From Halichondria panicea (taxonomy: Eukaryota; Porifera; Demospongiae; Suberitida; Halichondriidae): DNA of 64,000 nt. How positions within the stretch are numbered: the stretch's first letter is position 1; every line of letters begins with the position of its first letter. The DNA lies in NCBI RefSeq assembly GCF_963675165.1, contig NC_087388.1:3539047-3603046 (forward strand), in the 5' to 3' direction. Under the pieces are notes generated by a model. That model ran no database searches. It saw only the letters and a list, made by a program, of their open reading frames with translations, and was not told the origin of the DNA. Made by a program: the position numbers and the translations under genes. Shown here piece by piece: positions 1 through 64,000 of this stretch.

Positions 1-764
1 GGTATAAAGATCCCTCGAAAGACTGTATAGGAAAGAGGATATTTTGCATGTAAAGGCTTACTTTTCATTTTTCATTGATAATATTTTGCATGTAAAGGCT
101 AATAACTTACTTTTCATTTTTCATTGATCCCACTGTTAGGCGCTAACGGTAGTGCCTGCATATAGTAACTACTGCACTAAAAAGTAAACACTTAAACTAA
201 GGTTTTATGCTCTGGAATTTGAGCTAAAGATTAGAGCAGCAAAACTCCATTTTTACTGCACAATTGATCGTGGGCAGAGCTTCGTTTTCGCTGAATCAAC
301 TCCTTAATGTACCTGAGGCAGGCTGTCAAGGTAAGAACTTTAAAATGAACAGCACTTACTTTGGCTGTCAATCCTCTCTATGTCTCCTCTCTCTCCCCCT
401 CCCTCACTCCCCCTCCCTCACGCATACAGACATCATAAAGGATACCATCTACTTGTTTTGTCTGTAAGAAGCAAAAGTGTAATCTAAACATACCTCCTTC
501 AGTTCCCAGTGCTTAAAGGACGCAAGATTGCGTATACTTAAAGCCCATCACATTGGCTCACATTGGCAAGAATATCAAAGTGTGTCTGTTCTTGGCTTTG
601 GCTGGGTCTGTTGGCTGGGTCTAGAAAACTACTGATTCCGATGATGTTAAACTGAATCTGATTATGATGCAGACGCAGACACAGAAGCTAGTGATATCGA
701 AATGCCATGATTGTGTATTATTATTAATCACACTTTTTGTAATAAAAATTTTTTTTTACAACTA
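1..764. other. Non-coding stretch, no gene recognised
   Basis: No reading frame here has recognisable protein content. Two near-copies of a roughly 45-base block (ATTTTGCATGTAAAGGCT followed by ACTTTTCATTTTTCATTGAT) lie in tandem at about 37-127. A CT-rich tract sits around 376-420. AT content is high. Nothing else is supported. Confidence 0.6.
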
Positions 765-1059
765 CAGTAGACTCTGAAGTACTCTGAAGTACGGCCACTC
801 TGAAGTACGGCCACCTCGATATACCGGCCATTTGGCTTGGCTTGGCACGGACTATGCACAAAACCCACCCTGAAGAAGTACGGCCACCGTTTACCGGGCT
901 GTTATACGTTTAGTACGGGTGTGGTTTAGCAAATAAAATTAGATTACAAGAACAGAGAACAGAATGATTCATTATCCTACATTATCCTACCGCCATTAGA
1001 TTCGAGGTAAGGTAGCCGCGGCTATCTCGCTATTCCGGCCAAGTGACCGGAGTCTACTG
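765..1059. mobile_element. Pogo/Tc1-mariner-type MITE with TA target duplication
   Basis: The 295-bp segment starts CAGTAGACTC and ends GAGTCTACTG, a perfect 10-bp terminal inverted repeat. It is bounded by TA at 763-764 and 1060-1061. A CAGT start with a TA duplication is the signature of pogo/Tigger-like elements of the Tc1-mariner superfamily. No transposase is inside, so it is a non-autonomous copy. Just inside the left end, the unit TCTGAAGTAC recurs three times (771-812), partly with a GGCCAC extension, an example of the short tandem duplications seen all over this window. Confidence 0.85.
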
Positions 1060-1150
1060 TAATAGAAGATCTATAATTATACATTAACATGGGTAACAAC
1101 ACTATAAAAAAATAAAGACTTAACGGATGAATAACGGTGAACAATTGTAG

Positions 1151-1444
1151 TTAACTTTTCATTTTCCCAAAAGTCAGAGTCATACTGAATTCTATTTCTT
1201 TTTTGGTAAATACATAGCACAATAATAAGCAGCATGGGTTCGTTTTAGTTCCACAGTGTGGTTGTAGTTTGCAACAGAAATCAGTTTCTTGTGACGCAAC
1301 TTCAGTAGTCTGTACTTGCAACAGGTGAAGTTGTTCGCTGATGATATCACTATGTCCACACTTCGCTTGGTATTTCTCGAGTGCTACTGGCTCATATGTA
1401 TTTCCCCATTCTGTTGCTTTCGTAGAAAAATCTTTAGGATGCAA
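1151..1444 (-). pseudogene. Possible YqaJ-type exonuclease fragment
   Basis: The first third of this minus-strand frame reads HPKDFSTKATEWG then EPVALEKYQ and GH. This resembles the conserved N-terminal block of YqaJ/lambda-exonuclease-like proteins carried by many invertebrate mobile elements. After about residue 35 the resemblance stops, and no PD-(D/E)XK core follows, so it would be a truncated remnant. I recognise only one short motif, so the assignment is tentative. Confidence 0.35.
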
Positions 1445-1484
1445 AAGCTGCCTCCTAGGAGTACCACCTTGTCAGTGCTACTGC

Positions 1485-1532
1485 AAGGAGGGTGATCGCA
1501 AGGAGGGTGATCGCACAAGGAGGGTGATCGCA
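1485..1532. repeat. Three tandem copies of a 15-16 bp unit
   Basis: The unit AAGGAGGGTGATCGC is repeated three times with a 1-2 base spacer before the third copy. It is followed at 1551-1583 by a duplicated CATTATAGCACT. Both look like recent slippage or templated duplications and not a functional array. Confidence 0.85.
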
Positions 1533-1599
1533 AATCAGCAGCAGTAGTAAACAACTCATTATAGCACTCATTATAGCACTCTCCTGCTGGTGACAATTA

Positions 1600-2180
1600 T
1601 TATTGATTAATGGGCGGGATTACGCATGTGCAACAACAAAAGTCAATTTATTATTGTTTGAACCAGCTAGCTGGCTGTGTACGTACGAGCTGTAGGATCT
1701 AGGATCAGGCGATCAGAATATTTATATTTAGGTAAGCTCACACTTGCACTGCCTGTGTTTAACCCTTAACCCCTTAACCGTCGGATTCTTAATTAACAGT
1801 GAAGTGAAATGTCTGTAAATTCTCTATCGGGTTTCCAGAGCAATAAAATGCCTAGCAACCAAGGAATAAAACATGTGTTGCCATAACAACCACGGGTTAT
1901 TACGCTCACATTTTAAATGCTCGGCCATCATAATTTTACGGGACCACTACCATTGCCATTGGAAAGCTTATGTTTTTATGTACCCAAACAGCTTACTTGA
2001 TTGCTTGAAAGAATGATCTTGAAGTCCAAAAATATAGCTCAAAAAGCACCTTTTGACTCACAATGAATAACATTAAAAATCGTAAGTAGGATTGTACCAT
2101 CCAACTTTTGTTGAAAACATTGGTGCACGTGATGCGTTTCCAATCCCTTATCTATGGTTGTGACAATTAAATCATGTGAA
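1600..2180. other. Non-coding stretch
   Basis: There is no convincing coding frame. The sequence holds TAGCTAGC-type tracts near 1670 and short duplicated words (TTAACCC-like at about 1760-1790). I see no termini of a recognisable element. Confidence 0.5.
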
Positions 2181-2430
2181 TTAGCAGGACAGGGTGGCAA
2201 GCCACTTGCAGTTTTGCAGTGCTGCTCTGAAAGAGTGACGTGATGATGATGGTGATAGCTGCTGAATAGTCTGCAACTCTGTGGGGGACCTTGGTCTGCT
2301 CAGCCCACGTGGCTTTGCGCATGTGCACTGGCTGGAATGAAATTTGGAGGTGGAGCTAGCTAGTTGGAGGTGGAGTTTTGAGTTGATCACAACATATAAA
2401 GAGCTCTAGTGTTATCATATCAGCTAGCCT
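2181..2430 (-). repeat. Internal fragment of the hAT-like MITE family
   Basis: From AGCAGGACAGGGTGGCAAGCC onward, this stretch is an almost continuous reverse complement of about 46.0-46.26 kb, the interior of the complete MITE at 45873-46500. Shared landmarks are the GTGATGATG-type triplet run, CAGCCCACGTGGC and the duplicated TTGGAGGTGGAG. Neither terminus of the element is present. At its right edge (about 2428) it runs into an AGCCTCGATCCCAGGCC hairpin motif. Confidence 0.75.
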
Positions 2431-2495
2431 CGATCCCAGGCCGATCCGTCTCTAATTGAACGCTAGGTCTCCTCCTCGGCCTGGTATTGATTGTA
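2428..2495. repeat. Dispersed AGCCTCGAT/CCAGGCC hairpin, copy 1
   Basis: AGCCTCGATCCCAGGCC is followed about 35 bases later by CGGCCTGGTATTG, so CCAGGCCG and CGGCCTGG can pair. At least ten relatives occur in the window with the same stems but unrelated loops. This copy lacks the matching outer arm (ATCGAGGCT) on its right, so I cannot define its ends. Confidence 0.6.
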
Positions 2496-2499
2496 TCTG

Positions 2500-3590
2500 G
2501 GCGTGACCGGAAACTGGTAAGTATCAGCTATAATGTTCAGTTCATCACAGTTGGCTAAAAATACAGCGATATAATACACTAGAAATTAATACTGTGCACA
2601 ATAAATGCAGATGTTTAGAAGCGAAGATCCCAAACAAGAGCTTCCAGAAAGACTTAATAATTACTGCGTTGGATATGCCTGCTAAGCCTTCAGGTGGCAT
2701 AACAAAGATTGTGTGTTCACAGTGCATCAAGAGACAGTAGAAATCAAGAGACAGTAGAATCCTGACGTCACTGGCAGTGTTGGCAGTGTTGAAAGAGACG
2801 AGTTATATAAGATCGGACCCTTGGGAAGGACACGAGTGGCACTGGGGCATCCTCTTTCAATGAGTTCACACCCATCAGCTAGGAGGAGTACGACGGGGGT
2901 TGGAGGGGAATATTCCATTTTGCTCCTGTATACAAATTAGTATGAACTTAAATTCACCATTCCACTATACATTTTGTAACTCACAGTGATGGTCCACACA
3001 AAACTAGCCTCCTTGAAGGCCGGTGAAGGAGGCTAACACAACGCCAGTGCCGTAATTGATCCAGATACCAAGGATTGGGCTATAGGCTATAGTGCACAAT
3101 TTCCAATGATGAAAGGGCTCACCTTGACAATACATCCCAGGCCCAGCTACTTGTGGACACCCCTGAGCATAGAGATCGATGGCCAGAGTCTGAGGATAGA
3201 CTCTACCAAGTGTATCTGGCAATCAATGGTCTAATCAAGCGCTTGTATTAAATTGTGTAGTCAATCAAAAGTAGCCACTGATAGCAGAAACTTGAGAACC
3301 TAGGTCTGTTCTTTCACAAGAGTGATGCTCCTTCTTCCTTCGCACAAGACAGCTCCTCACACTCTAGCTAGCTAAGCCTATATCTATGACAAACTAAACT
3401 TGCAAAGAATAGACCTATGACACGGAGTTCTTTGGGTGATTTTACGGAGTAAGTATGCTTACATACACTATTAGTGTTTCTATTCGCTCCACCTTGCTCA
3501 GGTATTCGCTCTTTTTTAGCGAATACCTGAAGAACCACAGCAACCACAGCACATGCCCAGATACAATCCGAGGAGCTACATATCAGCTAG
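2500..3590. other. Non-coding stretch with short tandem duplications
   Basis: No recognisable coding sequence. Tandem duplications include AATCAAGAGACAGTAG at about 2725-2757 and GGCAGTGTT at about 2772-2790. The remainder shows no element termini that I can pair. Confidence 0.5.
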
Positions 3591-3591
3591 C

Positions 3592-3645
3592 TAGTAGCCT
3601 CGATTCCAGGCCACTCTCAATTGAGAAAGACGGCCTGGTATACAC
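3592..3645. repeat. Dispersed AGCCTCGAT/CCAGGCC hairpin, copy 2
   Basis: TAGCCTCGATTCCAGGCC, an 18-base loop, then CGGCCTGGTATACACTG. The right side continues into TGCGCATGCG. The same GGCCTGGTATAC...TGCGC tail recurs, inverted, near 4100 and 29590, suggesting one branch of the family is asymmetric. Confidence 0.65.
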
Positions 3646-4099
3646 TGTCTGCGCATGCGTCAGTTGCCCCAAGATTCTTGGGGATCGAGATATCTTAGTA
3701 AATTAGCCAGTATATTGTATATTTACAATGATGTCATTGCACAAATCACAGCAGTTTTAATCACAGCAGTTTTAATCAAATAACACAGCTACTTACAACA
3801 TTTACGACCTAGACTAGTGACTAGTTTTGTTGTGATGGCTTCTACTTCTGTTCTGCTCTTGCTCCAGTGTTGAAAAGTCAGATTTTGTCTTCTTTTGTAC
3901 TGTGGTAGAGTTTTTCTGTCAGTGCTTCCAGACACTTGTTTGATTGCCATCTCAGTAAGATCAGTGCTCCTCGTATGAGCCTAGAGTTGTGATGGCGATT
4001 TCTCTCTCTTGACACTAAATAAATTAATCAACCACGTGGGTGACCATGGTAAATTACAAAGAGTTTTACTAACAAATTTACTATTGAATCCACCCACGC

Positions 4100-4258
4100 G
4101 CAAACAGTGTTTACCAGGCCCTCTGGTGAGAGGGGCTGGGATCGAGGCTAGCTAGCTAGCTACATGTCGCTAGCTACATGTCGCTTAGCTAAGGAACTTG
4201 TGGAGCAGAGTCTGAGGGGTGCTGGAGCACCCTCTGCCCCCCTCTGGCTACGCCACTG
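4100..4258 (-). repeat. Hairpin motif joined to a hAT-like MITE end
   Basis: An inverted hairpin copy (TTACCAGGCC ... CTGGGATCGAGGCTAG) at 4110-4150 is followed by a duplicated TAGCTACATGTCGC. Bases 4180-4258 are then the reverse complement of the left end of the MITE at 45873, finishing exactly at its terminus CGTAGCCACTG-type sequence (..GGCTACGCCACTG). It is a terminal scrap with no partner end in the expected orientation. Confidence 0.65.
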
Positions 4259-4482
4259 CTGGCTAGCACTCAGAAACGACACGGGCTCGTTATCCTTTTA
4301 CCAATTGCTTTTAGGAACCACCCTAGATCCGCCTCTGGACATGATAATAAAGAAACCATAATGCAGTGCATGTAGCATGTATGACTAGCACAGCAACTCA
4401 AGCTAGAGCAACTCAAGCACCGGTGACAGGTGCTGATCGATGCCTCGGTGGAGATGCCAAAGCTACATAACATAAAGCTACT

Positions 4483-4865
4483 CAGGGGCGTAGCCAGGAT
4501 TTGAGAGAGGGGGATGGTGGATGAATGAATTACCAGTGCCGTGCACTGGTGGTGCAAAAATGCACCCCAATGGGGGGTCTGGGGGCACTCCCCGACAATT
4601 TTTTTTTGTTACATGCTCTGAGATTGATTCTAACGCAATCTGGCTAAAGGTACTGCTGCTTTGAGAGCTCGAGGGTACTGGTGGTTAAGCCATATCTTCA
4701 GACCAACATTGTTTTGAGTTGTGGTTGTGACAAAACCAGGTTCTGCTTGTGAATTAGCAGGACAGGGTAGCAAGCCACTTGCAGTTGCAGTGCTGCTCTG
4801 TGAACTGGGCTCAACTGGGCTCAACTGCTTGACATGATCAACTGCTTGACATGATGACGATGGTG
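4483..4865 (-). repeat. Terminal fragment of the hAT-like MITE family
   Basis: It begins at the element terminus CAGGGGCGTAGCCAGG. It then follows the reverse complement of 46140-46500, including the block with CTGGTGGTTAAGCC and the later GGCTCAACTGGG duplication. It loses similarity inside the element, so it is truncated. The sequence GGGCTCAACT is duplicated, as is CAACTGCTTGACATGAT. Confidence 0.7.
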
Positions 4866-5780
4866 ATAGCAGTTACAGTGCAACAACCAAAGAGAGTAGA
4901 ACTTTTGTATTTGAGTGTGATCAATTTGAGTGCAGGTACTGAAAGTTCAACTATTGGCGCTTCCAGTGGCGCTTCCAGTGGACCACCACCTGTTACATCA
5001 TATGACATCATCATTCCAAAATGGCTGCTAGAATATGTGTACATTGAAAATATGTTAGGCATGAAACTAAGACATTTGTTGTGCAAGTACATCATTACCT
5101 TGCACATCTTTTGAGCTCCAGCGGAAGTGCAGGCAGATTTGTAAATTTTAGTAGCAAATTTGTAAATTTTTAGTAGCAAATGTGAGTTTATGTCTGATTT
5201 TTAAGGAGATGTACTCTGGGCCTGGGTCGGCCTACATTTGATGTAGATCATGTAGTGTTAATGAGATTCATAATTGCACAGGTCATAAGGTCAATGTAGC
5301 TAGCTGCTAGAACTATTATAGATTATCGAGGGCTATGTTCGAGGGAACGCTATCATGAATAATTGAAGTATTAGTTAATGTACAGTGTAGGTTAATGTAC
5401 AGTGTAGAGGGGTTTATGACTCCCGACTACGAGGGCGTGATAAACCACTGATATACATCCCATCTGATTGGTTGCTGCATGACCACCATAACTACCGGGT
5501 ATATAACAGCAACATACTACTTGACAACCACATTCAAAACGAGAAACTGCAAAAAAACAATGGCTTGTCAATACTCTCTTGCATTGAATGGACGGGCTGC
5601 CCAGCTCCCTCTCCAAGGAAGCCAAGTGAATGACGCCGAGCCACTCCAACAAACTGGCAGCTCCTCCCCACTGAGCCACTCCCCCTCTCTCTTACCGGTG
5701 ACCTCCACTGCAAAAAATTAATACTGCAAAAATTAATACTGCACAAAAATTTGAATTATGACTATCTAGTTTATTGACTC
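4866..5780. other. Non-coding stretch upstream of Crypton remnant
   Basis: Open frames occur but I recognise no protein. Duplicated words include GCGCTTCCAGTG (about 4957-4980), TTTGTAAATTT with AGTAGCAAA (5139-5180), TTAATGTACAGTGTAG (5374-5408) and CAAAAATTAATACTG (5710-5740). Parts could belong to the recombinase-bearing element that follows, but nothing shows its boundaries. Confidence 0.45.
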
Positions 5781-5884
5781 CTCCTCCTCTTTTTAGGACA
5801 TGGAGACCTTCAGCCCCTCCCCCAGTCTCGTTTTGAGTTTTCATCTGCCAGCACACTGGCAGAATTTTCGAAAGGGCAGCCAAG

Positions 5885-6360
5885 ACCTCATGAAAAAGCT
5901 CTTCCAGGCGACGATACACCATGGTATACCGCAGTACCACTGGGAAAGCACACTCTGCAGCAGAAGCAAATGCAGACAAACCACAGTCTGAGGGCATCCA
6001 GTGCAACAGCAATGTACAATGCTCATACAAGAAAGAACTGGACATCGCTCACTGGACGCTTTACGTACCTATGAAAGATCGAACGATCAGCAGCAAAAAG
6101 AAGCTGTATCCTCAATTCTGTCTCCCACAAAAATTCTGTCTCCCACAACAGCAAAAACACCATCGAACAGCAAGAAAAACACCAGTAAACCAAACTTCTC
6201 TTCCGTCTATGCCTATAAGTTTTGGGAACCTGCAAGGATGTACAATAAATATTTCAAACTATTCAGTGCAACTCAACTGCAACTCAACTGCAATGCGGAG
6301 ACTGAAGTTGACAAACTGTACTCTCCTGTATACTGCAGCTATAGCTACTTAACTTCATAG
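5885..6360 (+). pseudogene. Crypton-type tyrosine recombinase (DUF3504-like), C-terminal remnant
   Basis: Two frames carry the C-terminal catalytic half of a tyrosine recombinase of the kind found in Crypton transposons and in ZMYM/QRICH-like proteins (DUF3504). In the first frame, PLGKHTL is followed by TNHSLRASSAT, whose HSLR matches the HxxR catalytic box. In the second frame, LIQERTGHRSLDALRTYER supplies the second conserved histidine (GH) and a tyrosine (TYER) in the nucleophile position. The two frames meet at about 6015-6020, so there is a frameshift. Downstream, the coding sequence has an 18-bp in-frame tandem duplication (ATTCTGTCTCCCACAA twice, about 6115-6152). The N-terminal half and any termini are not recognised. 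Cryptons insert by recombination and lack TIRs, so edges cannot be set. Confidence 0.72.
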
Positions 6361-6852
6361 CTCTATGATTATTAATCTTTTAATTATTGTATTTTTACTG
6401 CTATATATTTGAGGTGCCAATAAACCCCACTAGACTACATGGGCAAAAGTGTAGTAGGTGGGAAATACTTAGTAAAAGAGAAGACAAGTTAAATACTTAG
6501 TAAAAGAGATGACAAGTTAGTTAGATGAAGGCTAGGCATTCTAGGACTCTCTAGTAGCTATGTAGCTGGATTGCTTGGCAGGATCTTCGAAGAAATTAAG
6601 AGACAAAGACTCGAATGGTAAGCTCTCATGTCTTGTTATAAGCTTGTACTTACTTTCTGTGTCATGTGTCAGTCTTATAAAAGATCCCTCATTTGTATGG
6701 AGCCTACAGAAAGTGTCTCTGTCCTTCATACAGCTTAAAAGGAGGATCTATTATAGGTAGTCTTTCACTTAGTATTTGTTGATCCAACTATAGTAGCCTT
6801 ATAAGAAGCTTTCCTCCTTTAATTTAGTACTGCAAGTGAGTGGCGGGTCTGT

Positions 6853-6854
<2 letters not shown>

Positions 6855-6895
<41 letters not shown>

Positions 6896-6906
6896 GGGGG
6901 AGGGGG
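6855..6906. repeat. GT microsatellite with poly-G tail
   Basis: About nineteen uninterrupted GT dinucleotides run into GGGGGGGG-AGGGGGC. Simple sequence repeat. Confidence 0.97.
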
Positions 6907-7489
6907 CAAGTGAAGACATGGTATCACTGCCATTGTGCTTAGTTAGTAACAGGCCTGGGTGATCACATCATGGAGGGCCCATATACACAGCAATGATTGT
7001 GTGTGTGCCCCACTTGGAAACTGTCTTGTACATGCGTGTAAACAAGTCATTTCCATTCCTGGATACTTCACGTATACAAGTTGTATATGAACCAGAAAAT
7101 GCACGTCATTGCTCAAGTTAGTTTTCAAACCGGAGTATGCCACATATCCAAGTTGCATATGCCTTGATCACTGTTGTGTGCAATTTGCTTATGCCTTGTT
7201 TGCTATATGTGTGCAACTTGCACACCCCTGGTATACATGGACTTTTACACACATTGTACACTTCTTGTTTTTATGAGTTATAATTATAGCAGCACATGCA
7301 TGTACACTTTAATTCGAAGCAAAGTGATTTTCAACTCAACAGGTGTCAACAAATTGAATGGGATGATAAGTGATGGTGAATATGAGATATACTAATGATT
7401 GGTATGTCCATTAATTTTGGTTTCAAGTGTTCTGATTCAAGTCATACATGAACAGGCATCAATGGATGGGGTGCGGGGTATTGCAAGTC
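6907..7489. other. Non-coding stretch with repeated AAGTTG-(T/C)ATATG words
   Basis: CAAGTTG(T/C)ATATG and GTGTGCAA(C/T)TTGC words recur several times in both orientations between 7070 and 7230, forming weak inverted repeats. There is no coding support. Confidence 0.4.
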
Positions 7490-8665
7490 TTAGTGGGTCT
7501 CCATGTCACCAGGTACATCTATGAACAAAGAAATTTACAACTAACATGGTTGTATTTGAAACTTACCATTTTCCCATGTAGGATCCAACATCCACTGTGG
7601 ATGTGGATGGCTGTTTGAGGGATCACCTTCTATGCGGTTCTTCCTTGCTACCAGGACACTTTCTTTCTTGAATTTTTCAGTGTACCTCTTATCAAGGGTC
7701 GCTTTGAAATCCATTAGTTCTATTTTCTGTGTGGGTAAATGGATAGATATACAGTGTAAATACACTTACCCTGTGAGCACCACTTCAGCTTATGGACTAT
7801 CAAATTGTTCGGATTACACAGATCATCGGACTCCTCAGACATATCATCCACACAAATGTCCTTCCAAAGATCTTGCTCAGCTGGCTTGACCACAATAGCC
7901 CGATTCTCATGTTTCTGTAAAACACAGATAGCACAACTGCAGCTTTTTCACACTGAAGCATACCCTTTTACGACGTGCCCGATATTTCTTTCCTTTTGCA
8001 TCGCTCTGACGAATGTCTTCACAATCACTATTTTCCCCTTGTTTCCATGTTCTTCGTACATTCTCATATTTTCGCTGCACTGCCGCTATAGAAACAATTA
8101 GGGCCGATTAATACTTAAAGTAAGTACACAATGTACATTTTTGATGCACGCACCTTTGACTTGTTCTTTATTAAACTTGCAATCTGGCATACTGTAAATC
8201 TCGGTGATTATTTGGTTTTTCACACGCTTATTGTAGTCTGAAGTTGATCTGCTTGTACAGAAAGATTAAATGCTTTGCCTTTGTGACCAACAAAGTTACA
8301 AACCCCTCTGATTGGCGAAATCCACCGTCTTCAAGAGAATCATGCACCACAGCCACTCTTCTCTAAAGGTAGACCTACTATACACGTACAAGGAAAACAA
8401 AAGAAAAACAAAAGAATACCGTAGGCATACCGTTAACTCTCGGCATATCCTCAATCTCCGAGCACTGCGTCCATCACTGTCAGGAGAAGTTGAGCTGCTG
8501 GTCATCTCTTTCGATAGAGTAGCCAGTTCTTTCTCGAACTTTTCTTGTCTGTTCTGCATATCTTTGGTTTTTCAGCACTCTCTCCAGGAGCTCTTGTTGC
8601 TCTTGAATAAGTCCAGCTACAGTCATTTCAGGCATCCATCCTTCCCTCAAAGGTGTGCTTTGCAT
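7490..8665 (-). pseudogene. C14orf93-like multi-exon gene
   Basis: Minus-strand exons with good splice sites can be chained: 8431-8665, 8154-8248, 7964-8085, 7770-7914, 7567-7719 and 7490-7518, the last ending in TAA. The protein begins with a coiled-coil-like stretch (LIQEQQELLERVLK). It continues with VKNQIITEIYSMPDCKF, RKYENVRRTWKQGE, ARRKRKHENRAIVV, then EQDLWKDICVDDMSEESDD and HKLKWCSQELMDFKATLD. The order (basic RRxxR block, LW near MS(D/E)EE, W, then L...LD) parallels the C-terminal half of vertebrate C14orf93, a family of unproven function with many copies in invertebrates. The first exon needs a 1-base frame change near 8540, so this copy is probably inactive, or I have the exon edge wrong. 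The 5' side is interrupted at 8664 by a 17-bp repeat and a gypsy fragment. It could be a host gene or a passenger of a mobile element. Confidence 0.62.
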
Positions 8666-9017
8666 TGGGTGCCCAGGGCGTACCGTTCCGCCATGGAAAC
8701 CAGTCTAATGCCCTTTTATGAGCGACGAGAAGAACTTTCAGTACATGATGGTTGCTTGCTGTGGGGAAATCGTGTGGTGGTACCCAAGACCTACCGAGGT
8801 GATGTGCTCGTACAACTGCACGAAGGACATCCTGGCACCACTCGCATGAAAGGACTATCGCGTATGTATGTGTGGTGGCCTGGTATTTCGAAAGACGTCG
8901 AAGAGACGGTACAAGATTGCATTCCCTGTCAACAACAACAGTCAAAACCACCTGTTGCCCCACTCCATCCTTGGGCTTGGCCTACACGCCCGTGGGCCAG
9001 ATTGGGTGCCCAGGGCG
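8664..9017 (+). mobile_element. Ty3/gypsy integrase fragment between 17-bp direct repeats
   Basis: Bases 8681-9000 encode the N-terminal zinc-binding (HHCC) domain of a gypsy integrase. The reading has a histidine pair in LHEGHPGTTRMKG, the aromatic block YVWWPGISKDVE, the cysteine pair in CIPCQQQQ, and the linker HPWAWPTRPWARL that precedes the catalytic core in this family. The catalytic core itself is absent. The sequence ATTGGGTGCCCAGGGCG occurs perfectly at 8664-8680 and again at 9001-9017, directly flanking the fragment. A 17-bp duplication is too long for a gypsy target site, which is usually 4-6 bp. This is therefore more likely a fragment captured during break repair, or one framed by a tandem duplication. 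Confidence 0.8.
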
Positions 9018-9162
9018 TCGGCTTCGTGCACGCGTGTTAAACAGTGAGGAACCACGAAGTGGAGTAACGGCTAGCTGTATATACTCTGCACGGGTGCTTT
9101 GCTGGTCACTACACAAAAGAAAGAAGACGACAGATAAGGAAGAACAATCGAGATCAACGGAA

Positions 9163-11862
9163 ATGAATGCTGCAAGAGGTATAAGAAGGAGACCACGGCT
9201 TACTGCAGATCAAGTGGCCTCACAGCTGACCTATGATGTCGATCAAGATGAAGATGACTTACCAGATGTTGAAGAAGTACGTTACGATGTTACTGTAGTG
9301 GTTTTAATAGTCAGTTAATTTTGGTATACATATACATATCGTTATATTCAGGTAGAGTTGTGGGAGACAGAGGATTTAGATGAAGAGCTGGTAGTGGAAG
9401 ACACCTCTCTGCAGACAGGGGAATCGAATGCTGAAGAAGAGGCAACCGAACAAACTCAAGTGACTCCTCTTCTCCGGCTGTATATATTTTTCTTGCTTAT
9501 GTTTCAAGCTTTATTCCGCCTATCTGATAACGCCCTTGACGTACTGCTCAAATTCCTGTCAATATTTTTCAGGACAATTTCACAGATGCTTGTTCCGCTA
9601 CCACAATGTTTCCTGGACAAACTTCCTAAGAATATTCGTTCAGCTCGCCTCGGTGCAGGGAACAATTTCAAGAAGTACGTTGTTTGTCGCAGTCTCTATG
9701 ACATAGACCAGTGTGTAATTCGTCGTGTTGGTCACAGAGCTAAATCAGGGAGATGTGTGTATAGAAGGTTCCCAAATCACCCACAGACCCAACACAGAAA
9801 GAAGTGCAAGGCAGTTCTCATGAAAGATGAAAGAAGTAAAATGGAGATCAGGGCTATTTCTTTTTATCCAAGATTTATATACTGCTACAAAAGCCTCATA
9901 GACTCTCTGCAAGAAATGCTTCTGCGGCCAGGTTTTTTGTACAGGTGTCAACTTTGGCGTAGCCGACAGACTAATGCTGGTACTTATTCAGATGTATATG
10001 ATGGGGCTGTGTGGAAGCAGGGGCTGTGTGGAAGCAGTTTCAAACATATGACGGCCATCCATTTTTGAGTTTGACTGGGAATCTCGCGTTTCAGCTAAAC
10101 ATTGAGTGGTTTAACCCTTTCAAACATACTCAACACTCCGAAGGGGCTATCTATTTGAGCATTTTGAACTTACCCCGAACTGAACGGTACTTGCAAGAGA
10201 ACATTATCCTTGTTGGAGTTATTCCTGGCCCAAAAGAACCACCTCTTCACTTGAACACATTTCTGGAGCCACTTGTGAACGATTTGAAGAATCTCTGGAC
10301 TGGGGTTCTCATGAAAAGTGAGCATGATAACACTCACTCTCCTTGTCCGAGCAGCTTTGCTTTGTGTCACATGCGACATTCCTGCAGCAAGAAAAGTTTG
10401 CGGGTTTATGGGACATGCAGCTCTACCAAAGGATGTAGTAAATGTCTTTTGTCCTTCCCTACAAATGCCTTCGGTGAAAAGGGTGATTATTCTAATTATG
10501 AGAAGACACAGTGGACTGAAAGAACTATTGAGGACCACAAGCTGATGCGCACTCGAAATGTTCCACACTTAAAGATCGAAAGATCATTGAGAAAGATCAC
10601 GGACTTCGCTACACCATTCTGCTGGAGCTCCCATACTTTGATCCAATTCAAATGTGTGTGATTGATCCTATGCACAATTTGCTCCTTGGAACTTGTAAAC
10701 ACATCGTTGAAATATGGAGGACAAGGTCACTTTTGTCGAGTAAAGACTTTGACGCTATTCAGGAAAAAGTCGATGCGTTTGTATGCGTTTGTATGTCCTG
10801 CTGATGTGGGTCGCATTCCCTCAAAATTATTGTCTAAGTTTTCTGGGATAACTGCAGAGCAATGGAAAAATTGGGTACTTTACTTTTCATTGTACGCTTT
10901 GTACGCTCTCAAGAACACCCTTCCATGGAGAGACTACAAATACTGGCAGCTCTTTGTCAAGGTATGTTGCATTTTATGCCGTCGAAGAGTCACTGAGGAA
11001 AGTCTTGTTGAAGCTGACGAGTTGTTGCAATTGTTTTGGAAGGATTTTGTTGATTTATACGGTAAAAAATCTTGTACAATTAATATGCACCTTCATGGTC
11101 ATCTGACTCAGTGTGTCCGTGAATATGGCCCGGTGTATTCCTTTTGGTGTTTCGCCTTCGAAAGGATGAACGGTATTCTTGGTTCATATCGTACCAATAA
11201 TCGTCACGTCTCCGTTCAGTATATGCGTAAATTTCTTGACAGTAAGAGATACGCACCCTTCAATTGGCCCAAGGAATTCACTGAAGAGTACCTTCCCTTG
11301 CCACAACATTTTGTATATCATAAAGGCTCTTTGATGCAAAGTAATGTTGAAACAGAGATTGATTCACAACAGTACAACGCTCTGAAGGTGCGCTGTCTTC
11401 GAGCCAGAAAGCAGAGATAATGCCTCACATTCTCAGGCGTTTGGGAGGCGTTTGGGAGCTGATGCGGAAAGTGTTAGGCTACATGCTCTCTACAAACAGA
11501 CCAAATGCTTATCAATTGGCAGTTATGTGCTTGGAAGCAAAGGTTCCCGACATTCGAAGTCTTCACTTGTCCTTGCTCAACACTCATTTTCTCATGAGCA
11601 CACTGAGTTGGCCGAGATTCTTTTTTTTATTGAGTGTACAATTACTTATCAACAGTCCGATTCATCCGAATGCACAAACCTGTGGTTTGCTTGTGTTAAC
11701 TATTACCTCGAACACCCGTGCAAAGTCTGGTATGGACACCCCGTGCAAGTTTGGACCACAGTGAAGTCGCCTGTAACACAGTTTATACCAGTAAATTTCA
11801 TTAAGTCTCGAGTAGTGTATGAGTGTATGTTAAATGCACTAGAGACTTTGGTCGAGCTCTAA
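9163..11862 (+). pseudogene. tnp2-family (Transposase_21) DNA transposase, broken frame
   Basis: The gene opens with MNAARGIRRRPRLTADQV in an exon ending at a GT at 9277. It resumes at 9352 after CAG. The later exon carries the family's landmarks: NNFKKYVVC, SLIDSLQEMLLRPGF, TYSDVYDGAVWK, NIEWFNPFKHT then AIYLSILNLPR, VGVIPGPKEPP, PYFDPIQMCVIDPMHNLLLG, ITAEQWKNWVLYFS, NMHLHGHLTQCVREYGP then YSFWCFAFERMNGILGS, and a C-terminal LSIGSYVLGSKGSRH. The order and spacing match tnp2 transposases of CACTA/Plavaka-like elements, and almost the whole catalytic protein is present. The frame is lost at about 10020, 10580, 10784 and 11447. Three of these sites are perfect 17-, 10- and 11-bp tandem duplications and the fourth (10571-10585) is an imperfect 8-bp one. 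I found no TIRs around it. Confidence 0.9.
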
Positions 11863-13873
11863 TCTATGACTCTGTATACTCCTTTACATGTGTGATACAT
11901 TTTATTATGTGAAAAAAAATTTGAGTTCAAAGGCTGTCCACATGATCAGTTCAAAGTTTTTCAGCCCCTAATGTACCTAGCCTAGCCTGCATATATATAT
12001 CTGTGCTGCATGCTAGAAATTAAGCAAGCTTTGCTACTGGAGAATTTCAACAGACATGCATGCCTCAAAACAGAAGGTATAATACAAAACAGCTAGCTAA
12101 CTTTCTACAGAGTGATTGTATTTCTCAGCTGCAGGAGACAAAGTGGCTTGTATAGATCGCGAGCAGAGGAAAATACTTGGAGTCCAGATTAAACTACGTA
12201 TCAACAAGTATATACAGGAGGAAGGTTAGGGGGCACTCTTCCAAACTACTTAACGTCATTAGTACTTTACCCTCAGCTCCCCCCCCCCCCTCCTCTATAA
12301 ACGCATGACAAGAATTCACTATAAATTATGGACGTAGCTTGAAGACGGGCCACACCCATTAAACAGTCACAGTTCTAAAAATATACATCAGCTCTTGCTT
12401 GCATGCCTGGTACCATTAATTTGTCAATGAAGGATTCTGTGAGAACTAATTCCGTATATAGTTTTACCTCAGTACAGTGACATGGCTAGTTGCAAGCCAC
12501 GTCTCTTCTTGAGCATATCTTCTTGAGCATGTCTAGATTCCCCCTCCCTAGAAGTGCCTCCTTATAGTCAGCCCAACGGTATCTTACTGATACTTAGGCC
12601 TTCACTTTTTTCCGCTGTGTTTACAAGTGTGGACATGCACCACCTAATGACACAAAATAATGTGCTTCTGAACAATCTTATTATAATGCATGCCTAATCA
12701 GCTGTGTGTACACCCTGACCTAAAACTAAAAGGTAAAGTCTTTTGTTTTTTATAGGGGAAGAGCAATCGAAGGACAGTGCTTCCCTTAATTATGAAAACA
12801 TTATAAACATAATTATATGTGGTGTAATACGATGTTGGAAATGTGAAGTGTGCAATTGACATTTGGCATGTTCTTGGTTACATCAAATATTAGCTTGCAC
12901 ATGTCATGTGCACAAACATTGGAAACTTGGGATGACACAATCCTGTTCACTACTTGGCAACTCCAAGTTTGGCAAGAATTTCTCAACTTGGGAATTCGCA
13001 TTCTTACTGTGATAACATTTATATTGATGGTTCCCCCAGGTCCTGAGAAACGCTAGTCGAATGTAAGTGACATTGTCTTACTACTTATCTGTAGGTTGTT
13101 ATGGAGTGTTTATGAGGACAAGTGGCACGGGATACGTACATCTAAAGAAACAAGAGTGGATCTACGCCAATCTAATCGTTGCTAAATTATGTTTGTTAAG
13201 AAGTGGTGTTTGTTAAGAAGTGGAGCTATAATATACCTGGCTCCTCTTGATGATTGTAAGTACTGGGCTGATGAAATAGTCCTGTACAAGTTGTCATCTT
13301 TTATTTGTTAAAAATAATAGGGAATTTCCCCTCACGTAGACAGTAAATTTCATTGTAAAAAATGAACGTTCGGTGAGTTTCTTGGCGCTTGACCTGTTTA
13401 AAGAGACCCAAATTTTTACAGGTAGGTAGAGGAAGGGTTGAAGTTAGCACCTGTGAAAAAAAAATTTTTTGCCGCCTATAGCTTAATTTAATTATTGCAG
13501 GTCCTTTTCATTGGCACTGTCACTTGAAAATGATGAGATGTTGGTGAGGAATCGTCATCCGTTGAATACATTGTGTTGAACGTTCAGGCATATTCTCTGT
13601 CTCACCGGTCAAACAATTAATCAATTAATACCATATCCTTATACAATCTCAGGTCGGAATTTGTTTTTCAATATTTTCAAGTAGAACATAGCAAAACATA
13701 GCAAAACTTCACCATAGACAAATTATCGTAATTGGAAGATGGCAAGTAGCTTTCTAATCTGTACTGTACTAGACTGCTGCTGTCTGTAGAGTTACTAGTT
13801 GCTCTCCATTTAGAAACAAATAATTGCGGCGTTAAAATCTGACCTTATTGACCTTGGCTTACCTCCTCTGGGG
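11863..13873. other. Intergenic, no gene recognised
   Basis: Two kilobases with no convincing coding frame. They contain a C-rich run at about 12281-12292, a duplicated GTTTGTTAAGAAGTGG at 13190-13222 and a duplicated CTTCTTGAGCAT near 12506-12530. The frame at 12850-13056 is open but has no family features I know. Confidence 0.5.
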
Positions 13874-14356
13874 TCAACCTATCAACCTATATTCCATTGT
13901 CATTGTCTGTCTTGAATGCTGGAGGCATTTCTCACAACACACTCGTTTTGCAGGAGAGTGTGCACCAAATAATTTTGCCACTTGATTATGGGCTGTTCTG
14001 TTCTCTGTTCTGAATACTGTCGTTGCTGATGATGGAAACTGGGTCTGGGTCTCAGACATGGTCCCCACCCTATCATACGCTACACAAGTTTTCTTCTGAT
14101 CAGCGGTCATTTGATTCTGTTGAGGTGACTTCCGCAAGTACAAGTATGTGCTCCTAAGATCCTAAATGGGATGAAAGTTGCAAGTTCTACACCCAAGCAT
14201 TCTGGGGTAGTTATGGCACATGGCACGTAACCGAGAAAGTGTCGCAAACTCTCTCCAATACAGTACTTGACGGTGACGGTGACATTTTCTATTGATGGCT
14301 GCAGCAAGTGTGAACCCACACAGCTGACATATTTGAAGACCATTCCTCTCGAGCAC
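13874..14356 (-). pseudogene. Unidentified cysteine-containing protein fragment
   Basis: Two overlapping minus-strand frames read like protein. The upstream one (14356 to 14162) contains GLQICQLCGFTLAAA, CHRHRQVLYWREF, ATLSRLRAMCHNYPRMLGC and RTCNFHP, with paired cysteines and histidines suggesting a zinc-binding fold. The downstream one contains VCCEKCLQHSR. They would need a frame change at about 14150. I do not recognise the family. Composition and cysteine spacing suggest a decayed mobile-element protein. Confidence 0.35.
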
Positions 14357-14564
14357 TCTACTTATGTGACGGAGACTGGAGAGAATCTGCTGGCTGTAAC
14401 ACCATGTGTTTCATAATGTGTTGACGCATTATTATGTTGTTGTAGTAGATGTGTATACTACAAATAATAACTTGTTGAAAGTTGAGGGAATACAATACTA
14501 GTTGCACAAGTCAAAGTGTATAATTAGCTAGATCATCAAGGATTGGTCCTGGACTACTGAAAGT

Positions 14565-14954
14565 CCACATTTTCTGACATCAAGGATTGACATTTTAGCT
14601 AGCTGGAAATATTACTGAAAGTCCAATATTACTGAAAGTCCACATTTTCAAGGATTGGGATATTACTGAAAGTCCACGAAATGTAACACATTTGCACATT
14701 TGCATATTTCATTTGCATATTTCCAAGCATATTTCCAAGCATAGGTCCACACTGAAATTTGATTTTTTTTGCTACACAGTTTTGTGGTCTAAAGCAGATT
14801 CATAGTCATCCAAAACTATTCCACATTTTCTGACATCAAGGATTGACATTTTAGCTAGCTGGAAATATTACTGAAAGTCCAATATTACTGAAAGTCCACA
14901 TTTTCAAGGATTGGGATATTACTGAAAGTCCACGAAATGTAACACATTTGCACA
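14565..14954 (+). repeat. 256-bp tandem repeat, first copy plus left part of second
   Basis: The block starting CCACATTTTCTGACATCAAG at 14565 repeats at 14821, a period of 256 bases, nearly identical. The second copy stops at 14954 inside the word TTTGCACA, where the transposon 14955-18758 begins. Its remaining right part resumes at 18759. The first copy therefore records the uninterrupted sequence. Within the block, AATATTACTGAAAGTCC is itself repeated, and the first copy has an extra TTTCCAAGCATA. Confidence 0.9.
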
Positions 14955-15148
14955 GATCAGTGTATTAAAGCGGCCATTCTAGAATGTCTGTGTTTTTTGC
15001 CAAAAAGTCAGGAAATTAGGGAGTGCTTGCATTTACCAATTTCTGGATTCTTAAATCTTTACATTTCCATTAATGCGAGTTTCCAGAACTCAACGTTTCC
15101 TGGTATTTTGAAAACACGAGGGGGAGAAATTTTAACATTACAACCCCT
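14955..15148 (+). repeat. Left TIR of IS3EU-like element
   Basis: The 194-bp left arm ends in ACAACCCCT at 15148, after which similarity to the right arm is lost abruptly. Mismatches to the right arm are roughly at the positions of CTTTACATTT, AACTCAACG, GAGAAATT and TAACATT. Confidence 0.95.
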
Positions 15149-15606
15149 GTGGCAGTTATAAGTTTGTGCAATAGGTGAATAATTGTATACCAGTCATATC
15201 TCCTGTTTGGAACATTTCTAAGATAATGTGCTGATACCATTGTGTATATTTCCATAGCAACATAGGGTGGTGGGTTTGTGGTAGAACAGCAAAAAAAATT
15301 GGTAATCAGTTATAGGGAGAGAAAAGACCATGCAACGGTTTCCAGCCAGGTCTGGGACTTTGTCACAATGTCTATAAGAGTTTGGCTATCTTATAATTAT
15401 GCAAGGTTCAATCTTGCTTACATATCTACACATCCCCCGCAGTGCTCAAAATTGTTAGCCCGTTTCAGTTGAAAGGCTGTGAAGTTCACATAATAATAAT
15501 AATAACAAGAATAAGAATAAGAATAAGAATAAATGCATGAAACAAGAGTATACATATACTCTTGATGAAAACACAACAGGGATACAAGTTCACCAATAAA
15601 TGTTCA
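15149..15606. other. Spacer between left TIR and accessory gene
   Basis: No gene is visible. It holds a simple repeat of ATA and AAGAAT units (about 15488-15531) and a palindromic AGAGTATACATATACTCTTG at 15546-15565, close to the end of the minus-strand gene, which could act as a 3' signal. The latter is inference. Confidence 0.5.
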
Positions 15607-16884
15607 TTAGTCAGAGCTTGACAATGGAGAAGGCGTATGCTTTCGAAGAAATTCTTGGAAGCTTCTTACAAGGGGTAACTTTGGGCAGTCCTTGAGAGTC
15701 AAAGAGGCACGACAATGTGGGCAGGTTGACTGGGCCTCCAGCCATTGTGCCACACACACCTCACACCCCAAAATAACATTACAACAGGGAGACACCACAG
15801 CTGGGAATGATGTCTGAGACTTGCATACGAGGCATTCGAATACAGTTTTATCCATAGTGCCTAGGGAAGATGGTGCCAATGGTAGAGACATTTTTTTTGC
15901 TCTGTGCTGTGGGGCAAAATCAAAATCACTATCAGAGCTCGAGTCCAAGGAAATAACCCTTCCTTTCTTTACTTCAGATTTTCTAACGGCTCGAATACGT
16001 TTGGAGGTTTTCCAAAACCTTGATCCTGGATAGAGAAAGTAAGCACTAGTAATGGCATAATCAGTAACTGCTGAATTAACAAGTTATTAAAGAGTCAGCA
16101 CAATGAATACATCGAGCTTCTTACCTCGAGTAGTAGAAGTATTCGGTATCTTCAGGTAGTCTATGTCCATAAGTACGCATTCTTCACCATTGAATAGCTC
16201 GTCACTAACCATCTTCGACACATTTGGAACGCTGGCAATTTCCTCAGAAAGGTCGATGGGGACATTGCTCACTTTCTTCCATTGTTTGCACACCTCAATA
16301 TACTTTCTCCATTCGGGACGGCTGCTAGAACTTGAAGACATTGTGGAAGGGCCTGCACCATCAACACTCGGTTCAGCTCGAGCTCGAACTCCAGGTGGCT
16401 TCTGTCCTGAGGCAGAGCTTGCACCTAGCAAGGCTGACGTGAACTTTGGACTCCATTTTGGCGGTCGTCCTCTTTTTCGTGATGTTGCTTGTGATGTTGC
16501 TTGTGAAGGAGGCTGGTAAGAGAAAGAGGCTACTTGCTGGTCTTGAGGCAAACCATCTGCCTTGAGCGAATCCCCGTTCACAACCCACTTTGATAGGTCA
16601 TCTACATCAAGAAACTTTCCCTCATGGTCTGGTGTTTCCACAAACCCATCGTCAGAAATCAAAATAATGGAATCGGGGAACAGTCCAAACACTTTACCAA
16701 TAACTTGAGTAGTTAGCTGTGATGGTTTGAGCTTCACGGTTTTGCCATCTTTCTCTATGGTATACAGGCTGTAGTTGTACAAGTTGCTTACACTCGAACT
16801 CATGTTCCTAGGCCCTTCTTTCACGGTATCAGCGCAGCATAGAGCTAAATAGAGAGGACACTTGCAATTTTGTGCCCAGGCCAT
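15607..16884 (-). CDS. AT-hook and RING-finger accessory protein of IS3EU-like element
   Basis: Two exons (16125-16884 and 15607-16025) join through a 99-nt intron with GTAAG and CAG borders and preserve the frame. The predicted protein starts MAWAQNCKCPLYLAL; an internal start at MSSSVSNLYNYSLY is also possible. The N-terminal region contains VFGLFPDSIILISDDGF. A linker holds an AT-hook-like SRKRGRPPKW, which would bind AT-rich DNA. A serine-rich stretch and an acidic DSSSDSDFDF follow. The C-terminus is a RING-like zinc finger: CLVC, a paired CC, CEVC, then CPHC. RING domains commonly act as ubiquitin E3 ligases, but here the role is unknown. It is transcribed divergently from the transposase about 120 bp away, so the two probably share a promoter region. 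The frame is intact, unlike the partner gene. Confidence 0.75.
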
Positions 16885-17004
16885 GTGCTTTTGACCGTAT
16901 GTTGATCTACATGTAGATTTATCTATTTAAAAAGCAATCGCAAAATATTTATTAGGCTAGGGTGCGGCTAATTCGAATCCAGGCGTGTATCGAGGCTAAG
17001 AAGG
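16885..17004. promoter_or_regulatory. Shared divergent promoter region (inferred)
   Basis: These 120 bases separate the divergent start codons of the two genes of the element. They contain ATTTATCTATTTAAAAAG and a partial hairpin motif (CGAATCCAGGCG ... ATCGAGGCTAAG). The promoter role is inferred from geometry only. Confidence 0.4.
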
Positions 17005-18490
17005 ATGGATGTGGATGAAGTGTTTGAAATGGTTACAAGTGGTATGACCCACGAAGATATAAGTAATACACTCAAGACCCGCTTTCCAGGAATAAGAGGC
17101 TTCTCTGCAAGAAGTGTTCGGCGATTCTGCTCTGAAAATGGCATTCATAAACCAGATTCTGCTCAAGTAGATGCTGTAGTCGAATGTGCTGTTACTGAAG
17201 TAAGCTAAACGTAGTATAGGGCTTAATACTAAGAATATTACCGTAGCACCGGAGAATACAGTCCATGTGCGTAATTAGCTAAGTACCACAAAAAACATTT
17301 CTAAATTAATTATGACTTGCAGGTTGGACATGTGTATGGCCGGAGAATGTTAAAGGGTGTGCTTGAGTCTAAAGGTATTAAGGTATCTGAGAAAAGAGTT
17401 TCAGAGTCCTTACAGAGAGTGGCCCCTTTGCAATATGATCAGCGGCGGAATGACACCTTAGACCGTACTAATCCACTGCAATACTCGGCTCTCCACTTTG
17501 GGCATAAACTTCATATTGACCAAAATGAAAAGATCACAATGTTTGGTGCTACCCACATAGTTGCAAGGGATGGATATTCAGGCAAGATAATTGCTTACTG
17601 TACAATGCCAGTCAAGAACAATTTGGCTATATACGACAGTATTTTGAGGTATTGTTCAACTCATTGAATAATAGTTACATCAGTAACACGTATAATTTCC
17701 ATATCAGGTCATCTACTAAAACGTATGGTCTTTGGAAGCAAATTCGAGTCGACCATGGAAGAGAATTTTATCTTCTTTTGTATGTACAAGAAGCACTTCG
17801 TTGTCGTGTTGGCCCTCGGGATATTCTTCCTTACGTTCAATCTCCTTCAACAGAAGTAAGGGTACTGATATTGCTTACATGCATTAACTTTTCTCTCTAC
17901 AGAACCACACTGTTGAACGCATTATTTTGGGTTGAAGTAAATTCTCGTATTAACTACCCCCTAAAGCGACACTTGATATCAATGGAAGCTACTAATCTGA
18001 TTAACATGAGTGATGAAACTACAAAATTTTGTGTTTCGTTTGTTACGTGCAATGTTGCTTATCATGGATTATCATTGTTTGTTGCAGCTTGGAATCATCA
18101 TTCTATACCAGGTAAATGTAATGACATTATTATTGATGACACATGCGCTATTATAATATGTGATACAGGTCGAGGAGTACCCAATCATTTGCAGGTGCAG
18201 CGTTATGAAACTATACCCATTCCAGATGGGGAAGTACCGGGTACTGATGAAGCTGCAGATGCATACCGTTCTCAAGGTGGTCAGCTAAGAGAGTTTGGAC
18301 TTTTTGGTTGCGATCCACTCTTCCACTCAAGGATCGACAGGATCTAATTATGAAAAGGGAGCAATATTTCCTCTCTCGCTGTCGTTTTGGGGACATCTTT
18401 AGTAATGTGGTATCAGGAAATGGACAAGCATATTCATATGCAATTGCTGAGTTCATTAGAATAACGAACTCTCTAGAAGCTTATCTATAG
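17005..18490 (+). pseudogene. Integrase-like DDE transposase (IS3EU-like), five exons, two frame breaks
   Basis: Exons 17005-17199, 17323-17648, 17708-17855, 17903-18111 and 18169-18490 join through introns of 123, 59, 47 and 57 nt with consensus borders. The N-terminus looks like a helix-turn-helix (MTHEDISNTLKTRFPG, RSVRRFCSENG). The catalytic triad is visible: D in KLHIDQNEK, D in IRVDHGREF, E in NHTVERI. AAWNHHSIPGRGVPN follows, a typical motif of this integrase family. The frame breaks after NHTVERI (about 17917, 1 or 4 extra bases). It breaks again at 18315-18328, where CCACTC is duplicated around TT and shifts the frame by 8 bases. The protein then continues as DRQDLIMKREQYFLS to the stop at 18490. 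TIRs about 98% identical suggest that inactivation is recent. Confidence 0.85.
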
Positions 18491-18564
18491 TCTAAGAGCC
18501 ATTTTACTTGCTCATAATCATTATAGAGTGTTTAACATTAACTGAGTACTACAAGTTAACTGCT

Positions 18565-18758
18565 AGGGGTTGTAATATTAAAATATCTCCCCCTCGTGTT
18601 TTCAAAATACCAGGAAACGTTGGGTTCTGGAAACTCGCATTAATGGAAATTTAAAGATTTAAGAATCCAGAAATTGGTAAATGCAAGCACTCCCTAATTT
18701 CCTGACTTTTTGGCAAAAAACACAGACATTCTAGAATGGCCGCTTTAATACACTGATC
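18565..18758 (-). repeat. Right TIR of IS3EU-like element
   Basis: The 194-bp right arm is the reverse complement of 14955-15148 with about four mismatches. It is followed by the target duplicate TGCACA (18759-18764) and then by the rest of the interrupted 256-bp repeat copy, to about 18870. Confidence 0.95.
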
Positions 18759-18869
18759 TGCACATTTGCATATTTCATTTGCATATTTCCAAGCATAGGT
18801 CCACACTGAAATTTGATTTTTTTTGCTACACAGTTTTGTGGTCTAAAGCAGATTCATAGTCATCCAAAA

Positions 18870-20002
18870 CGCGGGGGTAGCTACACAGTTTTGTGGTCGT
18901 CTAAAGCAGATTCATAGTCATTTGTAACGCGGGTACACGGTGGGTTGTATACTGGGTCACGTGCCAATCTATTATCTATGGTTGCATACATGCAGTAATC
19001 GTATGCTGCAGGAAACACTCCACACACAATTTTTGGTTTCTCCACAATCTCAATGCAATCGAAGATTAACTCTCGGGATATTGATGGGGCCAGTGGTGAT
19101 GACATGCAGTGTGGATCGAGGCAAACAATTTTTTTGAGCACACAACAAAAACATACGTATCACAATCAAATACAGGATGAAGTATTACAGTATACAGTCC
19201 TCATGTTTTATACCAGAAAAGTGAACTGATGAACTTGGGGATTTTTTGCATTTTAATACCCAGAAGTCAGCTTAAGTTAAATATGTAGTGGGCAGCGCTC
19301 GTGAAGTTGTTTGCCTCCAAAATAAGGTTGCGTTCAATTGAGATGAAGTATTGTTGAAGGTAGTACAGCTACGGTTCAATCGCCTCTTTCACAGGGTAAA
19401 TAGTGACACTATACAGAAGCTTATTAAAGTGTAATTAGTTAGGCAATTAAGGGGGGGATACTGTATTTTTGGTATCCATCATAACTTCCTCGTTTTGCAT
19501 CCTCTGCTTATAAAATTGACATCAGCATGCAGCTCATTCTTTGTTCTTTCTAATGCTATGCTTATGTTTTGCATACTTACTCTCCAAGGTGAAGTACTGC
19601 CACCTGATGTGGTCTTTTCTATATATTCATAACTCAAACCACAATTGGACTAACCCCTTCCCACTTTGTGTACACTTAAACTAACCACAAATCTATTGAT
19701 TGAATGATGGATTTTTTTTATCTTTATACAGAAGAGAGTGCCAATAAATTTTTATAAGGAACTTACAAAAGATTGATATATATACATTGTATAGATTGTA
19801 TACTCAATCAGAATCAAAATTCCATCATTCATTTGAAAGAGTAGGAAGAGAGCTTTCCAATGGTATCTTAAAGTTGGCTCAAGTCCAAAGATTGAGCTAG
19901 TAATTTTTTTTCAATATAAAAAACAAGTTTTTCACAAAAATCAATAAGTTTCCTGCTAAGTACGTAGTGCCCTCTTCATCAATGTGTTCTTGCTCTGTAC
20001 GT
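18870..20002. other. Mostly non-coding; one protein-like minus frame
   Basis: On the minus strand, 19137 to about 18930 reads like a real protein segment: CLDPHCMSSPLAPSISREL, FDCIEIVEKPKIVCGVFP and MYATIDNRLARDPVYNPPC. I cannot place it, and its end runs into the duplicated GCTACACAGTTTTGTGGTC repeat (18824-18905). The rest, to 20002, is AT-rich without a recognisable gene. Confidence 0.45.
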
Positions 20003-21900
20003 TTATCCCCTGAGATGTAATGTCTGCCTCCTCTTCTTTGTTACTACCTCCATCTTTGACTCTGACCTCTTGATGCGTTCATAATCTTCAGCCTTCAAAT
20101 AGGAGGTGCAGAGTGGGCCAACAGGAATACCAAGCTGGTCCATAAGCTTCACTAAGGCCTGTTTTCCACTGTTAAAGACGATAACAGCCTGGCCAGTTGC
20201 CTGAATGGTGTCCAAACCACAATACTCAGTTTTTGGTGCGCGCGCCCATACAAGAGCATTGAAACTTTCGTTTCGATTTTGTGTAGCTCCGAGCAAGCAC
20301 TTCTCAAGGAGCTTTGGCGAACACAATGATCGCCATTGAGGTTCCAGATAATCCTTGTAGTCTGCTGAAATTGTGGTGTGGTGTATCTTCTCCATTAGCC
20401 ACAGCACGCTGGAATTTGCACCAGCTTTCCTTGCCTTTGGGGCAACAATAATGGCAAGGGTTGTCATCAGTTGAGAGTGAGTGATAAAATACCGCCCAAC
20501 AAGCATCTGTCATATTCTCAAGATCTCCAGTGTTGCCCCGTATTGCATTTCCATAGTATTGTTGTAGAATATGAATCATGTCATCCAGCAATTTACCTTC
20601 TGGCACCTTCACATTTTCCAACTCATTCTCTAAAATCTTCAACTTCTTCTCCCCTTCTCCCTGCTCTCCGACTATTTTGTCTTTTCCTGTGCCTTTCTTA
20701 GTACCTCTCCTTCTGCACCCATACTGCTGCTTCACCTCCTTTATCTTGTCCTTCAATGTCTTCTCCTTCTTCTTTGCGTCAACTCTGTCTCTCTTAAATA
20801 ACGTCCTGGCCAGCTTCAACTTGGGCGTCACTCTCTTCTGCACATGACCTACGCATTCGTGCTTGATGATTGCAACATCCCCGTATGGTTGATGCTGGTT
20901 CAGGTGCGTGAGTGACTTGCAATCCCCATCTGAAATCATCTGGGTGTAGCGAAGGTGGTATTTCAACACAGACCGATTCCAAATCTTGAGGACTCCGGCG
21001 ATGGAACCGGAGAAGAACCCTCATGGTTAATCGCACACTTTGTCCGATGGCCTTCCATCCACTTGACATATTGCTCTGAATCTTCTCCCCACCTGGTTTT
21101 TTGCCGTTCACAAGCATTGCACCTTTTTGACAGAATTTCATAGTCCAGCACCTGCCCACTTTCCCAGCTGATAACCACCACAATACCATATGTAGCTGTA
21201 AATGTAGCTGTAAATCCACGCTTCGACCATGTTCCATCACATGTCACAGCAATATCGATAACTTCTGTGGGCTCGGTGCCATGCAAAACATGCAGATATC
21301 TAGCAGCAGCAAGCATATCATCCAATGCAGCTTCCTTTTAGCCTGGTTATGAGAAGAGAATGCATGTTTGGTGACAGGCGGAAGCATATCCATTATTCCA
21401 CAGAATGACGCCATGCTAGAATGTCCTCGGCCTATGAATCTCATAGCTAGGACGGATCTGGCATTCAACGCCTTGGACTTGTGAGCGTAAGGGTTAGACA
21501 TCACAAGCTCATAGTCACATTCATCATTCGTGCAAACAGTTTTCATATGTGATACCAACCCTCTTCTTGAAGCTAAAAAGAGGAGATTGACAGGAAGGAC
21601 ATACACCATTATCATTCAATTCCTTCATATATTCCTGACAGTCGACGAGGCGGTACCCCTGAAGTAAATGCTTAGAGTCTAACTTGCATGTTTGGGTGTC
21701 TTGGCCATCAGCTGTGGAGGTGCTGGGGCTACCAGAGATTGCGAACTTCTTGCCACTGGATGTCTGAACAGGTTGAGGCCTCTCAACTGGAGCTGGAGTC
21801 TCAGCTTGATCTGGTGATGTCTGTGGAGGCTGCTTCCACTTTGGTGTGCCTTTAAATCCTTTACAACGCCTTTTCCTGCCATAGCTAGCAGCCATTGCAT
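20003..21900 (-). pseudogene. Mutator-like DDE transposase, frame broken
   Basis: Successive minus-strand frames add up to one protein of the Mutator-like transposase family (Pfam Mutator, PF20700, from memory). They start MAASYGRKRRCKGFKG at 21895. The order is: zinc pair CPSC; LNARSVLAMRFIGRGHSS then FCGIMDMLPPV; DIAVTCDGTWSKRGF (first aspartate); GQVLDYEILSKRCNAC; MISDGDCKSLTHL (second aspartate); IIKHECVGHVQKR; YYGNAIRGNTGDLENM; PKGKESWCKFQR; and GATQNRNESFNALVW (glutamate). Frame changes occur at about 21540, 21320, 20970 and 20310-20500. A 12-bp tandem duplication (TGTAGCTGTAAA, 21191-21214) adds four residues in frame, GFTATFTATYG. All catalytic residues survive, so inactivation is by frameshift only. 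No TIRs were found near 19.9 or 22.0 kb. Confidence 0.87.
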
Positions 21901-22052
21901 GTCAATGAAGTTGTATAGCTAGCTAGATCTTACGAAAAAGAAATGTGGCAGGTGGGTTCAACCTGCAGACCAGCCCCACCTCTTTTCACATGTAGTCCTC
22001 TATCTATTTATGTGAAACTGTGCTGTAACAAAAGATTATTAGAGAGAAGCAC

Positions 22053-22639
22053 ATGACAAAAATGGAGTATAATATTGTGGTGATTGGCGCCAACTTGGTG
22101 GGAAAAACTTGTCTTATCAACAGGTTTGTACGAGGTACCTGTGTCTTAGATAATTATGTTCCAACACTTGAAGACTCTTACAGGAAGACCATTTGCTTTG
22201 ATAGGGAAAGCTGCTTGTTGGAAATATTGGATACTGCTGCATGCGCTGGGGGACAATCTCTTTCTTTGTCAACAATATCTAAAATCAGAAAAGGAGATGC
22301 CTTTGTCTGTGTATTTGCAATAGACTGTGTCAATTCATTTCACATTGCAATTGACCTTGCAAAAAAAATAAAATCTATCAAGTCTGAGCAGAATATGAAG
22401 GCATCGATAATGATGGTTGGAAATAAGTGTGACATTAGCTCAGAGAGAGACAGCAAGTGACCCTGAAAATGGTTCGTACTATTCCAAGTGACATCTGTTT
22501 CTTCGAAGCTTCAGCAAAATGTGATATAAATATTTCTGGGGCCTTTCGTTATGCAATTCAAGATATTCAAGTTCAAAAGCAGCAAAGAGAAGAACAAAGA
22601 GAACAAAAAACTGACAAACAGTGTTGTACGATATGTTAG
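22053..22639 (+). pseudogene. Ras-like small GTPase, single exon with one frameshift
   Basis: An intronless Ras-superfamily protein. G1 is GANLVGKT. The switch region is YVPTLEDSYRK. The G3 box is altered (LDTAACAGGQS instead of DTAGQE). G4 is NKCD and G5 is EASAK. The C-terminus KQCCTIC ends in a CaaX-type prenylation box, so the product would sit on membranes. The frame closes after SSERDSK and continues one frame over from VTLKMVRTIPSD. The junction is an AGAGAGAGA run at 22442-22450, so a 2-base slippage explains it. The start ATG at 22053 precedes a standard N-terminus. Lack of introns plus the degraded G3 box suggest a retrocopy or a fast-evolving paralogue. The upstream neighbour is the Mutator-like gene, divergently oriented. 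Confidence 0.83.
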
Positions 22640-24167
22640 TTACATAATTTCTAACATAACGTTTTTTCATATCACCCCCATATCCATATCATTGGCATTA
22701 TGAATAATAGAAAAGCTATGAAACAGCTTACAAGAGAAGTCTTACAAATGAAGTACAAAAAAAAAAAAAATCTTTTTTTACAAAATTTTCCCAAAAAATG
22801 GTATACTTCCCCCTTAAGGTAAACTTTCAGTATAAATGGACCAATTTCTTTGTCTTGATATTGCACATCAAAATAGCCAGACAACGGAATGCCATCAAAC
22901 AAACACAATCTGTACGCTACACTATTATATATATTATATATATACACAGCAAAAAGGTACATCATCATAATTATTTTAGTTATAATGTATGTTATTTCTA
23001 CATTAAATTAAAAGATTTTATATTACTGTAACGAATGTGTTTTTACTATACTATACTTACCCTCTGTACGTCTCAATTTCGGCTGCCGTTGAGTATCTCT
23101 GCAGTAGAGGATGACTCCTTCTGAGTTAATAGCTCAAATTCTTGCGTACACACTACAAAATACACACTACAAAATAAAAATAAAAAGAAAGTCAATAGAT
23201 GACGTTTCAGGTACGGGTACTCCAAAACATATTGAAGAGGTTCTGTATATCTATTGGCCATCAGAACAATGACTTTTTTGGAGGGGGAGGCAGTTGAATC
23301 AATAAGTTTTGATCTTTTTCGAGGTTGACCAGGGTCCACAGGCTGTCCCGATTAACATTTGTCCCGATTAACATTTGTGCAACGATAGGAATTCTGCAAA
23401 AAGCATTTACTTAAGGGTAACCTGGTAATAATTCTCATGTTAGTTTCCAAAGCAATGACTTGGCAACCAGGGAACAGACGTCCAGGGAACAGACGCAGAC
23501 GTATACACCTATCTTCGGTCAAAAGCCTGTATTTTGAGACTTCTGTGGAATGCCAAAACATAGGAATTGGAAATGGGAGCGGCAAACGGGCATCCTGCAT
23601 AACCTGTGCTACAGTATATTTTTTCGTTTTTATGTAATTAGTATAGTGAAGTGATATACGAGTAGTCGCTTACAAATACATCCATACTCAGCTAGCCAAA
23701 TACTGGGTCCAGCTCTACGTACGTGTAGTCTATAAGGTGAGAAAGATGTGATGTTTGATGTTTATTTAGTTTATGGACACAATGGATGAAAATTTCATGA
23801 AAAATCCATGAAATAAATTATTGTTTTTTCATCGATAATTTCAATGAAAAATGATGAAAACTTCACTTTTCATGGGAATTTAGGAATTTTGATGGAATAT
23901 TCATGGATTACAATACCCATGAAAATCCTATAATAATAAAGGGGCCCTATGAAATTGGTTTTCATGGATTATATGGACCCATGAAATCCCTATGAATTGG
24001 ATTATATATGGACCCATGAAATCTCCATGAAATTGACTTGGAGACTGACCCCTTGGAGACTGACCCATGCCCTGCAGCTGGCCTGCTATTTAAAAAAAAC
24101 TACATTCACTTTCAATACAATATCACTACATTCATTCCAACATCACACACATTATACTCAACCCTCA
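22640..24167. other. No firm gene; possible minus exon and TGAAA-rich palindromic tract
   Basis: A minus-strand frame at 23073-23339 contains DPGQPRKRSKLIDSTASPSKK and YVLEYPYLKRH and could be an exon. Just downstream of it, a splice-acceptor-like word TTTTGTAGTGTGTA is tandemly duplicated (23148-23178 on minus). Bases 23460-23495 duplicate CCAGGGAACAGACG. From 23780 to 24040, CATGAAA and TTCATGG words recur in both orientations, making weak palindromes. None of this supports a named gene. Confidence 0.4.
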
Positions 24168-24407
24168 TCAGGTTTTTTTTGGAAGTCTTTCTGCTGGCTC
24201 AATCTGTTCTGGTAGTCCATACCGAGCAAATAGTGCTTGCAGTGCCTCGATTGTGTTTTGAGACGTGGTGGAAGACATCTGAATCACTTCTGGCCACTTG
24301 GAATGGGCGTCTACAACCACTAGAAACATTTTGTTCAAGAATGGACCAGCGTAGTCAATATGGATCCTTTTCCATGGGTTCTGCTGGCTCATCATCTGAT
24401 TCTTCAA
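24168..24407 (-). pseudogene. Ty3/gypsy integrase core fragment
   Basis: The minus frame reads NPWKRIHIDYAGPFLNK, FLVVVDAHSKWPEV and IEALQALFARYGLPEQI. This is the first half of a gypsy integrase catalytic core, with the first catalytic aspartate in HIDYAG. The second aspartate (SDNG region) and the glutamate are missing because the coding sequence stops about 24180. It is from a different gypsy lineage or segment than the zinc-domain fragment at 8681. No LTRs are seen nearby. Confidence 0.85.
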
Positions 24408-24539
24408 CTGATTCGTACGTCCAAAATCGCTTACGACTTTGTTTCTACAGAACAGGATGATGGCACATTAATATTTACACACACGCGGCTTGGCAGTTGA
24501 GCAGCTAAAATTCAACAGACACCACACAGTAACATCATT

Positions 24540-26430
24540 AAATTACCTTGATTTGGAGGAGCAGACTTGCGCTTGGTGGTTGAGGATTTCTGCTTGAGGA
24601 TTTCTGCAAGTAATTCAATACAGTGTCAGTACAGTACAAGAAACACTGTTAATTACCTTGACCGGAGGAGCAGGTTGACTGCAAGTAAATCAGATGATAA
24701 CATTCTCATAAAAAATTATGACGCCCACAGGTTCAAGGATTTAAGATTACCTTGACTGGAGTGGAAGGCTTGGCTTTCTACATAGATGCAAAGATGCAAA
24801 GACACTATATTATTATGTAATTTATACAAACATTGTTAAATTACGGGTAGGCTTGGGCTTGGCGGTTGAGCAGCTAGGCACTCATCTTATATTATTGTTT
24901 ATGCATAGAGTTACCTTAATGGGCTGCTTTGAACTGGTTGAGGATTTCTGTAATAATTCCATATTGTTTATGACATGGTTTAAATTAATAGTACGCACAT
25001 ATTATGTATACCCAATACCCATGCACACCACACCATGCACACCACACATTATACAGCACCACATTATACAGCACTTACCAGTTGTTCTATAGGGCACTGC
25101 AAAAGAGCATTTAACATTTCTTGATTCTCTTTGATTCTTTCTTTCCTTCTTATTACATAATCACTTTCCTGCTCCATATCACTAGTGTTCTCACTCGCCT
25201 CTAGATCTGTGTCACTCAGGCTCCTGTCACTCACGCTCCTACACATCAAACAAAAACAAAAAGGATTACAATGATATTATGCACAAAGGTACTGACTGCC
25301 CATACTTCTCCTGCTGTAGTGCTCGTACAGTTGCCTGCTCCTGCGGTCGTGCAGTTGCCTGCTCCTGCGGTAGTGATGCTCGTGCAGTTGCCTGCTCCTG
25401 CGGTAGTGATGCTCGTACAGTTGCCTGCTCAGACTTCTCAGGTAAAGCAAAATACTGAGCTGCATACTTTTACAGGTTTCAAGTAAGCCAGAGAAAAACA
25501 TCGTTTTTCTGCAAAATCAGATTGTTAAAGCTTTGCTTTATTTTTTACCTTCAAATCTGCAAAAGAAGTAACCCCTGAATCATAGAGCTCCGTATCAGTT
25601 GCCGCACCTGCTGCAGCTGCTTCGTACACAACTCGAGCAAACATCTCGCCACTTTGTAAACAAGAAACATTAAGCAAGAAAACTTATTTCCAGGTACCTG
25701 AATTCACTGAATTCAACATGATGGCGATTCCAAGATGGCGATTCCAATGTTGTTAAAGTAGAACGTAAATCTGCTTCCTTTACCAGAGTGAAAAATTATG
25801 ACATTGAGGTGTATGAGGTGTACACATACCACACATACCCTGGCTGAAGCTTGTCATCAAACACACTTGCCTGCTCAATCTGGCATAATGGTTTCCCAGG
25901 CTTCATTTTTCCCAGGCTTCATTTTTCCTCTGATAAAATACATCAAATTAATACAATAATGCTGGTAACTTTCACCAGTACCTTCTACGTGGGGGCTGCA
26001 ATGACCGCAGATGTGCTCGCCGATTGATGAGCATGCTTGACACCTTGTCACGAAGGCCAGGGCATACTGTGCATGCATATGCATGTGCATATAATTATAA
26101 GGCAATTGACAATGTGTTACATGTACATGTACAAAGATATTAATTGCAGAATATTTGCAAAGGTATATATACCTTCTTCAGAAAACATTCCATTTTCTCC
26201 CTCTCCCTCTCCCTCTCAAAGTCTTGCATATAAGGGGCTTTGTCCCAGATACCAGCATGTTTTGCTGCTCCTCTAATTGTATACTATATATATTAAAAGA
26301 AGTTTTAAGTAGATAAAAATATGCTTATGCTAATACTTACAGCCAGATACTTTTGAGCTGGGGAAGATATTGAATTCCTTTCCTTTTTTGAAATGAGCTC
26401 ATCTGTACTGTACACTAGGTCCCCCGGAAT
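24540..26430 (-). CDS. Unidentified gene of many small exons
   Basis: On the minus strand, many open segments have acceptor and GTAA donor borders. The upstream ones read ELISKKERNSISSPAQKYLA (26341-26400), RGAAKHAGIWDKAPYMQDF then a run of ER dipeptides (26175-26280), then a segment ending near 25980. SGEMFARVVYEAAAAG (25555-25650) follows, then a glutamine/alanine-rich exon of 10-residue repeats EQATxRASLP (25305-25440). Next is DTDLEASENTSDMEQESDY followed by RRKERIKENQEMLNALL (25080-25240). Finally come several exons of only about 20-45 nt encoding Lys/Ser/Pro-rich pieces such as KSSTTKRKSAPPNQ, KPSTPVK and KSSTSSKQPIK (24540-24960). I do not know the family. A 16-bp duplication at 25895-25926 shifts one exon's frame, so it may be dead. 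Confidence 0.4.
25317..25437 (-). repeat. 30-bp coding tandem repeat
   Basis: A unit of about 30 bp containing CAGTTGCCTGCTCCTGCGGT is repeated three to four times. One copy is shortened to 18 bp. In the minus frame it encodes EQATxRASLPQ repeats, all lengths being multiples of three, so the frame is preserved. Confidence 0.85.
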
Positions 26431-27136
26431 AATCCGTCCTTAGAGTAGTTCCACAGGCAGCAATTGGAGAACTCGAACTGCTGCTAGTCATCTGTTGAAT
26501 TAACGGGCGGACCAGCGTAAACGTCACTGGGGCCAACTTGATGCGCTATGCTTTACTAGTAGTACAAGAGTAGTAGCTAGCAAAAGTATACTGGAATTAA
26601 CAGGAATTAACAGCTGCAATGCCACTGCGCATGTGCAGCATGCAGTACACGTACATAAAGTCGTATACTCGTAGATTAATTGTTTTTGATGACATGTCTT
26701 TTACGTACAATTACTGATGTGATATGCATGCATGCTTGTATATAATAATACTAGCCACTGCTAGTATAATTATATTATACAGTACCATATATAGTACATG
26801 CATGTATGTGCATGCATGTATGTTGTACGTAGTACATGCATATCATGCCTGTATATATAGAGGCTGTGATCAAGCACTAGATATTAGCTATGAGCGAAAG
26901 CAGCTTGGGGTAAATGGCCCAAGAAGGATGCAAGAAGAGTTTCTTGCCCATGCCCGTGGCAGCACTGTGGACGATTCCATATGGATCAAGTGAGTTTTAA
27001 AATTTGTCATGGGACTCTCACCATATATTACACCATTTTGATAGGGTGGCCATGGACATAGGAAACCAGCTGCAGAAGGACTAGCACTGACGAGCCCCAC
27101 TCTGATGTCAAGCTAACAAGGGCCGGGCCAACTCTG
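26431..27136. other. Mostly non-coding
   Basis: ATGCATGCATG-type and TATATA tracts dominate 26720-26870. At 26880-26995 the plus frame YERKQLGVNGPRRMQEEF followed by a GTGAGT donor looks like an exon, possibly the start of the transposase gene that follows. That link is uncertain. Confidence 0.4.
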
Positions 27137-28795
27137 ATGACAAAGCTAACCAGGGCCAACTCCGATGAAGTACTAACCAGGGCCAACTCCGATGAAGGAG
27201 TTGATGACTCTGATGCCAGGTCCAACTCTGATGATGAGGTATGTGCGGGCATATATATAATATACATGTCGTTATCAATAATTATTACACGTTCAGTGTT
27301 CTACATGCAGGAATTACGCACTGAGTGTGAGACAGGAACAAGGCACACTTTTGATGGTGGTCTTTACGAGAGTGGAGTGTCGAGGGTTCAACATCAACAG
27401 TTCTTGAAGTGTTGTTTGAGTGGTTTACTTCACACCCTGGAACCAGCAAAGAGTCACTCTCGGGTATTCTTTACATGCAACACCATACTCTCCTCCCAAC
27501 AGGAAATGAGTTGCCTGATAACTATAGGTAAGTGTGATATATTTATGACATGTTAATTACATTTACATGCATATCATTTGAATTTGATATCATTTGAATT
27601 TGAATGCAGGGCGGGATTGAAAATTGTTACGATCATAATATTATATGATGCCTGCCCAAATGACGGCATAACTCCAACCTGTCCTATATGTGGAATGGAG
27701 CGCTTATTCCAGTTCGATCGTTTACTCTTGGTCCACGTTTGGAACGATTGTTTGGGACCAGCAACCTTGCACAAATTGTTCATGTATGACATACACGATT
27801 CTAAGGTTTGGCGTAATGCTTATAAGAAAACAGGCATATTTGGAGGTGATTCGAGGGGTATTAATCTTTCCTTGTGCGTCAATCCATTCCGCCATCTGGC
27901 CAATAATGCTAACTCTTCTGATTTTACCCAGAAACATTAGAACCGAGTTTTCAAATTTTCTAGTGGGAATAATTCCAGGAAATGGAAAAGGTGAATAGCC
28001 CTTATCTTGAAGTGCTTGCAGATGAAATTCTGCAAATGTCCTGCTGTACGACGCGTACCAAAAAGCAAACTTTGAGTTAAAGGTGGATCTACTGCTTTAT
28101 GTTCTAGACTATCCAGGAATTAATAAAGTGTTGGATATAGAGCTGGAGCTTATCAAGGGTGTGTATGGTGTGAAGTACAAGGTATGTATAATGTTTTCAG
28201 TTTTCATTCCTTACCTGCGTTAAATGTTAATATCTGTATACTATAGGATACTATAGGTGACTACAACCACGACCTCTGCAAAATGGTATATCTACAGAAC
28301 AGACGTTACTTAACTTCAGATAGCCCGCTTCGGAAACAGAGTGAAGTTTTCCCCGGAAAATGTAGTGAGGAAAGGAAGCCACCTAAACTGCGTTGCTGGA
28401 GGGAATCAGTTCAACAATTTCAACAATGCAAGCAAGCTGTAAAAATAAGTTTTAATATGCCATAATTGGTATATAGAGATCGTTGTTTCGTATAATTGCT
28501 AAAGCTACGGGCCATAAGAGCTCATACAGCTTCCCAATCACAACCCTTTGGAACAAAGCGTGCCAGATGCCATCAAGGATGTTATTGAGAATTTGTTCAA
28601 ACTAATTACTGGTAAGAAAGACAAACGTAAAATTGATCTTTCTGAAGAAACTCTGGGCCGGTCAATCAGTGATTTCTCTTTAACTAAAGTACAGTTACGT
28701 GTGGCTGATGAGCGTATGAGTGCAATATGCACACCAATTCATGTTGACTTCCGTATACGCTCGTTGTTTATAAAGCACGATTGGAAGCCCAGGTA
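27137..28795 (+). pseudogene. Second tnp2-like transposase remnant
   Basis: Several exons and frames carry tnp2-like blocks in the expected order. These are an acidic LTRANSDEGVDDSD start; GNELPDNYR before a GTAAGT donor; a zinc pair TCPICGMERLFQF; GPATLHKLFMYDIHDSKVW; GINLSLCVNPFRHLANN; then in another frame TEFSNFLVGIIPGNGKGE; DLLLYVLDYPGINKV; YLQNRRYLTSDSPLR; DAIKDVIENLFKLITGKKDK; and VADERMSAICTPIHVDFRIRS. This belongs to a different tnp2 branch from the gene at 9.16 kb. Frames are broken at several places, including near 27930. Short duplications (ATATCATTTGAATTTG at 27567-27601, GATACTATAG at 28246-28267) sit at introns. No termini were found. Confidence 0.72.
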
Positions 28796-29411
28796 AGGCC
28801 TATATATACCTGTGTTACTGTTAGTATACTATATATAATATTTACAGTTCGCCTCTCAAGGAATAATAGAAGAATTTCAAAGTGCTAGTCAACTGGAAGA
28901 GCTCAGTGAACAAGTAAACACTGCTCTAGCATTACTTGAACGAGATTTTCCTATAAACCGTATACTATTTGTATACTGATTTTACAGTCCGTTACATAGA
29001 AGTATTGTGCAAAGATGACTGAGTTCTTACGCCCTTTATTGTATCAAGCCAAGTCTCTACTTAATGACACCCTACACTGTAAGGCTACAGATGTTATAGG
29101 AAAGGCATGATGTGGTCCCCTGATGAGGCTGTGGTAATATAGACCAGGCAAGTCTACTAAATCTTGCCTTTATGTTGTTCGACAAGAAGTCATTGCCGAA
29201 GATAAAGATAAAGAAGCTAATGATTACTCCCGAAAGCTTTTAATAAACTTTAACTCGACACTCAGGAGGTTATTCACTCAAGATCTACTGATGTATTAAA
29301 GAGTCCACTACTCTTCCTAGCTCTGTCTGGGAGGCTTTCTTGAACTGTCTCTTTGATAAACAGAGCTAGAAGAAGCAACAGCATAATTATTCTACTTTGT
29401 GTCTCTACTTT
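28796..29411. other. No gene recognised
   Basis: The sequence may contain the decayed 3' end of the preceding transposase, but I cannot read a protein. CTACTTTGTGTCT is tandemly duplicated at about 29393-29418, immediately before the hairpin element. Confidence 0.45.
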
Positions 29412-29420
29412 GTGTCTCTG

Positions 29421-29477
29421 TTGTTGGGCGGAGTCCAACCAACTACGTGTAGCAGTTGGTTGGACTCCGCCCAACTA
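29421..29477. mobile_element. 57-bp TIR-only hairpin element with 9-bp target duplication
   Basis: Two perfect 22-bp inverted arms (29423-29444 and 29454-29475, beginning GTTGGGCGGAGTCC) surround a 9-base loop. The 57-bp unit is flanked on both sides by GTGTCTCTG (29412-29420 and 29478-29486), a perfect 9-bp duplication. The arms resemble the TIR of the 2.9-kb element at 31230-34095 (TAGTTGGGCGGAGCCCGACC), so this looks like a minimal deletion derivative mobilised by a related transposase. That origin is inference; the structure is directly visible. Confidence 0.85.
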
Positions 29478-29588
29478 GTGTCTCTGAAAGCTAGCTCACA
29501 TTGTCATACGTATTATTCCCTTTTGTAACTTTGTCCGTTTTTTTACAATTTGTATGATGAATGTAGTCAATTATTTCGCGCACAAGGT

Positions 29589-29626
29589 ATACCAGGCCGA
29601 ACAAGGCGGCCTGGAATCGAGGCTAG
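29589..29626 (-). repeat. Dispersed AGCCTCGAT/CCAGGCC hairpin, copy 4
   Basis: TACCAGGCCG, a short AACAAGG loop, then CGGCCTGGAATCGAGGCTA. The inner stem is perfect; the outer arm is present only on the right. Confidence 0.7.
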
Positions 29627-29648
29627 AGAACTGTTAGCCAGGCAATTT

Positions 29649-30190
29649 TATTACCCGAGGTGCGCGTGGGCGGCCACGGGTATAGTAGTCTGTTGGTTTG
29701 TTTGTTTGTCTGTTTGTTTGCCACAGCACTGCGTTTACAGCATGGATAGCCTCCACACAACAATATCTTGGTTTAAGTAGTGGCAGATTTTGATGTTAAA
29801 GCTTCATTGTCGAGCAAAAGCTAAGAAGCTTGAACTTGACGTTGGCAGCTAGCTAGCTACACGTGGCCTTGATTACGTAGTTGCAGCTGAAGTGATCCGT
29901 ACCAGGAACAATTGATAGTAGAAAGCTAAAATTGTGACTAGTTGTTGGCTGACTCTGGTACTCCAGCCAGCCATACCACTCTAAGTCTAAGACTCTTAAG
30001 TCTAAGACTTTTCTTTGCTGTGATCCCAGTCCACAGTGCATGGCATGTACCACTCAATGTTTCAGCATGCGGCTCCAGTCTGGTTTAGTTTTATTGCTCT
30101 TGAGTTGCTGTGCTTAGCCATACATGCTACATGCACTGCTCTTCTGGTTTCTTTATTATCATGTCACCAGCCGATAGTGCTCTAGTTTTA
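29649..30190 (+). repeat. Long dispersed repeat, copy A (TATTACCCGAGG family)
   Basis: It starts TATTACCCGAGGTGCGCGTG and GGCGGCCACGGGTATAGTAG, then TTGTTTGT-type tracts, then CTGCGTTTACAGCATGGATAG. Block by block it matches 43750-44098, 45527-45872 and 46506-46580, where the other copy is split by two insertions. No coding capacity is evident, and its superfamily is unknown. Confidence 0.8.
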
Positions 30191-31229
30191 ACCCTTTTTT
30201 AACGCTGAGTCAGCACTACCATCTGTGCATTGCGTGTGTGTATGTACTATGTGGAGATTGTCTCAACCCTGGGCTCAGCTGGGAGATAGCCAGGTGTCAG
30301 CTTGCTCTTGTCATGTCACTAAGAGCTAGTCATCTATATGACTGTATGGACAGGCTAAGCCCTTGTATCTACTGAACTACTGACTACTCTGATGGATAGA
30401 AATTTTGGTATTGAAGTAAGCACGTGTGTGTGTCTGTAGATTAGTACTGTATGTACCATAAAAAGCAAGACTCTTTAGCACCTTCTCTGATCTAAAAGAC
30501 GTAGTATGACACTTTCGTATGTAACGTAACCTTCGTTATGCCCTGTACAAACTGCACTGTCCATCTGATAAAAAAAAAAGCATGTGCATTGTCAGGACAT
30601 ACAGCAACAAGCAAATATTTATGTCTGTATACATACAGTGACTACCCAAAAACACTTAAGATGTCTTTATTGCTTTTCCTTTCATATATATTGGTACACT
30701 TGTCGACGCCACTCAGAAGCTCTACTGCACTGTATGTGGGTTCACTGCTATACAACAAAACGTTTGTAGCTATACTACAACATAAAATTTGTATAGCCGC
30801 TAAAGATTTAATTGTAATTTCCTTATAATTAATTATTGTGCATGTGTTATCTGAATTGCACAGTGGCTTTCTGCAATAATTATGCCTCACCATATTCATA
30901 AAAATTGATGCCCATGGTTAACTAAACACTGAAACACTAAACACTGAAACACACTGCTTGCGTAAGTATTTCCAGCATTCTGGATTCCTTTGGTCTGCTG
31001 ACGTTGGAGAAGTAGAAGTCTACCTCTATAGACCACTAGAAGTCTTTGCACCCTTGCCTATAAGCTAAGACTTACATGCTGCACAAGTCATGGAATTCAC
31101 TTGCATAAGCTGCCAATGTGTGGAACGGATGTGTGTGCAGTAATGCCAGCCCCACCTCCTAATTTTTATGCTGACTCTGTGTTGCGAAAGGGTTAAATTG
31201 CCTGGCTAATATTATATATAGTACTGTAG
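30191..31229. other. No gene recognised
   Basis: AT-rich sequence. The plus frame at 30538-30828 is open but has no family features and a biased composition, so I do not call it. Confidence 0.5.
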
Positions 31230-31509
31230 TAGTTGGGCGGAGCCCGACCGTCCCTGACGGGAGGGACAGGCGAATTTTTTTTTTGGCCCACTTTCCACTT
31301 TGCAATTTGTTATTGCCGAGCGGGAAGCGAGGCGAATAATCGTACTACCTGATTCTGGCCCATGTGGATATATTCGTATATTGCAACGGATGTGGGTTGG
31401 GCTCCCCCGGGGGGCAGTACGAGTCAATAAGAGTCAATAAAGAAGAAAACGATGTGCTAGGGCGTGGCCATTGCAATGAGCGTGTACCGTACAAGCTAGC
31501 TAGCTAGCT

Positions 31510-33744
31510 ATGAACACCCGCTCTCATAGTGCAAACCGACGTGCAGCTCTCTCTACAGAGCAGCTAGAGAGAAACAGACAACAGGACAGAGACCGAAGAG
31601 CCACAGCTAGGCCGGATGAACAAAGGTCAGCTCATAAATTCTACTCAGTATAGCACCGTGACTACACATCACACTTCTCCAACAGGTACAAGTCAACAAG
31701 CTGAAACAACTATCTGCTAAACTTGTACCATCTACACTCTCGTCGCTTTCTTGCCAATCATAAAGCAAATAGCCAATGATGACACAATCACAAGTGCCAA
31801 CAAATAATCACAACTAAAATTCTTATGGCCGATCCATTTCAATTTTCATACACTCTGAACAAAATCATTTATTTAGTAATGTTTCCCGTAACTAACAATT
31901 CTTACAAGCTATTCTCTTTATTTTATCCTTTTTCCACATTATTTGATGTTCTTCAAAAATGTCATATGATTATTCACCTTCTTCATTACAAATTATACGT
32001 ATGCCCTAGTTATGTATATGTAAGCTGCACAGCTATACAGATAATTATAAGTCTCTTGGTACAAGTCTTTTATACTATGGTTGATATATGCGGTGCAGAT
32101 CCAGATCCTATGCAACAAGAGCTGGCCAGACTGAGGAATGGGTGCTGGGTGTCTGACTATGTAAGCTGCACAGCTATACAGATAATTATAAGTCTCTTGA
32201 CAATTACAAGTCTTTTATACTATGCTTGATATATGCGGTGCAGATCCAGATCCTATGCAACAAGAGCTGGCCAGACTGAGGAATGGGTGCTGGGTGTCGG
32301 ACTATGTAAGCTGCACAGCTATACAGATAATTATAAGTCTCTTGGTACAATTACAAGTCTTTTACCGGTATAAATTTATGCGTTTAAACACAACACAGGG
32401 TATTGGCACTTACTTCGACTTACTTGTTCAGGAAACAAAGGTACGGACATAATTATTATAAACGCTGCCGTATAGTCTGGTAGTGTTCATGCTCAATCTA
32501 CCTTACTTTAAATTAACATTTACTTATTAACACCTTACTGTTATGTAATATTTACTACTACCTTAACCATGATTTGATGTTGATGTTGATATATCATACT
32601 CTTCTCTAACAATTCTCATTGTTAGTGCTCCACTTCCTCCCTTTGTTGTTGTGCGAGCCTCTGGGGCCCCCGCTCCACGTATTTAAGGTTTTGTTTATCT
32701 TTTTTGCCTCACTTCACTTTAACTTCGTTTTACCCTGTATTGTCAGTTGATGTTTTGCTTCTCAATCTAAGAATTTGGTTTGTGAAGTCAATTTGTCTAT
32801 AACTAGTTGTTATTGCCTATAGCTAGGAGCCTGTCTCTAGCTAATTTGTCTAGCCTGTCTAGAATCCCTCTACACCGGTAGTATAGTATAAAGTAATTTT
32901 ATTATTATTAATTTTGCTAATGTGGTATGTGTACATAGAATGCAGGCCACACTAGTACTACTGGAAAGTAGCTGAGTGCAAAGGTCATATGGAATATGGA
33001 TGCTTCCAATGCTGAAAGAAAGGTATTAAATAATCTGCGTTTACATATACGTGGGTGTTGGACTTTGATGGTAAAATAAAGTACTCACTCTGGTTTACTG
33101 CTACTCTACTATAGTACCTTATGTATACAGGTCATAGATCCAGGAAAAAAGACAATGCTGTACTACGATTCTACAATTCATTTCATCCTAACGAATGTCT
33201 ATACTTTGAGACACATACTTTGAGACACCAACCATAATGTACTTTATTATAGAGACTTTTTGGATGCTGAAGCTGGTGACCAGGCGTTTGAATGGGAAAA
33301 GTGGACATTCCAAATAGCAAAGGTCCGCCCATACTAAAGAAGTGACAATCCTAATTTTAGTGGAACTGAATGGAATTTGATTAGAGGGCTAGCATCTGAG
33401 AATGGAGAATGGCCAAGGTGATACAACTACATGTACAGACGCAGGTTTAGACACAGACAAAAATGGAACAAATCTTTGCTGACATCACTGTTTGTATCAA
33501 AGAAAGCTCTGTTGTTGCACAAGGAATGGAAACGTTCATTAAGAGGTATAAAGACATGTCAAGTCGAGGAAAGTTTGCTAATGCTGCCCTCGCAAGTTCC
33601 CTTCATCGATTTGGATGGGTTTTTGGTGGGACAACTAAAGGGGGGATTTCTTCGTCGTGGTCGTCGAATTCCAGTAAGCATCTGGAAGACGACGTGGCAC
33701 CCTCTCCAGAGGTAAAGCGAAAGTCACACCGGGAAGACCTATAA
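31510..33744 (+). pseudogene. Degenerate multi-exon gene inside the 2.9-kb element
   Basis: The first frame, MNTRSHSANRRAALSTEQL followed by arginine-rich ERNRQQDRDRRATARPDEQ, stops at 31653. Later come the exon PDPMQQELARLRNGCWVSDY with a GTAAGC donor (duplicated, see 32020-32370) and a segment DFLDAEAGDQAFEWEKW at 33251-33320. The final frame (33463-33744) contains VVAQGMETFIKRYKDMSS then LASSLHRFGWVFGG, and in the next frame FLRRGRRIPVS. The last two motifs resemble the SALxxFG ... RRxxIPVQPTA linker that precedes SWIM-type proteins in invertebrate elements. A frame change of one base separates them. The role is unknown. Confidence 0.5.
32020..32370 (+). repeat. Tandem duplication of a small exon and its intron
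   Basis: The block GTAAGCTGCACAGCTATACA begins at 32020, 32161 and 32306, giving periods of 141 and 145 bp. Each full unit contains the exon for PDPMQQELARLRNGCWVSDY, preceded by GTGCAG and followed by GTAAGC, so two complete exon copies and a third partial intron are present. The differences are small indels in the intron (TTGACAATTACAAG versus TTGGTACAAG). Confidence 0.9.
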
Positions 33745-34095
33745 GCGCGCATGCTATCCTAGAACTAACACCATGACCACCAGAAAGCCTGCTAAGGGAA
33801 AAAGGCTAAGCGCTGTATTAGCTGTTGGAACTGGAAAGTGGTAGTGCACTATCGCGAACTTTGAAATAATTATGACTAATGAGTAATGTGTTAAACTGTA
33901 GTTTTGTGTTACATGCATCTTTAGGCTATACGTGTGTGTAAAAATGTTGTCTATAATTAATTATAATACTTGAGATCAATCAGATCACGTGCGTGGGAGG
34001 AGTCTGGGAGGAGTCTGGCCCCTCTGAGTTTAACAGCAGAGTTGGAAGTGGGCCCAAAAAAAAATCGCGAGGGACGGTCGGGCTCCGCCCAACTA

Positions 34096-34369
34096 GTACC
34101 GTAGTAGCAAGGCGTATGAATTCATATGCCCTTGGTAGGTAGTAGATGTAAGATTATGTCTAGCTATAGCTATGGCTCCAGTGCAGTGATAGTAAGATCA
34201 AGAAGTTAAGTAAGTGTGTGAGGGTGAGTAAATGAGTAAATGAGTATACAAGAGCTTAGAGTATTTAAAAATACACATAAATTCAATCATCAGGTAGCAT
34301 AAAAGGGAGTTTCGTTTCATTCTCCTTGGGTGTAGCTGATACTACTAGTTTTTTCATATTTTCTGCAGA
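34096..34369. other. Short non-coding spacer
   Basis: Between the 2.9-kb element and the hAT remnant. There is a duplicated AATGAGTA word and no gene. Confidence 0.5.
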
Positions 34370-35078
34370 CAAAGCTGGTTGCATCGGTCACGATTGATCT
34401 TCATTAAAGCAAGTGAACTCAATCTCGATTCCGACATGGTAGCACGTCGGGCTGTCTTGATAAGTTTTAGTTGGCTGAAACTGTCACAAGATGTAATAGG
34501 AAGTGTCAGTAATAGGAAGTGTCAGAGCCAATGTCAACAGAAGATTCACATTTGGATATGTCATCACATGGCACTCTCTCAAAGCAGCTCCTAACGTGTC
34601 TGGAACATTTGTCGGTGGACTGTCTTTCCACTGCCGCACCCATGAGTCGTATTCAATATTGAACATCACAGCATGGGGCAGATTACCTTTGAAAATCTCA
34701 ACTGCCTTTGCCAGATCGTCAGGAACCATGACATCATCACTGACCTTGAGACACTCGGTTGGTAGAAGATGGAGAAGGCCGACGGTGATACTTCGTGACA
34801 GACGGATTGTTAACAAATCTTTCCTCCAATTCAGTTTGTACATGAGACAGAAACTCATTATACAGTGTGATCCTGTAGTATTCTTCTGGATCAGTTGAGG
34901 GTGGATTGCTGCAATGCATCTGCCTCCCAGATAGCCTTGATGTCGTCAGCTGAAATTGCTCACCATGGAGCTGTTTCCCAATTTTTGCTGCTTCAGTGAA
35001 TTGCTTTTTGAATTCTATTGCAGATCTACTCCTGATAGCTTCCAGCGTTGACCTGTTCAGCAGCTGACATGACATCAA
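34370..35078 (-). pseudogene. hAT-family transposase (ZMYM1/THAP0-like), C-terminal part
   Basis: Minus-strand frames read SRLSGRQMHCSNPPST with DPEEYYRITLYNEFLSHV. The next frame has LLHLLPTECLKVSDDV, DLAKAVEIFKGNLPHA and YDSWVRQWKDSPP, then YPNVNLLLTLALTLPIT. The last frame has FSQLKLIKTARRATMSES, then LSSLALMKINRD. This is the C-terminal region with the dimerisation domain of hAT transposases of the type annotated as 52-kDa repressor of the inhibitor of protein kinase. A perfect 16-bp tandem duplication (34494-34525, TAATAGGAAGTGTCAG) lies exactly where the frame is lost after LPIT. Without it, the reading would run into the CxxxFSQLK motif. A second frame change is at about 34790. The N-terminal catalytic part is missing. 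Confidence 0.85.
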
Positions 35079-35254
35079 TGGCTCTCGATTGTAGCTTGAT
35101 TGTTGATTCTCTAAGCAGTTGAAGTTGTTTTTATTATAAGTTTTGTTGTTTATTTATCATAATTTATATGATTTGTATGTGAAACCGTACCTGCTTTACT
35201 CAGAATGTTGAAATTGGCACTTGACTTGGTCTCTTCCTGTTACTCATTGTTGTA

Positions 35255-35742
35255 TCCGACTAGAAAAACATTTGCAATGTGAAAAATTGCTAGGATTGGC
35301 CAGGGGAACCACAAAAAAGCGTGGAAACAAGAAATCCGACGAGAGCATAACTCCAATCCGTTACAACGTCATGAACATGTACAATACATACTGTGTTCCA
35401 GATCCATCTACCAGCTTCCATCCACCACATCATTCCATGCAGGTCACCAGTACCGTCCGTGCATGTTACTACGCATGGATGGACTGTGTGTACCTGTGCT
35501 CAACACTGCATGTATTAGGAACATCAATTTATCATGAAAAGGATTGGTCATAACCCACCAGTAAAAATTGCGTATTTATATTATATTGGCCGGGAAAACA
35601 TGGAAAACTACCAGTACATGTGATTGACGTTGTAACGGATTGGAGTTATGCTCTCGTCGGATTTCTTGTTTCCACGCTTTTTTGTGGTTCCCCTGGCCAA
35701 TCCTAGCAATTTTTCACATTGCAAATGTTTTTCTAGTCGGAT
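35255..35742. repeat. Inverted repeat with 117-bp arms
   Basis: Bases 35255-35371 and 35624-35742 are nearly perfect reverse complements (for example CCGACTAGAAAAACATTTGC against its inverse at the far end), separated by about 250 bases. No TIR-plus-duplication pattern was confirmed at the outer ends, so the structure could be a fold-back element or an inverted duplication. Confidence 0.8.
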
Positions 35743-35862
35743 TCCCTTTCTTTTTCAGTACAAGTGGAACGTCAAGAGGCAGTACAGAAGTTCAAGAAGA
35801 GAAGACAGGACTAATCAGATATCTTCTCTAATATCTCTGGACTAATAATTATAGTAATGAAG

Positions 35863-36207
35863 TGTGACGTTATCTTATGATTTGTGAGATCTATATATAG
35901 ACTGATCTGGTGACCAGTCCTCGTGTTCTATGGTTATTACTGCATCGTTTTGTTGCTAACGACATCACCGTGCAGCCACTCTGGACAGGGTGACTGTGGA
36001 GATTGATGGACAGCGTTAACAGTCGTGCCAGCAGCAGTCAGAGGTCTAGTAGTCGCTCAAGTCGAGAACAGAGTGAGAGCAGAGCTAGCAGTCGAGCCAG
36101 TAGCCATGGCAGTGAAGTGAGGCCTTCAAGCAGAGCTAGTACAAACAGTGAAGTATTTTATAGCTAATGTCTACTTGAGTAGCTAGAGATAGCATACAAA
36201 CGTTACA
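35863..36207 (+). repeat. 5' LTR of gypsy element (345 bp)
   Basis: It begins TGTGACGTTATCTTATGATT and ends AACGTTACA. It contains ATATATAG about 35 bases in, a plausible TATA box. Compared with the 3' LTR, it holds an extra 219 bp (roughly 35943-36165) that includes a serine/arginine-rich reading frame. Confidence 0.95.
36006..36167 (+). CDS. Small Ser/Arg-rich reading frame within the 5' LTR
   Basis: An uninterrupted 53-codon frame from ATG to TAA. It starts MDSVNSRASSSQRSS and is made almost wholly of Ser, Arg, Glu and Ala with SR/RS dipeptides, resembling the RS domain of splicing factors. It lies inside the LTR downstream of the TATA-like box, so it would be in the transcript leader. 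There is no evidence that it is translated. It is absent from the 3' LTR. Confidence 0.35.
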   Translation: MDSVNSRASSSQRSSSRSSREQSESRASSRASSHGSEVRPSSRASTNSEVFYS

Positions 36208-36227
36208 TGGTGGCAGCGGTGGGATTC
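36208..36227 (+). other. Primer binding site, tRNA-Leu
   Basis: Directly after the LTR, TGGTGGCAGCGGTGGGATTC is a perfect 20-base complement of the 3' end (with CCA) of the eukaryotic tRNA-Leu(AAG) that I know, GAATCCCACCGCTGCCA plus CCA. This primes minus-strand synthesis. Confidence 0.9.
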
Positions 36228-36292
36228 AAGGAGGTCCAAAAAACAGTGTAGACGACAGCCCTAGCCATAGACACCGAATACTAAAAGAGACA

Positions 36293-39200
36293 ATGGCTGC
36301 TGGTGGTTACATGCTACCACCACCCACAGCGTTGGAAATACACGATGCACAAGCCGGAGAGAGGTGGAGAAGATTCAAGGCAGCCTGGAGCAACTACTCT
36401 ATAGCCACGACATTGAACACCAAAGATGAGCCGGCTACGCTGTTGACAGTGATTGGCAAGGAGGTCTACTCGACGTTCACTTGGGACACGGATGGTGATT
36501 CAACACTCGTAAAACGAGAAATTCCAGGCATACTGCGAGCCAAGAAAGAACATACCATTCGAGCGGTATAAGTTTAACCGCAGAACACAAGAAGCCACAG
36601 AAGCATACGATCACTACCGGACAGCATTGAGGAAGTTGTCAGCTGAGTGTGGATTTGATACAATAACACAGACCGTTTGGTTTTTGGCATACGAGATGCC
36701 AAGGTGCGTGAGAGACTACTGCGAGAGTCGAATCTCACTTTACAAAAAACTGATGAAATTTGGCGAGCTCAAGAGATGGCTCAGTCAGAAAAACTACGGA
36801 AGAGGATCGACAAAATGTGAAGGAATGTTGGATGTGTGGACAAAAACACGCATTCCGTACAAAAGAATCATGCCCAGCATTTGGCAAGACCTGCAACAAA
36901 TGCCACAAACTAAACCATTTTGCCGTGAAGTGTCGCCAGAAGGGTCAGTCAGCCTCGATCAACAGTGAAGACGAAGTTTACTACACAAGTGCTCTAGCAC
37001 ACGATCCCGACGACTCACAGCTCATAACTGGAGAGTAGAAACTTCATGCGGTTTCAAGCTGACACAGGAGCTCAGTGCAATGTAATACCAGTGGCCATAC
37101 CTAAAGAACATCACGAAAACCACGGTCGCCTATGGCGGTTCGACTCTCCCAGTGGTGGGAAAGATAATCCTTAGTGTTCGGAGGGGAAAAGCGAAACACC
37201 GTATAGACTGTAAGCTGGTAGATGGAATCCAGATGCGATCACTCCTGGGACGGAAAGCGTGCATAGATATGAACGTGGTTACGTACCTAGACAATGATTC
37301 ATTGAACAAATCAGATACGGGTGGAGCCTCGGTATATGCAGTAAGCACTGGAAAACAACCTGTTACACAAACGGAACTGATCGAACTGTACCTCCAAGTG
37401 TTTAAGGAAGGAGAGTACCAACAGGCACCAGTCCAACATCCACCCAGAAAGGTGCCTGTGGCACTTCGAGACCGTCTGAAGTCGACTCTCGAAGACCTCG
37501 AGAACCAAGACATACTCACCTCAGTAACTGAACCAACCCCACCCCATGGGTAAGCTCCGTAGTAGTAGTCCCCAAAAAGGACGGAAAATTTGTTTGGATC
37601 CCAAAGAATTAAACAAAGCAGTCCAAAGAGAACATTACCCCCTACCAACAATTGAGGAAATTGCAACACGCTTATATGGAGCAAAGTGTTTCTCCATTTT
37701 GGATGTCAGAAATGGATTCTGGCACATCCCATTGGATGAAGACTCGTCCCGACTTACTACATTCAACAACCCATTTGGCCGATACCGATGGAAACGTTTG
37801 CCATTTGGAATTTCTTCAGCACCCGAGGTATTCCAGCGGAAGATGCATGAGGTGATTGAGGGCCTCAAAGGAATTGAAGTCATAGCCGATGACTTCATTG
37901 TAGTGGGATTTGGCCGTACCGAAGAACAGGCAATTGCAGATCACGATCAGAACCTGATGGCTTTTCTGGAACGATGCAAGGAACGATGCAAGGAACGCTA
38001 CTTAAAGCTGAATGCGAGTAAGATCCGACTGAGACTTCCCAAAGTACCCTTCATTGGACACGTAGCCACCGCCCAAGGGCTCCAAGTGGATCCACACAAA
38101 GTTCAGCGACACCCGAAGATGTTGCAGCAGTACAACGACTGTTAGGGTTTGTACAATATCTCAGCAAATTCATGCCTCACCTCAGCGATGTCACGAAGCC
38201 TCTAAGAGAACTCACCCAAAAAGAAACAGTTTGGAACTGGGGACCTACTCAACAGGAACCATTCGAGACAATTAAGAAAAATGTCAGCCTGTGTTGAGAT
38301 ACTACAATGTGAAAGAAGAAGTCACCCTCCAGTGTGACGCCTCACAGTTTGGGTTAGGCGCAGCACTTATGCAGAATGGACAACCCGTGGCCTATGCCTC
38401 ACGGGCTCTTACAGAAGCAGAAACCCGCTATGCTCAAATCGAGAAGGCCATTGTATTCGCATGTGTTACGTCTAAGCCGTGAATGTGGAAACCGATCACC
38501 AGCCGCTAGTGCCAATTGCACTCAAACCCCTCAACAAAGCACCGAATCGGTTGCAGAGAATGCTGCTCAGACTGCAGAATTTTAATCTGAAGGTGATGTA
38601 CAAGAAAGGGCCAGATATGTTCCTTGTTGACACACTGAGCAGAGCATTCCTTCCGGCGATGAACACAAGTGATTTTGTTCTGTCTCTGGAAGAAGTTGAT
38701 CACACCATGACATTGGCTATTCCAGAAGACCAACTACTGGAGCTAAAACAAGTGGCCGGACAAGACCATGTAAGCCAAGTGCTTAGTAGCACCATCCGAC
38801 AAGGCTGGCCAGACTCCAAGTCTGAAGTTACAGAATTGGTCCACCCCTATTTTGACATACGATACGAACTCACTGTGCAAGATGAACTAGTTTTCAAGGG
38901 CACACAGTTGGTCATACCTCGCCCCTTGAGAAAGAAAATGATCCATGAGACGCACATTGGCATTGACGGTTGTCTTCGCAGAGCAAGAGAATGCATGTAC
39001 TGGCCTCGAATGAGCACGAAACTGAAGGAATATATATCCAAATGCCTATGATACCGACCTGAGCAGAGCCAAGAACCACTTGCCCAACACCAGTTTGCCG
39101 CCAGACCCTGGAACAAGGTTGGGGCAGATCTCTGCGAACTCAATGGACGAACGCTACTCGTGGTCACTGATTACTTCAGCAACTACATTGAGGTAGAGAA

Positions 39201-39980
39201 CCTCAACAAAACCACATCAGGCGAGGTCACAAAGGCTCTAAAGTCGATGTTCGCTATGTATGGGGTACCTGACATTGTGATCTCGGACAACGGACCCCAA
39301 TTTGCGTTTACAAAATTCTCAAAGCAGTGGAATTTTGAGCATTTCACATCATCACCCCGATACCCACGTGGGAGTCAAACGGCAAGGCCGGGAATGTCGT
39401 TAAAACAGTGAAACGCCTCTTCAAGAAATGTCGATAATCACGCAAATCGGAATTGCTAGATTGGAGAAATACACCATCGGAGGGAATGACTACAAGCCCC
39501 GCTCAACGCTTCCTGGGTAGACGGTAGACTTCAATGACGGGAAGTTTACTCAAACCAAGTACTCGACAACCCAGGATGCACAACCCAGGATGCTGATGAT
39601 ATCAACAAGCAAAAAGCCAAACAAAGAGAATACTATAATCGTCAAGGAAAGGTACTGAAACCACTAAGAGGTGGAGACGCTGTGCGAATGAAGCTACCGG
39701 GGCAAAGCAAGTGGACACCTGCAGTATGCTCAGGATTAGTGGGTCCCCGGCGGTATCAAGTGGAAACAGAACGCGGTACATTCGAACGGAACCGAAGGAG
39801 ATGCACCAGAGACCACTGAAATGCCTCGTCAAGAAGGAGACTGCACACCAAGTCCAGAAGAGGCGTATCCGGAATCAGTTCCCGACACAGATCGCCTACC
39901 TGCACAGCCGGCGAGCATACCAATTCGGCGATCACAGCAGAACAGAAAACAACCAGACTGGTTAGTAAACTACGCTCCCT
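36293..39980 (+). pseudogene. Gypsy gag-pol, multiple frame breaks
   Basis: Gag starts MAAGGYMLPPPTALEIHD with ERWRRFKAAWSNYS. The nucleocapsid zinc motif has CWMCGQKH and CPAFGKTCNKCHKLNHFAVK in a second frame. The protease site reads ADTGAQCNVIP at about 37060. Reverse transcriptase (37546-38145) contains LDVRNGFWHIPLDE, RWKRLPFGISSAPEVFQRK and IADDFIVVG, where the usual Y/F-x-DD is A-DD. A 12-bp in-frame duplication (37969-37992) makes CKERCKER. RNase H has LQCDASQFGLGAAL. Integrase has the HHCC-type ETHIGIDGCLRRAR, though the CxxC pair has decayed, then ADLCELNG and ISDNGPQF. At the third catalytic position the codon is GGG (KAGNVVKT) where this family has glutamate. Frames break in gag, after protease, at about 38150 and after 39370. 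Confidence 0.93.
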
Positions 39981-40182
39981 CGTAAGAACGGAACAGGACA
40001 GTGAACAGGACAGTGATTGGTAATTAGTTGGTACCTGATTTAACGCTTAGTACTTATGTTATGTTACTTATGTTACGTACTTATTACTTATGTTATGTTA
40101 CGTATGTTATGTATTGTTGTGACCGTTGTTTGTTTTTGTTTTGTTATTTAGATAGCAGTTTGTAAGCCACACTCTTATTATT

Positions 40183-40192
40183 AGAGGGGAGA
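40183..40192 (+). other. Polypurine tract of gypsy element
   Basis: AGAGGGGAGA abuts the 3' LTR start TGTGACG. It would be the plus-strand primer. Confidence 0.85.
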
Positions 40193-40318
40193 TGTGACGT
40201 TATCTTATGATTTGTGAGATCTATATATAGACTGGTCTGGTGACCAGTCCTCGTGTTCTATGGCAGCGAAGTTATTAATGTCTACTTGAGTAGCTAGAGA
40301 TAGCATACAAACGTTACA
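40193..40318 (+). repeat. 3' LTR of gypsy element (126 bp, shortened)
   Basis: The first 80 and last 45 bases match the 5' LTR almost perfectly, but the middle 219 bp is missing. The junction is near ATGGCAG(T/C)GAAGT, a word that occurs on both sides of the lost segment, so a microhomology deletion is likely. Confidence 0.93.
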
Positions 40319-40323
40319 TGAAG

Positions 40324-41507
40324 TGCTTGATATGTTGAATTTGTGAATCAGTATTCAAATGCTACTTATTATAGTGGCTTCAGAAAATGTCATTGTCCAA
40401 AATATAAAACATACAAGGTATTATACCAAGGTATTATACACTGAGCATGATAATTATATAGCGTGCATGCTTGTCAGAGAAAGGGAGCTAGAGCTGAACA
40501 GTGTGAAGAAAAGCAACACCTCAGGCTCTGGAAAGGTGATTTAGGCGCACGGTTTCTTAACCACGCCTATCTATTATAATTTTGGAGTCATTAAAGATGG
40601 CGGAATTGTCTAGGTAAGAGACTGAGAGGTCAACTGCCTCGTGGAAGCAATCGCAAATCTGAAGAAGCGCTTTGTAATCCAGGTTGTAGTCGTTTGGAAA
40701 CCCTGTGCAGAATGTCCTGGAGAGGGCTGTACTTGGAGTAAATGCTGGGCAAGAAACTTACTTACTCACTTACTTACTCACTAGACTGGAAACCACGCCC
40801 CTTTCTTTAGGGAAAGAGACTGGCCAGGTGACTATCAACGACTCGTCCCAACGGAATGCTTGGAATGTAGTGTGCTGTAGTGTGTGCATGAATGCGTGGG
40901 AGATATCTAAACCACAATATTGCACACTAAGCATAAATTTTTATTATAATTGATTTTATGTGAGTATTAATGTACAGTTGCAGTATAAATGTTATGTCTA
41001 CTTAGCTAGCTGTTTGGATATAAGTTGTCTTATCAGTACTTCTCCAATGAAGCAATTCTAAAGTTGCTATAACCTGGCTGGCTACAAGGCCACTGCAAAC
41101 CACGCCCCTTTCTTTAGGGAAAGAGACTGGCCAGGTGACTATCAACGACTCGTCTTCATTGCGTACTGAATTTTGCGGAAGTGGTTCAGGGAAAAGGGTG
41201 TGGTCACCAGTGTTGCGATTTAGTATACTTTGGCTAGATCTACTACTGTACTCTAGCAAGCTAGCTAGCTAGCTCAGCCACCTCATTTCAATCACAAGCA
41301 AGTCAACTGCTGCAAAACTATGTCCAAGTCTGGAGCTAGCTGTCACCTGGATGTACCTAGTTCTTGTCCTGTCTGTGGCAATGATACCGCTGTAATAAAA
41401 ACTCAAATGTTGCTGGCAATAGGGCAAAGCAAAAGGGACTTTCCATAAAACTCTGCATCTCTGCTACTTCTGTCTGTTATTTTTGCAGTCACTTACTTAG
41501 TCAGTCC
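40324..41507. repeat. Non-coding region with a 57-bp direct repeat
   Basis: The block ACCACGCCCCTTTCTTTAGG, continuing through GACTGGCCAGGTGACTATCA, occurs at about 40793-40850 and again at 41099-41156 in the same orientation, about 306 bp apart. No gene was recognised. The CCACGCCC word is shared with the palindrome that follows. Confidence 0.75.
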
Positions 41508-42793
41508 ATACAAAAGAAAGGGGATTGGAACCACGCCCTATGTAAAAGGACTGACATCCAGGTGAAGCACTCTGTGTAATTATTGCGCTCGCAAATAATT
41601 ACATGGAGGACTGCGCTACGGTTTTGTATCCCTGGTTTCTAGCTCTCCTATCCACTAAAGAGCCTGGGAGATACTTGAGAGAAGTAAGCTTATACCACTG
41701 ACAAGTCCGTTGTCTTTACTCTGTTTCCGAGTTTAGCTTGAATTACTCTATGTCAACTTTTTTCTGTCCCTCCTGTGAAGTCAAAACAGCAAAGGACATT
41801 GCTTGACTTGGTTATTATGTATCTATAAATAAGACTATTGCAGTATAGTCCTTCAAACTACTTTAGTATACTTTTAGAGAAGGCTATTTCTTCTTGCATA
41901 GCATTTATTTGTCTAGTAATAGTGGCTGCATGGCTTAGTCGACTTTTTAGAGCTAAATTCTCTTTACTTTTTAGAAAAATCAACATTAAAAATGATGAAT
42001 TTCACTGTTTCTATGTACAGCACATTGTAGAGCAGTCAAGACAGGTAATGAGCATGCTGACTATAAATATAATCCTTTGTAGTTTTAGCCACGCCCTATA
42101 ACGCGGAATGCTTCACGCAAAAATTTCGTTTCTAATCCCTTGTATCTCTGGACCAGAGATACAAAAGAAAGGGCATTCCGCGCGTGGCTAAAACTACAAA
42201 GGATTATATTTATAGTCAGCATGCTCATTACCTGTCTTGACTGCTCTACAATGTGCTGTACATAGAAACAGTGAAATTGATCATTTTTAATGTTGATTTT
42301 TCTAAAAAGTAAAGAGAATTTAGCTCTAAAAAGTCGACTAAGCCATGCAGCCACTATTACTAGACAAATAAATGCTATGCAAGAAGAAATAGCCTTTACG
42401 GACAGGCCCGTGGTGTGTCTAAAAGTATACTAAAGTAGTTTGAAGGACTATACTGCAAACGATTATGAACAGTACAGCTTATTTATAGATACATAATAAC
42501 CAAGTCAAGCTTGACTTCACAGGAGGGACAGAAAAGTTGACAGAGTAATGCAAGCTAAACTCAAAAAAATTGGAAACAGAGTAAAGACAACGGACTTAGA
42601 GCTTGTCAGTGGTATAAGCTTACTTCTCTCAAGTATCTCCCAGGAGCTAGAAACCAGGGATACAAAACCGTAGCGCAGTCCTCCATGTAATTATTTGCGA
42701 GTGCAATAATTACACGGAGTGCTTCACCTGGATGTCAGTCCTTTTACATAGGGCGTGGGCGGTCGTTTCCAATCCCCTTTCTTTTGTATCTCT
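41508..42793. mobile_element. 1.3-kb palindrome (fold-back element)
   Basis: Left arm 41508-42151 and right arm 42153-42793 are reverse complements over about 600 bases, with a few indels. They meet at CTTGTATCTCTGG / CCAGAGATACAAAAG, centred on 42152. The outer ends and the centre both carry ATACAAAAGAAAGGG followed within 20 bases by a CCACGCCC/GCGTGGC word. This suggests two head-to-head copies of one 640-bp unit whose own ends are those words. Each arm encodes the hydrophobic stretch FICLVIVAAWLSRLF, but no known protein. Only the right arm has an extra ACGGACAGGCCCGTGGTGTG insert (about 42400). Confidence 0.88.
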
Positions 42794-43752
42794 GGTTTTA
42801 CTAAGTCTGGTTGAACATAATTACCACAATCAAAGCTGCATGACCACTGGACACATGGATGTGGGTTATCCCCATCTTGTATCCAATTAATTACTGCTTA
42901 GTTTTTGCAACTCATCAGTTGAGAAAGAGTATTAAGAAGCTGCCACTGCTTTTAGCTAAGTTCTGTTCCTTCTAGAGTGGACTACATGCAGGTATTGACA
43001 TTACTACATAAGTAGAATAGGTAAAACATGACTGTAAATGACTGTAGATCAATTTTAATATTTTGAGCAAAAGGGGGGTTCCTTTAATTTGCTCCCTTGG
43101 ATCTCCCCCTGGATCCGCCTGTCACCAGCCGAGGGTTTGCATTTTAGTGCTCTAGTTAATAATTCATTTTTGCATGTCATTTTTGCATGCAATCACACGG
43201 AAACTCAAATAGTGGGTATTGGATCGACCATGATTGTTGTTAAAAACGATCGATGCCAAAATTAATGGCTGCAAGTCAGCAGAGCCTTGCAGCTCTCTTC
43301 TCACTCTTTCAGCTACCAAAACTAGCGTTCTAGTGCAGAGTTAACGAGTAGCAACACTCGGTGAACAAGTTTTGCTACGGACTCAACTGAAAAGACATTC
43401 CCGTACTTAAAGCGACACTAAAAAATAATTATGAAGCCAGAGGTCGTTTCCTTTGGAGATTGAAAAATGATGTTGAAGTTCTGGTGTCGCATATTTAGAG
43501 GGTCGCATATAATTGGAGGTTATTCTTCTGTCCTCGATTATAGGCCGCTTAAATTACATTGTTTCTTGCGGCCTGGAATCGAGGCTGTGGTTTGACCTCT
43601 ATTTAGGACGCGACATAAAAAAATAATTGTGAACGCTATTTTTAGAGGTCAGAAAATTGGAAAAGATCGAGGGTGTCGCATATTTGGTTGGAGGGTCGTT
43701 TTAAATCGAATAAGTACGGTAAGCAAAACTAGGCATAACTCGAGAACGAAGC
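42794..43752. other. No gene; repeat scraps
   Basis: It contains a scrap related to the end of the long repeat family (CACCAGCCGAGGGTTTGCA at about 43122) next to CCCCTGGATCCGCC, a hAT-like MITE end. A symmetric hairpin copy is at 43533-43588 (CCTCGATTATAGGCCGC ... GCGGCCTGGAATCGAGGCTG). No coding sequence was recognised. Confidence 0.5.
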
Positions 43753-44316
43753 TTTATTACCCGAGGCGCGCGTGGGCGGCCACGGGTATAGTAGTATGTT
43801 GGTCTGTTTGTTTGTTTGTCACAGGTATATCTACTCACCTGGATGCCACATCACTGCGTTTACAGCATGGATAGCCTTCACACAACAATATCTTGATTTA
43901 AATAGTGGCAGATTTTGCTGTTAAAGCTTCTTTGTCGAGCAAAAGCTAAGAAGCTTGAATCAGCTTGTGACTAGGTCTGCTTACCTGGATGCTCTAGCAC
44001 TGCGTTTACAGCATGAGTAGCCTCCACACAACAAGTTAGTACTTTTGATAGTGACAGCTTTCGGTGTTAAAGCTCCTTTGTCTAATAAAAGCGAGCAAGG
44101 TTAGGCTGACTATTGGGTACTACCTGATTCTTCCAGGTACTACCTCAAAAAAGGAATTTCACACCTATTAAAACGGCAATAAAAAGCAATTGGCAATAGT
44201 GTGCAAAAACAAGAATAAAATGTGAGTGCAAAAAGCTATAAACTGCATATATACAGAAATAAAATGTGAGTGCAACAGCCTATAAATTTAAAGTGGGTAC
44301 TGCTTAGCTATATTTT

Positions 44317-45306
44317 CTAAAAGTTTTTCAAGTAAATCCACAGAAACTCAATAAGATATGTGGGGAAGAGGTTACTTGAAGTATTCATGACTCCTTGCTT
44401 TCTCATCATTCATTTAGTGCATGACCAATGTTCCTCTACACTCTGGGTGTGAGCCCCGGTCACTGGATCAACGAAGTTCTCTGAGTGGTTCACTGTTTGG
44501 TGGGTGTATCCAGAGATGCCAACGTCGAAGTAGGCACGCCATTCATCAGATATGACAGTTGTTCCAGGCCTGATATAAGTTTGGATTATTGGCATGAGAG
44601 TTTGCTTCGTCCTGTCAGGAACGACTACCATGAAAGCATTGGATGTTCCTCGCTCTATACCACCAAACACCCAGTGGCCATCCGTGACCCGCCCATGATT
44701 GTACTTACGTTTACCAAATTTGGACTCATCGATCTCCACGATTTTGCCAGGTCCACCTATCGTAATGGGAGAAGTAATGAAATAATTATACATGCAAACA
44801 GAATGTGACTTACCAATCGTGATAGGGTGGGCAAGGAAATACTCGGCGCATATATCCCGAAAGAAGTTGAAAACCAATCGATTGCAACTCTCTGTGAGAC
44901 TTTAGCTTCGATACTAGCCTCAGTCACTCTTTGCTGCCTAGACCAGAGATATACCAGCCTTAGGATGGTTTCGAAAGAAAGCTTTGTCTTGCTAAAAAAG
45001 CTTTTATCACGAATGCTTACTACTGCCTGGCACCCTTTTCGGTAGCCTCGATTCCAAGCCGCTGAGAAAGGCGAAGGGGCTGGAGTCGAGGCTACCTTTT
45101 CGGGGACATCTCCAGGAGAAAGAATTTTTTCTCTTTACAATTCGACAACTAGAAGAACATTTTCGACAGTCCATTGAAGAAGTAAGAAGATTCTTCCTCT
45201 GTAGCCAGTACATGATGTCTTCCTCATTCGTAAGAACTTCCTTGAGGAGATCAGCGTACGTCCAAGTTCTAGGAGTAGACAAAAGTGGTGGAGCCGCAGT
45301 AGCCAT
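44317..45306 (-). pseudogene. Merlin transposase (IS1595/ISXO2-like), interrupted
   Basis: It starts MATAAPPLLSTPRTWTYADL at 45306. An N-terminal zinc motif (CRKC ... WRCPRKGC) would bind DNA. The second exon begins at 44756 after a 57-nt intron (GTAAGT to GATAG) and reads GGPGKIVEIDESKFGKRKYN (first aspartate), GHWVFGGIERG, TTVISDEWRAYFD (second aspartate), TVNHSENFVDPVTGAHTQSV and EEHW (glutamate). Damage: a 52-bp hairpin element with a 9-bp duplication inserted between the last two zinc-ligand cysteines (45043-45103), a frame change near 44876 (IDWF / FNFFRDICAEYF), and a TGA after HWSCTK. Coding-like sequence MMRKQGVMNTSSNLFPTYL continues past the TGA to a stop at 44317. The protein length is otherwise typical for Merlin. 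Confidence 0.92.
45043..45094. mobile_element. 52-bp hairpin element inserted in Merlin transposase
   Basis: TAGCCTCGATTCCAAGCC at the left and GGCTGGAGTCGAGGCTA at the right form an imperfect inverted repeat around a loop of about 15 bases. CCTTTTCGG lies on both sides (45034-45042 and 45095-45103). Skipping the 52 bp plus one duplicate joins the transposase reading WRCPRK directly to GCQAVV, so the pre-insertion state is confirmed by the host gene. The inner motif is the same as in the dispersed hairpin copies listed elsewhere. Confidence 0.92.
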
Positions 45307-45872
45307 TGAAGATTGAAAAATTGAGTGAAAGAGTTGCAGTTTGATGAATGTGCATGGTGATTTCTTATATATGGTTCTGTTCCCTGATTTTGACAGGTAT
45401 TGACATGCAACTATGGACTATGACTATGAATCCAATTAACACCTTTCAGCTGAAGCGATAAGTGTGAAATTCCTTTTTGAGGTAGTACCTGGAAGAATCA
45501 GGTAGTACCCATTAGTCAGCCTAACCGCGAGCAAAATGTAGCTTGAACAGAACTTGCACATGCGTTACTTATAACTGAAGTGATCCTGTACCAAGAAAAC
45601 GATGGAACAGGGTCACTAAAGTAGAAAGCTGTATATACCAGGAACAACTTGAATTATAGCTCCTGCTGCTGACTGGGATCCTACTCCATGCAGAACCTGG
45701 AGCCATACTTCTCTGAGACTCCAGGCTTCTATACTGTGATCCTAATCCATAGTGCATATATCTATAGTACCACTACCTGTTCTCAAATGTTTCAGCATGC
45801 CTCCAGCCTGGTTTAGTTTTATTGCTCCTGAGTTGCTGTGCAAGTCATACATGATAACAACATCACTATATG

Positions 45873-46500
45873 CAGTGGCGTAGCCAGCGGGGGGCAGAGG
45901 GTGCTCCAGCACCCCCCTCTGGCCTCAGACTCTGCTCCACAAGTTCCTTTTACTAACTAGCTAAGCTAGCTAGCTGATATGAGATCGAGAGTACTAGAGC
46001 TAGCTCTATATAATTGCACGATCAACTCAAAACTCCACCTCTAACTATCTAGCTCCACCTCCAAATATTCATTCCAGTCAGTGCACATGCGCAAAGCCAC
46101 GTGCTGAGCAGACCAAGGTCCCCCACAGAGTTGCAGACTGTTAATGTTCAGCAGCTATCACCATCATCATCATGAGTACTTTTCCGTTGAGCCCAGTTCA
46201 CAGAGCAGCACTGCAACTGCAAGTGGCTTGCCACCCTGTCCTACTAATTCACAAGCAGAACCTGGTTAGCAGCTGCATGATTTAATTGTCACAACTCAAA
46301 CAATGCATTTTATAGGACATCTTCAAATGAAGTTGTGGCTTAACCACCAGTACAGCAGTACCCTCATTTCTTTAGCCAGATTGCGTTAGAATCAATCTCA
46401 GAGCATGTAACAACAAAAATTTTCTGGGGGAGTGCCCCTACCCCCACTGGTAATTCGTTCATCAAGCACCCCCCTCTCTCAAATCCTGGCTACGCCCCTG
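45873..46500. mobile_element. hAT-like MITE, complete copy
   Basis: It starts CAGTGGCGTAGCCAG and ends CTGGCTACGCCCCTG (628 bp). It is flanked by ATATG on both sides (45868-45872 and 46501-46505), a 5-bp duplication. CAGNGGCG-type termini are typical of hAT elements, and the 5-bp duplication would fit the hAT5 group. The interior has no gene. It includes a CATCATCATCATGA run, and partial copies are found at 2181-2430, 4180-4258 and 4483-4865. Confidence 0.85.
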
Positions 46501-46580
46501 ATATGCACTGCATTATATTTCTGGTTTCTTTTTAATCATGTCACCATGTACCAGCCGAGGGTTTGCACTCTAGTTTGTTT

Positions 46581-46799
46581 ACTGATTCAGTCCGTATCCT
46601 AGGTGATGTAATAATTACTTCCCCCAGGCACTATTATAATCTACTTCCTCAGCAGATTTGAATTGATATGATGCATCTTGACAAAATTTGGTAGACTACA
46701 TTGCACGCAATAAAATTCAAAAATATTGTGTAAGCTTGACAGTATTGAACTTAAAGCCTGTAGTCAAATTCTTGCTCTGTGCTTTCTCAGTAGTCAAGG
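46581..46799. other. Short non-coding spacer
   Basis: No gene; AT-rich. Confidence 0.4.
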
Positions 46800-47630
46800 T
46801 AGACTGGAGGACAAAATTCATGTCTAAGAATTGTACATCATCGACCTTGTTCATTTGATGTTTGATGTCGATGTCGATGATCGAAGTCGTGATAATTGAT
46901 GTGGTAATGGTCGATGCGTTGTAATAATGAAAGTGGATGTGATGATTGATGTGGTATTGGTCGATGCGCTGGTGTGATGATTGGAACCAAGTGATGAGAT
47001 ACACATCGGATACTGATAACAGATGTTGTTGTTGTAAGCTCGAACTGGCATTCTGAGAAGAGATAGACCTACCAATAGATGGGCGTGGCCCGCCTCCAAA
47101 AGGGCTCAGCGCCTATAATAATTATATCTAACATGTATCGTGGTACTAAATATGACATCATAATATTAGCTGCGCCTCTAACCGCAGAGCTCAGCTTGCT
47201 GCAGAGAAGGGGAGGCTGAGGAGCAAGGAAGCATTACGTAAAGGGATATACATTATACAACTGATTGGTGCTGCATGATTTTTTGCAACAGAACGAATGC
47301 ATAGCGCATGCTAGATAGGACTGAACTCGTCTCCCCACACCCATCTATTGCTTTCCTTGTATCTTTTGTTGGTCTATCTCTAGTTCGAGCTAGCTTACAA
47401 CAACAACACATCTGTTATCAGTATCCGATGTAGCCTCGAATCCAGGCCAATTAAAATACGTAATCGGCATGGTCTCGAGGCTATATCCGATCGATCATCA
47501 CCAATTACATATCGACCATTACCACATCAATTATCACGACTTCGATCATCGACATTGACATCAAACATCAAATGAACAAGGTCGATGATGCACAATTCTT
47601 AGACATGAATTTTGTCCTCTATGGCGCTCC
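46800..47630. repeat. Inverted pair of about 280-bp arms
   Basis: Left arm 46800-47085 and right arm about 47370-47630 are reverse complements (shared words include GACATGAATTTTGTCCTC at the outer edge and CATCTGTTATCAGTATCCGA near the inner edge). They are separated by about 280 bp of unrelated sequence. Arms contain repeated TCGATG(A/T) and ACCACATCAAT(T/C)ATCAC words. The right arm carries the hairpin insertion at 47431-47483. Confidence 0.8.
47431..47483. mobile_element. 53-bp hairpin element, second copy with 9-bp duplication
   Basis: TAGCCTCGAATCCAGGCC ... ATGGTCTCGAGGCTA, flanked by TATCCGATG (47422-47430) and TATCCGATC (47484-47492), a 9-bp duplication with one mismatch. The size and duplication length match the copy in the Merlin gene, although the loops are unrelated. 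Confidence 0.75.
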
Positions 47631-47634
47631 ATAT

Positions 47635-48184
47635 CATGTGAGATAGCTAACCAAGCCAAGCTTTGATTCCAGGCCATGGAGAAGGAGTATGTACTAATTG
47701 TGCATGTTCTGAGTTTCAAGGGCGGCCTAACTGTAGCCTTGAATCCATTTTAATCGGCCTGGATTCGTATGGAATGCCGTTTGCGACAAAATTCAGGCAG
47801 AATCTGATAGGCGTGTGCATCCAATATAAAATCGATTTTTGAAGATCGATTTTTAATAATCGATTTTTTACAGTTGATTTTCGATTTACACGTGAACGAT
47901 CTTTGACAATCACTCTGATAATCGATTTTTGACAATCGATTATTGAAATTCGATTTTCGATTTACACGTGAACGATCTTTGACAATCGATCTGATAATCG
48001 ATTTTTGATAATCGATTACTGAAATTCGATTTTTGATAATCGATTTTTGAAAATCGATAAATCGCGATACTTGCCAGGCCGATTAAAATGGCTACAGTTA
48101 GGCTGCCCTTGAAACTCAGAACATGCACAAACTCCTTTCCGCGGCCTGGAATCAAAGCTTGGCTTGGTTAGCTATCTCACATGA
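47635..48184. repeat. Palindrome with about 115-bp arms around an ATCGAT-rich centre
   Basis: Left arm 47635-47762 (CATGTGAGATAGCTAACCAA ...) is the inverse of right arm 48074-48184 (... TTGGTTAGCTATCTCACATG). Each arm includes a decayed hairpin motif (TTTGATTCCAGGCC). The centre is an array of ATCGATTTTT words. Confidence 0.85.
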
Positions 48185-49024
48185 TAGACTATAACGCAAA
48201 AGCGAAACATTATTGTTTTTTGGAACCATTAAAAAGAAGGGCCATAAGTCACAGTAAAAATCATTAATTTTAGAACTGTTCAGTTGATGCTATCTTATTT
48301 AGTTCCTTCGTGCACCCATTTTTGTATGCTTTCTCGCCAGCACTGTTTTATTTGGCCATCTTGTGTGTGCTTAGAGAGCTGAGAAAGAGTTTGGTGATTC
48401 CAGATAGAATAGAAGTCATGAATAGTGGCTTCTTCAATGCTCTAAGGATAGTCTCACGTGATACAGCTTTAGACAGGGGCCCCCCCCAGCCCACCACAGA
48501 GCAGTTCTAAAATCGATTATAAAAAATCGAATTTCAATAATCGATTATCAAAAATCGATTATCAAAAATCGATTATTAAAAATCGAATTTCAAAAATCGA
48601 TTATCAGATCGATTGTCAAAGATCGTTCACGTGTAAATCGAAAATCAACTGTAAAAAATCGATTATTAAAAATCGATCTTCAAAAATCGATTTTATATTG
48701 GATGCACACGTCTATCAGATTCTGCCTGAATTTTGTCGCAAACGGCGTTCCATAGATTCGAGGCTAGTATCAATCAATTGCAATAGATTTTCAAAAATCG
48801 ATCATCAAAAATCGATTTTCAAAAATCGAATTTCAAAAATCGATTATTAAAAATCGAATTTCAATAATCGATTATCAAAAATCGATTATCAGATCGATTG
48901 TAAAAGATCGTTCACGTGTAAATCAAAAATCAACTGTAAAAAATCGATCTTCAAAAATCGATTTTATATTGGATGCACACGCCTATCAGATTCTGCCTGA
49001 ATTTTGTCGCAAACGGCGTTCCAT
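47828..49024. repeat. Arrays of ATCGAT palindromes with a repeated 56-bp end block
   Basis: Three blocks (47828-48064, 48511-48690 and 48786-48966) consist of ATCGAT words separated by A- or T-runs at roughly 10-18 base steps, in all more than 30 TCGAT occurrences. Each block adjoins ACGTGAACGATCTTTGACAA or its inverse and the block GGATGCACACGCCTATCAGA ... GTCGCAAACGGCGTTCCAT (47768-47825 inverted; about 48700-48756 and 48968-49024 direct). Segments alternate in orientation, so the region can fold extensively. No gene. Confidence 0.88.
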
Positions 49025-49027
49025 AAG

Positions 49028-50230
49028 GGTGCAGGATATCTCTCCCTCAAGGCAGAACAACAACAAGCAATTCTCAACTTTGTCTCTGGGAGAGATGTGT
49101 TTGTTTCCTTGCCAACTGGCTATGGCAAGTCACTGTGTTTTGTTCTCCTGCCAAGGATATTTGATAGCATAAGAAAAGTGGTGAACAAATCTCTAGATCT
49201 TGTGCTGGTTGTATCCCCTTTGATCTCTCTCATGCAAGACCAAGTTGCCAGCTACTCAGCTCTTGGAATTACTGCTGCTGCTTGGGATCAAGATAAAGGA
49301 AATAGAAATAAAATAAAGAATGGAGAAGTTCAGTTGATGTTCACAAGCCCTGAAGCTCTGTTTACTTCTTCCCAATGGCTGAACATCCTCTCCAGTGATG
49401 TTTTTCAGAACCATCTCGTCGGCTCACTGTATAAAGAAATGGTAAGCAAACTCAATTTCATGCATGGATGCTTATTATTAAAATGATTTTTGTAGGGGTG
49501 ATGAGTTTCGAAAGGAATTCTCTCAGTTGGGAGAGATCAGAAGCATTATTCCTGAAGAGTGAAGATTATGGCATTAACTGCTACTGCAACTAAAGCAACA
49601 CCAAGAGTTTATGATAGAGAGAGAGTATCGAACGTAGGCATACTGTGTATCAGATGTATGCGGAGAGTAACGTGACTTCCTGTATCTGTCACAAGTTTGG
49701 AATTTGCACACTGACCAATCCAAGCGTGGGTGATGTAATCTATCAACCCATCCAAGTGTGGGTGATGTAATCTACTTTCTTGATAGATGACATCACCCAC
49801 GCTTGGATTGGTCAGTGTGCAAATTCCAAGCTTGTGACAGATACAGGAAGTCACGTTACTCTCCGCATACATCTGATACACAGTATGCCTACGTTCGATA
49901 CTCTCTCTCTATCATAAACTCTTGGCAACACGGAGCCCAGATATACGACAAATCATCCACTGGGGAGTGCCTGAAGATGCTGAGACATATGTACAGGAGA
50001 GTGGACGGGATAACAACATTTGCCATGCGCTATTACTGTACAACAAAGAAGACTTGTCACCTAAGTACACTACTACACATATGAAAGAGTACTGTACGAA
50101 CAATACTATCTGTCGTAGGCATCTCTTATTTGCAGAGTTTGAAGCCACTAGTTGTGTAAAGTTAATTCAAGGGTGTGCGTGCTGTGATGTTTGTAGCAAA
50201 AAATGTAAATGCGAGAAGTGTAGTAAATAA
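49028..50230 (+). pseudogene. RecQ-like DNA helicase, internally deleted
   Basis: The exon to 49441 reads YLSLKAEQQQAILNFVSGRD then FVSLPTGYGKSLCFVLLP (Walker A, motif I), LVLVVSPLISLMQDQV (Ia) and VQLMFTSPEALFTSSQW. After a GTAAGC...TAG intron, GDEFRKEFSQLGEIRSIIP and MALTATATKAT (motif III region) follow, but an in-frame stop follows IIPEE. The segment that should carry the DExH box is absent between KEM and GDEF. A fold-back element (49602-49924) is inserted next, and the second RecA domain is missing up to IRQIIHWGVPEDAETYVQES. The C-terminus is recognisable: HMKEYCTNNTICRRHLLF and CACCDVCSKKCKCEKC, a RecQ zinc-binding-like module. It cannot be an active helicase. Confidence 0.87.
49602..49924. 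mobile_element. 323-bp fold-back MITE inside the RecQ gene
   Basis: The arms, starting CAAGAGTTTATGATAGAG and ending CTCTATCATAAACTCTTG, are reverse complements over about 140 bp each, with a short asymmetric centre (a duplicated AAG(C/T)GTGGGTGATGTAATCTA). Flanks GCAACAC (49595-49601 and 49925-49931) form a 7-bp duplication. There is no coding capacity. Confidence 0.88.
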
Positions 50231-51341
50231 GTGTATGTCCATGTGATCATTCATAATTATCATGTGACTTCCATTAGTACTCATACATGTAATTGGAGTA
50301 TATTTAGAAGTTCAGAAGTTGATCCGGCCAGAAGACATGTCTGGATACACATTGTGAGTTTGTATATAATTATAGAGAACTGTTACTGGTATTTCTCCAC
50401 AAAATTTTGTAGTATCCACTCTCTAACTACGTCTGTGTTTGGCGACTTGATTAATGGTCCATGAATATGAGTGAAAGATTTATGGTCACGTCCTGGAGTT
50501 TTGCTGAATACTTTCATTTGTGATAACTGTTCCACTACTTTCAAGAAGTCTTTGTCATAAAAAATTATGGTGTTTTAGCATGGACACCAAATGCTTTTAT
50601 TACACCATTATCCCTGTCGAAAGTATCAAGGGTAGCCTCAAGGGTTCCCACCATTTTGCCACATGGCCTTATTGGCTCCTAAACCCTCGATAGACGTTTT
50701 CACTAGTTTATTCATGTGCTCCATATGGAGATCACAGCTTATGTTGTGACCAGGAAGTCCACGTGTATTGACAAATCTCGACCATTTAACACCCTCTGCC
50801 AGTCGGGGTGGCAGGACAATGTGGTATTGTATCAGAAGGTGAAATGCTTCCATTGCATAATTCTTTCTACTTGAAGCTTTAAATACCAGAAGAAAGTATT
50901 TCCATAAACGAAGGCAACGATCACCATCCCCATCCCCCTCTTTTATAGCATCTTTGAATACTTTATCTGTACTCTTACTTGGTTTCTTGTGTGCATTTGT
51001 GAATATCAATGTGCTGAGAAGCAATGTTTACAGCAATAGACATCAGTACCTCCACATGAGGGAACTGTTTGGCAGTACATCTTCTGATGGGACGTCATCA
51101 ATTGTATTCATTTTCAGATGTTGCATAACTGCATACGTGATATACGCTTCTACTACTAATTCGAAAAAGTCTTCATGAGCATTTAAATCTTTTTTGCACT
51201 TTTTGGACACATTTCGACGATTAAGTTGGTTTCGAAGGTGAAATAGAGTCCCTCTTTCCATTGCAGATGATGTTTTATATAATCTTTTCCAAATCACCTA
51301 AGCAAGTATACACATGTATGAGTGTCAGTCATACCATTATA

Positions 51342-51526
51342 TGTACACTTAGTTGATAATGATGTCATATCTATGTTTAGACTAGTCTGGAACATTCTAG
51401 AACTTTCTTGTGTTATGTATTTAGGTCATTGTGACCATGTGCTTAGTCAGTCCATGATATCTTTCTTATTTGTTTAACTAACAACTTGCTCTATCTAGCT
51501 AAATCACATTGTAAGCTTTGCTAACA
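51342..51526 (+). repeat. 5' LTR of copia element
   Basis: 185 bp, TGTACACTTAG ... TTTGCTAACA. It differs from the 3' LTR only within GTTTAACTAACAAC versus GTTAAACTGAGAAC, about 98.4% identity. Confidence 0.97.
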
Positions 51527-51540
51527 GGTTATGGGCCCAG
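51527..51540 (+). other. Primer binding site: initiator tRNA-Met, half-tRNA type
   Basis: GGTTATGGGCCCAG directly follows the LTR. It is a perfect complement of the anticodon arm of eukaryotic initiator tRNA-Met (CTGGGCCCATAACC), not of its 3' end. Priming from a cleaved initiator tRNA is known for Drosophila copia. Confidence 0.92.
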
Positions 51541-51680
51541 TGAAAGTGGTGCTAGGTAGCTACTAAGAAGAGCGATTGGAGTTGTGTCGGTAGTTTGGTC
51601 AGTTGGACTGGTGCGATTATATTAGTGAGCGTACAGTTTGTTTTGTTCGGGAGTTGTTGGTAACGTTGCTAGTCGGAGAG

Positions 51681-54600
51681 ATGGCCGAATCGAGGAGCAC
51701 GGTTGCTGTTGTCCCGTTGAATGGTGCCAATTACGCGACATGGAGGGTACAATGCCAGATGTCGCTTATGAAGGAAGGACTCTGGAGAATTGTTAAAGGT
51801 ACTGAGGCTGCCCTGGCAGACGGTGATGCTGGTTATGTGAATTATATTTTGTCGAAGCGAGATCGGGCGTTGGCTATTGTGGTGTTGTCTGTCGATCCGA
51901 ATCTGTTGTATTTGATTGGTGAGCCTGATGATCCTGCAAAAGTTTGGAAAAAGTTAAGCGAGCAGTTTATGAAGAAATCATGGGTCAATCGGCTTGAGCT
52001 TAGGCGGAAACTATACTCGTTACGGTTGTCAGACGGCGAGTCGGTGCTGGAGCATGTCAGAAAGATGACTGAACTCTTCAATGCGTTAGCTGGCAATGAT
52101 GCTCCACTATCTGATGAGGATCGAGTAGTTCACTTGTTGGCAAGTTTACCAGACTCTTTCGGTGTGCTAGTCACTGCTCTCGAGGCTAGCCCTGAGGTAC
52201 CCTTGATGGAGGTGGTGACAGAAAGGTTGGTGCACGAGGAAAGGAAGATGTTGAGTGGTGGTCGAAGTGATGGTGATGCCAAGGCTATGACAACTAAAGC
52301 CAAGTGGTCGAATAAGCCGAAAGGACGTTGTTACTATTGTCACGAGCTTGGGCACTATCAGAGGGATTGTTTGAAGTTGGCTCAGTCTGAGAAGCACAAG
52401 TCTAATAGTGCGATAGCTGATGATTTGAGCGATGAAGAGGCATTGGTTGTTAATCATGCGAGTTTAGTAGGTGCTTCGGCTAGTTGGATTGTTGACTCAG
52501 GAGCTACGTGCCATATGTGCAATACCAGACGCGATTTTGTTGTTTTCCGTACATTGCCGAGGCCAGAGAAGGTGATGGTTGGAGATGGATGAAGTTACCT
52601 AGTGGTGCTACTCAGAAGTGCAAGCTTCATGATGTGTTGTTTGTTCCTGATCTATCGTACAATCTGCTCAGTGTTTCCAAGGCAGGGAAGGTAACTCAGT
52701 TTGATGAGGCTGGTTGTCGGATTTTGAATGCTGATAGCAAGGTTATAGCAACAGCGGTTCGGTGTGGTAGTCTTTATTTTCTCAACTGTCAGTCCCTGGA
52801 AAAATCCAATGTTGCTGAAGATGATTGGCACAAACGTTTTGGTCATTTAAGTATTGGAAGTTTGAGACAGTTGGCTGCTGATGGCGGTTTTAACTTTGAC
52901 AAATCTAAGGAGATTGTTTTCTGTGAGTCGTGTGTTGTGGGGAAGCACCACAAGAGCCCCTTTCCCGTCGGTGGTGGAAATTGAGCTAAAGAACCTCTTG
53001 GACTGGTTCACATGCACTGATGTGTGTGGCAAGGTTAACGCTAAGTCGATTGGTGGTGCGGAGTATTTCTTAACGTTTGTGGATGACAAGACGAGGTATG
53101 TGTGGGTGTATTTTTTGAGACGCAAAGATGAAGTGTTCTCTCGTTTTTTGGAGTGGAAAGCCATGGTGGAGAAAGCAAGTGATCGGAAGTTGAAGGTATT
53201 GCGCTCGGATAATGGCGGTGAGTACACGTCAATGAGGTTGAAGGCCACTCATGAACTCACCGTTCCTAAGACTCCTCAACAAAATGGCACAGCCGAGCGA
53301 CTAAATCGTACATTGGTGGAGATGACACGGTCTATGTTGGTTGGTGGTAATTTATCTCAGAGGCTTTGGGCGGAAGCGTTGTCTACGGCGGTGTATTTGA
53401 GGAATCGAAGTCCATCCAAAGCAGTGGAAGGGATGACCCCTTTTGAGGCATATCATGGGAGAAAGCCGAGTGTTGAGAATCTCCGTGCGTTTGGATGTGT
53501 TTGTTATGCCCACATAGCAAAAGATGAGAGGAAGAAGTTGGATCCAGTTGCTAGAAGATGTGTCCTTGTTGGCTATGGCACTGAGGTGAAGGGCTATCGC
53601 CTGTATGATTCAAATCGAGACAGGGTTTTCTACAGTCGTGATGTAAAGTTTAACGAGTCAGCGTTTGGATTTGAGAAGGGCAGTGAACCTGAGCTTTGTG
53701 TCCAGTTTGATTGTGACGTCGATTCCGGTGGTGATGTGTCCGATGGTGATGCTGCCGATTGTGCTGTGTCCGATGGTGTTGATGTGTCCGATGGTGATGC
53801 TGCCGATGGTGATGTGTCCGATGGTGTCGATGTGTCTGAGCCAGTTCTTAGAACGTCGCAGAGAGTCAGACAAAGGCCGAACTACTACTTAGAAGGAGCT
53901 TCTATCGCTACGAGCAGTATTGAGGAACCAAGTTCTGTCCAAGAAGCTGTAAACAGTCCAAACAAGGCAAAGTGGGAGCAGGCCATGGAATCGGAGATGA
54001 GATCACTTAAGGAGAATGATGTTTGGGAGCTGGTGAAATTGCCAGAGAATCGGAAAGTCGTGGGTAGCAAATGGGTGTTTAAAGTGAGAGTTGACGGTGA
54101 CGGTTGTGTGGATCGTTATAAAGCTAGATTGGTGGCACAGGGTTTCAAAGGAATGGACTATGATGAAACATTCTGTCCTGTTGTTAGGATGGAGTCGTTA
54201 AGGGCCATTGTTGGATTGGCTGCTCGGAATGGTTTGAAGCTACATCAGCTTGATGTCATCACAGCTTTTCTAAACGGCAAATTGGACGAAGAAGTGTATA
54301 TGAGACAGCCTGAAGGTTTTGTTGAAGAAGGTAACTTGGTGTGTAGACTGAAGCGAAGTTTGTATGGTCTCAAACAGTCTCCACGATGTTGGAATTCGGC
54401 TCTGGATGCTCACCTAAAGAAGTTAGGCTTTCTGCAGAGTAACAGTGACCCCTGCATCTATGTGGCAGCAATTGACGAGTTGATGGTTGTTAGTGTGTAT
54501 GTAGATGATCTCGTAATCGGATGTAAGTCGGACGAGCGGTTGACAGACCTCAAGAGAAAGTTATGTTCAGGCTTTGACATGAAAGATCTTGGAAAGCTGC

Positions 54601-55467
54601 ATCATTTTCTCGGGTTGAAGGTTATTCAGGATGAAGAGTCTGGAAATGTATGGATTGGTCAACCTGCGTATGTTGAGAAGGTGCTGGTGAGGTATGAAAT
54701 GAAAGATGCTAAGAGTGTTGTTGATGTGAGTGCTAAGCTTGTGCATGCTGGTGACGGTGAGGGTGATTTGTTTGATTCCGAAGTGTATCGATCGGCTGTT
54801 GGCAGTTTGTTATAATGTGTCTACTGGTACTAGGCCTGATATTGCTTTTGCAGTGAGTATGGTTGCAAAATTCTCTTCTAAACCAACGAAGCAGCACTGG
54901 CAGGGTGTAAAGAGAATTCTCAGATACCTCAAGGGTACAGCTGATCTTGGACTAGGAGTGATGCTGAGGAGTTAACAGGCTATTCAGATTCTGACTGGGC
55001 TGGGGACCTGGACGACAGGAAGTCAACCTCTGGATATAATTATGTTCATGTTAAGTGGTGCTCCTATCAGCTGGAAGAGCAGAAAGCAGAGTTCAGTTGC
55101 ACTTTCAACAGCAGAGGCTGAATATATTGCACTTTCAAGTGCTACACAGGAAGTAATGTGGCTCAGACGTTTACTTTCGGAGTTAAATTGTGCACCACAA
55201 GAAGCTACAGTTATGAACGAGGACAACCAGTCAGCGATTGCACTGGCACAGAATGCTGTATTCCATGGAAGATCGAAGCATATCGACTTACGTCACCACT
55301 TCGTTCGTGAACAAGTTGTTGCTAAGACTGTGAAGCTCAAGTACTGTAGCAGCGATCAGATGATAGCAGACATGCTGACCAAAGGACTTACCCAAGTCAA
55401 GTTTGAGAACCTGAGAAACATGGCTGGAGTTGTTCCCATTATCAAGCAAATTGAGAAGGAGTGTTAG
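51681..55467 (+). pseudogene. Copia gag-pol polyprotein, decayed
   Basis: Gag starts MAESRSTVAVVPLNGANYAT and has the zinc knuckle CYYCHELGHYQRDC. Protease is IVDSGATCHMC. Integrase has the HxxxH/CxxC region (WHKRFGHLSIGSLRQLA, CESCVVGKHHKSPF), TDVCGK, LRSDNGGEYTSM and GTAERLNRTL. RT has WVFKVRVDGDGCVDRYKARL, HQLDVITAFLNGKLDEEVYM, and the active site VYVDDLVIG. RNase H has LSTAEAEYIALSSATQE and MLTKGLTQ. The integrase-RT linker carries in-frame repeats of VSDG(V)DVSDGDAAD. Breaks: a deletion with frame change at about 52590, a stop and a 4-base insertion near 52984-53024, a one-base insertion at about 54812 and frame changes at about 54960 and 55040. LTR similarity indicates a recent insertion. 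Confidence 0.95.
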
Positions 55468-55471
55468 TATA

Positions 55472-55656
55472 TGTACACTTAGTTGATAATGATGTCATAT
55501 CTATGTTTAGACTAGTCTGGAACATTCTAGAACTTTCTTGTGTTATGTATTTAGGTCATTGTGACCATGTGCTTAGTCAGTCCATGATATCTTTCTTATT
55601 TGTTAAACTGAGAACTTGCTCTATCTAGCTAAATCACATTGTAAGCTTTGCTAACA
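55472..55656 (+). repeat. 3' LTR of copia element
   Basis: 185 bp, same length as the 5' LTR. It is preceded by GAGAAGGAG (55453-55461), a short purine tract. Confidence 0.97.
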
Positions 55657-56783
55657 TATAATATATACAACAAACCTCCATAAAGCATAGTTTTGCGTGC
55701 CAGTCTTCTGCAACAGGGAGTATGCCATCCAGTTTGCCTTTCCTTGTTTCTGAGTTGCTTCTAATTCTTTGAGCACCTCGGGTTCGAACAACGGACAAAA
55801 GATCACCACCAAAGAGAGTTGACCAGTACTCTTCATCTTCTATCTGAATACTTTCTTCTCCAGGTACACTCAAAACTCTTTTTACTTGCTTTACAGGAAC
55901 ATATTTGTGCGCATGTTCTGCAATTGCAATCATACCTTCGTGATAAATTTCATTTTCAGGCAAAACTCCAAGCGGTACCTGAGGAAATGTATAATAAATT
56001 ATAGCTTATAATCATACTGTTTATTTATTGTACTTACCACTTCAGATTTATTGCACATTTCTTTAGAATACTTGTGCTGAATATGATTTGGAACAAGTTT
56101 CTTAAAATCCTCTTTGAAGAATGGAATCCGATCAACCATAACTCGTGCTATAAGAATTGTCATGTTTTCCATTAGGGAAGCGTTATCTTCATCGGATGGG
56201 AGAATCATATCTAGTGCCACCTCACAAACACTTGGGGGTGTTTGTGATAACTGTGACAAGTTTACTCGATCTTTAACAGCGTACAGCTGAACATAATGGA
56301 GAGACTTGTTTTGTGCATCCATACGCATATAACGTGGTTTAACTGTCTTATCAATATTATCAAACACTAGTTTGTATGTTTCAAAGGGTGGACTAGTTAA
56401 ATTGTCTTCAAAGTCGACTTCCTTCTCTTCAGCCACTTCGTGCTCTTGGGGGTTTACATCTGCATGAGCACATTGATCAGCACACTTGGAGAAGCTAGAC
56501 GATGCTGGTGGATCTTCAGCATGCATGTTGAAGCTGCTTAACTCTGATATATCACTGTACATCTTCAGATCAATATCAGAAGTACTAGTATTCGGAGTTG
56601 ATGTGTGATGTGATTATGTTTTGACACGATGGGGCTGAATCACACACACTATGTTCGAAGCTTTCTGGTGGTATAAACTTAGCGAGCTGTCGAATAGGTG
56701 TAGATGTCAATGGAATGTCTTAAGCAAGGGCTTGATGCTCGGGATGAAAATGGACTAAGCGATCCCTCAGCTGGATCATCACC

Positions 56784-57902
56784 CAGGGGCGGATCCAGAG
56801 GTAGTTCGTTGGGTTTGTACGAACTACCCTATAGTCTTGACATTACTAGTCTAGCTAACTGTACTGACAAAGTCGTACAAAGTTTTCTCTGTATAATAAA
56901 AGGGTGGGGCTGGTTCTCTCTGCATAATAAAAGGGTGGGGCTGGTTCTCTCTGCATAACAAGAGGGTAGGGCTGGCTACTGCAGCCACATTGATTTACAC
57001 TGTGGTCAAGTGATAAATTATTGTATCTAGCCATGAATCCTTGACTCCTGGTTTAAGAAGAGGAAAGTTTCAGGTAAGGGAGAGTGCATGGCACTGCATA
57101 TTGAATGTCACTGCATACTTACATGTATATAATTGCTATAATCATTAATAAATAAATTATTGATGGTCAAGTTCTACAAGTCTACAGCCAAGTCTCCTCT
57201 TCAAGTCTCCTCTTCACCAGCCATCACCGTCTGTCTTTCCATTGGGGGTCACCACGTGCTATATCTCTCCTCCAGTCACAACCATCTCTCCTGTGTTTGG
57301 GAGAACGTGATTAATTACTAATTAGTGGGCGTGGCAAATCAAAAGGGGTCATATTCTAGTCTCGGGGAAGGACGTCTGGTCGAAGTGGCAGGTTTTCCAT
57401 GGGCTCGGAATGTGACTATGTGTATGAATATCATTATAAAAATTGTCATAAAACGTCAAATAAATATAGAGATTTCCCACTACCAGTAGGTAAGCTGACA
57501 AACACGTCTCTACCATCTACTAAGCTTCTTACAGCTAGCTGGGTTTCAGCTCCTTATATCCTAGCTTTATAGTAGCGACACGAATTGCAGCAGTTAATAC
57601 TTCCATCTATGCTCCCATGGCAACAATAATGATAAAGTGTTTCCTTTCTTACAGGTACGTCAGAGCACATAGCAACCCCGCCCACAATGTTTAATTATTA
57701 GTATTCTGGCAATCTGATTGGTGCGACAACATTCCGAAACAGGCCCATGGAAAACCGGCCACTTCGACGGCTGCTCGCGAGACTAGTTATATTCTACAAA
57801 AATTTCTGCGCTGCAAGCCAGGTGAAATTCTTGCCCGCACTTCGCGCGGACAAGAAGTACTATATAAGAACCCCCCTTTCTTAAATCCTGGATCCGCCCC
57901 TG
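56784..57902. mobile_element. hAT-like MITE with internal fold-back
   Basis: It starts CAGGGGCGGATCCAG and ends CTGGATCCGCCCCTG, a perfect 15-bp TIR. TCACC precedes the left end (56779-56783) and recurs 3 bases after the right end (57906-57910), suggesting a 5-bp duplication plus an AAT insertion. Inside, three tandem copies of a roughly 31-bp unit (AATAAAAGGGTGGGGCTGGT, 56896-56980) and an inner inverted pair (GTCGAAGTGGCAGGTTTTCC at 57378 against its inverse near 57740-57770) are present. No transposase. Confidence 0.8.
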
Positions 57903-59219
57903 AATTCACCTGCTATTACTGGACCAATGGCAGCAAAACTCTGAGTATAAATCAATTAGCACCATGTTAAGAGTATATAGTATATATTTTTGCATGCATG
58001 TCTATAACGTTACGTTGATAATCATAATAATAATAATATATAGCTCTATGATAATTATTATATGCTCTTACTCACTATACCTGTACGTCTGCCTGTACTT
58101 CTGTGGAGGACATAACACACTCAATATTGGATTTCCATTAAGGACTTCTTTATCATAATCTGTGCCAAGCAACTCAACGAGCTTGATAGTTTGGTAATGC
58201 GACTCAACTTGTTTAAACGATGATAAACCTGTGTGAAAATGGGATTTCAAATTATAATTATCAAGTTATAATTATGCCATCTTACTTTCTTTGAAGCATG
58301 TCCAGAATACAAAATGAGAGATAAGATTCGTTGTATTAGACTATACTTTGGACGTCTATGTCTGCACAGCAGTGATACAATGAATGTAATAACATTTTTT
58401 GCATTTGGTCTCTCTTTTTTTGTTTTACAACACCACCTCAATAATGTGAGAAGTATAGGGGTGTTTTTTTCAAACTCAGGAACAAGCTTCTTCCAAGTAA
58501 AACACTTGAGAATTTTATTACTCTTATCATTTAGTATTGATGTTGATGACTCCGAGCACAGCGTCATTATTTCCATATGAATAATTCGCCCAACTTCGTC
58601 AACTACATGTTTTCGCATTTTGGGATCCTGTAGGCATTGCCTGGCAGATGTATGATGACTTCTCCTTACCAAAGGTTTTATGATTCTTCTGCGTCGCGGT
58701 GTTAAAAGTCGAGTTTTGGGTTTATTGTAGTGGACTGTAACCTGATAAAATACACAGTTTAATTGATGGTAACACATAATTAATGATTGTGCAGACTTAC
58801 GCTGACAGCAGGAGAGTCTCCTATATATTCATTTTCAGTTTGCGCTATGGCTCTTCTTTTGGGGCAGTGTACTTGTACCACCAGACAATCGCTTCTCTCC
58901 AATATTTGGCAGTGCTGCCTTCTTTATATTCACTAGAATACTTTCCAGTGAACTCGAAAGTCTTTGTTTCAATTTTAAATGTGATGTTAGTGCACCGAAA
59001 CACTTCTGACAAACGTATCTCTTCTCTAAATTAGATACTGATTCATCCAGCTCATCCTGCATTATGGACTGAATGAAAGAAAGTACCTGAGGGTGATTTC
59101 TTAGCAAACGGCGACACTTTTTGCTGTTCCTGCTTTCACCTGCAGGTAACACACCTTTTTTCAGCCATGTCTATTATCTATTTCGAATGCAGAAGGTTTA
59201 ATAGCAGAGCTAGAGTTTA

Positions 59220-59888
59220 CAGTGGTTTTCCTTACCTTTGCAGGCTATACTGCAAGAGCACTGCAACCACAATGTAGTAAATATAGTATTTTGGTTGGCT
59301 TCTGTTATGATTGTTAGTAACAAGCCAACAAAATTACTTGCTATGGCCTGCAAAATGCAAACTGTAACTGGTTTTAATTTGGCAATTTCAAAACTGCCAA
59401 ATTAGTGGACTTAATTGCTGTAGTAGTCTAAGACGTCAAATTAAAAATCGCCAAATTCTAATAGCTCACTCGCCAAATAATTATAATATCCGCTAAATGT
59501 TCCAGGTGTCTCATATTTTGTCTGACTGAAGTGATGGTAGCTCTGATGGTAGCTCAGCTAACTTATTGCTTGTTCATTGTGGCAAAATGATATGAGCTAA
59601 AACTTGTATGTATATCTATAGGGAGCGGAGGGCCTATATTTACTAGGCTCAAAATTGGATATTTCCGAAAGCAGTTTGTTGACCTCAAGCATTATAATTA
59701 TAGAAGGAGTGCTGTGAAAGTAGAGTAGTAACCCCTTGAGTTGTGTGAAAAGTCTGCAATAGCCAGTATTTACCTATCATTGATTTTTGTGATGTGTGGG
59801 TGGACTAAAATAACACAGACAGGTAATCACTACATTGTGGTTGCAGTGCTCTTGGGAGTATAGCCTGCAAAGGTATGGAAAACCACTG
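59220..59888. mobile_element. Tc1/mariner-type MITE within a 17-bp direct repeat
   Basis: It starts CAGTGGTTTTCC and ends GGAAAACCACTG. It is bounded by TA (59218-59219 and 59889-59890). TIR similarity extends about 75 bp, through CCTTTGCAGGCTATACT and AGAGCACTGCAACCACAATG. In addition, TAATAGCAGAGCTAGAG lies at 59199-59215 and 59889-59905. Two extra bases (TT) separate the left copy from the TA. The interior has no gene. Confidence 0.85.
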
Positions 59889-59905
59889 TAATAGCAGAGC
59901 TAGAG

Positions 59906-60618
59906 ATGATCTCCTGTGGTTGGTACGTACATACACATGAATATGCGTAGGCGGTATCATTGATCATAGTGACGTTCTGCATTCTTGTGGCAGCGTGAAA
60001 TTCCTCACGCCCTGGGACAACTCTCAACACGGCAGCTTGCCAGTCCCTTTCTCCCGAGAGAAGGGGAGTGGTTTCCAGTCTATAGTCAAGGCTGTGGCTC
60101 AGAAGTAGAGGATTACAAGTAGACTGGACGTGGTGTTGTTGACAATAACAGACTAGTTCAGAGCTACAGTACAGGTAGCTAGCCTCGAATCCAGGCAGAT
60201 TAAAATACGGCCTGGTACCTATTGCATGTGTAATTAATTATAGGCGTGGCCGTCCACACCCATGTACTATCTACTATTATATGAAGCTTTTTATAGCCTA
60301 GCTAGCTAGCTAGCTGTGGCCTTCTCTATGGTGTTGTGTTGAGAAGGCTTGCACACGAAGCCAGAAGAGGCTCTCATCTACCTCTATGATGGTTGGATGA
60401 TCGTGATGTTTTGAACTGGGTTTCTGACAGACTATGGCAAGTCTTTGACTTTGTGCTTCCAACTGCAACCATAGGACCATCGTAGAGGTAGATGTGAGCC
60501 TCTTCTGGTTTCATAATAGTGTGCAAACCTTCTCGACAACACAATAGAGAATATAAGCCACAGCTTCACAGGAGAGAGAGTTTAAAGGGTTTCTGACAGA
60601 CTAGACTATGGCTAGCGA
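59906..60618. other. Non-coding; hairpin copy and a repeated block
   Basis: A hairpin motif copy is at 60181-60222 (TAGCCTCGAATCCAGGCAG ... CGGCCTGGTACC). The block CTATGGCAAGTCTTTGACTT, continuing for about 120 bp, is at 60432-60560 and again, same orientation, at 61875-61996. Parts of this block also occur inverted at 60345-60400 (GAAGAGGCTC ... versus GAGCCTCTTC). Confidence 0.6.
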
Positions 60619-61869
60619 TGTCAGACCGATTTTCATTTTTGCTATTTCTAACTCCTATGTATTATTATCTCTTTTGAACACTCTAGGCAAACCAGAAAAA
60701 CTTTACTGCACTGGATTTGGTCAAGCGAATGCAGAGATACAGCGTTTTGAAGAACACTAGTCAGGGAAAAATTCGTACAAAAATTTACCGCATTTTAATG
60801 TACTTGGGCGGGACTTATGAAATTTGTTGTTAATACCGGAAATGATCTTAAAGTTAGCATATCTGCTGAACCGCTTGGTCTATTCTCTTTTAAAAAAGTA
60901 TGAAATGGACACTCAGGACTCAGGAGTTGACATTGTAACCATTTGATATCTATTATGAAGTTTATAATGTTTCTGTAATGTATATGTTTATGATGTCCCT
61001 ATAATAGTATGATGTCTCCTGCTTCAGAGAGTTCTTTTGGATTTAAAGTAACCATGCTATCTTTTCAGTATATTGTATCATGTTTCAGAACTCTCATCAA
61101 TGTCCACCTTACGCTTGTATCTGTTTCTTGATCTTTATAAGCAACTTTTCTGTCAATTTCATTTGGTCTAAATAATTCGTTTTTAGTGTGATGTAGATTT
61201 AAGGCCATACAACTATAAATCTATGATACAACTCTGTTGACAGCTTTTAATTAATACAGTAGATTACTCTTGTCTTTTTTGTGTGCAAATTGAATCAGTT
61301 CTTGCAATTTAATAGTTTTGGTAGATTACAGTGTTGTCCCTGGAATTCTCTCCAATCTTTCTTGTTTCTTTTCAACAGAGGCTTTCAGATTACTTCAATA
61401 ATTACTTTCAGTAACTTCTAAGAACTTCTAAGAAATAAATACAGCTATTGGTACACTTGGCTTGATTTTACTGCATTTCTATTCTCAGCTCCACCCATCT
61501 ATCCATGCAATATGTGATTCCGCAAGAAATAAAAGCTTATTGTAGCAACTTTTTGCATAATCTGGAGAGAGTTAGAGATAAAAGACATGCTCACTTGTGT
61601 TTTTGTTTATTTTCATGTTTGGTTGCCAAAATGATGATCACCTTTGAGAAAAAATCACACGCAAAACAAGCATCAAATGCTAAAATCATAAAAAACTGTT
61701 ATAAAAATCAAATTCTACGCTATTTTTTACCCCTGGGAAGAGCTGTTGTTTGCTAGACTCTTCCAGGGCTTGCGGAAAGCCCTTCTTGTTCACTCACTTT
61801 CTGGTCCCGTTTTTTACCATTGAATTACTGTACGAAAATACGCCCACGCACTACTTCCGGTCTGACATC
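60619..61869. mobile_element. Candidate 1.25-kb element with 12-bp TIR
   Basis: GATGTCAGACCG at 60619 is matched by CGGTCTGACATC ending at 61869. It separates the two copies of the CTATGGCAAGTC repeat. No clean target duplication was found. The plus frame 61505-61756 is open but unrecognised. The boundaries are therefore provisional. Confidence 0.45.
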
Positions 61870-61996
61870 TCTACTATGGCAAGTCTTTGACTTTGTGCTT
61901 CCAACTGCAACCATAGGACCATGGTAGAGAGCCTCTTCTGGCTTTAGACAAGTGTGTAAGCCTTCTTGACAACACAATGGAGGGCATAAAGCCACA

Positions 61997-62964
61997 GGAG
62001 ACAAGTATTTGTTAAAAATAATACGGAAAGAAACTAGTAAACAAACTAGTTTACGGTATAATTTTACAAAGGTTTACTAACGTGAACGAATTCCCCAGAT
62101 TCTGGGGAACTCAGTTTGCGCATGTGCACTATCACCCATGCAATAGAGACAAAATACGGCCTGGTCTCGAGGCTAGTAGCTAGCTAGCTACATGTACAAA
62201 CCTCGCAGCTGCATTTATAGTGGTGGGCGGGTCTGGGGCGCAGTCAATAACTATAACTTATTTTGCAAATCCACAAAATTAATAGCAAGCCAAGAAAACA
62301 TGACTAGAAGCCTATAGAAACTCTTACTTGCATGCACTTCATTGATCTTGAGCAGCACAAGAATACCGTATACCTCGCTTGCGCATATGCGCATGCACAC
62401 CGAGGCTTGTTGCATTTTGAGTGGGCAGATCAAAGGAAACACTGACAGTCTGTGCCAATATGGCACAGGTCAACAGTGAACTGTGCCACTATCTAGATAC
62501 TGGCATAGTATGGCTGAAGTTAGTAAAGCCACCTTCCACCCAGTAACCTGAAACGTCCCTTTATAGTATTCAGTGGTAGGCAGAAAACGTTCTTCATGTG
62601 TCTAGTGCATTCCACAGCCGACCACAAGTAGTTGCAAAGTAGTTGTCCTATAAAAGGAGTGATGTGTACCGGAAAGGAATGCAACAAGGAATGCCAGTTG
62701 TGCTCAGTAATGCCTTTGCCCTCGAGGCCTGCGCCTAAGTCACTACTCACAACTACCGTATATCTTCTAATTTATCGGACAGCAAAAAATAATATTATTT
62801 TGGAACAGATTTTTATACAGCATGCGAAGTGTCCCGAATAATTAGAACAAGCAAGCAGCTGCATGCGAGCTAGCTAAGTTTAATAGACCAGTGCATGTGC
62901 GACTGAATAGTTGCACTAGCTATCTAAAACTAGCTACTCAAAGCTATCTAACTGCAGCACTCTA
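61997..62964. other. Non-coding
   Basis: No gene was recognised. A partial hairpin motif (TACGGCCTGGTCTCGAGGCTAG, split here as TACGGCCTGG and TCTCGAGGCTAG) is at 62156-62177. TAGCTAGC tracts flank it. Confidence 0.45.
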
Positions 62965-63497
62965 CAGAGCCGGAGGAAGCAAATATGAAGTGGTCAGGCC
63001 GGACCCATAAAGGGGGGTCCGGGGGTCCTCCCCTGGGAAATTTTTTTGAATGGTGCTTGCTGGTGCATTCTGGTGCATTTTGAGTAATATTTAATGAATT
63101 TGAAAATTGACATTTTAATTGAGACAATCACAAAAATTAATATTGGTACAGGTATGAGGTTGCACCTAAAACTTTCCTGAGACGATGAATGATAACGAAA
63201 AATAAGGAAGGAGATGTTCTTCTGCTGGTTTGGAGAGGCACCAATGTGAGGACACTGAAAGGAACTCGATTGCAGTTTGGAGAGAGACATTTTCTTCTGG
63301 CTTGCAACTAGATCCGACACTAGATAGTCTGATACTGCAGTACTGACTGTATGTACCAGCACCGTTGAGTAACGATTATTACCAAACTGATTAATTTTTC
63401 ATTTTTAATGTTAACGACCGTTACCAAATAAATAAGTGAACGCGAGAAAAGTGGTCAGGTTTTGGCCTGACCAACCTGACCGGTTCCGCCGGCCCTG
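62965..63497. mobile_element. hAT-like MITE with 5-bp duplication
   Basis: It starts CAGAGCCGGAGGAAGC and ends GGTTCCGCCGGCCCTG (533 bp, TIR 16 bp with four mismatches). CTCTA flanks both sides (62960-62964 and 63498-63502). Both ends carry GTGGTCAGG-type sub-terminal words. No coding sequence. Confidence 0.85.
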
Positions 63498-63502
63498 CTC
63501 TA

Positions 63503-64000
63503 AGTCTTGTCTTACTTGCCGTCTGTGAATGGTGAATGTAACCATAGATTGAAGAGTTAGAGGGATAGGAAACGGTTTGTATCTCGAGTAACATCCGCGC
63601 TACGCTGCGGTTTAATGGAGGCCATCACAACAATATCTATTTCTACACTCAGTGCATAATAAACTACAAGTAACTGTGCTTAGTCCGTGCAACTCACTTA
63701 TATTTCAAGGTCTATACCTATTGTAGTAGTCATAACCAGCACGCTTACACGTTACATGTTCCAATAGCTCTAAAACAGCCTTGGGAACATATAACTTTAT
63801 TGGAAAGTCTCTTTTTACTGGGTGTGGTCAGTCATTAGCAAGTACTACACGTGGCTCATGGACTAGGTGTGTTATAAGTTGCTGAAAGAGATGATGTCTC
63901 GAGGAAACACAGCTTTGGGAGTTACCCGGAAAAATGTGGTTAATAGCCTCGTTCATAGGGCGTAGCGCGGATAATTTTCGAGGCTCCATAATTTTCGAGG
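63503..64000. other. Non-coding to window end
   Basis: No gene was recognised. The last 60 bases contain TAGCCTCGTTCATAGGGCGT and a duplicated ATAATTTTCGAGG, perhaps the left end of another hairpin-type repeat cut by the window edge. Confidence 0.45.

Follow-up and report, generated by a model that had tools for sequence, protein, structure and literature searches.

AcademH is a lineage of Academ DNA transposons, attributed to Kojima (2020) in PMC10045372, which gives target site duplications (TSDs) of 9 or 10 bp and an encoded helicase as features of the lineage. MITEs and internal-deletion derivatives, such as the PIF/Harbinger-like elements in Medicago, keep both ends and the target duplication and lose the interior, and abortive gap repair has been proposed earlier for such deletion derivatives of DNA transposons, with the Ac/Ds model cited alongside (PMC2213677). 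The Merlin superfamily produces duplications of 8 or 9 bp (PMC8101967). Our literature search found no published account of hairpins such as those described below, and the available portions of two reviews on MITEs give no lower size limit for these elements.

The hairpins analysed here were followed from the window, a stretch of 64,000 nucleotides of Halichondria panicea DNA, into the remainder of the genome. They resemble AcademH in their 9-bp (sometimes 10-bp) duplications, in their terminal inverted repeats (TIRs) and in the helicase of a full-length sister element; possible differences are that the ends of the present system have built-in stem-loops and that more than 900 hairpins, which we read as fused ends, are found in one genome. 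As in the deletion derivatives of PIF/Harbinger-like elements, both ends and the target duplication are kept and the interior is lost, whereas here the deletion is near total, its endpoints appear to be determined by the hairpins in the ends, with junctions that vary by insertion. Duplications of 8 or 9 bp are a feature in common with Merlin; the termini differ, however, being 5'-GG in Merlin and 5'-TA in the hairpins, and Merlin is in our case the host element.

A hairpin within a Merlin gene

The 52-bp hairpin (TAGCCTCGATTCCAAGCCGCTGAGAAAGGCGAAGGGGCTGGAGTCGAGGCTA; Table 1) folds as single-stranded DNA to -16.9 kcal/mol on the plus strand, where 0 of 200 shuffles were equal or better, and to -13.5 kcal/mol on the minus strand, where 1 of 200 was. 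The Merlin element around it has 5'-GG termini, and its downstream ORF matches PF12762 (DDE_Tnp_IS1595) in a Pfam search at E 1e-17. A Merlin paralog on contig C5 supplies the empty site, as it has one CCTTTTCGG and reads WRCPRKGCQAVV across the insertion point, and the window sequences to the left and right of the hairpin align to it with a 9-bp overlap between them. Identity to this paralog is 98.97% over 390 bp on one side of the hairpin; on the other side, the alignment of 966 columns contains 6 mismatches and 78 gap positions, and the paralog carries a stop at another place. The initial annotation had taken the segment for an insertion that duplicated 9 bp of its target, and this is confirmed by the duplicate on both sides together with the empty paralogous site; its proposed check of other Merlin copies, for the case that the segment belonged to Merlin itself, led to a paralog that is precisely without it. 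The insertion is most simply taken to be younger than the split of the two Merlin copies.

Table 1 Coordinates in the window of the hairpin, its host and its relatives
Feature	Position	Strand	Remarks
52-bp hairpin	45043..45094	.	A-type left end 1-31 joined to right end 1-21; 1 mismatch of 52
Left copy of 9-bp target duplication CCTTTTCGG	45034..45042	.	Single copy at C5 empty site
Right copy of 9-bp target duplication CCTTTTCGG	45095..45103	.	
Host Merlin element	44099..45526	-	TIR GGTTAGGCTGAC..., 8-bp TSD GCGAGCAA at 44091-44098 and 45527-45534; gene broken by hairpin
Second hairpin, 53 bp	47431..47483	.	Flanks TATCCGATG/TATCCGATC, 8/9 matching
Decayed hairpin, 59 bp	43529..43587	.	No target duplication found
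Long relative, 556 bp	3595..4150	.	Like ends, internal end hairpins, TSD GCTAGCTAG
Probable long relative, 1154 bp	2425..3578	.	TSD CATATCAGC exact; right end diverged (TAGCTCCTCGG)
Long relative, ~2 kb, B-type ends	60180..62175	.	Flanks not matching; helicase-like fragments by eye
Decayed DUF6589 relic (candidate transposase)	50437..51294	-	34% identity to L142 exon, 6 stops

The decayed DUF6589 gene, 5 kb from the 52-bp hairpin, is an ancient relative of the element described below as the likely source. A further likely MITE at 47658-48160 has the inverted ends TAACCAAGCCAAGCTTTGATTCCAGGCC, in which GATTCCAGGCC is common to it and the hairpin family.

Short copies across the genome and the ends of long elements

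A search for other short copies, as proposed with the initial annotation, covered 131 Mb of genome in 39 contigs. The pattern TAGCCTCGA-N20..50-TCGAGGCTA, which finds exact ends in 38-68 bp, gave 927 matches and its reversed control 0; the same ends with a gap of 51-80 (69-98 bp) gave 152 matches, some of them composites enclosing a shorter hairpin, and the control again 0. The figures 927 and 152 count places and not insertions, as several insertions have been multiplied inside host repeats. Merging copies with identical flanks reduced 65 examined short copies to 48 independent insertions, a non-random sample made up of 15 loci and 20 short pieces out of the part of contig C1 that was listed first, hits to the 52 bp and further listed places. 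Exact 9-bp duplications flank 31 of these insertions and 9-bp duplications with 1-2 mismatches another nine, which makes 40 of 48; three have duplications of 10 bp (with at most 1 mismatch) and five have none. A first set of 35 pairs, some of them imperfect or due to chance, contained 14 exact 9-bp duplications, eight with 1-2 differences and 13 pairs with none; other flank lengths from 5 to 12 yielded one exact case, of 8 bp, and swapped flanks matched exactly in 1 of 1190 comparisons. Ten of the 35 pairs were excluded from the count of 48 because their end 9-mers were imperfect, they were shorter than 36 or their arms paired poorly. TAGCC/GGCTA ends with exact 9-bp flanks delimit 33 elements (19 to 3509 bp, copies of one insertion and composites included) in 248 kb of retrieved sequence, and ten other end motifs gave 0 each. 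No strong motif was found in the 21 TSD sequences compared.

A second comparison of filled and empty sites comes from a 56-bp hairpin with the TSD GCTAGAGTC, which lies in a host repeat. Among 40 of 203 candidates scored, six copies of this repeat are filled and 14 are empty, the flanks of the empty copies joining in exactly 97 bp without the hairpin and one duplicate; six further copies deviate by a few bases. Numerous copies of a 50-bp hairpin lie on C1 at ~1.28-2.4 Mb, with flanks that are alike (~CTCGCGCTC) in the six copies read; this is one insertion multiplied in a larger repeat. Elsewhere (L049:231-332; L013/L015/L023 near 1276-1790), two adjoining hairpins or MITEs come with three identical copies of their 9-bp duplication (GCAACTTCC; TTCTAGAGT), which reflects either repeated insertion at the identical 9 bp or a product of repair. 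Still smaller forms with direct flanks (L013:1714; L016:1325; L044:2884) measure 19 bp (TAGCCTGGGATCGAGGCTA, with CATTGGAAC twice), 28 bp (8-bp flanks) and 36 bp (9-bp flanks).

Long elements of 0.6-5.6 kb have like ends, and 13 of 14 pairs are flanked by exact 9-bp duplications, the remaining one matching at 8 of 9 positions. These 14 are the pairs with both ends readable, namely 11 of A-type, two of other end types and one of the full-length sister type, two of them being copies of one insertion; not counted among them are two pairs of the window, 60180/62175, whose flanks do not match, and 2425/3578, which has exact flanks and a right end that has diverged. Each end of the long elements holds a stem-loop consisting of an outer arm TAGCCTCGATTCCAGGCC, a loop and an inner arm GGCCTGGTA, and a pattern for such ends gave 660 matches in the genome. 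When the A-type ends of 1-4 kb elements are joined, 31 bases from the left and 21 from the right, the result differs from the 52-bp hairpin at a single position, where the hairpin has CCAA for CCAG. Of 12 regions retrieved where long A elements were predicted to have their left ends, seven show the CCAA form and five show no left end, and exact long left ends with CCAA number 32 genome-wide. Long copies also contain the variants seen in the hairpins, both in the arm (CCAA/CCAG) and in the loop (AAAGGC/AAAGAC). Twenty-five hairpins compared with joined long-element ends had a mean of 4.7 mismatches, against 17.3 for shuffled interiors, and the four of them that match the listed ends poorly (10-14 mismatches) belong to end types missing from the end list.

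The A-type hairpins are cut at a narrow range of positions. A filter for this type gave 29 rows, from which two of other end types (L009 and L036) were removed by eye; in the remaining 27 independent insertions, the left part comprises 27-32 bases, with the inner arm starting at ~30, and the right part 16-30, with the inner arm starting at ~29, so that the deletion breakpoints fall in the loops of the end stem-loops or within ~3 bases of them. The largest A-type hairpin has 60 bp. Other end types give hairpins of 47 bp, which consist of outer arm, one loop and outer arm, and of 58 bp, in which both loops are complete; a further end type, in which the loop is longer and of which a long end was also seen, is represented by hairpins of 72-98 bp. 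Like MITEs, the hairpins are short and noncoding, have terminal inverted repeats and a target duplication, and reach a high copy number. The usual MITE family is uniform in size. The 27 A-type insertions do not have the uniformity of a family spread from a short master copy, as they comprise 25 sequences with 22 interior strings, which differ chiefly at the junction. Identical hairpins at independent sites amount to two pairs (L102/L103 and L095/L097), and a 60-bp junction was found again at three sites.

Candidate enzyme and full-length sister element

Five long A copies were read through (L076, L078, L079, L140 and L141), and the long copies read comprised one of 3.5 kb and others of 1.1-3.9 kb; no full-length A-type element was found among them, and the five held only a frameshifted helicase-like fragment. 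This fragment alone gave no Pfam hit and two PDB hits at chance level (E 0.55 and 0.84), and with its frames joined by X it matched PF00270 at 3.7e-4, which is below the cut-off. Helicase-like exon fragments accompany long A elements, with 397 first-look candidates, of which 150 were scored. In the 3.5-kb A-type element, a nested ORF of 656 aa (L076:1348-3318) resembles a reverse transcriptase (PF00078 at 3.6e-5, below cut-off).

L142 was reached through a search for RecQ-like helicases. This element of 5575 bp has the TSD ACTCTACTG, and its 69-bp TIRs are 100% identical and start with TAGCCTCGA. It contains PF00270 (5e-14), PF00271 (1.4e-11) and PF20231 (DUF6589; 2.7e-31), with the helicase ORF, of 396 aa, and the DUF6589 exons lying on opposite strands. 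Five more places with the L142 TIRs span 5349 bp, which brings the full-length copies to six (5.3-5.6 kb), and all six have the 396-aa helicase ORF and an identical DUF6589 exon of 312 aa. Among 23 short elements of the L142 type, compared by size alone, 11 measure exactly 237 bp and the others 219-239 bp; the 237-bp type may be a real mobile MITE, in which case the machinery would be able to move small elements.

DUF6589, which we take to be the Academ transposase, has 632 homologs in our search, and the name was not found in the literature search. The model of the protein is poor (pLDDT 64), and among its 204 PDB matches at E<=10 there was none at E<=0.001, so that no solved fold was matched. 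We infer that DUF6589 is the transposase of the candidate source. The duplications agree with those given for AcademH, with 9 bp (0-2 mismatches) in 40 of 48 hairpins and 10 bp in three, and exact 9 bp in 13 of 14 long pairs; the helicase agrees for the L142 type, in which PF00270 and PF00271 pass the cut-off, and the A type has the broken fragment below cut-off. The L142-like sister element, with a RecQ-like helicase and DUF6589 between TAGCCTCGA ends, is a better candidate for the mover than Merlin or Mutator enzymes. The best candidate assignment for the system is AcademH-type, which is not the same as proven AcademH, and an enzyme of this type would have moved the A-type elements.

Several other elements were encountered in the course of the searches. 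L144:1474-7459 is a second element with DUF6589 and a helicase-like ORF, whose 76-bp perfect inverted ends have a different sequence (~TAGACTCGCAAGCC) and which shows an apparent 8-bp duplication. Helicase exons are present at L143, where no such end pair was found in 8.5 kb. A MULE domain on C3, 3.1 kb from a TAGCC end, was considered as the source and rejected, as it belongs to a separate element with other inverted repeats. At L064:508-629 and 2391-2512 (C3 near 3,000,000), 122-bp inverted arms of short repeats, rich in GATCAACT, enclose a MULE gene with an exon that is FLYWCH-like by eye, and form a separate Mutator-type element.

Origin of the hairpins

We propose that the 52-bp hairpin consists of the A-type left and right ends, joined when a longer copy that had entered the Merlin gene lost its interior, and that it did not jump as a 52-bp unit; we assign this reading a probability of about 0.6. 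Most of the hairpins probably formed separately in this way. The long element would insert and create the 9-bp duplication; after its excision the break would be refilled from the other copy by abortive gap repair, the route we judge most likely; repair synthesis from either side would be halted by the end hairpins, and joining of both short ends would leave the outer arms and remnants of the loops. Such synthesis would stop at the loops because stem-loops sit in the element ends, and abortive gap repair would leave the ends and the duplication in place with one junction per insertion. The 25 sequences in 27 A-type insertions fit separate formation better than the spread of a short master copy, whereas the two identical pairs at different sites allow that a minority of short forms moved by themselves. 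The initial annotation is hence upheld in that the hairpin is a member of a mobile family, and its view of the 52-bp unit as an element that jumps by itself is weakened by the same diversity of sequences. We infer that the collapse came after insertion. Against this, none of the sites seen was long in some copies and short in others, and the one host series tested had only short (six) or empty copies among the 40 of 203 scored.

It is unlikely that the hairpins of 40-60 bp are mobile as such, that is, minimal MITEs moved in trans by a DUF6589/RecQ-like enzyme and spreading in their short form. Such movement would account for the clean 9-bp duplications with empty sites, the 927 places and the two fully identical pairs at different sites, but it leaves the 25 different sequences in 27 A-type insertions, whose arms are nearly undecayed, and the restriction of the breakpoints to loops or loop edges to be explained. 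Moreover, several of the multi-copy hairpins are single insertions carried by a host repeat (those flanked by ~CTCGCGCTC or GCTAGAGTC), and, given the stiffness of DNA, a 52-bp duplex has about 20 bp for looping between two bound ends. Quite improbable, in our estimation, is that the short forms arise before or during integration, with an excised element that collapses at the hairpins of its ends and then inserts, as a short product, into a site that was never long. One junction per insertion and the lack of long copies in the single host series tested would be expected from this course of events; however, the collapsed product must still be bound and integrated at both ends, no precedent for the collapse of an excised transposon before integration is known to us, and the traces are the same as those of collapse after insertion, so that the present data do not separate the two.

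Two other explanations fare far worse. The minus strand could be read as an introner, a 61-nt intron GTAGCC...CCGAAAAG whose removal restores the Merlin frame, and its boundary AAG|GTAGCC ... GAAAAG|G is indeed an exact GT-AG; the AG, however, lies in the target duplication, which varies among the 21 sites compared, and most insertions would be unable to use it, which makes this reading very improbable. That the segment is part of Merlin, or was moved by Merlin- or Mutator-type enzymes as the initial annotation had suspected, is hardly tenable. Duplications of 9 bp can be produced by Mutator elements and lie within the range of Merlin, and 31 matches to MULE domains exist in the genome; yet the precise absence of the segment from the paralogous Merlin refutes its being part of that element, the Merlin termini 5'-GG differ from the 5'-TA of the present copies (TAGCC.../...GGCTA), and the MULE domain was bracketed by ends of the hairpin family within 1.5 kb in 0 of the 30 loci fetched.

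Returning to internal deletion of longer copies, we tentatively extend it, as a possibility that falls short of even odds, to a self-collapsing transposon, whose own end stem-loops would set the point at which repair stops. Its copies would shrink to hairpin scars of 40-98 bp, with a size given by the loop length of the subfamily, and more than 900 of these scars would lie in this one genome, each distinct scar recording one insertion and a subsequent loss; the RecQ-like helicase that the element itself encodes may guide these events. A perfect target duplication around a hairpin need not mean that the hairpin itself is mobile. The genome of H. panicea offers a large natural series of transposon derivatives that are close to minimal in size and have kept their target duplications intact, beside six closely similar full-length relatives, and this series makes testable the minimum size of a movable TIR transposon as well as the birth of MITE-like deletion derivatives. 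If the end hairpins fix the breakpoints, deletion derivatives would be a result of the architecture of the ends and not of chance.
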